Source: Myxococcus stipitatus
GTDB lineage: Bacteria > Myxococcota > Myxococcia > Myxococcales > Myxococcaceae
Reading direction: 5' to 3'
DNA length: 64,000 nucleotides
Assembly (NCBI RefSeq): GCF_021412625.1
Contig: NZ_JAKCFI010000014.1
Coordinates: 1 to 64,000, forward strand
Shown: positions 1 to 64,000 of the stretch, piece by piece
Layout of the letters: each line of letters begins with the position of its first letter
Numbering within the stretch: position 1 is the first letter of the stretch
Made by a program: the position numbers and the translations under genes
The notes under the pieces: model-generated
The model's database searches: none
What the model was told of the DNA's origin: nothing
What the model saw: the letters and a program-made list of their open reading frames with translations, nothing else

Positions 1-134
1 GGGGCTACCAAGGCAGCGCCCTGGATGGCCTGTGCCAGAGCCATGCGGCGATCTCCACGTATGAGATCGCCATACCCTCAACCAAGTCGGTAGGCCCTCG
101 CAAGGGCCACCTATCTGATCGGCATTGCCGCTAG
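1..134 (+). CDS. possible 3' end of a gene cut by the window edge
   Basis: Frame 3 is open from the window edge to a TAG at 132-134, giving about 43 residues. It converges on the ABC exporter gene, whose stop codon overlaps this TAG. No motif is recognised and third-position G/C is less biased than in the neighbouring genes, so this may simply be non-coding. Confidence 0.2.
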   Translation, partial: GYQGSALDGLCQSHAAISTYEIAIPSTKSVGPRKGHLSDRHCR

Positions 135-1894
135 GCGGCGACCGCGCCCTCGCCCAGCAGCCGCGAGTAGCGGCCCCTCAGCGCGACCAGCTCCGCGTGC
201 GTGCCGGACTCCACCACGCGCCCGGCCTCCAGCACCGCGATGAGGTCCGCGTCGCGCACGGTGGACAGCCGGTGCGCGATGACCAGCACCGTGCGGCCCC
301 GCATCAGCGTCTCCAGCCCCGCGCCCACCGCGGCCTCGCTGGCGGCGTCCAGCGCACTGGTGGGCTCGTCCAGGAGCAGCACGGACGGCTTGCGCAGGAA
401 CGCGCGCGCCAGCACCAGCCGCTGCCGTTGTCCACCGGACAGCCGCGCGCCACGCTCGCCCACCGGCTCGTCCAGGCCGCCGGGCATCGCGCGCACGAAG
501 TCCTCCGCGTGCGCCAGCCGCAACGCCTCCCACAGCTCCTCGTCCGTCGCCTCCGGCCGGCCCAACCGCAGGTTGTGGCGCACGGTGCCGGAGAAGAGCA
601 CCGGCTCCTGCGGCACCCACGCCATCTGCCCCCGCACGCTCGACGGCTTCAGCCCGTCCAGCGGCGCGCCGTCCCACGTCACGCGCCCGCCCGACGTGGG
701 CAGGAAGCCCAGCAGCACGGAGAACAGCGTCGTCTTGCCCGCGCCGGACGCGCCCACCAGCGCCACGCGCTTGCCGGCGGGCACCACCAGGTCCACGCCG
801 CGCAGCGCCTCGCGCCCGTCCGAGTACGTGGCCCTCACGCCCTCCAGCACCAGCGCCTGCGACAGCGGCGGCGCGGGCGCGCCCACGTCCGGCGGCGCCG
901 GCTCGTCCGCGAGCGCGAACAGGCGCTCCGCCGCCACCAGCCCCGTCAGCACCTGCGACAGCGTGCCGCTCAGCGACTTCACCGGCTGGTACAAAAGCAG
1001 CGCCGCCGCGAGGAACGACAACAGGCGCCCCGCCAGCTCCGGGTCCGCCGACACCGCCTTCGCGCCCCACGCCACCGCCATGGCCACGCCCGCGATGCCG
1101 AGCAGCTCCACCGTGGGGCTCACCGCGCCGCGCAGGAACAGCGAGCGCTTCATCTCGTCCAGGTACCGCTCCGCCTCCACGTCGAAGGCCTCGAGCGCCC
1201 GCGCCTGTCCGCCATACGCCTGCACCACCGGCAGGTTCTGCAGCTGCTCGGCCGTCAGCGACGTCTGCGCGCCCAGGCTCTGCAGCGAGCGCGCGGCCAC
1301 CTTCTTCAGCGAGCGGGCGAAGCGGTTGATGGGCACCACCGTCACCGGCACCACGATGAAGGTGAACAGGAACAGGTGCGCGTCGATGAGGAAGCACGTC
1401 ACCAGCAGCGCCAGCGCCTGCATCCCGTCCTTCACGTACGACGACAGCGCCTGGGTGACGGAGAACTCCACCAACGGCACGTCCGACGTGAAGCGCGCCA
1501 GCAGCTCGCCCGAGTGCCTCCGCTCGAAGAACGAGGGCGGCTGTCCGAGCAGGCGCCCGTAGAAGAAGCCGCGCAGGTCCGCCATCACCCGCTGGCCCAG
1601 TCGCTGCATCAGACCGCCCTGGAGGAACTGGGCGAGGGCCTTGATGAACGCGACGGCCACCACCACCAGCGGCAAGCGCTGGAGCATCGTGTCCCCGGGC
1701 AGGGACACGCCCGCCACGGAGATGGGTTTGCCCGTGAGCACCGCGCGCAAGAGCGGGCCCACGACCCAGGCATACGCGGAGGTCGCCAGCGCGGCGGCGA
1801 GGGACGCGCACACTCCCGCCGCGAGCAGCCAGCGGTAGGGGCGCAGGTAGCCGAGGACTCGGCGGTAGACGTGTGCGGAAGGACGGGGAGCCAC
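131..1894 (-). CDS. MsbA-like ABC exporter (fused membrane domain and ATPase)
   Basis: This 587-residue half-transporter should dimerise in the inner membrane and use ATP to export a lipid, drug or peptide. The N-terminal ~320 residues are six hydrophobic segments with the coupling-helix pattern of type IV exporters. The C-terminal ATPase shows a Walker A (GASGAGKTT), the LSGGQRQRL signature and a Walker B running into LLLDEPTSALD. The length matches the MsbA/LmrA family. The start is GTG at 1894, giving MAPRPSAHVYRRVLGYL; no clear Shine-Dalgarno precedes it. It stands alone, so the substrate cannot be read from context. Myxobacterial genomes carry many such exporters, and assignment to true lipid A flippase is not supported. 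Confidence 0.9.
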   Translation of the reverse strand: MAPRPSAHVYRRVLGYLRPYRWLLAAGVCASLAAALATSAYAWVVGPLLRAVLTGKPISVAGVSLPGDTMLQRLPLVVVAVAFIKALAQFLQGGLMQRLGQRVMADLRGFFYGRLLGQPPSFFERRHSGELLARFTSDVPLVEFSVTQALSSYVKDGMQALALLVTCFLIDAHLFLFTFIVVPVTVVPINRFARSLKKVAARSLQSLGAQTSLTAEQLQNLPVVQAYGGQARALEAFDVEAERYLDEMKRSLFLRGAVSPTVELLGIAGVAMAVAWGAKAVSADPELAGRLLSFLAAALLLYQPVKSLSGTLSQVLTGLVAAERLFALADEPAPPDVGAPAPPLSQALVLEGVRATYSDGREALRGVDLVVPAGKRVALVGASGAGKTTLFSVLLGFLPTSGGRVTWDGAPLDGLKPSSVRGQMAWVPQEPVLFSGTVRHNLRLGRPEATDEELWEALRLAHAEDFVRAMPGGLDEPVGERGARLSGGQRQRLVLARAFLRKPSVLLLDEPTSALDAASEAAVGAGLETLMRGRTVLVIAHRLSTVRDADLIAVLEAGRVVESGTHAELVALRGRYSRLLGEGAVAA

Positions 1895-2053
1895 TGTTCG
1901 GCGGCGGACTCTGTCACCGAGTCGCCGCGAGGTCCAAGGCTAGTGGCGCGCCGGGCCGAGTCGCCCTGCCGCCTGCCTTGCCACCGGGCTTCACCGGCAG
2001 GCAGGCCCGTTCCATTGCCCCCCTTGGCCCCTGCGGACAGGTTCAAGGGAGCC

Positions 2054-2494
2054 ATGGACACCAATAACGAAAAAGAGGTCCTTTTCAATCCGGGCTGCGA
2101 GCCGGTGGTTGAAGACGAGGAGCGCCGGCGGCTCCTGTGGCTCATGGCCGAGTACTTCCGCACCATCGGGTACACGGACATCAAGGCCCGACTCCCGGGC
2201 TTCATGCCGCCGCCCATCCTGTCCGGCACCATCGAGGACCATCGTCCCGACTTCACCTGCCGGCAGTCGGATTCGGCGCGCACACCCATCATCCTGGAGA
2301 TCGTCACACCCGGCATGGTGGACGAGCCCGCCGCGGAGAACCGCTGGAGCCTGCTGGCCAGCGCCGCCAAGCTCTACAACGCGGAGCTGCACTTCGTGGT
2401 GCCCAAGTGGGCCTCGAACGGACCGGTGGACCCGGCCCTCAAGCGCCGGCTGGCTCGCATGGAGCTGACCGCCAACCGCGTATGGACCGTCTAA
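2054..2494 (+). CDS. small protein with PD-(D/E)xK-like pattern
   Basis: A 146-residue protein starting MDTNNEKEV. I do not recognise a named family. After a helical segment (residues ~18-40) there is a core with RPDFTC followed about 15 residues later by IILEIVTP, then helices and a strand (LHFVVPKW). This resembles the beta-hairpin of restriction-endonuclease-like folds (PD...ExK), but the usual lysine is valine here, so catalytic activity is doubtful. The fold suggestion is inference from the motif only. It lies about 170 bp upstream of dnaJ on the same strand, with a dnaJ promoter candidate between them, so the two are probably separate transcripts. There is no signal peptide, so it should be cytoplasmic. 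Confidence 0.75.
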   Translation: MDTNNEKEVLFNPGCEPVVEDEERRRLLWLMAEYFRTIGYTDIKARLPGFMPPPILSGTIEDHRPDFTCRQSDSARTPIILEIVTPGMVDEPAAENRWSLLASAAKLYNAELHFVVPKWASNGPVDPALKRRLARMELTANRVWTV

Positions 2495-2582
2495 TCCGCC
2501 CGCCCGCGTCCTCACGCTCCCCCTCCCTTCCGCCGCCCGGTGACCCCCCTGGTCCCGGGCGGTCGCCGTTCCGGCGCCTGGA

Positions 2583-2610
2583 TTGCTGGCGCGTTTCGCT
2601 GCGTTATAGT
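2583..2610 (+). promoter_or_regulatory. candidate sigma-70 promoter for dnaJ
   Basis: TTGCTG (2583-2588) and TATAGT (2605-2610) are separated by 16 bp in a locally AT-richer stretch, about 57 bp before the dnaJ start. Spacing and the -10 match a housekeeping promoter. No heat-shock element was evident. Confidence 0.5.
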
Positions 2611-2666
2611 GATCCAGGGATTTATTCGGCGTTGAAAAGTTCAGCGATTTCCAGGGGTTGAAGCGA

Positions 2667-3800
2667 ATGCCAGCGGCGGCGGGACAGAAGCGCGACTACT
2701 ACGAGGTCCTGGGTGTCCAGAAGACCGTCTCCGCGCAGGAGCTGAAGAGCGCGTTTCGCAAGGTGGCGCTCCAGTACCACCCGGACAGGAACCCGGGGAA
2801 CCAGGACGCGGAGGAGAAGTTCAAGGAGGCCTCGGAGGCCTACGAGGTGCTCAGCGACCCCGAGCGGCGGGCGAAGTACGACCGCTTCGGCCACGCAGGC
2901 AACCCCTTCGAGGGCTTCGGTGGCGCGGGGGGCGGCTTCCAGGGCGTCAACATCAACGACATCTTCGGGGAGATTTTCGGCGACATCTTCGGCGGTGGCC
3001 GGGGAGGCGGGGGGCGCCGCACCAGCACGCGCGGCGCGGACCTCCGCTACAACCTGGAAATCACCTTCGAGGAGGCGGCCTTCGGCAGCCGGCCCAAGGT
3101 GACGATTCCGCGCCCGAAGAAGTGCGAGACGTGCAGCGGCTCCGGCAGCAAGAGCGGCGCGGGGCCTCGCGCGTGCGGCACGTGCGGCGGCTCGGGCGAG
3201 CTGCGCTACACGCAGGGCTTCTTCGCGGTGTCGCGGCCGTGCGGCGACTGCGGCGGCTCCGGCGCGGTGGTGCCCGACCCGTGCACGCGCTGCAAGGGCT
3301 CCGGCAAGGTGCCCTCGGAGGAGGTCATCGAGGTGGCCATCCCCGGCGGCGTGGACAACGGCACGCGCGTGCGGCTGGCGGGCATGGGCGAACCCGGTGA
3401 CCGGGGCGGCCCGCCGGGCGACCTCTACGTCACCGTCATCGTCAAGGAGCACCCGCTCTTCCAGCGCGAGGAGTACGAGGTCTTCTGCGAGGTGCCCATC
3501 TCCTTCACCCACGCGGCGCTGGGCGCGAAGATCGACGTCCCCACGCTCGACGGGAAGGTGAAGATGACCATCCCCGCCGGTACCCAGTCGGGGAAGGTGT
3601 TTCGCCTCAAGGGCAAGGGCATTCCCCACCTGCACAGCCAGCAGCGCGGCGACCAGCACGTGCGCGTGGTGGTGGAGACGCCCACGGAGCTGTCCTCCAA
3701 GCAGCGCGAGCTCTTGGAGAAGCTCGCCGAGCTGTCCGGCGAGGAGTCCCATCCGCAGTCCAAGAGCTTCTTCGCAAAGGTGAAGGAACTCTTCGGCTGA
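2667..3800 (+). CDS. dnaJ: chaperone DnaJ
   Basis: Full-length type I Hsp40 co-chaperone (377 residues) that delivers unfolded clients to DnaK and stimulates its ATPase. The J domain at the N-terminus has the HPD tripeptide in YHPDRNPG. A Gly/Phe-rich linker (IFGEIFGDIFGGG) follows, then four CxxCxGxG zinc-binding repeats (CETCSGSG, CGTCGGSG, CGDCGGSG, CTRCKGSG) and the client-binding C-terminal domains. ATG at 2667 is preferred because AGGGG lies 9 bp upstream; an in-frame TTG at 2658 overlaps that site. No dnaK or grpE is adjacent, so this may be one of several dnaJ copies usual in myxobacteria. Confidence 0.95.
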   Translation: MPAAAGQKRDYYEVLGVQKTVSAQELKSAFRKVALQYHPDRNPGNQDAEEKFKEASEAYEVLSDPERRAKYDRFGHAGNPFEGFGGAGGGFQGVNINDIFGEIFGDIFGGGRGGGGRRTSTRGADLRYNLEITFEEAAFGSRPKVTIPRPKKCETCSGSGSKSGAGPRACGTCGGSGELRYTQGFFAVSRPCGDCGGSGAVVPDPCTRCKGSGKVPSEEVIEVAIPGGVDNGTRVRLAGMGEPGDRGGPPGDLYVTVIVKEHPLFQREEYEVFCEVPISFTHAALGAKIDVPTLDGKVKMTIPAGTQSGKVFRLKGKGIPHLHSQQRGDQHVRVVVETPTELSSKQRELLEKLAELSGEESHPQSKSFFAKVKELFG

Positions 3801-3810
3801 CGCGGCATGT

Positions 3811-3827
3811 CGCCCGCCGAGCGGGCG
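3811..3827. terminator. GC-rich hairpin after dnaJ
   Basis: CGCCCGC and GCGGGCG pair around a three-base loop about 10 bp after the dnaJ stop. No U-tract follows, so termination is only possible, not shown. Confidence 0.3.
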
Positions 3828-3994
3828 GGCGTGGCTCCGGGACCGCGAGGCGTGTGTCCCGGGCGCCGCGCGCAACGTGCGCCAGTCAACGTCCACGCGG
3901 GCGCCAGGGCGGGCACGAGGGGTGCAATGAGGGCGGGGTTCCCCGAGGAATCTTCCCCTTGCTCCGTTGTCGACGGAGGCGCGCCCCCGCTGCT

Positions 3995-6181
3995 ATGCAC
4001 CCCCCTGCCATGGAAGTCCTGCCCACCTTGCGCCGCTCGCTCCTCGTCGTGCTGGCCCTGCTGCTGACGGCCTGCCCCCGCAACACCCGTCCCTCGTCGC
4101 CCGGTGGGGAGACGGGGGAGGACGTGCCCACGGGCGACCCGTTCCCGCAGCGCCCCTCCGTGGAGGCGAAGAAGGACGCGACCGCGGACGCGGCGCTCGC
4201 CCAGGCGAGGCAGGCCGCGCAGGCCACGCCCGACAAGAAGAAGGCCGCGGAGGCCTTCCTGTCCGTGCGCAAGGCGTACCCGGCGACGACGGCGGGCCAG
4301 GACGCGCTGTACCAGGCGGGCGTGCTGTTCTTCGAATCGAAGGACTACGTCAACGCGCGCAAGTCCTTCAACGAGCTGCTCTTCGAGAACCCGCTGTACC
4401 CCCAGTCCGAGGACGCCAAGCGCAAGCTGGCGCTGGCGGCGATGGAGACGGGCGCGTACCGCGACGCGTACCAGACGCTCTCCAGCCTGGCCGAGCGCGC
4501 CGAGGGCGCCGAGCGCGAGCAGCTCTTGCGCGACGCGGCGCGCGCGGCGGAGGGGGCGGGGCTGTACGGCCAGACGCTCACCATGGCCGTGGAGCAGGCG
4601 GGGCAGGCGCGCACGGCCGAGGAGCGCGCCGCGGCGGTGGCCCGGGTGGAGGCGCTGGTCGAGGGCCGCGCGGACTTCGTGGACATCGCCCGCGTGGCGG
4701 AGGGGCTGTCCCCGTCCAACCCGGCGTGGCCGGTCATCACGTTCAAGCTGGCGCGCGTCTACTACCACCTGCGTGAGTGGACGCGGCTGGAGGAGACGCT
4801 CAACCGCTTCCTCGCGGAGGCGCCCCAGAGCAGCTTCGCGCCCCAGGCGCGCGAGCTGCTCGCGCGGGCCACCCGCCGCGTGGAGGCGCGGCCCCGGACG
4901 GTGGGCGTGTTGTTGCCCATGACGGGCCGCTACCAGCCCATCGGCGAGGCGGTGCTGCGCGGCATCCAGCTGGGGCTGGACGGCAGCGACATCGAGCTGG
5001 TGGTGAAGGACACGCAGGGCGACGTCAACAAGACGGGCCAGGCGATGGAGCAGCTGGCGTTCGACGACGGCGCCATCGCGGTGCTCGGGCCGCTGCTGGG
5101 CGACGACACCAAGCGCGCGGCGCTGGTGGCCGAGGAGCTCCAGGTGCCGCTGCTCACCATGAGCCGCCAGGAGGGCGTCACGGAGCTGGGCGCGTACGTG
5201 TTCCGCAACATGCTCACCAACGCCGCGCAGGCGGACGCCATCGCGGACTACGCCATCAACGTGAAGGGCTTCAAGAAGTTCGCCCTGCTGTACCCGAACA
5301 TCCCCTACGGCGTGGAGCTGGCGGACGCGTTCTGGGACGACGTGCTCCAGCGCGGCGGCGTGGTGCGCGGCGCGGAGCGCTATTCGCATGACCAGACGAC
5401 CTTCACCACGGAGGCCAAGAAGCTGGTGGGCCGCTACTACCTCGAGGACCGGCTCGACTACATCGAGGGCGTGCGCGACGTGCAGGGCGAGAACCTGGAC
5501 GCCTTCCGCCGCCGCAAGGCGATGGAGAAGGTGAAGAGCGGCGTCGAGCCCATCATCGACTTCGACGCCATCTTCATGCCGGACGACTGGCGGCGGGTGA
5601 GCCTGGTCGCCCCGGCGCTCGCGGTGGAGGACATCGTCACCAACGCGTGCGACCCCCGTGATTTGGAGCGCATCCGCAAGACGACGGGCAAGAAGGAGCT
5701 GAAGACGGTGACGCTCTTCGGCGCCAACCAGTGGAGCAGCCCCAAGGGGCGCTCGGGCCTGCCGGAGCTCATCGAGCGCGGCGGCAAGTTCGTCACCTGT
5801 TCGGTGTACGTGGACGGCTTCTTCGTGGACTCGCAGCGCCCGGCCACGCGCACCTTCGTGAAGAAGTACCGCGAGGCGTACAAGCAGGAGACGGGCAGGG
5901 ACCCGGGCCTCTTGGAGGCCATCGGCTACGACTCGGCCCGCATGCTGCGCCAGCTGGCGGACAAGAAGGACGGCGCGCCCCGCACGCGCGCGCAGATGCG
6001 CGACGCGCTCGCCAACCTGAAGGACTTCGACGGCGCCACCGGCCGCACCTCGTTCGACGAGAAGCGCGAGGCGGTGAAGCAGCTGTTCCTGCTGTCCATC
6101 GACAACAAGGGCGTCACGGAGATCAACGTCGACAAGGAGCGCGAGAAGGCCGCCTCCGCTTCGGGAGGCTCGGGCTCATGA
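3995..6181 (+). CDS. LpoA/LppC-like lipoprotein (penicillin-binding protein activator family)
   Basis: A 728-residue lipoprotein: a short basic start, a hydrophobic stretch and the lipobox LLLTAC (Cys27). Residues ~60-320 form TPR-like helical repeats (for example DALYQAGVLFFESKDYVNARK). The second half is a periplasmic-binding fold opening with RTVGVLLPMTGRYQPIGEAV, as in leucine-binding-type proteins. TPR plus this fold is the architecture of LpoA/LppC, the outer-membrane activator of PBP1a; that role is inferred from architecture. GGAGG at 3975 favours ATG 3995, and ATG 4010 is the alternative. Its stop overlaps the next start (ATGA), so the two lipoproteins are translationally coupled. 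Confidence 0.8.
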   Translation: MHPPAMEVLPTLRRSLLVVLALLLTACPRNTRPSSPGGETGEDVPTGDPFPQRPSVEAKKDATADAALAQARQAAQATPDKKKAAEAFLSVRKAYPATTAGQDALYQAGVLFFESKDYVNARKSFNELLFENPLYPQSEDAKRKLALAAMETGAYRDAYQTLSSLAERAEGAEREQLLRDAARAAEGAGLYGQTLTMAVEQAGQARTAEERAAAVARVEALVEGRADFVDIARVAEGLSPSNPAWPVITFKLARVYYHLREWTRLEETLNRFLAEAPQSSFAPQARELLARATRRVEARPRTVGVLLPMTGRYQPIGEAVLRGIQLGLDGSDIELVVKDTQGDVNKTGQAMEQLAFDDGAIAVLGPLLGDDTKRAALVAEELQVPLLTMSRQEGVTELGAYVFRNMLTNAAQADAIADYAINVKGFKKFALLYPNIPYGVELADAFWDDVLQRGGVVRGAERYSHDQTTFTTEAKKLVGRYYLEDRLDYIEGVRDVQGENLDAFRRRKAMEKVKSGVEPIIDFDAIFMPDDWRRVSLVAPALAVEDIVTNACDPRDLERIRKTTGKKELKTVTLFGANQWSSPKGRSGLPELIERGGKFVTCSVYVDGFFVDSQRPATRTFVKKYREAYKQETGRDPGLLEAIGYDSARMLRQLADKKDGAPRTRAQMRDALANLKDFDGATGRTSFDEKREAVKQLFLLSIDNKGVTEINVDKEREKAASASGGSGS

Positions 6182-7803
6182 GGGCGAGGCGGGGGCTGGT
6201 GGCGCTGCTGGCGGGAGGAGTGCTGGCGGCGGCGGGGGGCTGCGCGCACGGGGGCGCCCGGCTGGCGCCGGACCTGGTGTCGCGGCTGGACGAGGCGCCG
6301 GGGCGGCATGTCTCCGGCGCGGTGACGGGCCTGGAGGAGCACGCGGTCCTCAACAACGCGGACTTCATCTGGGGGCTGGCGTTCTCGCCTCGGGAGCGGC
6401 GCGTGGCGTACTCGCGTCTGGGCTCCAAGTCCTACTTCCTGTCCATCTGGGCGCTGGACGGCACGCCGCGCAAGCTGGCGGACCCGGCCGTCAACCCCTA
6501 CGAGTCGGACGTGGAGGGCGTGGCCTTCTCCCCGGACGGAGGGCTGGTGGCCACCGCGAGCCGCGACGGCGCGGTGCGCCTGTTCGACGCGGCCACCGGC
6601 GAGGCCCGGGGCGTGCGCTTCACCGAGGAGCCGCTGGCGGTGGTGGCCTTCCACCCGAGCGGCCGGTGGCTGGTGACGGGCAGCACGCAGGGGCTGCTCA
6701 GCGTGTTGTCCGTGCCGGACCTGGCGCACGCGTCGGAGACGCGGGGCCACGCGGGGATGGTGAGCGGGCTGGCCTTCGCCCACGACGGGACGCTGTACTC
6801 GGGCGGCTGGGACAAGCACGTGCGCGCGTGGCGCACGGCGGTGGAGTCCGGTTCTGCGGGGACGGCGCGCACGCGCTTCGAGCGGCGGGGTGGGGCGGTG
6901 GTGGTGGGCGGCTCGTTGAATGGCAAGGTGCCCGTCTCGTTCGCGCTGGACGCGCGCGTGCCGGCCATCGTCGTCACCAGCGAGGCGGCCACGGCGGCCG
7001 GCATCGACGTGCCGTTCCTGAAGGAGTCGGTGGACGTGCCCGGCGCCATGGGCAATGTGGTGGCGCGGCTGGCGCGAGGCCAGTCGCTGCGCTTCAAGTC
7101 GCTGACGCTCACGGACGTGGACGTCGCGGTGTGCGACGCGTGCGTGCCGCAGGGGTTGCAGGGCGTGCTGGGCGGTTCCTTCACGCACCGGGTGGACGTG
7201 AGCTTCGACGAGGTGAGCGACGAGGCGGTCCTGACGCTCCAGGGCGGCGCGCCGGCGGCGGCCGGGCCCGCGACGGAGGCGCTGGTGCTCTCGCCCCGCT
7301 CGGACTTCACCTTCCCCGCCCATGTCAGCGACGTCACCGTGGACGCGCGCGGCGCGCGGCTGGGCGTGGGGCTGTCCGAGCAGAAGCCGGAGCGCGACCG
7401 CGCCGTCTACGAGCGCGAGCGCAAGGGCGTGCGCGAGCCCCAGGGCCCCTTCAACGCGGGCGCGCTGGTGGACGCCGCCTCCGGCGAGGTGCTGCACAAG
7501 TGGCCGCTGCACCACGGCGTGGTGTCCACCGCGGCCATCTCCCCGGACGGGCGCTCGCTCGTCTCCGGCGGTTGGGACAAGCGCGTGTACCTCTTCACGG
7601 AGGGCTCCGCCGAGCCGAAGGGCTCGCGGGACTTCGACTGGTCCGTGCGTCGGGTGCGCTTCAGTCCGGATGGGCAGTGGGTGGGCGTGGCCGCGTGGAC
7701 GCCGCAGGTGGTGAGCCGTGACGGGGAGAGCGACCCGGCGGCGGTGCTGCTGGGTGTGCGCTACGCCGAGGGCGCCACGGTGGTGGGCGACGCCACTCAG
7801 TAG
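6178..7803 (+). CDS. WD40 lipoprotein with an embedded retropepsin-like domain
   Basis: A 541-residue lipoprotein (lipobox around LAAAGGC). WD-type blades precede and follow an insertion: examples are VEGVAFSPDGG, VSGLAFAHDGT and GGWDKHVRAW before it, and VSTAAISPDGR and GGWDKRVYLF after it. The insertion (residues ~240-352) has the layout of a retropepsin-like aspartic protease: GGSLNGKVPVSFALDAR, then a hydrophobic strand, and later GVLGGSFTHRVDVSFD. The catalytic Asp-Thr-Gly is replaced by Asp258-Ala-Arg, so proteolysis is unlikely. It overlaps the LpoA-like gene by 4 bp and converges with the flavin reductase gene by 7 bp. Role unknown; a binding platform in the envelope is an inference. 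Confidence 0.8.
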   Translation: MRARRGLVALLAGGVLAAAGGCAHGGARLAPDLVSRLDEAPGRHVSGAVTGLEEHAVLNNADFIWGLAFSPRERRVAYSRLGSKSYFLSIWALDGTPRKLADPAVNPYESDVEGVAFSPDGGLVATASRDGAVRLFDAATGEARGVRFTEEPLAVVAFHPSGRWLVTGSTQGLLSVLSVPDLAHASETRGHAGMVSGLAFAHDGTLYSGGWDKHVRAWRTAVESGSAGTARTRFERRGGAVVVGGSLNGKVPVSFALDARVPAIVVTSEAATAAGIDVPFLKESVDVPGAMGNVVARLARGQSLRFKSLTLTDVDVAVCDACVPQGLQGVLGGSFTHRVDVSFDEVSDEAVLTLQGGAPAAAGPATEALVLSPRSDFTFPAHVSDVTVDARGARLGVGLSEQKPERDRAVYERERKGVREPQGPFNAGALVDAASGEVLHKWPLHHGVVSTAAISPDGRSLVSGGWDKRVYLFTEGSAEPKGSRDFDWSVRRVRFSPDGQWVGVAAWTPQVVSRDGESDPAAVLLGVRYAEGATVVGDATQ

Positions 7804-8489
7804 TTGAAGAAGACGCGGGTGGCGGGGACGCCGCGCTCGCTCAGCGCCTCCATCACCCCTCGCACCATGCCCGCCTGTCCGCAGACGAAGGCGAGCGCGT
7901 CGTGCAGGGGTTCCTCGCCCAGGTGGGCCTGCACGTAGCCGGTGAGGCCCTGCCAGCCGCTGGCGCCGGGCTGGCTGACGGTGCGCACTACCTGGATGCC
8001 GCCGTCCTCCCACGCATGCAGCTCGTCCTGGTACGCGAAGGCGCCGGGCGTCCGGGCGCCGAAGTAGAGCTTCACGCGGCCGAAGGCGTCCCGCTCCCGT
8101 CGCACGCTGGCGATGACGGGGCGGATGGCGGAGATGCCGGAGCCGGTGGCGAACAGGAGCAGGTCGTGCCCGCGCGCGCGCTCCAGGGGAAAGCCCGGGC
8201 CCTCCGGCGCGGACACCTGGACCTGGGCGCCCAGCGGCAGGCGGATGAGCGCGTCGGGCAGGGGACTGCCATCCTTGAGGAGGAACTCCCACCTGCCGCC
8301 CTGGGGCTCGGGGGGCGAGGCGATGGCGAACAGGCCCGCCTCCTGTCCGGGCAGCCGCAGGCGCACGTATTGTCCGGGATGGGCGTGGGTGCCGACGAGG
8401 GGCGTCCCCTGGATGTCGAGCACGAGGTCGGTGAGACCATCGGCCGCGGGGGTGCGGGCGGTGACGGTGGCGGGGTGCCAGTCGGACAT
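7797..8489 (-). CDS. FNR-family NAD(P)H flavin reductase-like protein
   Basis: A 230-residue ferredoxin-NADP reductase fold protein that would move electrons between NAD(P)H and a flavin. The FAD-binding barrel has PGQYVRLRLPG near residue 40. The nucleotide-binding half has LLLFATGSGISAIRPVIAS, the Gly-rich NAD(P) loop, and ends with FVCGQAGMVRGVMEALSERGV and a C-terminal aromatic (FFNY). No iron-sulphur domain is present, so it resembles Fre/oxidoreductase NAD-binding proteins rather than complete reductases. The start MSDWHPATV at 8489 is chosen because the upstream extension lacks family character. It is divergent from the pseudo-transglycosylase gene, with only 58 bp between them. Confidence 0.85.
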   Translation of the reverse strand: MSDWHPATVTARTPAADGLTDLVLDIQGTPLVGTHAHPGQYVRLRLPGQEAGLFAIASPPEPQGGRWEFLLKDGSPLPDALIRLPLGAQVQVSAPEGPGFPLERARGHDLLLFATGSGISAIRPVIASVRRERDAFGRVKLYFGARTPGAFAYQDELHAWEDGGIQVVRTVSQPGASGWQGLTGYVQAHLGEEPLHDALAFVCGQAGMVRGVMEALSERGVPATRVFFNY

Positions 8490-8547
8490 GGTGAGTGCGG
8501 TTCTAACCTGTGTGCCGGGCGCGTGCCGCCCCTGGTAGCCTGGAGCG

Positions 8548-9318
8548 GTGAAGAGTCTTCTTTGGATAGTCCTGTTCCTGCTCGGGCTGGCCGGCGTGGT
8601 CATTCCGCTGACGTATCTCTATACGGCCAGCAAGCTTCCCCAACTGGAGAGTGAGTTCGACGTCGAGAAGCTGCTGAAGCACAGCATCGAGGGCGAGCGG
8701 ATGAGCCTGCGCGCGGGCCAGTCCGAGAAGAACCCCCGGCCCATCACCTTCAATCGGCCGGACTTCTCCCGCCTGCCCAAGGACCTGGTGGCGCTCTACA
8801 TCCGCCACATGGAGTGCCCGCGCTACTTCCAGACGCCCCGCGAGGACGGGCCGGCGTGGGCCTGGCGCCTGTTCGTCGGCGCGACGGTGGGCACCGCTCC
8901 GCCGGGGGACGGCGCGTGCGAGCGGCTGCTGGCCATGCGCATCGCGCAGACGCTCGGCATCAAGGGCACCCTGGCGCTCACCGTGGCGGCGCACCGGCTG
9001 CACTCCTTCATGCAGAAGGACCAGCTCATCGCCTACGACCTGGCCATCCAGTACTACGAGCGCGGCGTGGTGGGCGTGGAGGACGCCGCCTTCACGCTCT
9101 TCAAGAAGGAGCTGAGCGAGCTGAAGCTGGCCGAGCTGGCGGAGCTCCAGCTGGCGCTGCCTCCCTTCTACAAGTACTGGGAGATCCGCCACTGCAAGAA
9201 CCCCACGGTGCTGCGCCAGGAGCGCGACATGCTGCTGGAGGACCTCGCGGGCTGGAAGCTGGTGAGCGAGGCCAACGCGCGCAGCTCCATGGCGGAGCGG
9301 CTGGCCTGTCTGGAGTGA
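8548..9318 (+). CDS. membrane-anchored degenerate GT51 (peptidoglycan transglycosylase-like) protein
   Basis: A 256-residue protein with one N-terminal membrane anchor (LLWIVLFLLGLAGVVIPLTY) and a C-terminal region that follows the GT51 transglycosylase pattern: LPKDLVALYIRHMECPRYF (compare LPxxLVxAxIATEDxRFF), then a segment with KDQLIAYDLAIQYYERGVVG and LSELKLAELAELQLALPP (compare EILExYLNxVYFGxGAYG and LxLAExALLAGLP). The first catalytic Glu is kept in HMECPRYF. The GGSTITQQ motif is replaced by GDGACERLL and the second catalytic Glu position is hydrophobic, so it is probably inactive and may act as a scaffold or regulator. GTG start at 8548. This assignment is my own alignment by eye. Confidence 0.65.
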   Translation: MKSLLWIVLFLLGLAGVVIPLTYLYTASKLPQLESEFDVEKLLKHSIEGERMSLRAGQSEKNPRPITFNRPDFSRLPKDLVALYIRHMECPRYFQTPREDGPAWAWRLFVGATVGTAPPGDGACERLLAMRIAQTLGIKGTLALTVAAHRLHSFMQKDQLIAYDLAIQYYERGVVGVEDAAFTLFKKELSELKLAELAELQLALPPFYKYWEIRHCKNPTVLRQERDMLLEDLAGWKLVSEANARSSMAERLACLE

Positions 9319-9330
9319 GCCTCCGGAGGA

Positions 9331-9352
9331 CCCGGGCCCGCGCGGGCCCGGG
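9331..9352. terminator. 22-bp palindrome between convergent genes
   Basis: A perfect self-complementary run (CCCGGGCCCGC then GCGGGCCCGGG) sits between the stops of two convergent genes. It could act as a terminator for both strands, although there is no U-tract. Confidence 0.5.
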
Positions 9353-9360
9353 CGCGAGGC

Positions 9361-11514
9361 TCATCGGCCCGCGGGCTTGATGAACATGCTCTCCAGGGAG
9401 TTGAGCTTCTTGTTGATGTCCCGGCGCTCCTCCGCGTCCGACGCCAGCTCGGCCTCCTGACGGTACTTCGTCAGCATCCGCAGCATGGCGTCCGGGCTCT
9501 TCACCTGGCCCCGCTCGACCAGCTCCGGCACCTTGTCCTCCAGCGAGTCGATGCGCTTGAGCAGGCGCGCCCGCGTGGTGGCGTCCGAGCCCGCCGGCTT
9601 CACCGCTCCGGCGTGGGCCACGCGCGCCGGCTCGGTGCCCGACGTGGGCTCGGCGGGCGCGGCCTGCGCCCCCCCCAGCTTCGAGGCCGTTTCGGCGGCG
9701 GGCGCCGTCTCCACGGTGGGCGCCCCCGCGTGGCCCGTGGCGGGCACGGCCATGGCCGTCGTCCGGGGCGTTCCCGCGCCCTCGGCGGCGGGGCCGGCCA
9801 TGGCGGTCGTCCGGGGTGTTCCCGCGCCCTCGGCGGCGGGGGCGGCCATGGCGGTCGTCCGGGGAGCCCTCGCGTCCTCGGAGGCGGGCACGGCCATGGC
9901 GGTCGTCCGGGGCGCCGCCTCGGCGGCGGGCGCTACCATGGCGGTCGTCCGGGGCGTCCCCGTGCCCTCGGCGCCAGGAGCCGCCATGTCGGCCGTCCGG
10001 TGAGCCCCCGCGCCCTCGGCGCCGGGAGCCGCCATGTCGGCCGTCCGGTGAGCCCCCGCGCCCTCGGCGCCGGGAGCCGCCATGTCGGCCGTCCGGTGAG
10101 CCCCCGCGCCCTCGGCGCCGGGAGCGGCCATGGCGGTCGTCCGGGGCGCCGTCTCGGCGGTGGGCGTGGGCTGGACATCCCTCCGGGGCTCCGGGGCGGG
10201 GCGGGAGGGCGTGAGGGACACGGCCTGCGCCGGCTCGCGCAGCACCACCGCGGCGCCCACGGCGAGCAGCACCGCCGCGGCGCCGACCGTCGCCGCGACG
10301 ATGGGCCGCTTGCGCCGGGGGGCCTCGTCGCTCGCGCGTGACACGGCGGCGGCCTGCGCGGCGCTCAGCTCGATGGGCGCCACGGGCGTGGTGGGCCGGC
10401 GCGAGTCCGCGTCGTCCCGGAGCGCCGGAGGCTCGTGGGAGGGCGCGAGCGCACTGGGATTGGAGCGCGTGGCGCGCAGCGAGCGGCGCAGCTTGGTGAG
10501 CTGCTGCCGCAGCGCGTCCGCCGAGTTGGGGCGCGCCTCCGGGTCCTTGGTGAGCATCTGCAGGACGAACGCGTCCAGCGCCGGCGGCAGGTCCGGCACG
10601 AACTCCGAGGGGCGGGGAGGCCGCGCCTCGACGTGCTTCATCAGCAGGTCCACCGGCGAGCTGCCCACGAAGGGCAGCCGGCCCGTCACCATCTCGAAGG
10701 TCACGACGCCCAGGGCGTACAGGTCCGTCATCGCCCCGACTTCCTGGCCGCGCGCCTGCTCCGGCGCCATGTACTCCGGCGTGCCCACCACCATGTCCGT
10801 GCGCGTCTGCGCGGTGCGACCGGTGGGGCCCTGGCCCCGCTTGGCGAGCCCGAAGTCCAGCACCTTCACGTAGCGCGTGCCGTCCGGCTGGCGCACCATG
10901 AAGATGTTGCTCGGCTTGAGGTCGCGGTGCACCACGCCCGCGCCGTGCGCGGCGCCCAGCGCGGCGAGCACCTCGTCGAGGATGGACAGCGCCTCCGCCA
11001 CCGGCAGCCGCACCTTCTCCGCCAGCATCGCGTCGAGCGCCTGTCCCTCCAGGAACTCCATGACGATGTACTGCCGACCGTCCGGCACCTGTCCGAAGCC
11101 GAAGATGTCGATGATGCCGCGGTGGCGGATGGCGTTGACCGCGCGCGCCTCCGCCAGCAGGCGCTCCACCTGTTCGGACGAATGCGCCAGCTCCGGGCGC
11201 AGCACCTTCACCGCCACGCGCTTGCCGATGAGCGGCTGGATGCCCTCGTACACCAGCCCCATTCCGCCCACGCCCACCCGGGAGCGCAGCTCGTACTCGC
11301 CAAGCTTCAGGCCGATGAGCGGATCCTTCAAGCCATCCGCGCCGGCATCCAGGGAGCTGTGCACGACGACCTTCGGCTCGGAGGGGACCGGCGGTGACGG
11401 CGCCGCCGGTGGGACTTGGAAGGAGGTGAGCGCCACGGTGCCGTCCCTGGGGCACACACCCGTGTCGGCGGGGACGGGAAGACAACAGGTCTCGCAGATC
11501 AGCTCGGAACCCAT
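9361..11514 (-). CDS. transmembrane Ser/Thr protein kinase (PknB type) with repeat stalk
   Basis: A 717-residue eukaryote-like kinase. The N-terminus has a zinc-ribbon-like Cys set (CETCCLP...GVCPRDG). The kinase domain covers about residues 73-345: glycine loop GVGGMGLVYE, Lys103 in AVKVL, HRDLKPSN with catalytic Asp198, DFG at 220, and GTPEYMAPEQA. A basic juxtamembrane segment leads to one membrane helix (~405-426), followed by a Pro/Ala-rich stalk built of a 16-residue repeat (like RTADMAAPGAEGAGAH). The C-terminal ~100 residues are charged and helical. ATG at 11514 is chosen because it leaves the Cys motif at the N-terminus. It follows a Gly-rich lipoprotein gene on the same strand after 141 bp. 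Confidence 0.93.
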   Translation of the reverse strand: MGSELICETCCLPVPADTGVCPRDGTVALTSFQVPPAAPSPPVPSEPKVVVHSSLDAGADGLKDPLIGLKLGEYELRSRVGVGGMGLVYEGIQPLIGKRVAVKVLRPELAHSSEQVERLLAEARAVNAIRHRGIIDIFGFGQVPDGRQYIVMEFLEGQALDAMLAEKVRLPVAEALSILDEVLAALGAAHGAGVVHRDLKPSNIFMVRQPDGTRYVKVLDFGLAKRGQGPTGRTAQTRTDMVVGTPEYMAPEQARGQEVGAMTDLYALGVVTFEMVTGRLPFVGSSPVDLLMKHVEARPPRPSEFVPDLPPALDAFVLQMLTKDPEARPNSADALRQQLTKLRRSLRATRSNPSALAPSHEPPALRDDADSRRPTTPVAPIELSAAQAAAVSRASDEAPRRKRPIVAATVGAAAVLLAVGAAVVLREPAQAVSLTPSRPAPEPRRDVQPTPTAETAPRTTAMAAPGAEGAGAHRTADMAAPGAEGAGAHRTADMAAPGAEGAGAHRTADMAAPGAEGTGTPRTTAMVAPAAEAAPRTTAMAVPASEDARAPRTTAMAAPAAEGAGTPRTTAMAGPAAEGAGTPRTTAMAVPATGHAGAPTVETAPAAETASKLGGAQAAPAEPTSGTEPARVAHAGAVKPAGSDATTRARLLKRIDSLEDKVPELVERGQVKSPDAMLRMLTKYRQEAELASDAEERRDINKKLNSLESMFIKPAGR
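9751..10144 (-). repeat. 48-bp tandem repeat inside the kinase gene
   Basis: Nine CATG-anchored units occur at 9751, 9799, 9847, 9895, 9937, 9985, 10033, 10081 and 10129. The period is 48 bp except for one 42-bp step, so the frame is always kept. The three units from 9985 to 10128 are nearly identical, which suggests recent expansion. Each unit encodes 16 residues of extracytoplasmic stalk. Confidence 0.9.
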
Positions 11515-11655
11515 CTCAGGCCAGGAGGAACTCAGCGTACCAGGAGGAGCGACAGGAGGCGATGAGACGATGCCCGGATGGCGGGGGAGCGGTCGGCCTC
11601 CGCACACCCCGAGCCAGATGTCCGACTCCAACGGTCGGACATCCAACGGACCCGG

Positions 11656-13311
11656 TCAGGGAACCTCCGCGCAGTCGACCACCACGCGTGACACGCCGGG
11701 CGCGCCGCCGTTCTCGCCCGTGGAGGCGGGCGCGGGCTCGAGCAGGACGCCTCCGTCGGCGTCCAGCGTCGCGCGGGAGTTCGGCCCGCACCACAGCGCC
11801 ACCGAGGGGCCGTCGATGCCCGGGCCGCCCCTGCCGCCGTTGCCGCCCTTGCCCCCGTTGCCGCCATTGCCGCCGCTCCCCTGCTCGGAGCGCTCGATGG
11901 GCGTCCTCGTCGCGTTTTCGCCGATGGCTCCCGTGCCACCACGTCCGCCCTCGCCACCGGGCCCGCCCTCGCCACCGGGGCCGCCGTTGCCACCCTTGCC
12001 GCCTCCGCGCGTGCGCAGCGTCGAGCCCTGCTCGAGGGAGACCTGGGCGTCGAACAACATCAGCGCGATGGAGGCGCCTCCGCCCGTTCCTCCCTGGCCG
12101 CCCGTTGCTCCGCAGCCACCGCCGCCACCACCCCCTCCCGCGCCCGAGCCCAGGACGGGGTACTGCGGGTTGGAGCATGCGCCACCGCTGCCGCCGCCAC
12201 CGCCGCCGGAGCCTGCTCCTCCCGTCTCGCCGGCCGTGCCCTGGTGATTCGTTCCCAGGCGCCAGGTCTTCTCGGACAGGTCCAGGACGCCCAGGGGATC
12301 CGTGCCAGGAGTCCCGTCATCACCGTCGTCGCCGTCCGCCCCGGGGCCCCCCGCGCCGGCATCGCCGCCCATGCACCAGTTGGTGTCGCGGTTGTCGAAC
12401 ACGGGGACGCCCCCGTCGCCGCCCAAGCCGCCCTGTCCCCCTCCACCCGCGTCCGGGGAGGGCAGGCCGCTGGTGCCCGGGTTCCCCACGTCCAGCTTCA
12501 CGCCGTCCGCGCCACGGCCGCCGGAGTGGCCTCCCAGACCCGGACAGTCGCTGACGCCGCCCTGGCCGCCGAACCCCGCGTCCGCGGTCCGGGCGTTGCC
12601 GCCCGCTCCACCGACGCCTCCGTCCGCGCCTCCCTCGCCGGGGCTGCCGTCGATGCCTCCCGCGCCCAGTCCCGCCTCCAGCGTGGCGTGGCGCACGCGC
12701 ACGCCCAGCGAGCCGATGACGCGCATGGCGATCGACGGCTCGCCGTGCTCCACCGCGTCCGCCGAGCGGATGTGGATGTACTCGAGCACGACGCCCGCGT
12801 CGGACAGGTCCTGCACGGTGAAGCCCAGGGGGCGCTCGTCGAACACGGCGACGTGCTGCACGCCGCGCTTCCAGCCGCCCGCGACGCCCGAATAGCCACC
12901 GTGCAGCGACACGGGGACATCCAGCACCAGCCCCGTCTCCGCGTAGGTGCCGCCCGCCAGGAACAGCCGCCGCTTGGGGCCCGCGGCGCCCTGCTGGCGC
13001 ACCCGCTCCAGCGCCTCGCGCACGGTGCGCAGCGGCTTGCGCGTGGTGCCGTCTGCGGAGTCCTCACCGGCCACCGGGTCGATGAAGAGCGCCTCCTTCG
13101 CCTGGCCGTCCACGCCGTCGCAGTCGTCGTCGAGGAACTGGTCGTCCGGAGCGTCCTCGCTGGAGCGGGGGATGCAGCCGCTGAGCTCGGGGGCGCACCG
13201 GCCCTCCTCCTCGCAGCGCTTCTGCGCGCCGTTGAAGTCGAAGCAGCCGCCGGCGCCGAGCACCGCCACGACCGCGGCGCCGACCGCGCCGAGCGTCCAG
13301 ATGGTTCGCAT
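11656..13311 (-). CDS. glycine-rich lipoprotein with pectate-lyase-like N-terminal half
   Basis: A 551-residue lipoprotein (VAVLGAGGCFDF lipobox). Residues ~20-60 are Cys- and Asp-rich (CEEEGRC, DDDCDGVDG, common in myxobacterial surface proteins). A stretch beginning FIDPVAGEDSADGTTRKPLRT and LFLAGGTYAETG matches the DUF1565 start of parallel beta-helix proteins. After residue ~220 it becomes long GGxGGxGG runs interrupted by short ordered pieces (SIALMLFDAQVSLEQGSTL), giving a surface-filament-like composition. GAGGAG upstream supports ATG 13311. It lies 14 bp after the preceding exported protein gene and probably shares its transcript. Function unknown; an extracellular structural role is inferred. 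Confidence 0.8.
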   Translation of the reverse strand: MRTIWTLGAVGAAVVAVLGAGGCFDFNGAQKRCEEEGRCAPELSGCIPRSSEDAPDDQFLDDDCDGVDGQAKEALFIDPVAGEDSADGTTRKPLRTVREALERVRQQGAAGPKRRLFLAGGTYAETGLVLDVPVSLHGGYSGVAGGWKRGVQHVAVFDERPLGFTVQDLSDAGVVLEYIHIRSADAVEHGEPSIAMRVIGSLGVRVRHATLEAGLGAGGIDGSPGEGGADGGVGGAGGNARTADAGFGGQGGVSDCPGLGGHSGGRGADGVKLDVGNPGTSGLPSPDAGGGGQGGLGGDGGVPVFDNRDTNWCMGGDAGAGGPGADGDDGDDGTPGTDPLGVLDLSEKTWRLGTNHQGTAGETGGAGSGGGGGGSGGACSNPQYPVLGSGAGGGGGGGGCGATGGQGGTGGGASIALMLFDAQVSLEQGSTLRTRGGGKGGNGGPGGEGGPGGEGGRGGTGAIGENATRTPIERSEQGSGGNGGNGGKGGNGGRGGPGIDGPSVALWCGPNSRATLDADGGVLLEPAPASTGENGGAPGVSRVVVDCAEVP

Positions 13312-13325
13312 GGGTCTCCTCGATG

Positions 13326-14309
13326 TCATGGCAACGTCCCGGAGACGCCCACCATGCCCCCTCCGGGGATGGCGGCGGCGGTGGGTTGTACGCGTGCCGG
13401 AGCGTCGGCCGGCCACAGGAACATGACCGCGCCCGCGACGAGCCCCGCGGCGCCGACTCCGAAGGCCACGCGGCTCACCGTCTGCGCGTTGCGGCCCTGG
13501 GACGCCAGCGCTTCCGGGTCCCTCAGCGGCGTGTCCACGCTGCCACCCCGGTCCAGCTCGTCGAAGCGGTCCTTCGCCTTCAGGTAGAACACCGTCCCCA
13601 CGCCGGCCAGCGCCACGCCGCCGGCCGCGGGCAGCCACGACCACTTGCGCGCCGGGTACACGCGCTCCACGCGCTCGGCCACCACCGGCGGGGTGGGGTC
13701 GACGACGACGGGGGGCTTGGACTCCACGGTGGGCGGGGCCACCCGCGTCGGCGGCGGCACGTCCGAGATGGGCACCGAGGGAGGCGGCCCGCGCAGCGCG
13801 CGCAGCGTCCGGGGCACCACCGCGTCCAGGGCCTGCGTGAGCGCGTCCAGCAGCTGCTCCTCGGACACGCCCGGGGTGAGCTGCTCGGTGATGAGCTCGC
13901 CCTCCGTGGCGCCGTAGACGCGGGCCCCCACGCGGTAGCCGCTGTCGAACTGGCCCAGCTCCGTGACGAGCACCACCTCCGTCTTGCCCGCGGCGCCCAG
14001 CTGCTGGATGCAGCTGGCCTCCGTGCGGTGGCAGCGCAGGAGCGCGCGCCGCTTCGACGCCGCCAGCTTGCGCGTCACGGTCTCGATGCGGATGACGCGC
14101 AGGCCCCGGGCCTCCAACTGCTCGGCCACGTGCTCCTGGGCGAACTCGACGACATGGGCGGGCGCTCCCGCCGCGTCCGGCGGGGCGACCAGCACCGTGA
14201 GGGGCCCCTGTGGCTGTGGAGCGGCGGGCGCCTGGGCGGCCACGGAGAGCAGGACGAACAGGGAGATCAACACGGCGGCCACTTTCCCCCCGACACGACC
14301 TCCTCGCAA
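13326..14309 (-). CDS. exported protein with C-terminal membrane segments
   Basis: A 327-residue protein of unknown function. A signal-like start (VAAVLISLFVLLSVAAQAPAA) precedes an alpha/beta domain (residues ~38-165) that includes LTVLVAPPDAAG and VVLVTELGQFDSGYRVGARVYG, resembling the periplasmic sensor-like domains found in myxobacterial envelope proteins. A Pro-rich linker follows, then a hydrophobic helix (WLPAAGGVALAGVGTVFYL), a soluble charged stretch and a second helix (VAFGVGAAGLVAGAVMFLW). Start is uncertain: TTG at 14309 gives a basic n-region, while GTG at 14282 sits closer to a purine-rich site. It lies between the CpaF-like gene and the Gly-rich lipoprotein gene on the same strand. 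Confidence 0.7.
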   Translation of the reverse strand: MRGGRVGGKVAAVLISLFVLLSVAAQAPAAPQPQGPLTVLVAPPDAAGAPAHVVEFAQEHVAEQLEARGLRVIRIETVTRKLAASKRRALLRCHRTEASCIQQLGAAGKTEVVLVTELGQFDSGYRVGARVYGATEGELITEQLTPGVSEEQLLDALTQALDAVVPRTLRALRGPPPSVPISDVPPPTRVAPPTVESKPPVVVDPTPPVVAERVERVYPARKWSWLPAAGGVALAGVGTVFYLKAKDRFDELDRGGSVDTPLRDPEALASQGRNAQTVSRVAFGVGAAGLVAGAVMFLWPADAPARVQPTAAAIPGGGMVGVSGTLP

Positions 14310-14429
14310 GGCCGGGAATCAGGGGCTCCTCACCAGGGGTCGCGCTCGTTTCGCTGGCGGCGCGTGCGGTGGGTGTCGTCCCCACCGACCGGGGCGCGAG
14401 TCGGACGTCGGGTTCCAGTCGTCCGACGC

Positions 14430-16232
14430 TCAGCGTCGGGGGCGTTCGGGCACGGCGCGGATCTGCGTCTTCTCTCCACCGCCGCCGCCCTCCGGCTCCC
14501 CGTCGCCATCATCCTCCACCGCGTCGTCCGGTGGAGGAGGACGACTCGACAGGTTGGGTGGCGGCCTGCGCGCGGGCATGGCCGGACGGGCCCCGGCGGG
14601 CGGCGTCGAGGGCCTGGAAGGGGACATGCCCGGCGGCGGGCGGCGCGGGGGCGGACGGGTCGCGTCGGACAGCAGGTCCGCGTCGATCTCCACCTTGGCG
14701 TCGGAGGGGGCCGCGTTGTGGGTGACCTCCGAGGGCGGATTGGTGAAGGGGCTGCGCGTGGGCGGCGGCGTCTTGTCGTCGTCCGTGTCGGTGGGCGGGC
14801 GCGGCGGCGGGGTGGGACGCGCGGCGGCGGGAGCGGGCCCGGCGGCCGGCCTGGCCACGGGCGGTGGCGGCGCGGGCGTGGCGGGTTTGGCGGCGGGGGT
14901 GGGCAGGCTCGCGGGCACCTGGACCTGGACCGGCGCAGCGGCGGGCGCCGGAGGGGGCGCGGCGGCCTTGCCGGCCTTGGCGTCCCGGGCGTCCTGCTTC
15001 AGCTTCTGCTCGAACGCGGACCACTCCTCCTTGAAGTGGGCCGGGTCCGGCCGCCCCTCCTCGCGGTGCTTGAGCGAGGGGGCCCAGCGCACGGTGTACG
15101 ACTCGCCGGCGTGGAAGGTGGGCGGGGGCGGTAGGCCGTAGGTGGCCGGGTCGAAGAAGGACTCGTCCAGGTCGTGGAAGCCGTACGCCTTCGCCTTGCT
15201 GACGAAGTTGGGGATGATGCCGGTGGGTGCGTGATACCCGAGGATGTGGTCGTCCTCGTCCTTGGTGACGGGCGTGAAGACGAAGATGTCCTGGGTGCGG
15301 TAGTCGCCCTTCTCGTTGAGCGGCAGCACCTCCGACAGGGCGATGGTCTTGCGGCTGCCGTCGTGCAGGCGCTCGCAGCAGATGATGAAGTTGATGGCGC
15401 TGGCCACCTGGGCGCGGATGGCGACCATGGGCAGCTCGATGCCGGACATGAGGCACAGGGACTCGATGCGGCGCAGCGTGTCCGTGGGCGTGTTGGCGTG
15501 GGTCGTCGCCAGCGAGCCGCCATGGCCCGTGTTCATCGCCTGCATCAGGTGGAAGGCCTCGCCGCCGCGCACCTCGCCCACCACGATGCGGTCCGGGCGC
15601 AGACGCAGCGCGGAGTGCAGCAGGTCTCCCATGTCCACGCCGCCCTTGCCGAACTTGTCCGGCGGGCGGCTCTCGAAGGGCACCACGTGCGTCTGGTTGA
15701 GCTGGAGCTCCGCCGAGTCCTCGATGGTGAGGATGCGCTCCTCGTCCGGGATGAGCGACGAGACGATGTTGAGCAGCGTCGTCTTGCCGGAGCCCGTGCC
15801 GCCGGCCACCAGCATGTTGAGCTTGGTGGCGATGCCCGCCTCGATGAGGCGCGCCATCTGCGGCGTCAGCGAGCCGAACTTCAACAAGGAGTTGATGGTC
15901 AGCTTCTCCTTGAAGAACTTGCGGATGGAGATGGTGGTGCCCTTGCGCGCGATGGGCGGAATCACCACGTGGATACGGCTTCCATCCGGCAGGCGCGCGT
16001 CGAGGCGGGGGCGCTCCTCCGTGAGCATGCGGCCGACGAACTGGGCCATGTTGCGCGCGGCGCCCAGCAGGCCCTCGTCCGTGAACGAGGCGTCCGTGCG
16101 CGTCAGGCGGCCCTTGCGTTCGATCCAGATGTCGTTGGGGCCGTTGATCATGATCTCCGACACCGCCTCGTCGTCCAGGTAGGGCAGGACGGGCTTGAGG
16201 AACGCGCGGAGTGACTCGGTGTACATCGTCAT
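14430..16232 (-). CDS. CpaF/TadA-type secretion ATPase with Pro-rich tail
   Basis: A 600-residue AAA-like hexameric ATPase of the type II/IV secretion superfamily, which powers pilus assembly or protein transfer at the inner membrane. The N-terminal domain has EIMINGPNDIWIERKG, typical of CpaF. Walker A is GGTGSGKTTL (residues 144-153), followed by ILTIEDSAELQL (Asp box), RPDRIVVGEVRGGEA (Walker B) and the His box GHGGSLATTHAN. Residues ~425-600 are an unusual Pro/Ala-rich extension with no fold visible. No Tad/Flp pilin or other secretion genes adjoin it, so its machine is unknown. ATG 16232 is used; ATG 16226 is a close alternative. Confidence 0.92.
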   Translation of the reverse strand: MTMYTESLRAFLKPVLPYLDDEAVSEIMINGPNDIWIERKGRLTRTDASFTDEGLLGAARNMAQFVGRMLTEERPRLDARLPDGSRIHVVIPPIARKGTTISIRKFFKEKLTINSLLKFGSLTPQMARLIEAGIATKLNMLVAGGTGSGKTTLLNIVSSLIPDEERILTIEDSAELQLNQTHVVPFESRPPDKFGKGGVDMGDLLHSALRLRPDRIVVGEVRGGEAFHLMQAMNTGHGGSLATTHANTPTDTLRRIESLCLMSGIELPMVAIRAQVASAINFIICCERLHDGSRKTIALSEVLPLNEKGDYRTQDIFVFTPVTKDEDDHILGYHAPTGIIPNFVSKAKAYGFHDLDESFFDPATYGLPPPPTFHAGESYTVRWAPSLKHREEGRPDPAHFKEEWSAFEQKLKQDARDAKAGKAAAPPPAPAAAPVQVQVPASLPTPAAKPATPAPPPPVARPAAGPAPAAARPTPPPRPPTDTDDDKTPPPTRSPFTNPPSEVTHNAAPSDAKVEIDADLLSDATRPPPRRPPPGMSPSRPSTPPAGARPAMPARRPPPNLSSRPPPPDDAVEDDGDGEPEGGGGGEKTQIRAVPERPRR

Positions 16233-16384
16233 GGCGCCCCCCAGGCTAGCGCGGCTGGGGCCTTCCCCCCAAGAACCGGGCTTCGGCGCGCCCGCTCGCC
16301 GTCCCGGCGAAAGAGGTGGGCCCGCGTGGGAGGGGGGTGTTTCAATGCCGCCCTCATCCCGTTGCGGAAGAAGGGGAACCCGGC

Positions 16385-17062
16385 ATGCTGAAGGACACGT
16401 TGCCCGACGACTGGAAGCACGAACTGCGCGCCGCGCTCGCGTCGCCGTCGTTCCAGGCGTTGGAGCGCTTCGTGGAGGAGGAGCGCCGCTCCGCCACCGT
16501 CTTCCCCTCGCCGGAGGACCTGTTCTCCGCCTTCCGCCTCACGCCGTATGCCGACGTGCGCGTGCTGCTGCTGGGCCAGGACCCGTACCACGGACCCGGA
16601 CAGGCGCATGGGCTGGCCTTCTCCGTGCAGCCCGGCGTGCCCCCGCCGCCCTCGCTGGTGAACATCTTCAAGGAGCTGGAGGCGGACCTGGGCGTGCCGC
16701 GCCCCAAGGACGGCTCGCTGATTCCCTGGGCCGAACAGGGCGTGCTCCTGCTCAACGCGGTGCTGACGGTGCGCCAGGGCCAGCCCAACAGCCACGCGGG
16801 CCACGGTTGGGAGGACTTCACGGACGCCGTCATCCGCGCGGTGAGCGCGAAGGAGGAGCCGGTGGTGTTCCTCCTGTGGGGCAAGTACGCCCAGAAGAAG
16901 AAGAAGCTCGTCGATGCGAAGCGCCACGTCGTCATCGAGGGCGCGCACCCCTCTCCGCTGTCCGCCCACAACGGCTTCTTCGGGAGTCGTCCTTTCAGTG
17001 CGGTGAACCAGGCCTTGGAGTCGAAGGGCCGGCCGCCGGTGGACTGGCGCCTGTCGAAGTGA
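16385..17062 (+). CDS. ung: uracil-DNA glycosylase
   Basis: A 225-residue family 1 UDG that removes uracil from DNA at the start of base excision repair. The water-activating loop is GQDPYHGPGQAHGLAFSV with catalytic Asp66. The minor-groove intercalation motif is HPSPLSAHNGFFGSRPFS, carrying the active-site His. LLLNAVLTVRQGQPNSHA and VFLLWGKYAQ are family-conserved. Length is normal for Ung. ATG 16385 is chosen because the N-terminal extension upstream is atypical and MLKDTLPDDW is the usual family start (a helix before the core). It is divergent from the CpaF-like gene. Confidence 0.97.
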   Translation: MLKDTLPDDWKHELRAALASPSFQALERFVEEERRSATVFPSPEDLFSAFRLTPYADVRVLLLGQDPYHGPGQAHGLAFSVQPGVPPPPSLVNIFKELEADLGVPRPKDGSLIPWAEQGVLLLNAVLTVRQGQPNSHAGHGWEDFTDAVIRAVSAKEEPVVFLLWGKYAQKKKKLVDAKRHVVIEGAHPSPLSAHNGFFGSRPFSAVNQALESKGRPPVDWRLSK

Positions 17063-17135
17063 CGCGCGCCCGCCCGGGCGCCTGGACGACTCGGGCGTCG
17101 CGGACTCCGGGGGGATTGGTACGCTGCGGCGCACC

Positions 17136-17939
17136 ATGACCGCCGCCTTCCTCGCCGCCTCGACGCCGGAGCCCGTGGGCCCCGGCCGCTACCTCACCCG
17201 CTTCTCGTCCGCGTGGAACCAGGGCAAGGGGGCCTACGGCGGCGTGGTGGGGGGCACCGCGCTGCGCGCGCTGGAGCACACGCTGGGGGACGCGACGCGG
17301 CCGGTGCGCTCCTTCACGCTCCACTTCTGCGCGCCTGCGGTGGAGGGCGAGGCCCGCGTGCTCACGCGCATCGAGCGCTCCGGGCGCACCGTCACCCACG
17401 CCACCGTGCGCGTGGAGAACGACTCGGGCGTGCTGGCCCTGGGCAGCGCCACCTTCGGCGTGTCCCGCCCCGGCATCATCGACTACCTCGAGATGAAGCG
17501 CCCGGACGTCCCGCCTCCGCACGAGGTGCCCGTGTTGCCGGACGACGTGCCCATGCCGGACTTCTGCCGCTTCTTCGACTACCACTTCTGCCTGGGCGGG
17601 GCCCCGTACTCGGGAGGCCCCGTGGCGGAGACGGGCGGCTGGCTGCGCCCGCGCGACCCCACGCCCCTGGACGCCCCGCTGTGCGTGGGGCTGATGGACG
17701 CGTATCCGCCGTCCGTGCTGGCGCGCGTGGACGGCTTCCGGCCCACGGCCACCGTGGACTTCACCATGCACTTCTTCCAGACGCTGCCCCGCCCCGGCCA
17801 GCGCGACGACGCCTACTTCCTGCGCACCGGCCGGTCGCGGCAGGCGGCGGACGGCTTCGCCGAGGACTTCCAGCAGCTGTGGACCGAGGACGGCGTGCTG
17901 CTCGCGCAGTGCCGGCAGCTGTTCGCGGTGCTGGGCTGA
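17136..17939 (+). CDS. TesB-like acyl-CoA thioesterase family protein
   Basis: A 267-residue double-hotdog protein. The N-terminal half has FSSAWNQGKGAYGGVVGGTALRA followed by RSFTLHFCAPAVEGEARV, matching the 'thioesterase-like superfamily' of acyl-CoA hydrolases; the second half has PRDPTPLDAPLCVGLMDAYPP and TVDFTMHFFQTLP. The family hydrolyses acyl-CoA to free acid and CoA; the specific chain length is unknown. It starts with ATG 17136 about 70 bp after ung and ends 34 bp before the DUF3592 gene, so these may be co-transcribed. Confidence 0.85.
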   Translation: MTAAFLAASTPEPVGPGRYLTRFSSAWNQGKGAYGGVVGGTALRALEHTLGDATRPVRSFTLHFCAPAVEGEARVLTRIERSGRTVTHATVRVENDSGVLALGSATFGVSRPGIIDYLEMKRPDVPPPHEVPVLPDDVPMPDFCRFFDYHFCLGGAPYSGGPVAETGGWLRPRDPTPLDAPLCVGLMDAYPPSVLARVDGFRPTATVDFTMHFFQTLPRPGQRDDAYFLRTGRSRQAADGFAEDFQQLWTEDGVLLAQCRQLFAVLG

Positions 17940-17973
17940 GCCGCGCGCGCCGCGCTCTGCTACTGTCCGGCGC

Positions 17974-18468
17974 GTGCGAGTGCTCTGGGTCGTCGTCTCC
18001 ATCATCTGCGCGCTGCTCGCGGCGGTGGGCGTGGTGTTCCTCGTCGCGGGCGTGAAGGACCTCCTGCGCGCCCTGCGCTCGCGCCGCTGGCCCACCGTGC
18101 CCGGCACCGTCCTGTCCGCCGAGGAGGTCGAGCACCGCCTCCCCGTGCCCGGTCAGCAGGAGCCCCGCGTCCACTACGAGGCCCGCGTCCGCTACGAGTA
18201 CACCGTGGGCCGCGTCCTCGTGGGCACCGCCTCGCTCCGGCTGTCGCCGGAGGTCCGGACGAATCCGGCCAGCGCCCAGGCCACCCTGCGTCGCTATCAG
18301 CCGGGACAACAAGTATGGGTCGCCTACAATCCCGCGGACCCCACGGACGCGGTGCTGGAGCCGGGACCCCAGGCGCTCAGCTTCGTCCGGGGCGTCATCG
18401 GCCTGGGATTGCTGGGGGTTGCGGCGGTGATCCCCCCCATCGCCCGCTGGTTCCTGGCGCGGCTGTAG
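17974..18468 (+). CDS. DUF3592 membrane protein
   Basis: A 164-residue protein with an N-terminal helix (WVVVSIICALLAAVGVVFLVAG), an extracytoplasmic beta domain and a C-terminal helix (VRGVIGLGLLGVAAVIPPI). The core WPTVPGTVLSAEEVE, YEARVRYEYTVG and YQPGQQVWVAYNPADPTDAVLEPG is the DUF3592 pattern. Function is unknown for the family. GTG start at 17974 is the only start that keeps the first helix. It is 34 bp from the thioesterase gene. Confidence 0.8.
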   Translation: MRVLWVVVSIICALLAAVGVVFLVAGVKDLLRALRSRRWPTVPGTVLSAEEVEHRLPVPGQQEPRVHYEARVRYEYTVGRVLVGTASLRLSPEVRTNPASAQATLRRYQPGQQVWVAYNPADPTDAVLEPGPQALSFVRGVIGLGLLGVAAVIPPIARWFLARL

Positions 18469-18564
18469 GAAAATCTACGTCCAGGACGCAACTGATCCAC
18501 GGCCCGCACGACAATCCCGTCACAGGAATTTCGTTTCGTTTCGACCCCGCCTCGAGGCCTCTCC

Positions 18565-19509
18565 ATGAGCGACCGCTCCACCATCCGTCGTGGCCAGACC
18601 ACGCTGCCCCGCGCCACGCAGACCTCGCAGAACACGCCCGTGGTGAAGAACACCACCTCCGAGAAGGTGGTGAAGGACACGAACACCGGCGTGCAGACGT
18701 CCTTCAAGGACGGCCGGCTCCAGAGCCACTTCGAGCGTGAGAAGAGCACCTCGCAGAACTGGAACACGAGCTACAGCACGGAGTCCGAGCACGCCTCGAC
18801 CGGCAAGGTGTCCGGCGCGATGGCGGGCCTGCTGGGCCAGCTGCCCAAGGTCGGCGTCAACGGCGAGTTCACCAAGGGCGCCGCGGTGGCGAAGTACGAG
18901 GGCGGCTTCGGTGACGCGAACAGCGTGGCCCAGGGCTACGGCAAGGTCAGCCTGCTCGAGGCGGAGCTGAAGGGCAGCGGCGAGGTGGGCATCGAGGGCG
19001 GCAAGCTGTTCGCGCGGGGCGACCTGGACGCGAAGGCCACCCTGGTGGACGCCGAGGGCTACGTCCGCGCGGGCGTGGGCCCGGTCCAGGCGGAGCTGCA
19101 GGGCAAGGCGTGGGTGGGCGCCAAGGCCGGTCTGCACGGCGAGGTGACGGCGGACCCCATCAACGGCAAGTACGCGGCCCGCGTCGGTGGTGACGCCTTC
19201 ATCGGCGCGCGCGCCGGTGTGACGGGCAACGTGAAGCTGGGCGACTTCGGCGGCGCCACGGGCCGCGCGGAGGCCTGGGCCGGCGTGGGTGTCTCGGCTC
19301 GCGCCGAGGCCAGCTGGGACAACGGCCGCTTCAAGGCCCGCGTGGACCTGGGCGCCGCGCTCGGTGTCGGCTTCAAGCTGGGCTTCGACGTCGACATCAA
19401 CTTCAAGAAGATTGGCGAGGCCGTCGTCGACGTCGTCAAGAAGCCGGTCGAGACCATCAAGAATGTGGTCAACTCGGTCGGGAACTTCTTCAAGGGGCTG
19501 TTTGGCTGA
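18565..19509 (+). CDS. Gly/Ala-rich protein with amphipathic C-terminus
   Basis: A 314-residue protein of unknown function with no signal peptide. The first ~75 residues are polar, Ser/Thr/Lys-rich. Residues ~85-270 alternate Gly/Ala with charged and hydrophobic residues (GEVGIEGGKLFARGDLDAKA, AKAGLHGEVTADPINGK, GNVKLGDFGGATGRAEAW), suggesting many short beta strands; comparable stretches occur in large secreted toxin-like proteins (recollection, not checked). The last ~35 residues predict an amphipathic helix (VVDVVKKPVETIKNVVNS, ending FFKGLFG) reminiscent of membrane-active peptides. Its TGA overlaps the ATG of the TPR gene by one base, so both are made together. Confidence 0.75.
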   Translation: MSDRSTIRRGQTTLPRATQTSQNTPVVKNTTSEKVVKDTNTGVQTSFKDGRLQSHFEREKSTSQNWNTSYSTESEHASTGKVSGAMAGLLGQLPKVGVNGEFTKGAAVAKYEGGFGDANSVAQGYGKVSLLEAELKGSGEVGIEGGKLFARGDLDAKATLVDAEGYVRAGVGPVQAELQGKAWVGAKAGLHGEVTADPINGKYAARVGGDAFIGARAGVTGNVKLGDFGGATGRAEAWAGVGVSARAEASWDNGRFKARVDLGAALGVGFKLGFDVDINFKKIGEAVVDVVKKPVETIKNVVNSVGNFFKGLFG

Positions 19510-20690
19510 TGGCGGAGACCGCCAGGTACGACGCACTGCTTGCCGCCGGGGAGCTGGACCAGGCACGCCGGGAAGCCGAGGCCGCGCTGAAGCGCAACGC
19601 CTCGGACCGGGCGGCCAAGGTCGTGCTCGCCCGGCTGGCGGCGTTCGATGGCAACGAGGCGCAGGCCGAGTCCTGGCTGGTGGGGATGGGGCAGGACGAG
19701 CCCGACGTGCAGCTGGTGCGCGCGGCCCTGCTCACCCGGCGCGGGGACGCGGGCGGGGCGCTGGCGCTCTACCGCAAGGTGACCCAGGCGCGGCCAGACC
19801 GCGCGGATGGCTGGTTCGGTCAGGGCTACCTGCTGGCGGACGCGGGTGACAACGCGGGGGCGCAGGCCGCGCTGGAGCGCGCGGTGGCCCTGTCGCCCAA
19901 GACGGCCATCCACCACTTCCACCTGGGGCGTGTGCTCTTCGCCCAGGAGAAGTTGAAGGAGGGCTTCGAGCACCTCCAGGAGTCGCTGCGCCTCAACCCC
20001 AAGCACGGCCCCAGCTACCTGGTGCTGGCCGTGGCCCTCCAGGCCGGCGGTGAGCTGGACGCGGCCGAGGAGCTGCTCGTCACCGGGTTGTCGGCGTTGC
20101 CGGACGACCCGTACCTGCTCAACGGGTTGTGCAACGTGCGGCTGGCGCGCGGCAACCTGAGCGGCGCGGTGCAGGTGGCGGAGGCGCTGGCGCGCGTGGA
20201 GCCGGACAGCCCGGCGGCGCAGGCGAACCTGGCGCGGCTGCGCATGGCGCAGGGGCGGCTGAAGGAGGCGCTCGAAATCTGCCGCAAGCTCGCCTCGCGC
20301 GGGCAGGCGACGGCGCACAGCCGCATGGTGGAGGCGATGTCGCTGGAGGCGCTGGAGCCGGTGGACATCCCGGCCGCGCTCGCCGCGTGGCGCGAGGCGG
20401 TGAAGCTCGCCCCCGAAGACTGGGCGCCCGCAAACAACCTGGGCAACCTGCTGATGCGCATCCCCGAGGACGAACTCCCGGGCGCGGGCCAGCAGGCCGC
20501 CGAGGTGCTGGAGGAGGCCCACCGCCGCGCGCCGGACCGCCCGGAGCCGGTGCTCAACCTCGCGCTGGTCAGCGCGCGGCTGGGCGACAAGGACGCGGCG
20601 CGCGCGCACGCGACGGCGCTGCTGGCCTTCCCGCGTCTCGACCCCGAGTGGCGCGAGCAGGCCGAGCGCCTCCTCAAGGCGCTGGGGTGA
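19509..20690 (+). CDS. tetratricopeptide-repeat protein
   Basis: A 393-residue, almost entirely TPR protein beginning MAETARYDALLAAGELDQA. Repeats of the 34-residue W/L-G-Y-A-P pattern are visible, for example PDRADGWFGQGYLLADAGDN, HLGRVLFAQEKLKEGFEHL and NLARLRMAQGRLKEALEICR. There is no signal peptide or membrane segment, so it is a cytoplasmic scaffold or chaperone-like protein. The ATG at 19509 overlaps the stop of the Gly/Ala-rich gene, making it the likely partner; a chaperone role for that protein is inference. Confidence 0.85.
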   Translation: MAETARYDALLAAGELDQARREAEAALKRNASDRAAKVVLARLAAFDGNEAQAESWLVGMGQDEPDVQLVRAALLTRRGDAGGALALYRKVTQARPDRADGWFGQGYLLADAGDNAGAQAALERAVALSPKTAIHHFHLGRVLFAQEKLKEGFEHLQESLRLNPKHGPSYLVLAVALQAGGELDAAEELLVTGLSALPDDPYLLNGLCNVRLARGNLSGAVQVAEALARVEPDSPAAQANLARLRMAQGRLKEALEICRKLASRGQATAHSRMVEAMSLEALEPVDIPAALAAWREAVKLAPEDWAPANNLGNLLMRIPEDELPGAGQQAAEVLEEAHRRAPDRPEPVLNLALVSARLGDKDAARAHATALLAFPRLDPEWREQAERLLKALG

Positions 20691-20882
20691 TGGGGCGGGT
20701 CCCGCGTGCGTCCTCGTGACGCGCGCGGGTGTCGGCCGCCTCGTGTGTCTGGGCCGCCGTGGACGTGCCCCTCGCGTCGCGCGATGCCGATGGGACGCTC
20801 CGAGGCTCCTGTGCGCTGGTGGCGGCATGAGGGGCCCGCGAGCCGACGTGGCGAGGATGTCCGTTCCCGCTGATACGGGGGC

Positions 20883-21245
20883 GCGAGCCGCTTCATCGCC
20901 AGGCACAACGTGCCGGTCGCTGTGTCACCGCGCGCGAGGTCTCACGTGGCGCCTTGCTTCAGTGCATGCGTGCGGCCCGGTCTGCGTGTCACGGAGCGCG
21001 AGGTCTCACGCGGCCACCACGTCGGCGAGCCGCTTCATCGCCATGAGAGTCGCCCCGGTCGGTGTGTCACCGCTGACGAGGCCGCACGCGACGACGGCGG
21101 CGCATCGCTTCAGCGGATGCGTGCGGCCCCGGTCGGTGTGTCACCGCTGACGAGGCCGCACGCGACGACGGCGGCGCATCGCTTCAGCGGATGCGTGCGG
21201 CCCCGGTCGGCGTCTCACCGCTCGCGATGTCTCACGCCGCCACGT
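20883..21245. repeat. tandem degenerate copies of the response-regulator 3' end
   Basis: GCTTCA-type anchors recur at 20890, 20956, 21032, 21107 and 21181, and the same position in the gene itself is at 21255; spacings are 66, 76, 75, 74 and 74 bp. Units 21061-21134 and 21135-21208 are almost identical. On the minus strand the unit around 21032 reads LMAMKRLADVVAA-stop, against LLMKQLANVAA-stop at the true gene end. The rest of this 541-bp gap (20691-20882) shows no gene. Confidence 0.8.
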
Positions 21246-21600
21246 TGGCGAGTTGTTTCATCAGCAGGCGGATGAGCTCGACGGGGTGGATGGGCTTGGG
21301 GAGGAGCTCCGCGCCGTAGCGGATGGCGACGGGCAGCAGGTCGTCGAGCTCCTCGTGGCCGGTGAGGAAGATGAACGGCGCGTGGCATTCCTTCAGCTCG
21401 CGCATGGCCACGAGCACGTCCGCGCCATTCATCGCCGGCATGTTGTAGTCGCAGAGGATGGCGGAGATGGCCGTCAGGTCCGTCTGGAACGCGGCTTCGG
21501 GCGACTGCACGGTGACGACCCGGTAGCCCGCGCTCTGGAGGATGTCCGTCACCAGCGACAGGACGAAGAGGTCGTCGTCAATCACCAGCACGGTCTGCAT
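21232..21600 (-). CDS. single-domain response regulator
   Basis: A 122-residue receiver domain alone, CheY-like, acting by phosphorylation-dependent binding. Acidic pocket DDD (residues 8-10), phospho-acceptor Asp51 in LCDYNMPAMNG, Thr80 in FLTGH and Lys102 in LLPKPIHP are all present, so it should be functional. No output domain and no adjacent histidine kinase exist, so its partner is unknown. The gene end is copied in degenerate form in the repeat array just downstream. Confidence 0.93.
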   Translation of the reverse strand: MQTVLVIDDDLFVLSLVTDILQSAGYRVVTVQSPEAAFQTDLTAISAILCDYNMPAMNGADVLVAMRELKECHAPFIFLTGHEELDDLLPVAIRYGAELLPKPIHPVELIRLLMKQLANVAA

Positions 21601-21675
21601 CGCGCCTCCTCCGAGAAAGCCCGGCCTATCCTATGAGCCGAGCCAGCCCGGTGAGTAGCCGCGCGCCGCGCTTCG

Positions 21676-23034
21676 TCAGCGCGCGGGGGTGACGGGTCGT
21701 GATTGCCCCGGGCCCGGCGAGGGAATCAGCACCAACTCCTCCTGGGGAGGAATCAGGTACTCGGCGCCGGTGTCGGTGACGACGGCCATCTCCTCCACGG
21801 AGAGCACCCGCAGCACGTCCGGCCCGCCGTCGTGCCAGGCGAAGTAGCCGTCGAAGGCGAACACCTGCCCCGCGCGCAGCGGCCGCGTCGCCGCGCCCTG
21901 CTTCGGCTTCTCCTTGAGCCCGCCCGACAGCGCGGGGCCCACGTCATGCGCCCAGTAGCCCACCGGGTGGCCGGTGCCGAACATCGTCATGGGCACGGAG
22001 CCGGCCTGCTCGTTCCAGACGCGCTGGGCCTTGTCCACGTCCCACCCGCTGACGCCGGGCTTCATCGCGGCCAGCACCACGCGGCTGCCCCGCTTGCTCT
22101 TCTCCCACTTCTCCAGCGCCTCCTTCGGCGGCTGCGTCTGGCCCGGCGCCAGCACGTAGGCGAAGCGCTGGATGTCCGTGACCCACATGTTGCCCACGCG
22201 GATGCCGAAGTCGGTCTGGATGAAGTCCCCCGGCTGGATGACGCGCTCGGTGGCGTGCGAGTGCCCGCGCAGGGGGCCGCTGTTCACGTTGGGGTTCTGG
22301 TCCGGCGCCCACGCGTCGCCCACGCCCAGCTCCGCCATGCGCTTCTTGAGGAAGCGCGCCACGTCCGCGTCGCGCGTCTGCCCCGGCACCACCGTGGCGT
22401 ACGCCTCGATTTCGAGCCGCGCCGTCAGCGCCGCGGCCTTGCGCAGGATGTCCACCTCCTCGGGCAGCTTCACGGACAGCCACTCGGACACCACGTCCTC
22501 GGACGACACCAGCTTCTTGCGCAGCGCGGGCGGCAGCGCCTTCTCCAGCGCCGCGCGCTGGGACGACGACAGGCCGTCCGCCACCGTCACGGACGTGGAG
22601 GCGTTGATGGCGATGCGCGCGGGCTTCGCCGCGGCCAGCCGCGTGGCCACCTGCGCGTAGAGGTCCGTGCCCCGCTCCAGCGCCACCACCTCGTCCACCG
22701 GCGCCACCTCCTTCAGCGCGGTGGCCTCGCTGGCGGGAGACAGCGCGAGCGCGCGCACCGTGTCCCCCTGCCGCAGGAAGAGGAAGGCCGCGGTGCCACC
22801 CGCGTTCTCCCCGCCCACGTGGATGGCCAGCGGGTCGTTGTCGTTCTCCCGGCAGAACACCACCCAGGCGTCCACGTTGGCGCGCGCCATGGCCTGGGGC
22901 AGCAGCTTCTGGATGCGCTCCTTGCGGATGCGCGGCCAGCTCTGCTCGGAGGCGATGGCGTCGCCCGCGGCGGCCTGGGCCAGGGGCGCGGAGAGGAGCA
23001 GGGCGGAGAGGAGGGCGGACCGTGCGCGCTTCAT
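21676..23034 (-). CDS. exported M24 metallopeptidase (Xaa-Pro aminopeptidase-like)
   Basis: A 452-residue creatinase-fold peptidase with a signal peptide (MKRARSALLSALLLSAPLAQA). The N-terminal domain has VDAWVVFCRENDNDPLAIHVGGE. In the C-terminal pita-bread domain the metal ligands can be placed: Asp in IQTDFGIR, Asp in VTDIQRFAY, His in FGTGHPVGYWAHDVGP, Glu in SVEEMAVVTD and Glu in PPQEELVLIP. The family removes N-terminal residues before proline. The signal peptide places it in the periplasm or outside, unlike cytoplasmic PepP. ATG 23034 is chosen because it begins the signal peptide. Confidence 0.9.
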   Translation of the reverse strand: MKRARSALLSALLLSAPLAQAAAGDAIASEQSWPRIRKERIQKLLPQAMARANVDAWVVFCRENDNDPLAIHVGGENAGGTAAFLFLRQGDTVRALALSPASEATALKEVAPVDEVVALERGTDLYAQVATRLAAAKPARIAINASTSVTVADGLSSSQRAALEKALPPALRKKLVSSEDVVSEWLSVKLPEEVDILRKAAALTARLEIEAYATVVPGQTRDADVARFLKKRMAELGVGDAWAPDQNPNVNSGPLRGHSHATERVIQPGDFIQTDFGIRVGNMWVTDIQRFAYVLAPGQTQPPKEALEKWEKSKRGSRVVLAAMKPGVSGWDVDKAQRVWNEQAGSVPMTMFGTGHPVGYWAHDVGPALSGGLKEKPKQGAATRPLRAGQVFAFDGYFAWHDGGPDVLRVLSVEEMAVVTDTGAEYLIPPQEELVLIPSPGPGQSRPVTPAR

Positions 23035-23205
23035 GGGGGACGAGCGTCCTTTCTGGGGGGAGGCCGCCATCATCCCCGACCCCGTCCCCCCGGGGGACGG
23101 GCCCCGTGTGAAGTCCTGTCGAGCGGCCGTGAAGAAGGCTCTCGGACAATCCTGGGAAGTCGGCGGACGCAAGCGTCGGCGCCGTGGCTCGTTTAAGGTG
23201 GAGAC

Positions 23206-23937
23206 ATGGCCAAGAGCACGTCTCGCAAGTCCGCAGCGAAGGTGAAGAAGCCCGCCGCCCGGAAGCGGCCGTCCGCGCCCCGCCGCGCGTCGAAGAAGGC
23301 GACGCCCGCCGAGCCGCCCGCCGTCCTGGAGGCCGAGCCCGTCTTCGACGACGCGCCCGAAGCCGAGTCCCCCAAGGCATTGCCCGCTGGCGACGCCCCG
23401 GGCCGCGTGCTGCCCTTCGAAATCGACCCGAAGCAGCTCGAGGAGGGGCTGCGCAAGCTCCAGGGCGAGCTGAAGCACTGGGCCAACAAGGGCCGCTACA
23501 CGCGCGTGCGCTTCAAGTTCCGGGGCAAGCAGCTGCTGCCGGACCTGCCCCTGGCCGCCGTCGTCGCGGCGGAGGGCCTCACCTTCTACTGGGGCGGCAT
23601 CCTGCGCGCGCTCATCGCCAACGTCGTGGGCCGCAGCGTCTTCCAGGTGGAGCTGGTGAACGACGCGGAGAAGCGCGTCCAGGAGGGCAAGGAGGCCCTC
23701 CTGTCGGGAGACGTGGACCAGGCCCTGGCCCTGTTCCGGGAGGCCGTGGAGATGGACCGCGACCTGGCCTCCGCGCACCTCAACGTGGGCGTGGCGCTCA
23801 AGCTCAAGGGCGACCGCGACGGGGCCCTGGCGGCCTTCGAGAAGGCCCGCCAGAAGGACCCCGAGGGGCCCGTGGGACAGGAGGCCGAGCGGCTGGCGAC
23901 CCCCCTGCGACCGGGCGGCGCCACACGCTCCGCGTGA
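23206..23937 (+). CDS. TPR protein with basic histone-like N-terminal tail
   Basis: A 243-residue cytoplasmic protein. Residues 1-45 are Lys/Ala/Pro-rich (KSTSRKSAAKVKKPAARK), similar to histone H1-type tails, and may bind nucleic acid. A central domain (KLQGELKHWANKGRYTRVRF, LPLAAVVAAEGLTFYWGGI) is unrecognised. The C-terminus has one or two TPRs (EGKEALLSGDVDQALALFRE, AHLNVGVALKLKGDRDGAL). A hairpin follows at 24010. It lies between the divergent M24 peptidase gene and gyrA. Role unknown. Confidence 0.8.
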   Translation: MAKSTSRKSAAKVKKPAARKRPSAPRRASKKATPAEPPAVLEAEPVFDDAPEAESPKALPAGDAPGRVLPFEIDPKQLEEGLRKLQGELKHWANKGRYTRVRFKFRGKQLLPDLPLAAVVAAEGLTFYWGGILRALIANVVGRSVFQVELVNDAEKRVQEGKEALLSGDVDQALALFREAVEMDRDLASAHLNVGVALKLKGDRDGALAAFEKARQKDPEGPVGQEAERLATPLRPGGATRSA

Positions 23938-24009
23938 GCTCGCGCGGACAACGTCTTCCGCACCGTTTCCCGGGCTGAAAAAGGGTGCTCCGAGCGTTCA
24001 ATACGGGGC

Positions 24010-24037
24010 GGTTCCTCGCCCCGGAGGAACCCCTTTC
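24010..24037 (+). terminator. possible terminator after the TPR gene
   Basis: GGTTCCTC (24010-24017) pairs with GAGGAACC (24024-24031) around a six-base loop, followed by CCTTTCC. The weak T-run makes intrinsic termination plausible only. Confidence 0.45.
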
Positions 24038-24081
24038 CGGGGCCCTCCGACCGACAACGCGTCGACCCCTCGTTTCCCCTG

Positions 24082-24110
24082 TTGACGTAGGGAAATCCGG
24101 GGGTTACGAA
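24082..24110 (+). promoter_or_regulatory. candidate gyrA promoter
   Basis: TTGACG (24082-24087), a 17-bp spacer and TACGAA (24105-24110) lie 58 bp before the gyrA start, giving a leader of about 50 nt. The -35 is near consensus. Confidence 0.6.
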
Positions 24111-24168
24111 CGCTCCCTCACTGGACGGCGGCCCCTCGCGGGGCCCCTCCGCGACACTTCCAGAGCTC

Positions 24169-26946
<2,778 letters not shown>

Positions 26947-26971
26947 TCGGATGGACTGACGTGAAGTCCCG

Positions 26972-27006
26972 GCCCCTCTTCCCCACGCGGGAGGAGGGGC
27001 TTCTTC
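26972..27006 (+). terminator. gyrA terminator
   Basis: A 12-bp stem (GCCCCTCTTCCC with GGGAGGAGGGGC, one G-U pair) with loop CACGC is followed by TTCTTC, 26 bp after the gyrA stop. Confidence 0.75.
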
Positions 27007-27128
27007 ATGGCCGCGCGGAGCCGCGACGATGGGGGGACGGACCGTCGAGGTGGGACGGCCCCTCGCGCGAGGGGCGGGCGTGGAGGTCGGTGGAGGGGAG
27101 GAGGGATTTCTTCATGGCCGCGCGGAGC
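27001..27128. repeat. 21-bp direct repeat flanking an 18-bp palindrome
   Basis: TTCTTCATGGCCGCGCGGAG (+C) occurs at 27001-27021 and again at 27108-27128. Between them lies the perfect palindrome GCCCCTCGCGCGAGGGGC (27058-27075). The repeats lie in the gyrA-PfkB intergenic space; no gene is visible there. Confidence 0.6.
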
Positions 27129-27221
27129 GGTCCCACCTCTCGATGAAGCCAGGGCCGCCCGGCGAGCGTGAGTGTGGCCGTGCCGCGCGGCCCGGCGCGC
27201 GCCGCCCCTGCGCCCGTGGCG

Positions 27222-28037
27222 TCAGCGCAGGTCGGGAGGCAGGGCCGCGGCGTCCAGCCGGGGCACGCCGACCTGGGTCACCGCCTGCGCGCCGAACCAG
27301 TTGGCCAGCTCGGCGCAGCGCGCGAGTGGCCAGCCGCGCAGCAGGCCCAGGGCGAAGCCCGCGAGGTGGCAGTCGCCCGCGCCCGTCGGGTCCACCTCCT
27401 CGACGTGCGAGGCGGGCACGTCGAGCACCGCGTCGGCGGTGAGCACCGAGCAGCCCCGCTCCCCCCGCGTGATGACGAGGCACGTCCGGGCCCGCACCGC
27501 GTCGATGTCCAGCACGCGCGCCTCCGCCTCGCTGGCCTTGAGCACGCGCAGGTGCCCGAGCAGGGCCGCGAAGGGCGTGCGCTCGAGCGGGAGGTCGACC
27601 ACGCGCCCCTCCGCGTCCAGCGCGCGCAGCAGGCTCTGCGTGTCCGCGATGACGTGCCGCGCGCGACGCGACAACGCGACGAGCGTCTCGGGGAGCACCT
27701 CGCCCATGACGCCGCAGGCGAGGGCCACGCGCGCGTCGCAGGGGAGGTCCTCGGGACGGATGGGCTCGGCGCGAGCGTCCACGCGCAGCACGCGCTCGCC
27801 CTGACGGAAGTCGGCGCGGAAGCGCGTGGTGCGCGTGCCCGGGATGATGCGCGGCGGCTGTCGCACGCGGTCGACATAGGCGAAGTCCTCGCCGGCCACG
27901 GCCACCACCGCGTGGCTCACGCCCATCGCCTCGAACACGTTGGAGATGTACGCCGCGGACCCGCCGAGCGTGTGCACCTCCCCCGCGTCGTTGACCAGCA
28001 CGTCGTGGCAGTAGTTGCCGACCACCAGCGCGTCCAC
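27222..28037 (-). CDS. PfkB-family carbohydrate kinase
   Basis: A 271-residue ribokinase-fold sugar kinase. The N-terminal Gly-rich motif is TLGGSAAYISNVFEAMG; the C-terminal PfkB signature is DPTGAGDCHLAGFALGLL with catalytic Asp in GAGD. The opening ALVVGNYCHDVLV is, as I recall, typical of the inositol-kinase branch of PfkB enzymes, so an inositol-like substrate is possible but unproven. It is shorter than average (usually ~300). It starts 16 bp after the stop of the exported protein gene on the same strand, suggesting co-transcription. Confidence 0.85.
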   Translation of the reverse strand: MDALVVGNYCHDVLVNDAGEVHTLGGSAAYISNVFEAMGVSHAVVAVAGEDFAYVDRVRQPPRIIPGTRTTRFRADFRQGERVLRVDARAEPIRPEDLPCDARVALACGVMGEVLPETLVALSRRARHVIADTQSLLRALDAEGRVVDLPLERTPFAALLGHLRVLKASEAEARVLDIDAVRARTCLVITRGERGCSVLTADAVLDVPASHVEEVDPTGAGDCHLAGFALGLLRGWPLARCAELANWFGAQAVTQVGVPRLDAAALPPDLR

Positions 28038-28053
28038 GGAAGGCTCCCGGGGA

Positions 28054-28749
28054 TTACTTCCGGACGAAGGTCGACGGCACGGCCGTCCCCGCCGCCTTCT
28101 CGTCCATCCAGGCGATGTGGAGCACCCACCACCGCTGACCGTCGAAGGCGAGCTGGATGTTGTTGACGCCCTTCGCGAAGGGCGCGGCGTTGGGGTCGTC
28201 GCGGGACTCGTACGCGCTCAGCACGTTGAGCAGGTCTCCATAGCCCGCGACCTGCCGGTGCGACTCCTTCTCGTAGAAGGCGTGCTTCTGGAAATACGGC
28301 TCACCCCAGGCCACGTAGTCCTCGGGGGTGATGGGCAGGATGCCGGGAGGGCCGCCGGGCTTCGCGCGGTGGACGGGCACCATCCTCGCGCCCGGATAGA
28401 ACAGGGAGCGGAAGCGCTGCCAGTCGCGCGCCTTGCCCGCCGGGCCGCTGATGACGTCGTAGAGCGCGGCCAGCAGGGCCTCGGGGGTCCGCACGTCCTC
28501 GGGCTTCGCGGCCGGGGTGGACTGGAGCGCGGTCTGCGTGAGCTGCGCGGCGAGCTTCATCGGATCGCTCGTCCCGGGCGCGACGGCGGGAGCGGGCCCG
28601 GGCTTCGCGGGTGTGCCCTTCGCCGCGGGCGCGCCGGGAGTCGCGGGCGCCGCCTTCGCGGCGGGCGCGCCAGGAGTCGCGGACGTCGGAGCCTGGGCGA
28701 GGGACGGGGACGCTGCGAGCACGAGGACTGTGAGGAGTGAGCGGTGCAC
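28054..28749 (-). CDS. exported NTF2/SnoaL-like protein
   Basis: A 231-residue protein with a signal peptide (MHRSLLTVLVLAASPSLAQA), an Ala/Pro-rich linker with two copies of ATPGAPAAK-type sequence, and a C-terminal domain (PEALLAALYDVISGPAGKAR, FRSLFYPGARMVP, VQ-type strands ending WWVLHIAWMDE) resembling the cone-shaped NTF2/SnoaL fold. Catalytic function cannot be assigned. The start is GTG 28749 because GGAGG lies 7 bp before it. It precedes the PfkB kinase gene by 16 bp and is divergent from fbpA. Confidence 0.75.
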   Translation of the reverse strand: MHRSLLTVLVLAASPSLAQAPTSATPGAPAAKAAPATPGAPAAKGTPAKPGPAPAVAPGTSDPMKLAAQLTQTALQSTPAAKPEDVRTPEALLAALYDVISGPAGKARDWQRFRSLFYPGARMVPVHRAKPGGPPGILPITPEDYVAWGEPYFQKHAFYEKESHRQVAGYGDLLNVLSAYESRDDPNAAPFAKGVNNIQLAFDGQRWWVLHIAWMDEKAAGTAVPSTFVRK

Positions 28750-28881
28750 GTCTGGGACCTCCGGGGCGTCGGGACCTTGGAGCAATCCCCGGTATGCCAC
28801 GGACGTGTGCCTGTCGGCACCGCTTGGAGGGGCTCAATGGGTGGAACCGTGCGATGGCGTCCACTAGGGTGCCCGCCCATC

Positions 28882-29865
28882 ATGAAGCGACTGCTGGCCT
28901 TGCTCCTGACCCTGACCCTGTCGACCCCCGCGCTCGCGGCGGAGACGCTCACCGTCTACTCCGGCCGCAACGAGAAGCTCGTCGGCCCCTTGCTGAAGAA
29001 GTTCACCGAGAAGAGCGGTATCGAGGTGAAGGTGCGCTACGGCGAGACGCCGCAGCTGGCCGCCACGCTGCTGGAGGAGGGCGACAAGACGCCCGCGGAC
29101 GTGTTCTTCGCGCAGGACGCGGGCGCGCTCGGCGCGCTGGCCAACGCGGGCCACCTCCAGGCGCTGCCGAAGGAGACGCTGGACAAGGTGGACGCGCGCT
29201 TCCGCTCTCCGGCCGGGCTGTGGGTAGGCACCAGCGGCCGGGCGCGCGTGGTGGCGTACAGCACGAAGAAGGTGAAGCCGGAGGCGCTGCCCAAGAGCAT
29301 CCTCGAGTTCACGGACCCCAAGTGGAAGGGCAAGCTGGGTTGGGCGCCCACCAACGCCTCCTTCCAGGCCTTCGTCACCGCCCTGCGCCTGCTGAAGGGC
29401 GATGACGCCGCGCGGAAGTGGCTGGAGGGCGTGAAGGCCAACGACCCGCGCGTCTACAAGAACAACGCGGCCGTCATCGAGGCGCTGGGCCGTGGTGAAA
29501 TCGAGGCGGGCTTCGTGAACCACTACTACCTGTACGCCGCGAAGAAGACCCAGCCGGGCCTCGCGGTGGCCAACCACTTCGTCGCCGCGGGCGACCCGGG
29601 CGCGCTGGTGAACGTGGCGGGCGTGGCCGTCCTCAAGAACACGAAGAAGGCGGACGCGGCGCGCAAGTTCGCGGCGTTCCTGCTGGAGCAGGACGCGCAG
29701 GCGTACTTCTCCCAGGAGACCTACGAGTACCCGCTGGTGACGGGCGTGAAGACGGCGGACGCGCTCCCCGCGCTGTCGAAGGTGGGCTCGCCGGACCTGG
29801 ACCTGTCGAAGCTCGACGACCTGCGCGGCACCGTGAAGTTGCTGCAGGACACCGGCGTCCTCTGA
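28882..29865 (+). CDS. fbpA: ferric-iron ABC transporter, periplasmic binding protein
   Basis: A 327-residue class D binding protein with a signal peptide (MKRLLALLLTLTLSTPALAA). LTVYSGRNEKLVGPLLKKF and EFTDPKWKGKLGWAPTNASF are FbpA/AfuA-family sequence. The paired Tyr215-Tyr216 in NHYYLY match the iron-ligating tyrosines of FbpA. It captures Fe3+ in the periplasm and hands it to the permease, whose gene begins 10 bp later. No convincing Fur box was seen in the 132-bp divergent promoter region. Confidence 0.92.
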   Translation: MKRLLALLLTLTLSTPALAAETLTVYSGRNEKLVGPLLKKFTEKSGIEVKVRYGETPQLAATLLEEGDKTPADVFFAQDAGALGALANAGHLQALPKETLDKVDARFRSPAGLWVGTSGRARVVAYSTKKVKPEALPKSILEFTDPKWKGKLGWAPTNASFQAFVTALRLLKGDDAARKWLEGVKANDPRVYKNNAAVIEALGRGEIEAGFVNHYYLYAAKKTQPGLAVANHFVAAGDPGALVNVAGVAVLKNTKKADAARKFAAFLLEQDAQAYFSQETYEYPLVTGVKTADALPALSKVGSPDLDLSKLDDLRGTVKLLQDTGVL

Positions 29866-29875
29866 GGGAGCGGAC

Positions 29876-31441
29876 GTGACACGGCGGGCACCGGGATGGT
29901 TGTGGGGAGCGGGCGTGGCGGTGGCCGCGCTCGCATTGCTGCCCGCCGTGTACCTGGGCGTGCGCGCGGCGGAGGCCGACGCGAGCACCTGGGCGCTGCT
30001 GCTGCGGGACAGGACGTGGGGCCTGCTGTGGCGCACGCTCGGGCTCGCGGTGGCGGTGACGGGCTGCGCCGCCGTCGTCGCCCTGCCGCTCGCCTGGCTC
30101 ACCACGCGCACGGACCTGCCCGGGCGGCGCGTGTGGACGGTGCTGCTGTGCGTGCCGCTCGCGGTGCCCACCTTCGTCGGAGGCTACGTGCTGCTGGCGA
30201 CGTTCGGCACGGGCGGCGTGTTGGAGGAGCCGCTCACGCGGTGGGGCCTGCCGGTGCCGCCGGTGTATGGCTTTCCCGGCGCGCTCCTGGCGCTGACGGT
30301 GTCGACGTATCCGTATCTCTTCCTCGCGCTGCGCTCCGGCCTGTTGTCGCAGGACCCCGCGTGGTTGGAGGGCGCGCGCAGCCTGGGCCTGAGCCCCACG
30401 CGGGCGTTCTGGAAGGTGACGGCGCCGCTGCTGCGCCCGTCCTTCGTCTCCGGCGCGCTGCTCGTGGGCCTGTATGTGTTGTCCGACTTCGGCGCGGTGG
30501 CGCTGCTCCAGTACGACGCGTTCTCGCGCGCCATCTATGTCCAGTACGAGGGCGCGTATGACCGGACCTACGCCGCGCTGCTGGGGCTGGCGCTGGTGGC
30601 GGTGACGGCGGCGGTGCTGCTCCTGGAGGTGCGGCTGCGTGGGCGGGCGGGCTATCACCGCAGCGCGAAGGGGGCCGCGCGGGCCTTCACGCCGGTGCCC
30701 CTGGGACGTTGGCGCGTGCCGGCGCTGCTGGCGTGTGGCGTGGTGGTGATGGTGGGCGTGGTGCTGCCCGTGGGCGTGCTCCTCTACTGGGGCGCGCGAG
30801 GGCTCGCGGGGGAGGGGGACGGGGTGCTGGCGTCGGCGCTCGGTTCGGTGCTCGCGTCGGTGCTGGGCGCGGTGGCCTCCGTGCTGTGCGCGCTGCCGCT
30901 GGCCTTCCTCGCGGTGCGCTACCCGAGCCGCCTCACGTCGATGCTGGAGCGGGCGTCCTACGCGGGCTACGCGCTGCCGCCCATCGTCCTCGCGCTGTCG
31001 CTCGTGTTCCTGGGCGTGCAGGCGCTGTCCTTCCTCTACGGCACGCTGGCCATGCTGGTGCTGGCCTATGTCGTGCGCTTCCTGCCCCAGGCGGTGGGCA
31101 CGGTGCGCTCGACGCTGCTCCAGCTCAACCCCCACCTGACGGAGGCCGCGTCTTCGCTGGGCCTGTCTCCTCCGGCGGTGTTCCGTCGCGTCACCGCGCC
31201 GCTGCTGCGTCCCGGCCTGCTCGCGGGCGCGGCGCTCGTCTTCCTCACGGCGATGAAGGAGTTGCCGGCCACGCTGCTGCTGGCCCCCATCGGCTTCCAG
31301 ACGCTGGCCACGCAGGTGTGGAGCGCCACCGCCGAGGGCCGCTTCGCCGAGGCCGCGCTCCCCGCGCTCGTGCTGATGGCGGTCTCCGCGCTGGGCGTGG
31401 GGCTGCTGGTGTCCCAGGAAGGCGAGACCCCGCGCGGCTGA
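29876..31441 (+). CDS. fbpB: ferric-iron ABC transporter, double-length permease
   Basis: A 521-residue permease made of two fused homologous halves, each about six membrane segments. Each half keeps an EAA loop that contacts the ATPase: EGARSLGLSPTRAFWKVTAP in the first and EAASSLGLSPPAVFRRVTAP in the second. This fused form is typical of FbpB/SfuB. The GTG start at 29876 lies 10 bp after fbpA. The next gene on the strand is not fbpC but a bactofilin-like gene. Confidence 0.92.
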   Translation: MTRRAPGWLWGAGVAVAALALLPAVYLGVRAAEADASTWALLLRDRTWGLLWRTLGLAVAVTGCAAVVALPLAWLTTRTDLPGRRVWTVLLCVPLAVPTFVGGYVLLATFGTGGVLEEPLTRWGLPVPPVYGFPGALLALTVSTYPYLFLALRSGLLSQDPAWLEGARSLGLSPTRAFWKVTAPLLRPSFVSGALLVGLYVLSDFGAVALLQYDAFSRAIYVQYEGAYDRTYAALLGLALVAVTAAVLLLEVRLRGRAGYHRSAKGAARAFTPVPLGRWRVPALLACGVVVMVGVVLPVGVLLYWGARGLAGEGDGVLASALGSVLASVLGAVASVLCALPLAFLAVRYPSRLTSMLERASYAGYALPPIVLALSLVFLGVQALSFLYGTLAMLVLAYVVRFLPQAVGTVRSTLLQLNPHLTEAASSLGLSPPAVFRRVTAPLLRPGLLAGAALVFLTAMKELPATLLLAPIGFQTLATQVWSATAEGRFAEAALPALVLMAVSALGVGLLVSQEGETPRG

Positions 31442-31539
31442 GTCATTCGCGGATGTCTTGGATTGAGCCGTCTCTTCTTGGAATGTGAGATGTGTTGCAT
31501 GCCTTGAATCGTCTCGCGGAGATGCGTAGAAACCCAGAC

Positions 31540-32280
31540 ATGTCCCTTCCCGAGTCCGTTCTTCCTCCGCTCGCCGCCGATGCCGTGTCCTCCGCCGCCC
31601 AGGCCCTGGGGGAGCTGCCCGTGGGTCCTTCGTACTCGGCGGGCTACCTGAAGTCGGTGCTGGACGAGAAGGCGCCCCGGACGTTCGGGGACCTCGTCCA
31701 GGCACTGAAGGGCTCGGGGAGCTCCACGCTGGCGCTGGTGGCCACGCTCTACGCGGACGCGCCGGCCACGGCGGTCACCCTGGAGGGGCCGTTCACCGTG
31801 TCGACGCTCACCGGGCACGTGGGCGACCTGCACGTGAAGGGCGACCTCACCGCGAAGGCCACGCTCGTGGTGGTGGGCAACCTGACCGTCGACGGGGTGC
31901 TGACGAACGACGCGGAGTCGACGGTGGTGGTGCGGGGGCAGGTGCGGTGCCGCGCGATGGACACGTCGGGCTGGGTGACCATCCTCGGGGGGCTGTCGGT
32001 GGAGCACGCCCTCCACGGCCTGTACAACGACGACTCGGTGGAGGTGCTGGGTCCCATCACCGCGGGCCTCATCATCTCCAACGACCACCTCATCTACGGC
32101 AAGCCGAAGATGGCGGAGCGCAAGCCGTCGCAGGGCGCGGCGTGGGGGCCTGAGGTCTTCGACGCGCGCTGGGCGGCCCACAAGCAGGAGCTCGCCAGCC
32201 TCCTCGTGGACGGCATCGTCGACGCGGACGGCGAGGTGGACGTGGCGAAGCTGGTGGCCGCCCGGCCGCCCTGGAAGTGA
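31540..32280 (+). CDS. bactofilin-like beta-helix protein inside the iron operon
   Basis: A 246-residue cytoplasmic protein. Residues ~85-185 are regular short strands: VTLEGPFTVSTLTGHVGDL, HVKGDLTAKATLVVVGNLTV, STVVVRGQVRCRAMDTSG and SVEVLGPITAGLIISND, the period of a right-handed beta-helix as in polymer-forming bactofilins. Flanking helical segments are unrecognised. The start is uncertain: ATG 31540 is used, with ATG 31522 and GTG 31492 in frame. It separates fbpB from fbpC on the same strand; whether it affects iron uptake is unknown. Confidence 0.7.
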   Translation: MSLPESVLPPLAADAVSSAAQALGELPVGPSYSAGYLKSVLDEKAPRTFGDLVQALKGSGSSTLALVATLYADAPATAVTLEGPFTVSTLTGHVGDLHVKGDLTAKATLVVVGNLTVDGVLTNDAESTVVVRGQVRCRAMDTSGWVTILGGLSVEHALHGLYNDDSVEVLGPITAGLIISNDHLIYGKPKMAERKPSQGAAWGPEVFDARWAAHKQELASLLVDGIVDADGEVDVAKLVAARPPWK

Positions 32281-32338
32281 CCGAAGCGGAGGCTTCCGGT
32301 CGGGCGGGAACGCGATAGGGTGCGCGGCGTCTTCCGCC

Positions 32339-33394
32339 ATGCCCCTGCTCTCGCTCGACGCCCTCTCCCTTCGTTACGCCGCCGGCGGTACTCCCGCCGT
32401 GGACGGCCTGTCGCTGTCGGTGGAGCCCGGCGAGGTGGTGGCGCTGCTGGGCCCGTCCGGCTGCGGGAAGACGACGACGCTGCGGCTGCTGGCCGGCTTC
32501 GAGCGGCCCGACGCGGGCACCATCACCCTGGATGGCCGCGTGCTGGTGGGACCGGGCACCTTCGTCCCGCCCGAGCAGCGCAGCGTGGGCATGGTGTTCC
32601 AGGACTACGCCCTCTTCCCGCACCTGTCCGTCCTGGACAACGTGGCGTTCGGCCTGTCGCACCTGCCGCGCCGCGAGGCCGAGGCGAAGGCGAAGGCCAT
32701 GCTGACGCTGTTCGGCCTGGGCGAGTTCGGCGCGCGCCTCCCCCACGCGCTGTCGGGTGGCCAGCAGCAGCGCGTGGCCCTGGCGCGCGCGCTGGCGCCG
32801 GGGCCGCGCGTGTTGCTGCTCGACGAGCCCTTCTCCAGCCTGGACAGCGCGCTGCGCACGTCCACGCGGGGCGAGGTGCGGCGGGTGCTCAAGTCGCTGG
32901 GCGCCACGGTGCTGCTCGTCACGCACGACCAGGCGGAGGCCATGGCCTTCGCGGACCGGCTGGCGGTGATGCGCGTGGGGAAGGTGGACCAGGTGGGGAC
33001 GCCGGAGGCCGTCTACTCCACGCCGCGCACGGCCTTCGTCGCGTACTTCCTGGGCGGCACCAACCTGGTGCCCGGCATGGGCTTCGGGAGCGGCGCGCGC
33101 ACGGTGCTGGGCAACCTGCCGGTGGCGGGGCAGGCCCGGGGCAAGGTGCTGCTGTCTCTGCGGCCGGAGTCCCTGCGGCTGGTGCCGGACACGGACGCGG
33201 TGGCGATTGGCGGCGCGCTGCGGGCGGAGGTCCTCTCGCGCGAGTTCCAGGGCCCCACGGCCGAGTTCGCCGTGGCGTGTGGTGGCATGGAGTGGGTGGT
33301 GCGTGGCGCGCCGGAGCTGCCGCTGCGCCCGGGCGACAGGGCGCGCCTGGAGGTCGTGGGGCGAGCGGGCGTGCTGGAGGACAGTCCGGACTGA
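32339..33394 (+). CDS. fbpC: ferric-iron ABC transporter, ATPase
   Basis: A 351-residue ABC ATPase: Walker A GPSGCGKTTT, Q-loop VFQDYALFPHL, signature LSGGQQQRVALARAL, Walker B LLLLDEPFSSLD and switch His in VTHDQAEAM. The C-terminal ~110 residues form a TOBE-like regulatory region. The architecture matches FbpC/PotA-type importers and pairs with the upstream fbpA-fbpB. ATG at 32339. A small hairpin lies between the bactofilin-like gene and this one. Confidence 0.92.
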   Translation: MPLLSLDALSLRYAAGGTPAVDGLSLSVEPGEVVALLGPSGCGKTTTLRLLAGFERPDAGTITLDGRVLVGPGTFVPPEQRSVGMVFQDYALFPHLSVLDNVAFGLSHLPRREAEAKAKAMLTLFGLGEFGARLPHALSGGQQQRVALARALAPGPRVLLLDEPFSSLDSALRTSTRGEVRRVLKSLGATVLLVTHDQAEAMAFADRLAVMRVGKVDQVGTPEAVYSTPRTAFVAYFLGGTNLVPGMGFGSGARTVLGNLPVAGQARGKVLLSLRPESLRLVPDTDAVAIGGALRAEVLSREFQGPTAEFAVACGGMEWVVRGAPELPLRPGDRARLEVVGRAGVLEDSPD

Positions 33395-33483
33395 GCTCGA
33401 CTGTCCTCCGAGCGTGCGAACGTCATACGCTGGGGGTGTCTCCGGGGTGCAATCACCCCGGCTCTCCGTGCGTAGAGGTGGGT

Positions 33484-33789
33484 ATGAACATCGCAGGTCT
33501 TCGTGGCATGGGCACCCGCTTCTTCCGGTACGTGAGAGACCCTCGCGTGTCGCTCTGGCGCAAGCTGGCCGGGGTGCTGGCGGTGGTCTACTTCCTGTCG
33601 CCCGTGGATGCGGTGCCGGACTTCATCCCCGTGCTGGGCTGGTTGGACGACGTGGGCGTGTTGTCCGCGGCGGCGCTCTTCATGGTGCGCGAGGTGCAGC
33701 GCTACCGGCCCGAGCAGCCGTGGGATGGCGTCCCGCGCGACGAGGAGGGGCACGAGCGAATGCCGCCCCCCGTCCGTGAGCGTGTGTAA
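33484..33789 (+). CDS. DUF1232 (YkvA-type) membrane protein
   Basis: A 101-residue protein. The core LWRKLAGVLAVVYFLSPVDAVPDFIPVLGWLDD is the DUF1232 signature, with one membrane helix and a conserved SPxDxxPDFIP turn. The family is widespread and of unknown function. GTAGAGGTGGGT before ATG 33484 provides a ribosome site. It follows fbpC after 89 bp. Confidence 0.85.
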   Translation: MNIAGLRGMGTRFFRYVRDPRVSLWRKLAGVLAVVYFLSPVDAVPDFIPVLGWLDDVGVLSAAALFMVREVQRYRPEQPWDGVPRDEEGHERMPPPVRERV

Positions 33790-33906
33790 TCAGGACGTCA
33801 CGGCGTCGCGGAATTCCTGAGTCGCTGACAGTCCCGTCCCCGTGACGCCGCGCATCCGAGACTTCTCGTGGTGCGCGGCGCTGGGACGCGGAATCATGGG
33901 GCGCGC

Positions 33907-34740
33907 ATGCACTCGTCCCAGGCAAGCAGGGTCGTCCTCGTCACGGGAGCGTCTTCGGGTATTGGCCTCGCCTGCGTGGAGTTGTTGTCCGCGCGGGGCC
34001 ACGTCGTCTACGGCACCAGCCGGCATCCTCCGCCCGAGCAACCCGCTCGCTACCGGCTGCTGGAGCTGGACGTCACGCGGGAGGACTCCGTGCGGCGCGC
34101 CGTGGACACGGTGCTGGAGCGCGAGGGCCGCATCGACGTGGTGGTGAACAACGCGGGCCACGCGTTGGCGGGAGCGCTCGAGGACACCTCCGTCGAGGAG
34201 GCCTGGCGGCAGCTCGACACCAACGTGCTGGGCGTGTTCCGCGTCTGCAAGGCGGTGCTGCCGGCGATGCGGGCGCGGCGCTCCGGGCGCATCATCAACA
34301 TCGGCTCGTTGGGAGGGGTGGTGGGACTGCCCTTCCAGGGCTTCTACAGCGCCAGCAAGTTCGCGCTGGAGGGGCTCACCGAGAGCCTGCGTCAGGAGGT
34401 GGAGGCCTTCGGCATCCAGGCCGCGTTGGTGCAGCCTGGAGACGTGCGCACGCGGCTGACGGACAACCGCGTCCGCGCGAAGGATTCGGGGGAGGGCTCC
34501 GCCTACCTCGCGCCGTTCGAGAAGGCGCTGGGCATCATCGAGAAGGAGGAGCGCGCGGGCGTTCCCCCCGAGGACGTGGCCCGCTGCGTGCTGGCGCTGA
34601 TGGATGCGGGGGACATGCCCGTGCGCGTCTCGGTGGGCAAGCTCGCGCAGCGCGCGGCGGTGGTGGCCAAGACGCTGCTGCCCGCGAAGGCCTTCGAGGG
34701 GCTCCTGATGTCCATGTATGGATTGAAGCGGCGGGGGTGA
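33907..34740 (+). CDS. short-chain dehydrogenase/reductase
   Basis: A 277-residue classical SDR. NAD(P)-binding TGxxxGxG is VTGASSGIG; NNAG follows at DVVVNNAGHALAG; the catalytic triad is Ser in NIGSLGG, Tyr and Lys in YSASK. Sequence LEGLTESLRQEVEAFGIQ and VQPGDVRTRL are typical of fabG-like/oxidoreductase members. Substrate unknown. ATG 33907 places the TGxxxGxG motif within the usual ~15 residues of the N-terminus. Confidence 0.9.
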   Translation: MHSSQASRVVLVTGASSGIGLACVELLSARGHVVYGTSRHPPPEQPARYRLLELDVTREDSVRRAVDTVLEREGRIDVVVNNAGHALAGALEDTSVEEAWRQLDTNVLGVFRVCKAVLPAMRARRSGRIINIGSLGGVVGLPFQGFYSASKFALEGLTESLRQEVEAFGIQAALVQPGDVRTRLTDNRVRAKDSGEGSAYLAPFEKALGIIEKEERAGVPPEDVARCVLALMDAGDMPVRVSVGKLAQRAAVVAKTLLPAKAFEGLLMSMYGLKRRG

Positions 34741-34878
34741 GGCCGTCGTGGTTTGTCAATGCGCCGCGAGGGATTCCCTTGCGGTGCAAGGATTCCAGTC
34801 GGTGGGCGTGGGGGGGACAGTCGATGATGCGTGTTTGTGAGAGACTTCTGGACCCACGTCTGTCCAGGAGCCACGCGT

Positions 34879-37800
34879 ATGTCGAGGTTGCCCTCGCTTC
34901 TCGCCGTCGCCATGGTGGTCGCCGCACCCCCGCTCCTGGCCCGTGAGCGATTGCCGACGGTGGATGCCTTCACCTCGGCGCCGGCCTCCTCCACGCTCGT
35001 CCGTCTCGATGCCTCGGCCGCTCCGGGCCTCGTCATTGCCCATCAAGAGGAGCGCCTGGGCGTTCCGACCTTCGCCTGGGTGAGGAGCAGGGAGGTGGCC
35101 ACGGCCAGCCTTGCCGCCTCCTCGCGGACACCTGAGCAGACAGCGCGTGGACTGGTGGAGAAGTACGCGCCGGTGCTGCGGCTGAAGCGCACGGACGCGG
35201 AGCACGTGCCGGTGAAGGGGGTGCACCCGGTGCCCTCGGGTGGGCGAATCGTCGAGTTCGCGCAGCGGGTGGGCGGCGTGGAGGTGTTCCGACAGTCGTT
35301 GAAGGTATTCCTCGACGGGAGCGGAGTGCCGGTGACGATGTCGGGTCACTTGAGTCCGGTCGCGACCGAGGCGTCCTTCGAGAAGGGGAGGCCCTTCGCG
35401 CTGGAGCCGCGAGAGGCGATTGCCCGTGCGTACGCGGACCTGGAGGGCCACACGCTGCCGGCGGAGAGCTTGCGCGACACGGGAGATGGACGCGGAGCCT
35501 ATCGGCACTTCGAGCTGACGCCGGGGCCGCGCACGGTTCGGCTCACGCGGCCCGCGAGGGCGAAGCCCGTGTACTTCGCGCTGCCGGACACGCTGGTGCC
35601 CGGGTACTACGTGGAGGTGGGGACGGAGTCACGGGAGGAGGGGGGCAGTGGGCTCTACGCGTATGTGATTTCGGCGGAGGACGGGCGGCTGCTGCTGCGC
35701 CACGCGTTGCGGAAGGACGCGGAGCCCGGCGCTTTCACCTATCGCGTCTGGGCCGAGGCGGACGGGACGTTCCTCCCATGGGATGGACCGCAGGGGGAGC
35801 AGGGCAATCCGCATCCCACGGGCCTGCCGGATGGCTACCAGGCGCCGCTGGTGGCGCCGAACCAGGTGACGCTGCGCAACGCTCCGTTCAGCCGGAACGA
35901 CCCCTGGTTGTCGCCGGACGCGACGCTCACGGAGGGCAACAACGCGAGGGCCTTCGCGGACCTCGCGGCGCCTGATGGCTATGGGGAGGGAGACGTGTTG
36001 GGGACCCTCACCGCCCCGGGGGTGTTCGATCACGTCCATGACCCTCGCGCGGCCCCGGGCATCACGGACGAGCAGGTGAGGGCGGGCCTCACGCACGTCT
36101 TCTACGTGAACAACTTCCTGCACGACTGGTTCTACGACGCGGGCTTCGACGAGGCGTCGGGCAACGGGCAGCGGGACAACTACGGTCGGGGTGGACTGGG
36201 AGGGGACGCGCTGGACCTCAGGACCCAGCACCATCAGATGCGGAACAACGCGTTCGTCGAGGTCACCGCGGATGGGATGCCCTCGGTCGTGCGCTACTTC
36301 ATCTTCGACTCCGGCGCGGAGCGTTCCCTCTACATCGGGACGGCTTCGGAAACCCAGGGCCCTTTCGGGTTCGCACCCGCGGACTTCGGTCCCCAGCAGT
36401 ATGACTTCACGGCCTCGGCGGTGTGGGCGGAGGATGGTGAGGGAGCCTCCAGTCATGATGCCTGCGCGCCGCTGACCAACGCGGACATGGTGCGCGGCAA
36501 CCTGGCGGTGGTGGAGCGGGGCGGTGGGTGTGACGTCCTGGTCAAGGCGGGACATGTCCAGGAGGCGGGAGCGGTGGCCATGCTTCTCCTGCCGGTGTCC
36601 CAAGGGGTGCTCCGTGTCCCCGGGTTTGGAGGACGCTCCAGTCTCATCACCATCCCCGTGGCCGCGGGCAACTCGGAGGTGGCCAACCGGGTCCGCGCGG
36701 CGCTCGCCCAGGGGCCGGCGACAGTTCGACTGCTGCGTGCTGGGCCCGCTCGGGACTCGGCCTTCGACACGACCCTCGTGGCGCACGAGTGGGCCCACTT
36801 CATGACCAACCGCCTCATCGGAGATGGCTCGGGGCTCCTCAACAACCAGGGGTTCTCCCTGGGGGAGGGGTGGAGCGACTTCGCGGCGCTGCTCCTGACG
36901 GTGCGCGAGCAGGACGCCCGCCTCCCTGGCAACGAGAACTTCGGAGGGACCTACGCGATCGGGGGCTACCTCCAGGCGGGAGGCGCCAACCAGGGCCACT
37001 ACTGGGGGCTGCGCCGCTATCCCTACTCGACGAACCAGCGCAAGAACCCGCTCCTCTTCCGCCACATCGAGGACCGGGCGCTGCTGCCCGACACGATTCC
37101 CATCAACCCCGAGCTCGCGGACGAGGATAGATGGGAGTCCCACAACTCGGGCGAGGTGTGGGCGAGCCTGCTCTGGGATTGCTACGTGGCCCTGCTGCGG
37201 GATACCGGGCGGTTGACGTTCGCGCAGGCGCAGGCACGGATGAAGGAGTACCTCGTCACGTCCCTCAAGCTGACGCCCATCAACCCCACGTTCACGGAGG
37301 CGCGGGACGCGCTCCTCGCGGCGGCGGCGGCGCGGGACGCGCTGGACCTGGCGCTGTTCTCGCGCGCGTTCGCGCGCCGGGGCATGGGAACGCGCGCGGT
37401 CGCACCCGCCCGGAACTCCTTCCGCCATGAAGGCGTCTTCGAGAGCTATGACACCGGCAAGGACCTGGCCTTCGTCCGGGCGGAGCTCCTTCGGGTGGAC
37501 CCCGATTGTGACGACGATGCCTCCTTGGACCAGGGGGAGGAGGCGGTGGTGCGCGTCACGCTGCGCAACTCGGGGACGGGGCGACTGGAGCAATCGAGCG
37601 TCACCGTGGCGAGCACGCCCGAAGGCCTTCGCTTCCCCAAGGGAAACCGCTGGCAGGTGCCCCCTTCGGAGCCGTTCCAGGAGGTGAGCGTGGACGTGCC
37701 TGTCAGCGTGGATGGGATGGCCCCACGCTCCTTCTACCTGGTCATCGCCTTCCGCGATGAGCAGCAGAGTCTGCCTGGCGTCCAGACGGCCTTGTTCCCG

Positions 37801-38838
37801 ATGTGGGTGAGCAGGGACGAGGCGCCCGTCTCGAGCGTGGAGGAGACGGTGGAGGCGGTCCGGCATCCGTGGCGCATGGAGGAGGAGCCCGCGGGCTTCG
37901 CGCCGGGCTGGGCTCGCGTGGCGCGGGAGCGTGACCTGGGCCATCACTTCAACGTGCCGCCCACGGCGAACCCGGGCCTGCGCTCCCTCGTCTCTCCGCC
38001 GCTCCAGGTGTCCACGAGTCGTCCCTTCCGCTTCACCTTCCGACACCGCCACTTCCTCGAGTACGAGGAGTTCTATGACCCGGACCTGTTCCTGGATGGA
38101 GCGGTGCTCGAGCTGAGCACGGACGACGGGCGGACGTGGACGGACATCGGCGCGGCGGCGACGCCGACGTACAACGTCGTCGTCTCGGACGCGTGGGGCG
38201 ATGAGAACCCGCTGGTGAACCGTCCGGCCTGGGGCGCGAAGAACGCGGCGTATCCCGAGCTCGAGACGGTGACGGTGGACCTGGGCGGGGCGTACGTGGG
38301 CAAGACGGTGCGCATCCGCTTCGCGGTGGGCACGAACGTGTGGGACCAGAACTGGGCCGACATGCCCGTCTGGGACGTGGATGACCTGCGCTTCGAGGGC
38401 CTCGACAACACGCCGTTCACGGCGGTGGTGGAGGACGCGGGGCATTGCGAGAACCACGCGCCGGTGGTGGGGGCCGTGCCAGGAGTGGAGGTGCCGGAGG
38501 GCGTGAAGGTGACGCTGGCGGCGCCGGGGCGCGACGCGGATGGAGACGCGCTGACGTACGAGTGGACGGTGGTGGAGGGACCGGCGGTGACGCTGGAGGG
38601 CGCGGAGGGGGCGGTGGTGTCCTTCACCGCGCCGGAGGTGAAGGGTGAATCGACGCTGGTGTTGAGCGTGGTCGCGAGTGACGGGCGGCTGCGGAGCGCG
38701 CCTCAGTCGGTGAGGGTTCGCATCGTGGACGCATCCTCGGAGAGCTGCGGAGGGTGCGCGTCCGGCGGCGTGGCTCCGACGCTCGGCGCGTTGCTGTTCG
38801 CGGTGTGGCTGTCACGCGCGAGACGCCGTCACGGTTGA
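34879..38838 (+). CDS. secreted M36 (fungalysin-type) metalloprotease with MYXO-CTERM-like end
   Basis: A 1319-residue secreted protease. Signal peptide MSRLPSLLAVAMVVAAPPLLA, an inhibitory FTP-like propeptide (RIVEFAQRVGGVEVFRQSLKV), then the M36 domain with HEWAHFMTNRL (zinc ligands His636 and His640, catalytic Glu637) and Glu663 in GEGWSDFAALL. A protease-associated insert (ERGGGCDVLVKAGHVQEAG) lies before the active site. Beta-sandwich domains follow, then a PKD-like domain, and the end CGGCASGG, hydrophobic helix, RARRR resembles MYXO-CTERM. CAGGAG precedes ATG 34879. The role is probably prey or protein digestion (inference). Confidence 0.95.
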   Translation: MSRLPSLLAVAMVVAAPPLLARERLPTVDAFTSAPASSTLVRLDASAAPGLVIAHQEERLGVPTFAWVRSREVATASLAASSRTPEQTARGLVEKYAPVLRLKRTDAEHVPVKGVHPVPSGGRIVEFAQRVGGVEVFRQSLKVFLDGSGVPVTMSGHLSPVATEASFEKGRPFALEPREAIARAYADLEGHTLPAESLRDTGDGRGAYRHFELTPGPRTVRLTRPARAKPVYFALPDTLVPGYYVEVGTESREEGGSGLYAYVISAEDGRLLLRHALRKDAEPGAFTYRVWAEADGTFLPWDGPQGEQGNPHPTGLPDGYQAPLVAPNQVTLRNAPFSRNDPWLSPDATLTEGNNARAFADLAAPDGYGEGDVLGTLTAPGVFDHVHDPRAAPGITDEQVRAGLTHVFYVNNFLHDWFYDAGFDEASGNGQRDNYGRGGLGGDALDLRTQHHQMRNNAFVEVTADGMPSVVRYFIFDSGAERSLYIGTASETQGPFGFAPADFGPQQYDFTASAVWAEDGEGASSHDACAPLTNADMVRGNLAVVERGGGCDVLVKAGHVQEAGAVAMLLLPVSQGVLRVPGFGGRSSLITIPVAAGNSEVANRVRAALAQGPATVRLLRAGPARDSAFDTTLVAHEWAHFMTNRLIGDGSGLLNNQGFSLGEGWSDFAALLLTVREQDARLPGNENFGGTYAIGGYLQAGGANQGHYWGLRRYPYSTNQRKNPLLFRHIEDRALLPDTIPINPELADEDRWESHNSGEVWASLLWDCYVALLRDTGRLTFAQAQARMKEYLVTSLKLTPINPTFTEARDALLAAAAARDALDLALFSRAFARRGMGTRAVAPARNSFRHEGVFESYDTGKDLAFVRAELLRVDPDCDDDASLDQGEEAVVRVTLRNSGTGRLEQSSVTVASTPEGLRFPKGNRWQVPPSEPFQEVSVDVPVSVDGMAPRSFYLVIAFRDEQQSLPGVQTALFPMWVSRDEAPVSSVEETVEAVRHPWRMEEEPAGFAPGWARVARERDLGHHFNVPPTANPGLRSLVSPPLQVSTSRPFRFTFRHRHFLEYEEFYDPDLFLDGAVLELSTDDGRTWTDIGAAATPTYNVVVSDAWGDENPLVNRPAWGAKNAAYPELETVTVDLGGAYVGKTVRIRFAVGTNVWDQNWADMPVWDVDDLRFEGLDNTPFTAVVEDAGHCENHAPVVGAVPGVEVPEGVKVTLAAPGRDADGDALTYEWTVVEGPAVTLEGAEGAVVSFTAPEVKGESTLVLSVVASDGRLRSAPQSVRVRIVDASSESCGGCASGGVAPTLGALLFAVWLSRARRRHG

Positions 38839-38950
38839 GCTCGGCGGGGCGGCGCGGGGCTTACCTCCTCGCGCCGTTCCTCGCGGTGGCCGGGGAACGA
38901 CGTGGCCCGCGCGCGTGGCCGGAGGCGGTCGGCGAGACGGGAGCGAGGCT

Positions 38951-40069
38951 TCAGAACCTGCCGAGCATCGCGAGCCCCGCGCCATCCCGTCCCATCAGCG
39001 AGGGCGTGAACACGACCTCGGGGGCTCGGCGCCCGTCGAAGTGGCGTGTCAGGTAGGCCGTCAACCCGAGCCCGGCCACCGCGCCCACGCTGGAGGCGAT
39101 GAGCACCGCGTCACTGTCCGTGTCCTGGCCGGACAGGAGGAGCGCGAACGCCGCGCCCGACAGTCCTCCCACGATGCCGCCGCCGTCGATGACGAGCATG
39201 CGTCCCCGGGAGACCTCCACGGTGCGGGACAGGATGGCGAAGGTCAGCAGTCCCGCGGACGTGGCGCCGAGCTCCGCGGCGAAGAACGAGGTGTTGTCGA
39301 TGTCCTGCGCGCCCAGGATGAGCGCCGTGATGACGGCGGCCCACATCCCTCCGGAGTTCGTCATGGACACCTGCCCGGACGTCGGAGGCGCGGCGAGCGC
39401 CAGGGCGATGCCGAGCCCCGTGAACAGGGCGGCGCTCCCCGACACCAGGGCCGGTGCTTCGTCGTCGCCCAGGTCCAGCGCGTTGTAGCCGCAGATGCCG
39501 AGCCAGAAGCCCCACACCGTCCCGGAGTTGATGGCCCCGGATTGCCCGGGGGTGATGCCTCCCTGGGTCAGCAACAGGGAGCCGACCGCACCCGCGGCGC
39601 CACCGAGGAGGACCGCGCCCGCGGCGCCCTGGTTGTCCTCACAGTCCGCGATGGCGCACAGCAGGACGCCCTGCGTGATTCCGTGGAGCGACTGGATGAT
39701 GGTCAGCGCCGCGCGCGCACCGCCGGAGGTCCGCTCCCGCTGGAGGTCGGACACGGCGGCGCTCGCCAGCCGCGCGCCGGGCTGCATTCGCGCGCGGGCG
39801 AGCCGCGCCATCTCGGTCGCGTAGGGGTGCTGCGGACAGACATCGAGCACCTGCTCGAACGCCGCCAGCGCCTCCGCGTCGTCGCCCTCGACGAGCGCAT
39901 CGAAGCCTTGCGCGTAGCGCGTCTCGGTCGCGGACGAGCAGGTGTCGGGCGAGGACAGCAGGGGCGGCGCGCTCACCGGGCCCGTCATGGGCGGCGGCTC
40001 CGGCGAGGGCGGGGCCTGGGTGAGCACGACGTGGGTGAGTGAGACGAGCAGGAAGCTGGCGAGCGTCAT
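38951..40069 (-). CDS. multi-pass membrane protein of unknown function
   Basis: A 372-residue protein. A signal-like first segment (MTLASFLLVSLTHVVLTQAPP) is followed by a soluble helical pair (ALVEGDDAEALAAFEQVLDV, TPR-like, CPQHPYATEMARLARARM). The remainder is about eight Gly/Ala-rich membrane segments (AAGAVLLGGAAGAVGSLLL, AALFTGLGIALALAAPP). No enzyme motif is seen. ATG 40069 is chosen because AGGAGG-type sequence precedes it. It converges on the M36 protease gene and follows the VIT/VWA gene on the same strand after 73 bp. Confidence 0.75.
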   Translation of the reverse strand: MTLASFLLVSLTHVVLTQAPPSPEPPPMTGPVSAPPLLSSPDTCSSATETRYAQGFDALVEGDDAEALAAFEQVLDVCPQHPYATEMARLARARMQPGARLASAAVSDLQRERTSGGARAALTIIQSLHGITQGVLLCAIADCEDNQGAAGAVLLGGAAGAVGSLLLTQGGITPGQSGAINSGTVWGFWLGICGYNALDLGDDEAPALVSGSAALFTGLGIALALAAPPTSGQVSMTNSGGMWAAVITALILGAQDIDNTSFFAAELGATSAGLLTFAILSRTVEVSRGRMLVIDGGGIVGGLSGAAFALLLSGQDTDSDAVLIASSVGAVAGLGLTAYLTRHFDGRRAPEVVFTPSLMGRDGAGLAMLGRF

Positions 40070-40142
40070 GTCCTCCTGGACTCTACCCGACCCCGGCCCT
40101 TCCTCGTGGGAGGGGCCGGGGGGGCCGGTGCGACGCGGCTCG

Positions 40143-42731
40143 TCAGCGCGCGGCGAGCGTGTCCACGTGCTGACGCAGCTCGACTTCATTGCCCAGCCGG
40201 CCCGCGAGGCCGGAGAGCGGCTTCGCCGCCTGCTCGATACGGCCCCGGGTGCGGGGGCCGGCGGCGACGAGCCACGCCACGCCCAGCGCCAGCTCCGCGA
40301 CCTCGGGCGCGCCGGACAGCTGACCGGTGAGCGCCAGCAGCGCCTCCACGGCCTTCTTCACCTGAGCGCCGTGCAGCGCGTGGCTGCTGGTGATGCCCTC
40401 GCGCAGCAGCTCCAACAGGGCCAGCGCGGTGGCGCGGGCCTGGCGCACCGGCTCCGGGGCCGGGCCCTTCACGTCGTCCCACAGGCCGTTGGCGAGTTGC
40501 CGCGCGAGCAGGTCCTCCGCGCCGCCGCCATGACGGAGGGGCTCCGGCGCGGAAGCCTCCCGCGCTTCCATCGGCGCGAAGGACTCCATGTCGGCGCCGT
40601 CGTCCTCCCCCAAGAACACGCCCGACTCGCGGCGCGCGTACTCCTTCTGGGCCTTGGCGCCGCCACCGCCGAAGAGGCCTCCCAGCAGGCCGCCCTTCTT
40701 CTTCGAGACCATCTTGGGCATGGGCGCCGCGGCGGGCGCGGTGGCGCGTCGGACCTGGACCATGGACCGCATGGGCGCGGGGAGCGAGCCCGGAGGAGGA
40801 AGCGCCGCCGCCGGCCTGGGGGCGGGGACCGCCGGGAAGGAGCCCGTGGTGGCGCCGCGCGACCGCTGGAGCCTGCCGCCGGCTCGGACGTCCTGGTTCC
40901 GGTCCTTCTCCTTTGCCGTGCCGAACATGGCCCAGCCGGCCGGAGCGTTGACGGGGACGACACGCGTCTCCGGTTGCCCCGAGGCGCGGCGGTCGCCCGT
41001 GCGCTCCTCGACGACGACGAACGAGGTGTGGCGGGTGACGATTTGATGGGCGACGGCCAGGTCCACGATGCGCTTCTTCATGGACTCGGCGCGGCGGCCG
41101 GAGAGGTCCGCGGCCTCCCAGCTCTTGATGCGCTCGGCGGCCCACAACTTCTCCACGGCGGGCCGGTCCGACTCGGCGGGCAGCTCCAGCGGGATGGCGA
41201 GCGCGAAGTCCTCGTTGCCCGAGCGACCGCGCAGCGTCACCTTGCCGACGCCCGGCGTGGTGTAGCGGCCGAGCAGCGTCCAGGGCACGCCGTCCACCAG
41301 GTTGGGGAGTTCGGACGGAGCCAGCTCGGTGCCCTCGACGTCCTTGAAGAAGGCCTGGAGCTGGGTGACGCGGGGCGCGAGCGCGCGGGAGAACTGGGCC
41401 ACGACCTTGTCGTCGATGCGCTCGCCGGGGTGGATGAACTCCACCGCGCCGCCGGTCTGCTTCGCCATGTCGCGCAGGAGCACGTCGCTGACGTTGGTGC
41501 CGATGCCGAACGAGTACACGCGCGCCGTCTTGCGCTCGGCGAGCACGGCCTGGAGGATTTCGTCCTCGTTGCCCACCTGACCGTCGGTGAGCAGCACGAT
41601 GACGCCGTCGGGGGCGGTGCGCACGGCGGTCCTCATGGGCGACAGCAGCTCCGTGCCGCCGTCCGCGCCGAGCGCGGCGACCCACGTGTCCGCGGCCTCG
41701 AGCATGCCCTGGGTGTAGGGCACGGGCTTGGGCTTGAAGCTCTCGAAGCTGCTCTGGAAGGCGATGATGTTGAAGCGGTCGCCCTCGCGCAGGTGGCGCA
41801 GGCACAGCCGCAGCGCGGCCTGGGCCTGGGGCAGGCTGTCACCGGCCATGGAGCCGGAGACGTCCACCATGAAGATGACCTCCTGCCTGGGCGTGGCGCC
41901 GGCCAGGGCGAGCAGGTCGGGGATGACGGTGAGGGCGAAGGTGCCGGGCCCGTCGCCCTTCTTGTGGGTGACGAGCGGGGTGAACACGGCGCTCGTGTCC
42001 GGGCTGCGCAGGTTGAGGACGAGGTCCCGGTCCAGGGCCACCTCGCCGCGCGCGAAGCCCACTCGCACGCGGGTGCCGCTCTCGCGGGTGAGGGTGACGG
42101 CGTGCGACGGGCTCTCCACCACGACCTCGCGGCCCAGGTCCACGAGCAGGTCCATGCGCAGGCCGTAGGCCACGTTCCCGATGGGCGGGGAGATGCGGTC
42201 CGCGTCGGGCACGCGGGCGGTGGGGTCGACGGTGCCGTGCGCGGTGCGGTCTCCGGAGGGCGTGCCGGGGATGTAGCGGGGCGCGACGAGCGTGGGGAGC
42301 ATCCACCGCACGCTGCCCTCCTCGGCGGTGATGGCCTGGAGGAACTCCACTTCGATGAGGGTCTCCTCGCCGGGCAGGAGGTTGCCCACCTGGGCGGTGA
42401 AGACGTTGGGGCGCTCCTCGTCGAGCAGCGCGGCGCCGTGGCCCTCGGTGATGGCGTCGTCGTAGGTCTGGAACGCGGCCTCGCGCTCCTTGACGATGCC
42501 CTCGATGCGGCGGCCGGCGCACGTCATGGAGAAGGCGGAGAGGGTCCCGTCGGAGGGCAGGGGGAAGGTGTAGACGGCCTCCACCGGCTTCTTCTCGGCG
42601 TTGTGGTAGCGCTGGCGCACGCGCACGCGCGCATGGCCTCCCAGGAGCTCACCCGTCACCTCGACACCCTGGAGCGGCACCCGTGTGCCCTCGCGCGTGA
42701 ACAGCCCCCCCTGCTCGTGTTCCTTGCTCAT
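40143..42731 (-). CDS. VIT and von Willebrand A domain protein
   Basis: An 862-residue protein. The N-terminal VIT domain includes LQGVEVTGELLGGHARVRVRQ, YTFPLPSDGTLSAFSM and the KEREAAFQTYDDAITEGHGAALLDEERPNVF pattern. The VWA domain has a complete MIDAS metal site, Asp290-x-Ser292-x-Ser294 (VDVSGSMAG), then TDGQVGNEDEI. A Gly/Pro/Lys-rich linker (KKKGGLLGGLFGGGGAKAQ) and a helical C-terminus follow. No signal peptide, so it is cytoplasmic and probably a ligand-binding scaffold. It overlaps the MerR gene by 4 bp (ATGA) and is presumably regulated by it. Confidence 0.88.
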   Translation of the reverse strand: MSKEHEQGGLFTREGTRVPLQGVEVTGELLGGHARVRVRQRYHNAEKKPVEAVYTFPLPSDGTLSAFSMTCAGRRIEGIVKEREAAFQTYDDAITEGHGAALLDEERPNVFTAQVGNLLPGEETLIEVEFLQAITAEEGSVRWMLPTLVAPRYIPGTPSGDRTAHGTVDPTARVPDADRISPPIGNVAYGLRMDLLVDLGREVVVESPSHAVTLTRESGTRVRVGFARGEVALDRDLVLNLRSPDTSAVFTPLVTHKKGDGPGTFALTVIPDLLALAGATPRQEVIFMVDVSGSMAGDSLPQAQAALRLCLRHLREGDRFNIIAFQSSFESFKPKPVPYTQGMLEAADTWVAALGADGGTELLSPMRTAVRTAPDGVIVLLTDGQVGNEDEILQAVLAERKTARVYSFGIGTNVSDVLLRDMAKQTGGAVEFIHPGERIDDKVVAQFSRALAPRVTQLQAFFKDVEGTELAPSELPNLVDGVPWTLLGRYTTPGVGKVTLRGRSGNEDFALAIPLELPAESDRPAVEKLWAAERIKSWEAADLSGRRAESMKKRIVDLAVAHQIVTRHTSFVVVEERTGDRRASGQPETRVVPVNAPAGWAMFGTAKEKDRNQDVRAGGRLQRSRGATTGSFPAVPAPRPAAALPPPGSLPAPMRSMVQVRRATAPAAAPMPKMVSKKKGGLLGGLFGGGGAKAQKEYARRESGVFLGEDDGADMESFAPMEAREASAPEPLRHGGGAEDLLARQLANGLWDDVKGPAPEPVRQARATALALLELLREGITSSHALHGAQVKKAVEALLALTGQLSGAPEVAELALGVAWLVAAGPRTRGRIEQAAKPLSGLAGRLGNEVELRQHVDTLAAR

Positions 42732-43225
42732 GACTGCTCCCTTTCCTGGAACTCCTCGATGAGGGCGCGCACACGCTCCGCGAGCGCCCGAACCTTTGCA
42801 TCCGCTGAATCCGACACGTGCAGCTCCAGACCGGGGATGAGCTCCCAGCGCTGGTAGCGCGTCACCACGGTGGGACGCGGGAGGACGGCGGCGGGTGCCA
42901 TCGGCGGTGGCGCTTCGCTCTCGCGAGGGGCGACCTCCGGTGGCGTCGGAGTGGCGTCCGACTCACCCAGCTTGCGCAGCTCGTCGAGCGACAGGCGCGT
43001 CAGCTCCACCTGGATGGCATCCAGGGGGAGGAACCGCGCCTGGAGGACCCGGATGGCCTTCAGCCGGACGAGGTGCTCCTCGCCATACACGGTGTCCGGC
43101 CCCTTGAAGGGCGGCGCGGGCAACAGCCCCCGCTGGACGTAGTAGCGCACCGTGCGTGGCGAGACGCCCACCTCGGACGCCAGCTCCGCCAGCTTCCACT
43201 CGCTCTGTGTCTTCCGCGTGCTCAC
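42728..43225 (-). CDS. MerR-family transcriptional regulator
   Basis: A 165-residue regulator. The N-terminal winged helix has WKLAELASEVGVSPRTVRYYVQRGLLPAPPF, the MerR signature, and a linker helix GEEHLVRLKAIRVLQARFLPL. The C-terminal effector region is short and lacks the Cys ligands of metal sensors. GTG 43225 is preferred over ATG 43261 because a strong promoter (TTGACA, 17 bp, TACTGT) predicts transcription starting at about 43226, which would make the message leaderless. Its TGA overlaps the ATG of the VIT/VWA gene, forming a two-gene operon. Confidence 0.9.
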   Translation of the reverse strand: MSTRKTQSEWKLAELASEVGVSPRTVRYYVQRGLLPAPPFKGPDTVYGEEHLVRLKAIRVLQARFLPLDAIQVELTRLSLDELRKLGESDATPTPPEVAPRESEAPPPMAPAAVLPRPTVVTRYQRWELIPGLELHVSDSADAKVRALAERVRALIEEFQEREQS

Positions 43226-43232
43226 GGCCGGA

Positions 43233-43261
43233 ACAGTATGACTCGACACTTTAAGTGTCAA
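43233..43261 (-). promoter_or_regulatory. MerR operon promoter with embedded operator
   Basis: On the minus strand, TTGACA (43261-43256) and TACTGT (43238-43233) are 17 bp apart. The inverted repeat GACACTT-T-AAGTGTC (43245-43259) lies across the spacer and the -35 end, where a MerR-type regulator would sit. Confidence 0.75.
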
Positions 43262-43413
43262 GTTGCCAGTGTCTTCATGCCAATGGGGCTGTCACGTGGG
43301 GGGAGGTGTCGGGACTGAAGGGGAGGTCATGACACTGGGACTGTCATGTATGTGTGCATGGGTGGGTTCGGGGTGAGGTTGCGTTGGGAGGGGTGGGGTG
43401 GAACAGAGGGGGG

Positions 43414-43899
43414 ATGAATGGCGGCTCGGAAGGCCTGGACCTGTCGTCGATCCGGTTGATTGGGACGGCGGTGACGCCGGCGGTGATGGTGTCGGCGTGC
43501 GGCATCGTGGCGACGGGGTTGGACAACCAGATTGCGCGGATGACGACGCGGATGCGGGAGATGCTGCGCGAGGCGCGGCAGTTGCCGGAGGGGCATTCGC
43601 GGAGGGTGTTGTTGGGGCAGGAGGTGGCCATCCTGGATCGGCGGCACGCCATCCTCGCGAGGGCCATCGCGCTCGCGTACACGGCGCTGTTGTCCTTCGT
43701 GGTGACGTCGTTGCTGTACCTGACGAAGCGGCAGCTCGACATCCCGGAGGCGCTGCCGGTGATGTCGTTCTCGTTGGGGGTGTTGCTGCTGGGGGCGGTG
43801 GCGTTGCTGGCGTTGGCCTCGCTGCGCCTGAGCCGGTTGGCCATCCGGCTGGAGCGGGAGGAGCTCTTTGGCGCGCAGGGCCCGCCGCCGGAGGCGTGA
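43414..43899 (+). CDS. DUF2721 membrane protein
   Basis: A 161-residue membrane protein of unknown function. It opens with LIGTAVTPAVMVSACGIVATGLDNQIARMTTRMREML, the DUF2721 pattern, has a conserved helical loop (ILDRRHAILARAIALAYTAL) and two more membrane segments (LLSFVVTSLLYL, LGVLLLGAVALLALAS). ATG 43414 follows a purine-rich AGAGGGGGG. It ends one base before the stop codon of a convergent lipoprotein-like gene. Confidence 0.85.
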   Translation: MNGGSEGLDLSSIRLIGTAVTPAVMVSACGIVATGLDNQIARMTTRMREMLREARQLPEGHSRRVLLGQEVAILDRRHAILARAIALAYTALLSFVVTSLLYLTKRQLDIPEALPVMSFSLGVLLLGAVALLALASLRLSRLAIRLEREELFGAQGPPPEA

Positions 43900-44331
43900 C
43901 TACGGCATGGATGGGTGTCGAGCCAGGACGCGCCCTTCGGGCGTGATGGCATAGAGCTCGAACCAGTCGAACTCGAGGCTGGCGCCGGGCGGCCAGCCAC
44001 AGCGGTCCGGTCGCCGGTCGACGCGCACGAAGTACACGCCATCCTCCAACCCGACGACGACATCCAGGGATTGGGCGGAGTACTCGCACGCCGTCGAGCG
44101 TCCCTTCGGAAAGCGTGACAGCACTTGCTGCAGGGCCGCATGCGCCGCCAGCACGGCGGGGCCATCGAGTGTCGCGAGTGGTCGCAGGTCCTTGGGCCAG
44201 CGAATCGCGTCGGGGGTCGGGAGCGTCGTTCCCGCGTCAGGCGACGAGGTGGGGGGCGCGGGCTTGGAAGGCGGAGTTCCTCCATCCGCCAGGAGGGACG
44301 TGACGAGGAGGAGGTGGAGTGGTTTCAGCAT
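43900..44331 (-). CDS. small exported protein
   Basis: A 143-residue protein with a signal-like start (MLKPLHLLLVTSLLADGG) and a Pro/Thr-rich linker. The C-terminal ~80 residues (GVYFVRVDRRPDRCGWPPG, LEFDWFELYAITPEGRVLA) are an unrecognised beta-rich domain. ATG 44331 begins the signal sequence; it overlaps nothing upstream and is divergent from the AT-rich gene at 44534. Its stop abuts that of the DUF2721 gene. Confidence 0.65.
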   Translation of the reverse strand: MLKPLHLLLVTSLLADGGTPPSKPAPPTSSPDAGTTLPTPDAIRWPKDLRPLATLDGPAVLAAHAALQQVLSRFPKGRSTACEYSAQSLDVVVGLEDGVYFVRVDRRPDRCGWPPGASLEFDWFELYAITPEGRVLARHPSMP

Positions 44332-44533
44332 GGAGCTCTCAGGGCGAATGCTGAAGGCACGAAGATGCCGCAGATGACGCACGGCGTGAGGTGTTGGTGT
44401 CGCTCGTGCTCCGCCGGGTTCGGAACTACCTCGTGGGATGTGGGGAATAGTGGTGGTTTGGGGTGTGCCAGTAGTTGAGGTTAAAGTTGGATTGATAGCG
44501 GATTGGATGTCCGACTTGAGCTGGGGGGAAGAT

Positions 44534-45037
44534 ATGAAAATCGATGATGATCACATTTACCATGGGGCGGCTCTGACGCAGATTGCGGAGCATCCACAAT
44601 TCACTGCAATAAATGTCTTCAAGGGTCCCAAGGGAAATTCAAGAAGTGCCTTCAAGATAAATGACGACATTGGTGTCTATCTGAAATATGCGACGGCGCC
44701 AAAGAAGTCGCATTCCGAGTATCAGTTCAGCTTCCGCCAAGAGCATCTGGATGAGCTGAGAGCGATTTCTGCTCGAGTTTCTCGTGTCTTTGTTGCTTTG
44801 GTTTGTGTTGAGGGTAAAGAGATCTGCTGCCTGAATCTTGATGAGTTGATGGCGCTTATTGACTGTAGGCGCCAAGCCAAAGGGACAAGTGAGGAGCAGT
44901 ATACGATACTGCTCCAACTGCCCCATCGAGGGCGCTTCCGTGCTTATGTGAATGCTCCCGGTCGGAAAAATCTGAAGCAGGGGAAGAACTTGATAATCCC
45001 TCGCAGTGATTTCCCCGCGAAGCTATTTGGTGAGTAG
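44534..45037 (+). CDS. AT-rich orphan protein, possible nuclease-like fold
   Basis: A 167-residue cytoplasmic protein with clearly lower G/C and frequent A/T third positions, unlike all neighbours, so it is probably a recent acquisition. The motif-like core is INVFKGPKGNSRSAFKIND, then GVYLKYATAPKK, EYQFSF, RVFVALVCVEGKEICCLNLDEL and IPRSDFPAKLF. This pattern recalls small restriction-endonuclease-like proteins found singly in genomic islands (my recollection; unverified). GGGGGGAA 6-10 bp before ATG 44534 sets the start, although ATG 44438 is also in frame. It converges on the slipin gene with 4 bp between stops. Confidence 0.8.
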   Translation: MKIDDDHIYHGAALTQIAEHPQFTAINVFKGPKGNSRSAFKINDDIGVYLKYATAPKKSHSEYQFSFRQEHLDELRAISARVSRVFVALVCVEGKEICCLNLDELMALIDCRRQAKGTSEEQYTILLQLPHRGRFRAYVNAPGRKNLKQGKNLIIPRSDFPAKLFGE

Positions 45038-45041
45038 GGCT

Positions 45042-45857
45042 TTACTGGACCAGGTTGCTCTCTACGCTTTCGTCATTTTGCTCTTCACGCTGCTCGGCCG
45101 AGCCGTGCATGGCGCCCACGGCGCGGAGGATGTCGAGCGGGATGGGCAGGATGGTGTGGTTGCCGCCCGTGGTGATCTCCACCAGCGTCTGGAGGTAGCG
45201 CAGCTGGAGCGTGGCGGGGTTGCGGCTGAGCACGTCGGCCGCCATCGCGAGCTTCTCGGCGGCCTGGTGCTCGCCCTCCGCGGCGATGATCTTCGCGCGC
45301 CGCTCACGCTCCGCCTCGGCCTGCCGGGCAATCGCCCGCTGCATCTCCGGCGGCAGGTCGATGTGCTTCACCTCCACGTTGGAGACCTTGATGCCCCACG
45401 GGTCCGTGTGCGCGTCGAGCACCCGCTGGATTTCACGGTTGATGCGCTCGCGGTCGCTGAGCAGCTGGTCCAGCTCCGCCTGCCCGAGGATGGCGCGCAG
45501 CGTGGTCTGCGCCAGCTGGCTCGTGGCGTAGAGGTAGTCCTCCACCTGGAGCACGGCCTTGTCCGCGTGGATGACGCGGAAGTAGACGACGGCGCTGACC
45601 TTCACGCTGACGTTGTCCCGGGTGATGACGTCCTGGGGCGGCACGTCCCGCGCCACCGTGCGCAGGTCGATGATGACCATCCGCTCCACGAACGGGATGA
45701 GCCAGCGGAAGCCCGCGCGCTTGAGGCCCACGTAGCGCCCCAGCCGGAACACCACGCCGTTCTGGTACTCGTTCACGATGCGCACCCCGGAGAGGAACAG
45801 CAGGAGCACGATGCCCACCGGGAGCAGGAAGCCGAGCAGCCCGACCAGGTCCGTCAT
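45042..45857 (-). CDS. slipin/SPFH (band 7) membrane protein
   Basis: A 271-residue band-7 protein. An N-terminal hairpin membrane segment ([19 protein letters not shown]) precedes [19 protein letters not shown] and the SPFH core ([28 protein letters not shown]). A coiled-coil-prone region with [21 protein letters not shown] follows. Slipins assemble into membrane microdomain rings and, with an NfeD protease, influence envelope proteins. Its ATG overlaps the NfeD stop codon (ATGA), so they are translationally coupled. Confidence 0.93.
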
Positions 45858-47212
45858 GTCTTCACCTCGTCGACGAAGAGGGTGAGTCCTTCCACGCGCC
45901 GCACCACCACCTGCGCGCCCCGGCGGATGGGCGCGGGAGACGTCGCGCGCCAGTGCTCGCCATGGACGAAGACCTCGCCGCCAGCGGGGGAGACGGGCAC
46001 CACCGTGGTGCCCTCCTCGCCCACGAGCCCCGCGTCTCCACCGCGCTGGGGCATCCCGCGCGTCTGCGCGCTCCGCCACACCACGTAGGCGGCCGCCCCG
46101 CCGAGCAGCACGGTCGTGGGCACCAGCCACGCCCACGACACGCGGAACGAGCGGTCCACGAACCAGCCCGGGTCGAAGCGGTCCACCAGGAACACCCCAC
46201 CCAGGCCCAGCAACACCACGCCCGCGACCCCGAGCAGCCCGCTGGTGACGAACAGCTCCGCGACGATGAGCCCCGCCCCGAGCAGGAGCAGCAGCAGCGC
46301 CCCCGCATGGACCGGCAGCGCGGACGACGCGACGAGCGCGAGCACCAGCGCCACCGCGCCCATCAACCCCGGCGCGATGCCGCCAGGATGCGCCAGCTCC
46401 ACCAACAACCCCAGCGCGGCCACGAGGAACAGCAGGTAGACGAGCGACGGGTGCGCGAACGCATGGACCACCCGCTGGGACAGGCTCGGCGTCAGCTCGA
46501 CCTGGCGCGCCCCGGCGGTCGTCAACCGCACCGTGTCCCCGTTCGCGAGCCGCACCTCGCGCCCCTGGGCCTGGTCCAGGAACGTGGCTTCGCTGGACGC
46601 GACCTGCTCCACCACGCGCAGCTCGCGCGCCGTGTCCGCGGGGACGCTGACGCTGTCGCGCACGGCGGACGCGGCCCACGTCGCGTTGCGGCCCCGCTGC
46701 CGCGCGATGCTCTCCGCGAAGGCCACCGTGTCGTTCTCCACCTTGCGCGCCTGCTGCCGTCCCCCCACGTCCTCCACGTCCTCTCCCCCGGCCCCGGCCA
46801 CCGGGTGCGCGGCGCCGATATGCGTGCCGGGCGCCATCGCCGCCAGGTTCGAGGCCAGGGTGATGAAGACGCCCGCGCTCCCGGCGCGAGCCCCCGAGGG
46901 ACCCACCCACACGAGCACCGGCACGGACGCGCCCAGGAAGGCGCGCACGATGACTCGCGTCGCGTCCAACGAACCGCCAGGCGTGTCGAGCCGGACCAGC
47001 AGCGCCGAGGCCCCCAGGTCCTCCGCGCGCCGGACGCAGTCCGCCAGATAGGCGCCGGAGCCGCTGTCCACCACGCCCTCCAGCTCGCAGCGGGCCACGA
47101 CGGGGGGCGCGACGGAGGGCTCGGCGGCGCGCGGAGGTGTCGCCACCAGCGCCGTCATCGACAGCAGGGCCCAGGCCGCGGCGAGGAGGCGAGCGTGGCG
47201 TCGCGGGGCCAT
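45854..47212 (-). CDS. NfeD-type membrane serine protease (ClpP-like plus OB domain)
   Basis: A 452-residue integral membrane protease. The signal peptide is [19 protein letters not shown]. The ClpP-like N-terminal domain contains [11 protein letters not shown] with catalytic Ser112 and Lys157 in ARKVEND, corresponding to Ser97/Lys138 of the Pyrococcus 1510-N protease. Four to six membrane helices follow ([39 protein letters not shown]), then the NfeD OB-fold ([22 protein letters not shown]). It lies 1 bp after the TreT stop and overlaps the slipin gene, forming a three-gene operon. Confidence 0.93.
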
Positions 47213-47213
47213 G

Positions 47214-48518
47214 TCACACCCCCGTGAGTCCCGGGAGGGACGTGGGGACGAGCCCCCGGGCGGGAAGCGGGCGCGACGTGGCCAGGGCGTCGAGCAGCCG
47301 CAGGTGGTCCAGCAACAGCCGGGGCATGAGGAACTGCTGCCGCACGTTCTCCCGCCCGCGCTCACCGAGCAGCCTCGCCTCCTCGGGCATTCGCAGCAGG
47401 CGCAGCAGGGCCTCCGCGCACTCCTCCACGGTGTCCACGAGCACGCCGCCGATGCCGTCCGGCAGCTGCAACGGGATTCCTCCCGCGCGGCCTCCGACGA
47501 CGGGCGTGCCCTTCCAGAGCGCCTCGGAGACCACGAGGCCGAAGCCCTCGCGCAGCGACTTCTGTACGACGACGTCGGAGAGGGCCTGGAGCGCGTTGAC
47601 CTCGATGTTCCCCACGCCGACGAGGTTGGTGAGGACGTGGATGAGGCCGTCGTGGGCGGTGGCCTCGCGCACCTCCTCGTAGACGCTCCAGCCCTCCGGG
47701 TCGTCGAAGGCGAGCGAGCCGACGAGGGCCAGCTGCAGGTCGGGGATGTGGGGCCGCACGCGCTGGTAGGCGTGGACGACGCCCATGGGGTCCTTCCACC
47801 GGTCGAAGCGGCCCACCTGACAGACGAGGGGCCGGTGGGTGCGGACGCCGACCCACTCCAGCACGTCCCGCGCGAGCTGTCGGGGCAGGGGATGGTTCTT
47901 GGGACTGAGCGGGTCGATGGCGGGCGCGTGGACGCGCACCTCGCGGATGGGCAGCGACGGAGGGATGAACTCCGGCAGGGTGAAGATGGCCGCGTCGTAC
48001 TCGCGCAGGTACGGGGCCAGGAACTCCCAGTAGCTGGGGTTGGGATGGGACGTGTCGATGTGGCAGCGCCATATCCAGCGCGCGTCGCGCAGGCCGCTGA
48101 CGGCCGCGAGGATGGCGGGCTGCGGGTCGTGGACGAAGATGAAGTCGTAGTCCTCGGAGTCGGACACCAACCGGCGCGCGTTGAGCTGCGCGTTGGCCAG
48201 GTAGATGGCCTTCTCGGACTCCGTCAGCGCTCCGGGCGCGCCCTGGAGGCCGTTGTGCACGCGCTTGGTGACCTGGAAGAAGCTCTCGTCGCCGTGGATG
48301 AGCTTCCAGTCCGTCGCGATGCCCACGTCGTTGTAGAGCGGCACCAGGGAGCGGAGGACCTCCGAGACCCCACCCCCATATGGCGTGGCGTTGATGTGCA
48401 TGCAGCGCGCGCCGCGCAGCCGCTCCGCGAGGTGGAGCAGCTCGTCGAGCTGCGCATCGGGAGCCACGCCCCGATACATGGCGAGCGACTGCTTGCCGAC
48501 GTCCACGACATCCAACAT
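47214..48518 (-). CDS. treT: trehalose synthase (TreT-type glycosyltransferase)
   Basis: A 434-residue GT4 enzyme that makes trehalose from ADP- or UDP-glucose and glucose. INATPYGGGVSEVLRSLVPL, DWKLIHGDESFFQVTKRVHN and the C-terminal VQKSLREGFGLVVSEALWKGTPVVGG match TreT family sequence; the last includes the conserved EGFGL...E nucleotide-sugar motif. Length is usual for TreT (~410-440). ATG 48518. It is the first gene of an operon running into NfeD and slipin, an uncommon partnership. It may supply osmolyte or stress protectant, but this is inferred. Confidence 0.9.
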   Translation of the reverse strand: MLDVVDVGKQSLAMYRGVAPDAQLDELLHLAERLRGARCMHINATPYGGGVSEVLRSLVPLYNDVGIATDWKLIHGDESFFQVTKRVHNGLQGAPGALTESEKAIYLANAQLNARRLVSDSEDYDFIFVHDPQPAILAAVSGLRDARWIWRCHIDTSHPNPSYWEFLAPYLREYDAAIFTLPEFIPPSLPIREVRVHAPAIDPLSPKNHPLPRQLARDVLEWVGVRTHRPLVCQVGRFDRWKDPMGVVHAYQRVRPHIPDLQLALVGSLAFDDPEGWSVYEEVREATAHDGLIHVLTNLVGVGNIEVNALQALSDVVVQKSLREGFGLVVSEALWKGTPVVGGRAGGIPLQLPDGIGGVLVDTVEECAEALLRLLRMPEEARLLGERGRENVRQQFLMPRLLLDHLRLLDALATSRPLPARGLVPTSLPGLTGV

Positions 48519-48738
48519 GGCCCCGGGCTCCTCCCTGCGACGGGTGTTCCCAGGGCAACGGTGCTCACGCCCGAGGTGGGCTTCCCGCTCGGAGGCTCGC
48601 GCGTCCGGGGGCGGAGGCCCCGGCGGAGCGCCCGCGCGCCGGGCCGCCCTCCGACTGGTGGGGAAGGAGACATGTCCCCACCTTGGAGCGCGAGGCGTGT
48701 GTCACCGGGCCTCGCCCAGACCTCGAAGGGGAGGATTC

Positions 48739-48948
48739 ATGCGTCGCGTCGTGCTCGTCGTCCTGGCTCTCGCGGTCGTCCCGTTGGCGTGCAAGACCAC
48801 GCAACCGCCGGGGGCGGAGGAGCAGGAACCCCTCCAGGGCCCCGACCAGGTCCGGGAGCCCGTCCAGACCGTGCCGGACGAACCCCCGGGGCCCGCCACG
48901 CCGCTGCCCGCGCTGCCCGACGCGGGAACGCCCGACGGACAGTCGTAG
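48739..48948 (+). CDS. small lipoprotein
   Basis: A 69-residue lipoprotein: MRRVVLVVLALAVVPLAC is signal and lipobox (Cys18), followed by a low-complexity Pro/Glu/Asp-rich tail with no fold. GGGGAGG precedes ATG 48739. It may simply be a surface or periplasmic tether. It converges on the LysR gene with 9 bp between stops. Confidence 0.75.
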   Translation: MRRVVLVVLALAVVPLACKTTQPPGAEEQEPLQGPDQVREPVQTVPDEPPGPATPLPALPDAGTPDGQS

Positions 48949-48957
48949 CGCCGTCCG

Positions 48958-49857
48958 TCACATGCTGAAGATCTGCGACCGGGCCGCCTCGGCGATGGCG
49001 ACGACGGCGGGGTGCCGCAGGCGCCGCTCGACGGTGATGGCGTAGAAGCACGTCTCGATTTCGTCGGTGCGGCCGATGACGGAGCAGTTGAACTGCCGCT
49101 CCATCTGCGACTCGATGACGGAGGGCATGGCGAAGACGCCGTGCCCGCTCTGCCCGAAGGCCTGCAGGAGCGCGCTGTCGTCGAAGTCGCCGGCGATGAG
49201 CGGACGCAGCCGCTGGCGCTCGAACCACAGGTCCAGCGAGCGGCGCACCGAGGACTCGTCCGACGGCAGCAGCACGGGCGCGCCGTCCAGCGAGCGCGGG
49301 AAGTCCTTCTTGAGGTGGCGCAGGTTCTCCGCCGCGAAGAAGGACACGCCGCACTTGCCCAGCAGGTGGTTGAAGGAGCGGACGCTGACCGGCTCGGAGC
49401 TGGGCGCGTCCGCGAGCACCACGTCCAATTCGTGCAGCGCCAGCGACGCGAGCAGCTGCGGCAGCGGCCCCTCGCGGCAGATGATGCGCAAGGACGGCCC
49501 CGCCTCCAGCGCGGGCTTGAGCAACTGTTCGGCCACCAGCTTCGGGATGACGTCGAGGATGCCCACGTTCAGCCGCAGCTGCTGGCCCGTGGGCATGCCC
49601 GCCACCACGTTCTTCAGCTCGTTGCCCATGCGGAAGATTTCGTCCGCGTAGCGCATGACGGTGCGGCCCACGTCCGTGAGCACCAGCTTGCGCCCCTGCC
49701 GCTCGAAGAGCTTGTGGCCCAGCGACTCCTCCAGCAGCTTCAACTGGCTGCTGATGGTGGGCTGCGCCAGGTGCAGCTCCTCGCCCGCCTTGGCGATGCT
49801 GCCCGCTCGCGCAACCGTCCAGAAATACAGGAGGTGGTGGTAGTTCAGCCAGCTCAT
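48958..49857 (-). CDS. LysR-family transcriptional regulator (NhaR-like)
   Basis: A 299-residue LTTR. The N-terminal winged helix-turn-helix (LLYFWTVARAGSIAKAGEEL, LAQPTISSQLKLLEESLGHKLFER) is close to NhaR, the Na+/H+ stress regulator. The C-terminal effector domain includes VLLPSDESSVRRSLDLWF and FGQSGHGVFAMPSVIE. The ligand is unknown. ATG 49857 is used; ATG 49863 is equally possible. Immediately upstream is an inverted repeat, ATAATC-N5-GATTAT (49856-49872), in an AT-rich stretch, the kind of T-N11-A-like site LysR proteins use for autoregulation. The sigma-factor gene is divergent. Confidence 0.9.
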   Translation of the reverse strand: MSWLNYHHLLYFWTVARAGSIAKAGEELHLAQPTISSQLKLLEESLGHKLFERQGRKLVLTDVGRTVMRYADEIFRMGNELKNVVAGMPTGQQLRLNVGILDVIPKLVAEQLLKPALEAGPSLRIICREGPLPQLLASLALHELDVVLADAPSSEPVSVRSFNHLLGKCGVSFFAAENLRHLKKDFPRSLDGAPVLLPSDESSVRRSLDLWFERQRLRPLIAGDFDDSALLQAFGQSGHGVFAMPSVIESQMERQFNCSVIGRTDEIETCFYAITVERRLRHPAVVAIAEAARSQIFSM

Positions 49858-49915
49858 AATCATCGAGATTATCGAACTATCGTGTTCAAACTACCTAATT
49901 TTTTAATGAATGGGG
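49856..49915. promoter_or_regulatory. AT-rich divergent control region with LysR-like operator
   Basis: The gap between the LysR gene and the sigma-factor gene is visibly AT-rich and holds ATAATC-N5-GATTAT (49856-49872) plus a second, weaker ATCGAACTATCGTG stretch. No single promoter can be placed confidently on either strand. Confidence 0.4.
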
Positions 49916-49981
49916 GTGGCTTATCTCTCTGGGTGTCCGCGAGCGGTGGTCAGGTCAGTCGCGGTGATTTGGAGGAGGTCC

Positions 49982-50776
49982 ATGGAAGCCGTCTCGATGA
50001 ACGTGTCCTGTGAGTCCCCTGAGCTTGAGGTGCCGGGCGAGGTGGTGGAGGCACGAGTGCGAGAGCACCTGGAGCTGGTGCAGCGGCTGGCGTGGAAATA
50101 CCGCTGGACCGGGCTGTCGCTGGACGAACTGGTGGCCGAGGGCAACGTGGGGCTGATGGAGGCCGCGGGGCGCTTCGAGGAGCGCGGGGTGCCGTTCGCG
50201 GTGTACGCCAGCCAGTGGATCCGCGCGCGCATCCGGGCGTACGTGGGCCGCAACTGGAGCATGGGCGGCGGGCGGGCGCCCTGGGTGGTGTTCCAGCTGC
50301 GGCGCGAGCGGGCGCGGCTCGAGGCCCGGTGGGGCGAGGGCCATCCAGAGGTGGAGCGCCGGCTGGCGGAGTCGCTGGGCAAGCGGGAGGAGGACGTGAC
50401 GCGCGCGACGGAGTCGCTGGCCCGGGACCTCTCGCTGGACGCGCCGGTGACGCCGGACGGCGAGGTCACGCGGCTGGAGGGGCTGGAGTCCTCGGACCTG
50501 AACCAGGAGGACCTGGTGGAGAAGGCGGAGTGGGTGGCCCGGCTGCGGGCGAGCGTGGAGGCGGCCTGGCCGGAGCTGGACGCGCGCGAGCGGGCGCTCG
50601 TCCAGGAGCGGATGCTGGTGGAGGAGGGCGTGAGCGCGGAGCTGCTGGCCCGCCGCTTCGGCGTGACGGCGGTGCGCATCCGGCAGATCGAGCAGGGCCT
50701 GCGCGCGAAGCTCAAGCGCCGGCTCACCGCCGGTCTGACGACCTGGGACGCGGAGGCGATGCCTCGGGCGGCGTGA
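49982..50776 (+). CDS. RNA polymerase sigma factor, RpoH-like
   Basis: A 264-residue group 3 sigma factor. Region 2 has LVQRLAWKYRWTGLSLDELV, EGNVGLMEAAGRFEERG and VYASQWIRARIRAYVGRNWSMG, close to RpoH region 2.3-2.4. Region 4.2 ends with ARRFGVTAVRIRQIEQGLRAK, the -35-recognition helix-turn-helix. It lacks region 1.1, so it is not RpoD. Myxobacteria have several RpoH-like factors, and this may be one of them. AGGAGG 5 bp before ATG 49982 sets the start; in-frame starts upstream are unlikely. It is upstream of the tRNA-Phe gene. Confidence 0.88.
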   Translation: MEAVSMNVSCESPELEVPGEVVEARVREHLELVQRLAWKYRWTGLSLDELVAEGNVGLMEAAGRFEERGVPFAVYASQWIRARIRAYVGRNWSMGGGRAPWVVFQLRRERARLEARWGEGHPEVERRLAESLGKREEDVTRATESLARDLSLDAPVTPDGEVTRLEGLESSDLNQEDLVEKAEWVARLRASVEAAWPELDARERALVQERMLVEEGVSAELLARRFGVTAVRIRQIEQGLRAKLKRRLTAGLTTWDAEAMPRAA

Positions 50777-50806
50777 TGCGAGCAGGACGGGGGGAGAAAA
50801 GCGTGC

Positions 50807-50836
50807 TTGACGGCCCGGGGACGGGCCCGATATTAG
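50807..50836 (+). promoter_or_regulatory. tRNA-Phe promoter
   Basis: TTGACG (50807-50812) and TATTAG (50831-50836) are separated by 18 bp, about 28 bp before the mature tRNA 5' end. Confidence 0.7.
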
Positions 50837-50863
50837 AGCGCGGCTTCTCGCGGTGACCCGTAC

Positions 50864-50936
50864 GCCCAGGTAGCTCAGTCGGTAGAGCAGGGGACTGAAA
50901 ATCCCCGTGTCGGTGGTTCGATTCCGCCCCTGGGCA
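50864..50936 (+). tRNA. tRNA-Phe (GAA anticodon)
   Basis: A complete 73-nt tRNA. Acceptor stem GCCCAGG pairs with CCTGGGC; D arm GCTC...GAGC; anticodon stem GGGGA/TCCCC with loop CTGAAAA, giving GAA; T arm GGTGG-TTCGATT-CCGCC; A73 discriminator. CCA is not encoded. It has its own promoter and a strong terminator downstream. Confidence 0.96.
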
Positions 50937-50953
50937 CAGCGATGCAAGGTTCG

Positions 50954-50985
50954 AAAGGCCCCGGACTCCAAGTCCGGGGCCTTTT
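50954..50985 (+). terminator. intrinsic terminator after tRNA-Phe
   Basis: A perfect 14-bp stem AAAGGCCCCGGACT / AGTCCGGGGCCTTT with a three-base loop ends in a short T-run, 18 bp after the tRNA. Confidence 0.9.
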
Positions 50986-51115
50986 GCTTTGGGCCGCCCG
51001 CGTCCGTCCTCCACGCGACGACCTGCCCCCGCGGCGAGCGGACGGGCTCGCTCGAACCGGGATGCACTCCGCGCCCGGAGCGGGGTAGACAGGGGCTCCG
51101 GAGGAGTGGACCGAG

Positions 51116-51658
51116 ATGGACGCGAATGCAGTGGCGGAGCTGGAGAAGGCGGGCGTGAAGGTGGGGGCTCCGGAGCGGCTGTTCGTCGCCGCGGAGTGGC
51201 GCGATGACAAGCACCTCCTCCCGGTGGGCGAGCGCGCCCTGGTGCGCGACGGCGAGCTGACCGCCCACGTCACCCTCCAGCCCATCTCCAAGCTGTGGAC
51301 GGGGAGCGCGAAGCCCCCGAGCTTCTCCCCCGCGCCGCCGCCCGAGTACCACCCGTTCTTCATCCTCATCGAGGCCACGGCCGCCGGCTACTGCCGCGCC
51401 GTGCGCAACACGGAGACGGACCAGGAGTTCGAACGGCTCTACCGCCACCTGCTGCGCCGGCCCGACGGCACGGACCGCAACCCCCTCTTCTCGTACCTGC
51501 AGGGCGCCGCCCGCCTCTACATGTCCCTGCGCGACGTCAGCCAGGCGGAGTTCGAGGCCGTCGTCGGTCGCCTCCACCAGTCGGCGAAGCACCACTCGAC
51601 CCACGTCGGGAGCATCAACTACTTCCAGGACGTGCTGCGCGGCGTGCTCGGCGCCTGA
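51116..51658 (+). CDS. conserved-looking protein of unknown function
   Basis: A 180-residue cytoplasmic protein with no recognised family. It begins MDANAVAELEKAGVKVG, has a Pro-rich loop (SAKPPSFSPAPPPEYHPFF), then a helical half (TETDQEFERLYRHLLRRPDG, SLRDVSQAEFEAVVGRLHQS). Codon use is native. A purine-rich GGAGGAG lies close to ATG 51116. It stands between the tRNA-Phe terminator and the M16 peptidase genes, with no obvious operon partner. Confidence 0.75.
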   Translation: MDANAVAELEKAGVKVGAPERLFVAAEWRDDKHLLPVGERALVRDGELTAHVTLQPISKLWTGSAKPPSFSPAPPPEYHPFFILIEATAAGYCRAVRNTETDQEFERLYRHLLRRPDGTDRNPLFSYLQGAARLYMSLRDVSQAEFEAVVGRLHQSAKHHSTHVGSINYFQDVLRGVLGA

Positions 51659-51756
51659 GCCGGGGACGCCCTTCCAGGTAGGCGGCCCGCTGGCGAACTG
51701 GAATATCGTGCTCCATCGCCCGTTCGCGGGCGTCTTTCCTCACCTCAGGAGCACGG

Positions 51757-53163
51757 ATGTTCCGTCAGACACTCCTCTGGACGTCCTGCGCGGCGCTGCT
51801 GGTGGCCCCGGCCGCTGGCGCGCAGGCCCAGCCGAAGGCCGCCACCAAGGCCGCCGCCACCGCATCGTCCAAGCTCGGCGCCAAGGTCGAGAGCCGGACC
51901 TTCAAGAACGGGCTCAAGGTCATCGTCTGGCCCGACCACGACATCCCCAACGTCGCGCTCTACAACTGGTTCCGCGTGGGCAGCCGGAACGAGTACCCCG
52001 GCATCACCGGCCTGTCGCACTTCTTCGAGCACATGATGTTCAACGGCGCGAAGAAGTTCGGCGCCGGTGAGTTCGACCGGGTGATGGAGGCCAACGGCGG
52101 CTCCAACAACGCGTTCACGTCCGAGGACGTCACCGTCTACATGGACTGGTTCCCGCGCTCCGCGCTGGACGTCATCTTCCAGCTCGAGGCGGACCGGCTC
52201 CAGTTCCTCTCCTTCGACCCCAAGGTCATCGAGTCCGAGCGCGGCGTCGTCTACTCGGAGCGCCGCTCCAGCGTGGACAACAACAACATGGGCTCGCTCG
52301 CCGAACAGGTGCAGGCCACCGCGTTCGTCGCGCACCCGTACCAGTTCCCCGTCATCGGCTGGCCGTCGGACATCGAGTCGTGGCGCATGGAGGACCTCCA
52401 GCGCTACTTCAAGACGTACTACGCCCCCAACAACGCCACGCTGGTGGTCGTGGGCGCCGTCACGCCGGCGGAGGTCTTCGCGCTGGTGGAGAAGTACCTG
52501 GAGCCCATCCCCTCGCAGCCCGCCCCGGAGCCCGTCCGCACCCAGGAGCCCGTGCAGCAGGGTGAGCGCCGCGTGGTGGTGAAGAAGGTCTCCCAGTCCC
52601 CGCTGCTCCAGCTGGCCTACCACGGCATCTCCGCCAACGACGCCGACGCGGAGGCGCTCACGCTGCTGCTCAGCGTGCTGGGCGAAGGGGATTCCTCGCG
52701 CCTCCACCGCCGCCTCGTCGAGGAGGAGCGCGTGGCCCTGCGCGCGACGACGATGTACTCCGGCGGTTTCGACCCGTCCCTCGTCTGGGTGACCGCGGAC
52801 CTGCCGCCGGGAGGCGACCTGGCCCGCGTCGAGGCGCTGCTCACCGAGGAGCTGGCCCGCGTGGCGAAGGACGGCATCACCGACGCGGAGCTCACCAAGG
52901 CACGCAACATCACCCTCGCCGACTTCTGGCGCTCGCTGGAGACCAACAACGGCCGCGGCTACGCGCTGGGCGCCACGGAGACCTTCCGCGGGGACTTCCG
53001 CAAGCTCTTCGACGCGCCGGCTCGCTACGAGCGCGTCACCCGCGAGGACGTGCGCAGGGTCGCCGCCCGCATCTTCGCCACCGAGCGGCGCACCGTCGGC
53101 TGGCTCGTCCCCGGTGAGGCCCCGGCCGCCACCCCCGCCGCCCACAAGGAGGCCACGCGATGA
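51757..53163 (+). CDS. M16 zinc peptidase, catalytic subunit
   Basis: A 468-residue exported pitrilysin-family peptidase. Signal peptide [19 protein letters not shown]. The inverted zinc motif HxxEH is His88-Phe-Phe-Glu91-His92 ([13 protein letters not shown]), and the distal Glu lies in [14 protein letters not shown]. Two M16 homology domains fill the protein. It is translationally coupled (ATGA) to a second M16 gene lacking the motif; such pairs form a catalytic/non-catalytic dimer that degrades peptides in the periplasm. Start at ATG 51757 gives the signal peptide. Confidence 0.94.
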
Positions 53164-54617
53164 TTGCTCCCCCCACCTGGAAGACGGTGCTCGCCGCCGT
53201 GCTGTTCTCGTCCGCCTCCGCCTCCGCGGCGGAGCAGCCGGCGCTCAAGCCCGCGACGGTGAAGCCCTCGGGGCGCCAGGGCGTCACGCTCCCCAAGGCC
53301 ACCACGCTCACCCTGAAGAACGGCGCGAAGCTCATCCTCGTGGAGCGCCGCGACGTGCCGCTCGTCTCGTTCAGCGCGTGGCTGCGCGGCGGCGCGCTCG
53401 CGGACCCCGCGGGCAAGGAGGGCTTGTCCGCGCTCACCGGCGAATTGCTCCAGAAGGGCGCCGGCGCGCGCGACGCGCGCCAGTTCGCCGAGGCGGTGGA
53501 TGGCGTGGGCGGCAGGCTGGAGGTCCACTCCGGTCTGGAGGCGCTCACCATCGCCGGCCAGTTCATGTCCAAGGACAGCGCGCTCATGGTGGAGCTGCTG
53601 TCGGACATGCTCCTGCGCCCGCGCTTCACCCAGGAGGAGCTGGAGAAGACGCGCGCGCGCATGACGTCCGAAATCACCGCCGCCAAGGACGGTGACCCGC
53701 GCGCGCTCGTCGGCACCTACTTCGACGCGTTCCACTTCGCCGGTCACCCCTACGGCACCGCCGTCGACGGCACGGAGGCGTCGCTGCCGGGCATCGGCCG
53801 CGAGGACGTGCTCGCGTACACGAAGAACCAGCTCGGCGCGGACCGCCTCATCCTCTCCGTCGTGGGTGACTTCGACGCCAAGGCGCTCGGGGCGAAGCTG
53901 CAGAAGGCGCTCGGCGACATGCCGAAGGCCGCCAGCCCCGCGCCGCAGGTGGCCGCCACCACCGTGAGCAAGGGCCGGCGCGTCCTGCTCGTGGACAAGC
54001 CGGACGCCACCCAGACGTACTTCCTCATCGGCAACACCTCCATCGCCCGCAACGACCCGGACCGCGTCGCCGCCAACCTCGCGGGGACGGTGCTCGGTGG
54101 GCGCTTCACGTCGCTGCTCAACACGGAGCTGCGCGTGAAGTCCGGCCTCACCTACGGCGCCCGCTCCTACTTCTCGCCGGAGTCCCAGCCGGGCGCCTTC
54201 GTCATCTCCTCCTTCACCCAGACGGAGAAGACGGACAAGGCCATCGACATGGCGCTGGAGGTGTATGCGCGCTACCGGCAGACGGGCCTGGACGACGCCA
54301 CGCTGGAGTCCGCCAAGGCGTATGTCCTGGGCCAGTTCCCGCCCCGCCTGGAGACGGGCCAGCAGGTGGCGGACAAGCTGTCCGAGCTCGCCTTCTACGG
54401 CCTGGACTCCCGCGACGTGGATGGCTTCGCCGCCGCCGTCGACGCCACCACCCGTCAGGCCGTGGGCACCGTCATCCAGCGCGTGCTGCCCCCGTCCGAG
54501 GACCTCACCTTCGTCCTCATCGGCAAGGCGTCCGCCATCCGGGAGATGGCTCGCAAGTACGGCACCGTCACGGAGATGAAGATCTCCGACAAGCGCTTCG
54601 CCCCCGCGCAGCGCTGA
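53160..54617 (+). CDS. M16-family peptidase homologue, non-catalytic partner
   Basis: A 485-residue exported M16 protein. Signal peptide is about 24 residues ([16 protein letters not shown]). Where HxxEH should be, it reads [15 protein letters not shown], so zinc binding is lost. The rest keeps the M16 fold ([58 protein letters not shown], the R/Y pair of the family). It overlaps the catalytic gene by 4 bp. It probably completes the peptide-binding chamber as the inactive subunit. Confidence 0.92.
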
Positions 54618-54637
54618 CGCCCGCGCCGTCGCGCGTG

Positions 54638-54670
54638 GGTCCCGACAGGCCTCGACCCCCTGTCGGGACC
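54638..54670 (+). terminator. hairpin after the M16 pair
   Basis: GGTCCCGACAGG (54638-54649) pairs with CCTGTCGGGACC (54659-54670) over a nine-base loop. No T-run follows. The rest of the 317-bp gap to 54934 contains no gene that I can see. Confidence 0.5.
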
Positions 54671-54934
54671 GCCCGGCGCAATGCCTTGCATCCCACGGCT
54701 CCGGCCGGCGGCCAGCGCCTCTCGCGCGGACGCTGACCGGCCGCGTCAGGCGGGTGGGCATTCCCTTTCAATCACGACCAACGACCCGGGAGGGGCGCTC
54801 CATGCGTATGCAAGCGTGGCGCGACGCCTCGGGCTGCGTGTCTGTCTCCAAGGGTGGCCCTCTGGCCTACCTCCCGGGGGATGTCAGGGCCATCGGATAG
54901 GGTTTCCCGCCCTTTTCCATTGATGGGGGAATGA

Positions 54935-56572
54935 ATGAATTTGCGGAAGTGGTCCGTCCTCGTTGGGTCGACGTGTGCGATGGCATTGGTGGGGTGTTCC
55001 GAGCCCTCGCAAGGCGTGCGGGAGTTCGCGGGCAGTCCTTCGCAGGGAGGGCCTCGTTCGGAGGCGCCCGGCGATGGCACCTGGATGGGGGAGTCGCTGG
55101 GGGAGGGGTGTTCCGATGGCGGGACGCCCGGGGACGCGGGCACTCCGAGCGACGTGGTGCTGGTGACGAACACCACGCGCTTCTACACGGCGGTGGGCAC
55201 CGCCGAGCGGGTCGAGGACCAGTCGGCGAACCCGCCTGAAATCTATGTCCCGCAGGGCTCGACGTTCAGCCTGCTGCTCGGCTCCGCGGCGCCGGGCGGA
55301 TGGCGGTTCACGGGCGTGCCCTCCGGTCCGTACTACCTGCGCGTGGGGACGACGTACTACGTCACGGACGAGCGCCACGTGGAGGTGGGCACCAACCGGC
55401 TTGGGCGCCCGGACACCGTCTTCACGGAGCACTTCTCCACGCCGCTCCAGCTCAACCTGGTGAACATGGCGCCGTGGACGAACTGGTCGAGCGCGACCCT
55501 GCCCGGCTCCAGCCTCCAGCTCGCGTCCGCGCAGGTGGACCTGTACGGCGCCGTCAACCTCTTCGACTACATCCCGGACGGCGAGACGCGCCTGCTCACC
55601 ACGGCCGCCGACTTCTTCGCCACGACGGACAGGATGCCCGTGTTCGAGGCGAACAAGGGTGACAGGCTCTACATCTCCCAGAACAGCCAGTACACGGCGG
55701 GCACGGCGCCGGATGGCACGCAGCTGGGCTACACCACCGTGGACCGCTCGGTGGAGGTGGGCGCCTTCGACTTCGTCACGGACGGCGTCACGCCGCTGCC
55801 GCTGTCGGGCGTGATGCAGCCGGTGCGCCGCACGGAGTTCCCGCTCGAGTGGCGCCTGCCGGCCTACACCCGACTGATGACGGACGCGCACCCGCTGGCG
55901 ACCCCGTCCCTGCCCGTCTTCTATGTCTTCCCCGCCGCCCACGGCACGAGCGATGGCTGGATTGGCTATTCGGGTGAGCTGCTCACGATGCTGATGCCGC
56001 GCGGCGCGTCGTTCGACTACACGCACCGGTTGCAGTTCGGCAATCCGTTCCCGTCGAGCTGGGGCGTGGTGGGCCAGGGCTCCTATTCGATGCGCGCCCT
56101 GGAGACGGTGCCGGACGGCTCCGGCCGGCGTGTCTACGTGCAGGGCAGCATCGCGAAGATCGACGAGTTCAACAACCTCATCGCGAGCCCGGTCGAGCCG
56201 ACGGTGTCTCCGCCGCGGGCGCTGGCCATCGACGGCGTGCCCGCGAGCACGCAGCGCCAGGTGGGCTCCGCCAACCCGGTCATCTCCTGGCTGCCTCCCG
56301 CGATGGGCACGGTGAACGCCTACCGCGTGGCCTTCTATCGCCTGGACCCCGGCGCGACGACCCCGGTCTTCGCCAGCGCCATCTACCTGTCGGGCTCGGC
56401 CACCCAGGTGCGCCTGCCTCCCGGCATGTTGTCGCCCGCCAGCATCTACTACGTGCGCGTGAGCGCCTACGACGCTCCCCACTATGACGTCGAGCGCGAC
56501 CCGGTCCACACCCGGGAGCGACTGCCCACCAACAGCGCGGATGCGTTCAGCTCGCTCTTCACCACGCCGTGA
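54935..56572 (+). CDS. surface lipoprotein of unknown function
   Basis: A 545-residue lipoprotein (MNLRKWSVLVGSTCAMALVGC lipobox). It opens with a disordered Ser/Gly/Pro-rich linker, then beta-rich domains (YYLRVGTTYYVTDERHVEVG, TYNVV-type strands, RLYISQNSQYTAGT). Near the C-terminus, SANPVISWLPPAMGTVNAYRV and SPASIYYVRVSAYD resemble a fibronectin type III domain. No catalytic motif was found. GGGGGA before ATG 54935 supports the start. It is probably a cell-surface or predatory-adhesion-type protein, but that is inference. Confidence 0.75.
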   Translation: MNLRKWSVLVGSTCAMALVGCSEPSQGVREFAGSPSQGGPRSEAPGDGTWMGESLGEGCSDGGTPGDAGTPSDVVLVTNTTRFYTAVGTAERVEDQSANPPEIYVPQGSTFSLLLGSAAPGGWRFTGVPSGPYYLRVGTTYYVTDERHVEVGTNRLGRPDTVFTEHFSTPLQLNLVNMAPWTNWSSATLPGSSLQLASAQVDLYGAVNLFDYIPDGETRLLTTAADFFATTDRMPVFEANKGDRLYISQNSQYTAGTAPDGTQLGYTTVDRSVEVGAFDFVTDGVTPLPLSGVMQPVRRTEFPLEWRLPAYTRLMTDAHPLATPSLPVFYVFPAAHGTSDGWIGYSGELLTMLMPRGASFDYTHRLQFGNPFPSSWGVVGQGSYSMRALETVPDGSGRRVYVQGSIAKIDEFNNLIASPVEPTVSPPRALAIDGVPASTQRQVGSANPVISWLPPAMGTVNAYRVAFYRLDPGATTPVFASAIYLSGSATQVRLPPGMLSPASIYYVRVSAYDAPHYDVERDPVHTRERLPTNSADAFSSLFTTP

Positions 56573-56595
56573 CGTGGGCCTCGTCCCGGATGCCG

Positions 56596-56613
56596 GCGGC
56601 CTCGTGAGGCCGC
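56596..56613. terminator. hairpin between convergent genes
   Basis: GCGGCCTC-GT-GAGGCCGC forms a perfect stem between the convergent lipoprotein and DUF1615 genes. It could terminate either; there is no T-run. Confidence 0.45.
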
Positions 56614-56645
56614 GCTGGCGTCCGCGGTGAGGTCTTCTGGGCCCG

Positions 56646-57857
56646 CTACTTCGCCTGCTCGGCGCGGTGGCGGGCCTGGCATTTCTGGTACCGCGCGTCG
56701 ACCGAGCGCGCGAACCACGCCGTGGTGCGCTCGCCCTTCAGCTTGGGGCTCTCCAACGTCACCTGTGGGAGCTGCGCGTAGGCGGGAGACTCGCCCGTCT
56801 CGTTCGCGTAGACGCGCTTCACCGCGCGGAACGTGTCGGTGGTCTCGAAGCCCTCTTCCTTCTCCTTGCCGACGTCGCGGCGCACCTGGCGTTCGCTCAG
56901 CTCCGGCGCGTGGCGCTGACGGAAGACGAGCAGGGCCTTCAGGGACTTGCTGTCCTCGCTCCGGGGCTCGCCGTTCTTGTCGTAGAGCTGGAGGTCCCCA
57001 TCCAGCACCAGCGGCAGGCGCGTGAGCTGGCTTACCTGGGCCTGGAGCGCGGCGTTGCGCGAGGCATAGACGCCCGCGTTGTAGTCCGCGAAGCGGAAGA
57101 GCGGCTGGGGATAGGCGGCCTCGAAGCCCAGCAGCCGCGACGTGCCGAAGCGCACGCCCCCCTCGCGCGTGTAAAGGGCCTCGCGCACCTTCACCGGGTC
57201 GGCGTCCTCGCCTTCCTTCTCCAGGGCGTAGCGGACGCTCACCTGCATGGAGCCCGCCGTGGTGACGGGGTTCAGGTCCGCCAGGCTCCGCGAGGAGAAG
57301 AGGGTGCTGGCCAGGTCCATCGTCGCGAAGGTCGCCGGGTACGCCCGCTCGTAGTACGCGAGCATGTCGCGGAAGAGTCGGTCGAGGTCTCGCTCCGTGC
57401 GCAGTGTCTTCAAGCGCTCATCGAAGGTCCGCTTGTGGCCGGGGGCCTTGCCCGCGAGCACGGACGCCAGCGCCTTGCGACCCAGGGGCCCCAGGGTGTT
57501 CGCGTGCTCCTCCAGCCGCGCGCGCACGAGGCGCGGGAGGCCGGGCACCGCCGGGTCGGCGTGGAAGCCGGACTCCTGTTCGATGATGGCCAGCACCGAG
57601 CACACCGCCACGGGCGAGGCCGGGACGTCCTCCGCCTCCAACGCGGCCAGCACGTCCCTGGCCCAGCCCTCGCGCTCCTTCACGTGCGACGGGATGAGCC
57701 GCGTCACCTGGGCGACGGAGAGGCGAGGGGGCGGTGGCACCACGGGCTCGGGTGCGCCGCGCGGCGCGCACGCGGTGAGCAGCGCCGCGAAGGCCCACGC
57801 CACGCGCCACCCACCGCGCCGCCGCGCCCCGCTCCGCTTCGGGCCTCCGTCCTCCAT
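56646..57857 (-). CDS. DUF1615 lipoprotein
   Basis: A 403-residue lipoprotein (AFAALLTAC lipobox, Cys30). RLIPSHVKEREGWARDVLAAL, SVLAIIEQESGFHADPAVPGLP, LKTLRTERDLDRLFRDM and NPVTTAGSMQVSVRYA correspond to the DUF1615 family. The EQESGF...GSMQVS combination recalls lysozyme-like/lytic transglycosylase domains, where the Glu would be catalytic, so peptidoglycan cleavage is plausible but not established. ATG 57857 gives a short basic n-region. It follows the repeat lipoprotein gene on the same strand. Confidence 0.85.
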   Translation of the reverse strand: MEDGGPKRSGARRRGGWRVAWAFAALLTACAPRGAPEPVVPPPPRLSVAQVTRLIPSHVKEREGWARDVLAALEAEDVPASPVAVCSVLAIIEQESGFHADPAVPGLPRLVRARLEEHANTLGPLGRKALASVLAGKAPGHKRTFDERLKTLRTERDLDRLFRDMLAYYERAYPATFATMDLASTLFSSRSLADLNPVTTAGSMQVSVRYALEKEGEDADPVKVREALYTREGGVRFGTSRLLGFEAAYPQPLFRFADYNAGVYASRNAALQAQVSQLTRLPLVLDGDLQLYDKNGEPRSEDSKSLKALLVFRQRHAPELSERQVRRDVGKEKEEGFETTDTFRAVKRVYANETGESPAYAQLPQVTLESPKLKGERTTAWFARSVDARYQKCQARHRAEQAK

Positions 57858-58034
57858 CCGCTCGCCTCCAGGCGCACGAGGTGCCGTCGACGTCGTGCGA
57901 TGCAACCACCGGCGCGGCGGTTTGCTCCCGTCGCTCCCGGTGTCCCTGGACGGCCGCGCGAGCGGCTCATTCAGTGACGCGGCCCGTTATGCCACAGCGC
58001 GGCAGGTCGTGAAGGGGGCGAGCGAGCCCATGCA

Positions 58035-58883
58035 TCAACGGCGGATCCTCACATCGCGCGCGACGGTGCGCCCCCCCATCAACACGAAGCCCGCGCGCAC
58101 CGGGGTCCCCTGCTGGAGCTGGCGCAATGACACACGCCGTCCCTGGCGCACGCCGTGACTGCGCTCGTCCAGCGTGAGCACGTACTCACCGCCCTCGCTG
58201 TCCCTCACCGTGATGGCATCGCGTCCCACGCGCGTCACCCGGCCACTGACCGAGCTCGAGGCGATGACCACGTTCGACAGCGCGCGGCTCGTCGCGTCCT
58301 CTGGCCTCGCGGCCTGCGCCGCCTTCGCCGCGGCTTCGTGCCAGGCCTCGTCGTCCCGGGCCTGCACCGCCTCCGTGCCGATCATCACCCGGCCAGGCGC
58401 CCCCGCTTGTCGCTCCGGGGTACCCACTGAGGCGGTGCCGCCCTGGGCCTGGGTGCCTCCAGCGCCGACATTCCCCGCCGTGGTTCCTCCCGGCGTCGCC
58501 ACGCCGCCCTGAGCGCGCCCAGCGCCAGCATTCCCCGCCGCGCTTCCTCCCGGCGTCGCCGCGCCGCCCTGGGCCTGCGCGCGTCCAGCGCCAGCCCCTC
58601 GCGTCGTGGAGCCGCTGGACGTCGCCGCGCCGTTCCGGGCATCCGTCGCGGCGGTATCGCGCGGGAGACGCTCGGACGCGCCCCCCGCATCGGTTCGAGG
58701 CGAGACGCCACCGCCCCCCGTCCCGCCTTCATTCGCGATGTCGCCCGCCCCCCGAGGCGCGGACGCGGACTGTCCACCGCTCACCTCTCCCGCGCGCGCG
58801 GTGGCGCGGGCTTCACGCTCGTCGCACCCGGACATCCACGCGCACAGTCCCAACATTCCCACCCACGCCCATCGCCTTCCCAT
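58035..58883 (-). CDS. repeat-containing lipoprotein with C-terminal OB-like domain
   Basis: A 282-residue lipoprotein (CAWMSGCDE lipobox). The middle is Gly/Ala/Thr-rich low complexity with 20-residue repeats (TPGGTTAGNVGAGGTQAQGG). The C-terminal ~65 residues (SGRVTRVGRDAITVRDSEGGEY, RVSLRQLQQGTPVRAGFVLMG) read as a small beta-barrel similar to those in DUF5666-type proteins. GAGGTGAG precedes ATG 58883. No catalytic residues are seen. Probably a surface or periplasmic tether. Confidence 0.75.
   Translation of the reverse strand: MGRRWAWVGMLGLCAWMSGCDEREARATARAGEVSGGQSASAPRGAGDIANEGGTGGGGVSPRTDAGGASERLPRDTAATDARNGAATSSGSTTRGAGAGRAQAQGGAATPGGSAAGNAGAGRAQGGVATPGGTTAGNVGAGGTQAQGGTASVGTPERQAGAPGRVMIGTEAVQARDDEAWHEAAAKAAQAARPEDATSRALSNVVIASSSVSGRVTRVGRDAITVRDSEGGEYVLTLDERSHGVRQGRRVSLRQLQQGTPVRAGFVLMGGRTVARDVRIRR
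58461..58600 (-). repeat. 60-bp tandem repeat in a lipoprotein gene
   Basis: Units starting at 58461 and 58521 share AGCGCC(G/A)(A/G)CATTCCCCGCC and CTTCCTCCCGGCGTCGCC-type sequence; a third, partial unit follows. Each keeps frame (20 residues). Confidence 0.75.
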
Positions 58884-59018
58884 CCACTCACCTCGTGTTC
58901 CCGGTTGGAGCCGCGTGCACAGGGGCCTGTGCAAGTCGCGTGCGCTCATGGGGCGCCGCGCGGCATGCCGGTGGCGAGGGGCTGCCCCGGGACTGTCCGT
59001 CCGGGGAGCAGGCGGGCT

Positions 59019-59828
59019 TCAGGCCGCGAGCGCGCGCGACACGGCGCGGACGTGGGAGCGCACCAGCTCCCTCGAGGCCAACAGCTCCGTGGCGTCCGTC
59101 GGCGTGTAGCCCAGGCACAGCACCACGTCGTCCTCGGGCGCCGCGCGCACGCCGAGCCGCGCGTAGTCGAGCGTGCGCGGCACGGGCTCGCCCTCGACGT
59201 CGCGACTGAAGCGCCCGAAGACCGCCGCCCGCTTGTCCCTCCGGGGCGCCGTCTCCTTCAGCGCGAACAGGCGCCGCACCGTCGCGAGCACCTCCGGGCG
59301 CGCCATCATCTCCTCCGGACGGGCGGGACCTCCCAGCTCCCACTCCAGCAACCGCAGGCACGCACGCACGAACTCCACGTCGGTGATGACCAGCCCGTAC
59401 AGGTACCAGTCCGCGCAGGCCACCTGCACCAGCCTCGCCTGCGCGTCCGTGAGCCACCCGAACGACGGACAGGTGAAGGTCTCGCACACGGACGCGCGAT
59501 AGACGCCGCAGTCACGCAGGTCCACGCCGCCCGTCACCTTGGGGTGACCCATGCACCCCACCTGCTTGCCCTGGTAGTCGATGAACCCCAGCAGCGGGCA
59601 CACGCGCACCGCGGGGAACATGGGCGAGGCGCGACGCCCTGCGAGAATCTCCTGGGCCGCCTTCCCCCACGACTCCGCGTCCAGCGGCGTGTGCCGCAGC
59701 CGCTCCGTCTGCGCGGCGAGCTGCTCCGTGAGCGCCTCGCGCGAATGGTCCTGGAAGTTGTAGAGGCCGCAGCAGGCGCCACACGAAGCGCCTCCACCGG
59801 GCTGACACAGGTGGAAGGAAACCGTCAC
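59019..59828 (-). CDS. Cys-rich (YkgJ-like) metal-binding domain protein
   Basis: A 269-residue cytoplasmic protein. The first ~130 residues hold many cysteines in a YkgJ-like pattern: GGGASCGACCGLYNF, RVCPLLGFIDYQGKQVGCMG and LRDCGVYRASVCETFTC. YkgJ-type domains bind zinc or an iron-sulphur cluster. The rest is helical and unrecognised (FVRACLRLLEWELGGPARPEE). ATG 59828. It lies downstream of the acyl-CoA dehydrogenase gene on the same strand. Function unknown. Confidence 0.75.
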   Translation of the reverse strand: MTVSFHLCQPGGGASCGACCGLYNFQDHSREALTEQLAAQTERLRHTPLDAESWGKAAQEILAGRRASPMFPAVRVCPLLGFIDYQGKQVGCMGHPKVTGGVDLRDCGVYRASVCETFTCPSFGWLTDAQARLVQVACADWYLYGLVITDVEFVRACLRLLEWELGGPARPEEMMARPEVLATVRRLFALKETAPRRDKRAAVFGRFSRDVEGEPVPRTLDYARLGVRAAPEDDVVLCLGYTPTDATELLASRELVRSHVRAVSRALAA

Positions 59829-59954
59829 GCCTCACATCTTACGTCCCCCAACGAATCGTGCAGCGGAAACGTAGCGAGTGGGCGGACGAGGGCGCGGTGT
59901 GTCCGGGAGCAGGCGTGCGGACGGTGGCGTCCGCCTCCGGCTCGCGTGAAGCGT

Positions 59955-61763
<1,809 letters not shown>

Positions 61764-61784
61764 GCGCCCGTGTTAGCAGCCTCG

Positions 61785-62048
61785 CTACCAGGAGGCGATG
61801 GCCTCCTCGAGGTCGAGCTCGTCCTCTTCCTGGGCGTGCGTCGAGGACACCTGGGACTTCGTTCCGCACTGCGAACCGCGCCGTCCCTCCGACCCGTGGG
61901 GCGCCAGCTGTCTCCGGCCCGAGGCCCGTGCCGCGCAGGTGCCCGCGAGGCTCCGGTCCACGCCCGTCACGCCGCGGCGCGGCGACCGCGCCGGGGACTG
62001 TCGCTCGTTCAGGTCCCCATCCCGGGTCGAAGTGGGTGTTCTACACAT
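61785..62048 (-). CDS. possible small Arg/Ser-rich protein
   Basis: An 87-residue ORF 21 bp before the acyl-CoA dehydrogenase start. AAGGAG (62061-62066) lies 12 bp before ATG 62048. It is rich in Arg and Ser with several Cys (AGTCAARASG) and ends in an acidic tail, EEDELDLEEAIASW. The codons are G/C-biased at position three. No homologous family is recognised; it could be a regulatory peptide or chance. The rest of this 561-bp gap (to 62324) shows no other gene. Confidence 0.4.
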   Translation of the reverse strand: MCRTPTSTRDGDLNERQSPARSPRRGVTGVDRSLAGTCAARASGRRQLAPHGSEGRRGSQCGTKSQVSSTHAQEEDELDLEEAIASW

Positions 62049-62324
62049 GACAATCGTCCCCTCCTTGAGAGGCACACGTCCCGACGAGGACGTCCAGGGG
62101 CTGAAATTGGGGTCGGACCTTCGTCCATGCCAGGTGGGAGCGGCCGCGCCCGTTGGCTTCGTCCCGGGGACAACGGATGCGGCGAGGGACTGTCTGCTCG
62201 GCTGCCCTGACCTTCACGCTCGGCGTCTCACGGATGGGGAGTGCGCGCGACCGCTCGCGGAGGCTTCACGACCGCTCATCCATCGCGAGTCCCAGGCGCG
62301 CGTCCACCCGTCGATAGTCGGGAC

Positions 62325-63470
62325 ATGCGACGCGACGTGCTGTGCATCCTCCTGGCCGCGGCCGTGTGGGTTCCGACACTCCAGTTCTGGTTCCGTCCCA
62401 CGCAGCCGCGTGAGCTGGCGCCCGCGCTCGCCGCGCGTCAGCGCGAACTGGCGCTGCGAGACGACCACCCGGAGTCCGAGCGGATGCGCCGGCTCAACCC
62501 CGAGTGGGACCTGATGACGCGCACCTTCTCCGCGCTCGCCTTCGCCAACCTGGCGCTGCGCGAGCCGGAGCGGAAGGCCGCGCACCTGGAGGTCGTCGAC
62601 GCCCTCATCGCCCGCACGCTCCTCGACGAGCAGGCGCGCGGCGACGTGTTCCTCCTCCCCTACGTCCACGCCGGTGTGTTCCAGGACCCGGTGGGACGCA
62701 GCCTCTTCGTCGATGGCGAGCTGGCGCTGATGCTCGCCGCGCGTCAGCGGGTGGAGCCTGTCGCGCGGTGGGCGCCGCTGCTGCGCGAGCGCGTGGACCG
62801 CGTGGCGGGGCAGCTCGAGCGCGCGCCGCTGCTGCTGGCGGAGAGCTACCCGGACGAGGGTTGGACGTTCTGCAACACGGTGGCGTTGGCCGCGCTCGCG
62901 CTGTCCGACGCGGTGGATGGGCGCGACCACGGGGAGCTGCGCCGCCGCTGGGTGGCCTCCGCCCGCGCGAACCTGGTGGACGCGGGCACCGGGCTGCTCG
63001 CCTCCAGCTTCACCTGGCGGGGCAGGGTCCTGGACGGACCCGAGGGCTCCACGCTGTGGCTGTCGGCGCACATGCTCCAGCTCGTCGACGCGGACTTCGC
63101 GCGGGAGCAGTACCAGCGCGCCCGCGCGGAGTTGGTGGGCGAGCTGTGGGGGTTCGCCTGGGCCGGGGAGTGGCCCCGGTCGACCGCCGCGCGCGTGGAC
63201 ATCGACTCCGGGCCGACCATCCCCCTGGTGAACGCGAACGCGGGCTCGAGCGGGCTGGCGCTGGTGGGCGCCGCCGCGTTCGGGGACGAGGCCTTGCTGA
63301 AGGGGTTGGTGACGAGCCTGCGCTTCGCCGCCTTCCCCAGCCGCGACGATTCGGGGCTGCGCTTCGCCGCGGGCAATGCGCTCGCGGACGCCGTGCTCCT
63401 CTACTCACTGGTCCAGGGGCCACTCTGGACGCTCGCCGCGCCGCCGCGCGGACTGGAGGTCCGTCAATGA
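62325..63470 (+). CDS. alpha-helical barrel-like membrane-anchored protein
   Basis: A 381-residue protein with an N-terminal signal/anchor (MRRDVLCILLAAAVWVPTLQFW). The rest looks like an (alpha/alpha)6 barrel: AESYPDEGWTFCNTVALAAL, DGPEGSTLWLSAHMLQLVD, VDIDSGPTIPLVNANAGSSG. Sequence of this sort occurs in linalool dehydratase-like proteins and in some lyases (recollection), so an enzyme role is possible. ATG 62325 begins the anchor. It overlaps the small membrane protein gene by 4 bp. Confidence 0.7.
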   Translation: MRRDVLCILLAAAVWVPTLQFWFRPTQPRELAPALAARQRELALRDDHPESERMRRLNPEWDLMTRTFSALAFANLALREPERKAAHLEVVDALIARTLLDEQARGDVFLLPYVHAGVFQDPVGRSLFVDGELALMLAARQRVEPVARWAPLLRERVDRVAGQLERAPLLLAESYPDEGWTFCNTVALAALALSDAVDGRDHGELRRRWVASARANLVDAGTGLLASSFTWRGRVLDGPEGSTLWLSAHMLQLVDADFAREQYQRARAELVGELWGFAWAGEWPRSTAARVDIDSGPTIPLVNANAGSSGLALVGAAAFGDEALLKGLVTSLRFAAFPSRDDSGLRFAAGNALADAVLLYSLVQGPLWTLAAPPRGLEVRQ

Positions 63471-63730
63471 GGTTCATCCGCTGGTTCCGCTCGCCCATGG
63501 TGGCGCGCGCGCTGCTGCTCGTCGCCACGTTCGGAGTGCTGCACCTGCTGGGAGGGCGCCAGTATGTCGGCGTGCTGTCCGGGACGATGGACGGCGGGAT
63601 GGCCGCCATGCTGTTCGGCGTCGCCTACGCGCTGAGCTGGTTCGGCGCGGTGCTGCTGGCGCCCATCCTGCTCCTGGCGGGGCTGGCGTCGGCCTCGCTG
63701 CGGCGCCGGCCGCCCACCCCGTCGCGCTGA
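63467..63730 (+). CDS. small membrane protein
   Basis: An 87-residue protein with two membrane helices (VARALLLVATFGVLHLLGG and GVAYALSWFGAVLLAPILLLAG). Its ATG overlaps the stop of the barrel-like gene, so the two are coupled and probably work at the same membrane. No family recognised. Confidence 0.75.
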   Translation: MRFIRWFRSPMVARALLLVATFGVLHLLGGRQYVGVLSGTMDGGMAAMLFGVAYALSWFGAVLLAPILLLAGLASASLRRRPPTPSR

Positions 63731-63772
63731 AAGTCCACGCGGCGGCGCGGCGTTCTCGTCCATCATGCCGCC

Positions 63773-64000
63773 ATGACCCGACCCCTGCTCGGCGCCGTGC
63801 TGCTGTCCGCCGCCTGCCTCGTCGTCGGCTGCGCCCATGCCCCCGCGCCCGTCCGCGCCCACCCGGAGGTGGACGCGCTCTTCGCGGACTACGACGGTCC
63901 GGACCGCCCCGGGGCGAGCGTCGTCGTCATCCACGAGGGCGCGGTGGTGTTGAGCCGGGCCTATGGGCTCGCGGACCTGGGCGCGCGAACGCCCGCCACG
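63773..64000 (+). CDS. serine beta-lactamase-like lipoprotein (start only)
   Basis: The first 76 codons of a lipoprotein (MTRPLLGAVLLSAACLVVGC lipobox) running off the window. DALFADYDGPDRPGASVVVI, then GAVVLSRAYGLADLGA, is the usual opening of class C beta-lactamase/DD-peptidase family proteins before the SxxK motif. The catalytic motif lies beyond the edge, so the role cannot be confirmed. Confidence 0.8.
   Translation, partial: MTRPLLGAVLLSAACLVVGCAHAPAPVRAHPEVDALFADYDGPDRPGASVVVIHEGAVVLSRAYGLADLGARTPAT

What the first reader, a model, noticed from the sequence alone, without database searches (positions are those of the whole stretch)
20883..21260. Tandem degenerate copies of a response regulator's own 3' end
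Downstream of the CheY-like gene, five 66-76 bp units carry GCTTCA anchors at 20890, 20956, 21032, 21107 and 21181; the gene's own equivalent is GTTTCA at 21255. The unit near 21032 reads on the minus strand as LMAMKRLADVVAA-stop, against LLMKQLANVAA-stop in the true gene. Two units (21061-21134, 21135-21208) are nearly identical. This suggests repeated duplication of a gene terminus, possibly as a regulatory or RNA-structured element, or as material for C-terminal variation.
Basis: seen in the sequence. Interest (0 to 1): 0.65.

Follow-up and report, generated by a model that had tools for sequence, protein, structure and literature searches.

The report
Stuttered gene tail in a Myxococcus
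In one Myxococcus species a short stretch around the stop codon of a signalling gene was copied head-to-tail several times into the spare DNA behind the gene; it looks like ordinary, harmless duplication rather than a working element, although similar duplications lie behind other genes of the same genome.

Summary
Behind the CheY-like gene (21232-21600, -), a unit of about 74 bp (gene's last ~30 nt, stop codon, ~45 nt of flank) recurs four times (20902-21191), plus a fragment. The post-stop part of each full unit beats 1000 of 1000 shuffles; the coding tail is clearly kept only in the unit at 20966-21043. Strong multi-unit matches occur in 1 of 27 genus genomes, at one locus. Six relatives with the same convergent neighbour have a 55-84 nt spacer, not 541 nt. 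Two units differ from the source about as much as neutral sites differ from M. dinghuensis; the other two differ more. Little RNA structure and no C-terminal length change goes with it. It is not unique: in a 16% sample of the genome 10 of 1259 gene ends carry stop-spanning tandem copies, but windows lying wholly in the downstream flank score as often. Best reading: neutral serial tandem duplication in an unconstrained spacer between converging genes.

The parts
21232..21600 (-). stand-alone receiver-domain (CheY-like) response regulator, 122 aa, source of the repeat
   Evidence: ORF; Pfam PF00072 E 5.7e-17; one match at E <= 1e-40 in each of 27 genus genomes
21192..21264 (-). unit U0: the gene's own end, stop codon (21232-21234) and first flank
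   Evidence: (nhmmer 5.9e-19 in window)
21118..21191 (-). unit U1, 70/74 identical to U2
21044..21117 (-). unit U2
20966..21043 (-). unit U3, the only one that clearly keeps the coding tail (reads LMAMKRLADVVAA-stop)
20902..20965 (-). unit U4, shortened (tail part partly missing)
20883..20901 (-). fragment U5, identical to 21025-21043 of U3; significance marginal
   Evidence: family D3; nhmmer E 1.8, below threshold
21151..21205 (.). inverted repeat, 13-nt arms 21151-21163 (U1) and 21193-21205 (U0 flank), 92% complementary; by sequence the same arms recur 74 nt lower at about 21077-21089 and 21119-21131
   Evidence: I6; the lower copy read
20701..20729 (.). GC-rich hairpin next to the TPR gene's stop; 25 of 34 positions of this stretch match the hairpin stretch of the M. 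dinghuensis spacer; probable terminator of the convergent pair (inferred; no T run)
   Evidence: (20691-20770, z -3.47)
19509..20690 (+). convergent neighbour, TPR-repeat protein, 393 aa
   Evidence: adjacent in 6 relatives

Best explanation
A lineage-specific, degenerate minisatellite produced by serial short tandem duplication (replication slippage or unequal exchange; this step is inferred) in the spacer between two converging genes. The duplicated segment happened to start in the last ~30 nt of the response regulator and run through its stop into the flank. Because the first copy keeps the complete gene and stop, the protein is unchanged and the extra copies are free to drift. One later 74-bp event made the near-identical U1-U2 pair. 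Shown: repeat structure, single locus, absence from the relatives examined, gene end as the likely source, unchanged protein length, similar duplications behind other genes. Inferred: the mutational mechanism, the order of events and the absence of function.
For: Spacer 541 nt here against 55, 55, 76, 84, 58 and 57 nt in the six relatives with the same neighbour. Unit model: five hits at E 8.9e-14 or better at this locus, next in the own genome 0.0039; in 14 of 26 relatives there is a weak match at E <= 0.01, in 7 of them (G025, G012, G003, G004, G005, G008, G016) at the regulator's own single 3' end, including the best relative hit overall, 2.5e-5. Short stretches of the post-stop flank are shared: 18 of 20 nt with L050, 10 of 12 with L051. 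U0-U3 and U0-U4 differ by 15-18%, close to the 15-21% at four-fold sites between this species and M. dinghuensis (207/244 and 48/61 identical). Own-genome sample, rate of tandem similarity per 80-nt window: 0.032 around stops and 0.036 in pure downstream flank, against 0.008 in coding ends, 0.008 upstream of genes, 0.006 around starts: the stop is not a target, downstream spacers are permissive. In M. xanthus mutation accumulation 27 of 39 indels were single-unit changes in tandem repeats, 21 of them insertions out of 22 insertions in all (PMC11069108, passages seen).
Against: U0-U1 and U0-U2 differ by 25-30%, more than drift of that age alone suggests; part of the excess lies where U1 has an arm of the inverted repeat. 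Stop-spanning duplications lean to convergent neighbours (7 of 438 against 3 of 820 co-directional, Fisher p 0.038), which neutrality alone does not predict, though gap length was not controlled. Random positions inside genes scored 40 or more as often (6 of 566) as gene ends (13 of 1596), so the contrast with coding DNA appears only in the later positional profile near free gene ends. The G009 sample shows no such duplication at free ends (0 of 31). The M. xanthus lines had insertions of only 1-16 bp and the passage reports no larger structural change seen, so a 74-bp duplication was not among their events.
Confidence: 0.8

Rival explanations
1. The array is a multi-hairpin transcription terminator or insulator for the convergent pair; units add stems that stop read-through.
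For: The four relatives' spacers that were folded with shuffles hold a strong hairpin (z -4.79, -3.25, -4.74, -2.55; the two others, G003 and G005, were folded without shuffles). A 13-nt-arm inverted repeat spans U1 and U0 and 21118-21222 folds with z -2.42. Convergent setting.
Against: The M. dinghuensis hairpin has its likely counterpart at 20701-20729, outside the array. Other array stretches fold no better than shuffles: 21150-21231 z -0.18, 21076-21157 z -0.96, 20966-21017 z -0.31, 20902-20950 z 0.34; whole array z -1.31. Only one terminator-like site in 20500-21750, on the + strand at 21235-21250 inside the gene's end, shuffle mean 0.3.
Confidence: 0.1
2. A dispersed repeat family (REP/BIME/MITE-like) inserted next to the gene and only resembles its end.
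For: Short GTGACA / TGTCTCA-like words recur in other spacers (seen by eye, not counted). Weak unit-model matches lie elsewhere in several genomes.
Against: Single locus in the own genome by BLAST and unit model. In 7 relatives the regulator's own end matches the unit model.
Confidence: 0.03
3. A reservoir for C-terminal change of the response regulator.
For: Elsewhere in the genome (G000:C1:191292-192896) a comparable unit lies inside the reading frame, and sequence matching the post-stop flank reads as SDAVTGH in the protein.
Against: Regulator length 121-122 aa in 27 of 27 genomes; period 74 shifts the frame; the gene's own stop precedes every copy.
Confidence: 0.03
4. Assembly artefact of short reads at a repeat.
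For: The genome is a draft of 47 contigs; U1 and U2 are near-identical.
Against: All unit pairs other than U1-U2 differ by 11-30%, so mis-assembly could at most change the count of the youngest unit; the array lies inside a 202-kb contig.
Confidence: 0.04

Closest known systems
Bacterial minisatellites / VNTR loci (recalled; no dedicated paper read)
   Same: head-to-tail units of tens of bp, a young near-identical pair among older degenerate copies, one locus, lineage-specific
   Different: the first unit contains the end and stop codon of a conserved gene; copy-number variation between strains could not be examined
Simple tandem repeat slippage in Myxococcus xanthus mutation accumulation lines (PMC11069108, passages seen)
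   Same: gain of whole tandem units is the main insertion class
   Different: mutated motifs there are 1, 3, 5 and 16 nt; here about 74 nt
Other stop-spanning tandem duplications in the same genome, e.g. G000:C1:335847-336845, G000:C2:259509-260813, G000:C3:151683-152198
   Same: gene tail + stop + flank copied directly downstream
   Different: different sequences and, in these three, about two copies; C1:335847 is much younger (53 of 55 columns identical)

Membership tests
Tandem repeat array (minisatellite) | head-to-tail units beyond chance | tested here: met
   TRF score 321-328, period 74; 0 of 1000 shuffles for each of U1-U4
Tandem repeat array (minisatellite) | copy number varies between strains (VNTR) | not testable with these tools
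   no second strain of the species at hand; no multi-unit match in the 26 other genus genomes
Duplicated gene 3' terminus | gene end is the source: relatives hold one copy of it and no array | tested here: met
   shared flank stretches are short (18/20 and 10/12 nt)
Dispersed repeat (REP/BIME/MITE) | several unlinked copies per genome | tested here: not met
Structured regulatory RNA | folding clearly better than shuffles, or a known family | tested here: not met
   whole array z -1.31 / 0.19; one sub-stretch z -2.42; Rfam best 21 bits against gathering 53
Intrinsic terminator array | stem followed by a T run in each unit | tested here: not met
   one terminator-like site in 20500-21750, not one per unit
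Intrinsic terminator array | RNA 3' ends map to the units | not testable with these tools
   needs Term-seq or RNA-seq

The most novel reading that the evidence does not exclude
In this Myxococcus lineage short tandem duplications (periods about 60-110 bp) accumulate behind genes, more so between converging genes, and repeatedly carry the gene's tail and stop codon with them. This provides spare stop/flank modules and sometimes turns former flank into new C-terminal protein sequence, as may have happened at G000:C1:191292-192896. The response-regulator array would be one frozen stage of such a genome-wide process, driven for example by head-on transcription.
Probability: 0.15. Interest if true: 0.5.

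Novelty: new member of a known kind. Interest (0 to 1): 0.27.

Why it matters
By itself it changes little: the gene and protein are intact and no function is indicated. It shows how a gene's end can be copied without harm because the first stop protects the protein, and the sample around it suggests that spacers behind genes, unlike those in front, gather such duplications. That could be tested on whole genomes as a measure of constraint or of mutation at converging genes.

Tried and rejected
Structured RNA: folds of the whole array on both strands and of five array stretches and Rfam gave nothing beyond one moderate fold over 21118-21222. Dispersed element: rejected. Hits to window 21009-21043 in other genomes lie in varied reading frames when a part of them is translated (10 loci); most likely chance coding resemblance. 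The spacer between the array and the TPR gene has only weak short matches elsewhere in the genus (query 20685-20890: 7 of 27 genomes counting the own; best non-self E 2.3e-6 over 59 nt) and no unit remnant above threshold (nhmmer); its origin stays unexplained.

'The stop codon is a duplication hot spot' was considered and rejected. The raw excess (13 of 1596 gene ends at score 40 or more, null 0 of 7980; 5' ends 5 of 1596, null 1 of 7980) looked striking, but random positions inside genes reach 40 in 6 of 566, and the positional profile gives the same rate in pure flank as around the stop. Corrections to my own counts: of the 9 own-genome 'span' ends, two (W 24247-26946 and C3 240166-240522) do not straddle the stop, leaving 7 of 179; of the 4 in G003, two are a tandem pair of tRNA-like sequences and one is flank only, leaving 1 of 53. 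The profile did not exclude tRNA genes. Of the 13 hits, 12 straddle the stop; one own hit (C3 181138-181233) is a doubtful 31-aa frame and falls out of the strict count by length. Strict count (score 36 or more, straddling by 6 nt or more, tRNA neighbourhoods excluded for 3' ends, target within 320 nt): 10 of 1259 own 3' ends and 2 of 1259 own 5' ends (Fisher p 0.038); both 5' cases lie beside TRF arrays that my caller left as non-coding, possibly missed genes. In G009 1 of 297 each, at neighbouring genes. Gene calls come from my own codon-bias script, not an established caller. Without the window, own counts are span 7 of 168 and flank 11 of 168.

Literature: searches were seen as listings (some capped: 10 of 27, 8 of 10, 5 of 7 shown); no listed title concerned such arrays; PMC9684338 was seen in passages and not used as evidence. 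One search shows wrong protein ends for loci where the gene lies on the minus strand; one search replaces it. One search failed on a file name and was rerun. One search was a meaningless query sent by mistake and is not used.

Full report
Check of the observation. All six anchors are at the stated positions. Tandem Repeats Finder gives period 74 with 3.7 copies over 20948-21227 and 97% over 21052-21222. Read from the gene (minus strand), the unit is: end of the response regulator, TGA, then about 45 nt of flank. Five units align: U0 (the gene's own end, 21192-21264), U1, U2, U3, U4; a fragment lies near 20883-20901. Against 1000 dinucleotide shuffles each and 496 other segments of the window, U1 to U4 are far beyond chance. 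The coding-tail portion on its own is significant only in U3; in U1, U2 and U4 the match rests on the flank.

Where it sits. The gene (122 aa, receiver domain) converges with a TPR protein gene (19509-20690). The genome has 10.12 Mb in 47 contigs and its relatives are Myxococcus; the nearest named one in the data is M. dinghuensis (regulator 93% identical; TPR protein 95%). In the six relatives where the TPR gene was found beside the regulator (M. qinghaiensis, M. eversor, M. llanfairpwll..., M. dinghuensis, and unnamed G003 and G005) the spacer between the two stops is 55, 55, 76, 84, 58 and 57 nt; here it is 541 nt. In the other 20 genus genomes no TPR match was found within the fetched locus (about 1.5 kb either side where the contig allowed).

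Origin. BLAST finds the array once in the own genome; a unit model gives five hits at E 8.9e-14 or better there and 0.0039 next. Over 27 genus genomes, 14 of 26 relatives have a match at E <= 0.01; in seven (G025, G012, G003, G004, G005, G008, G016) it includes the regulator's own single 3' end, in the others it lies elsewhere; the best relative match, 2.5e-5, is a regulator end, the best elsewhere 4.8e-4. The end MKQLANVAA occurs in 7 of 27 genomes including the own, the close ones; the KRLADVVAA reading of U3 occurs as regulator end in none, so U3 looks derived. Short stretches of the post-stop flank are shared with relatives (18 of 20 nt with L050, 10 of 12 with L051; not tested against chance). 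The M. dinghuensis spacer has a GC-rich hairpin; a stretch here at 20696-20729 matches it at 25 of 34 positions and also folds well. If these are the same element, the array grew between the stop and the old hairpin. Another ~150 nt (20730-20882) of new spacer is not explained by the unit.

Age. U0-U3 and U0-U4 are 60/71 and 47/57 identical, U1-U2 70/74. Four-fold sites between this species and M. dinghuensis are identical at 207/244 (TPR gene) and 48/61 (regulator). U3 and U4 are thus about as diverged from the gene end as neutral sites since that split, and the U1-U2 event is younger. This is an approximate comparison, not a dated tree. U1 and U2 differ from U0 by 25 and 30%, more than this; part of the difference creates one arm of a near-perfect inverted repeat, which a template switch could do (inference).

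Function tests. The array folds no better than shuffles on either strand (z -1.31 and 0.19). Of five array stretches one is notable, 21118-21222, z -2.42. Rfam gives nothing near threshold. One weak terminator-like site is found, on the + strand in the gene's end. The protein is 122 aa in 20 and 121 aa in 7 of 27 genomes.

How ordinary it is. I sampled 1.65 Mb (16%) of the own genome plus 396 kb each of G009 and G003, with gene calls from a codon-bias script. In the own genome 10 of 1259 gene ends carry a stop-spanning tandem copy, against 2 of 1259 start-spanning ones. Examples: a gene whose tail is copied at 53 of 55 columns (C1:335847-336845) and a thymidine-phosphorylase-like gene (C2:259509-260813; name recalled from its sequence, not searched). 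The profile around 179 free 3' ends shows the same rate around the stop (0.032 per window) as in the flank (0.036), and four to six times less in coding ends, upstream spacers and around starts. Ends with any downstream-flank hit: 15 of 179; upstream-flank: 5 of 370; Fisher p 9.4e-5. Against this, random positions inside genes, searched over a longer target, scored as often (6 of 566) as gene ends (13 of 1596), so coding DNA as a whole also holds tandem repeats. My reading is that duplications are tolerated or arise behind genes in general, and the gene tail is included when the segment happens to begin there. G003 has flank hits at 5 of 53 free ends and span hits at 4 of 53, but two of the span ends are a tRNA-like pair and one is flank only; G009 has none (0 of 31). 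Seven of 438 convergent against 3 of 820 co-directional own ends carry a stop-spanning copy (p 0.038), without control for gap length.

Verdict. The array is real, lineage-specific among the genomes examined and derived from the gene end. The most economical account is serial neutral tandem duplication in a spacer that tolerates it. Unit gain is the main insertion class in M. xanthus mutation accumulation lines, though with units of 16 nt at most (PMC11069108, passages). Mechanism and lack of function are inferred.

Noticed in passing
G000:C1:192810-193057 (gene 191292-192896, +): 67-nt array at the end of a gene (zinc-ribbon-like by eye); one unit lies inside the frame, so that sequence matching the post-stop flank reads SDAVTGH near the C-terminus. 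The M. dinghuensis ortholog (L187) ends ...SAVPAK without it. Possible flank-to-protein conversion; direction of change not proven.
   Followed up: partly
G000:C1:335847-336845, G000:C3:151683-152198, G000:C2:259509-260813, G000:C1:109032-110819, G000:C3:161669-162856, G000:C1:737822-738625, G000:C3:125159-126211, G000:C3:387386-387625: Further stop-spanning tandem duplications behind genes, offsets 60-108.
   Followed up: partly
window 26989-27021 and 27096-27128: A 33-nt sequence repeated with two mismatches in the spacer behind the gyrase-A-like gene (24247-26946; name by eye), not spanning the stop.
   Followed up: no
window 20730-20882: About 150 nt of extra spacer absent from the six relatives and not made of the unit; only short weak matches in other Myxococcus genomes.
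   Followed up: partly
spacers between regulator and TPR gene in L048, L049, L050, L051: Each holds a strong GC-rich hairpin (z -4.79, -3.25, -4.74, -2.55); those of L048-L050 resemble one another, that of L051 is a different sequence resembling window 20696-20729.
   Followed up: partly
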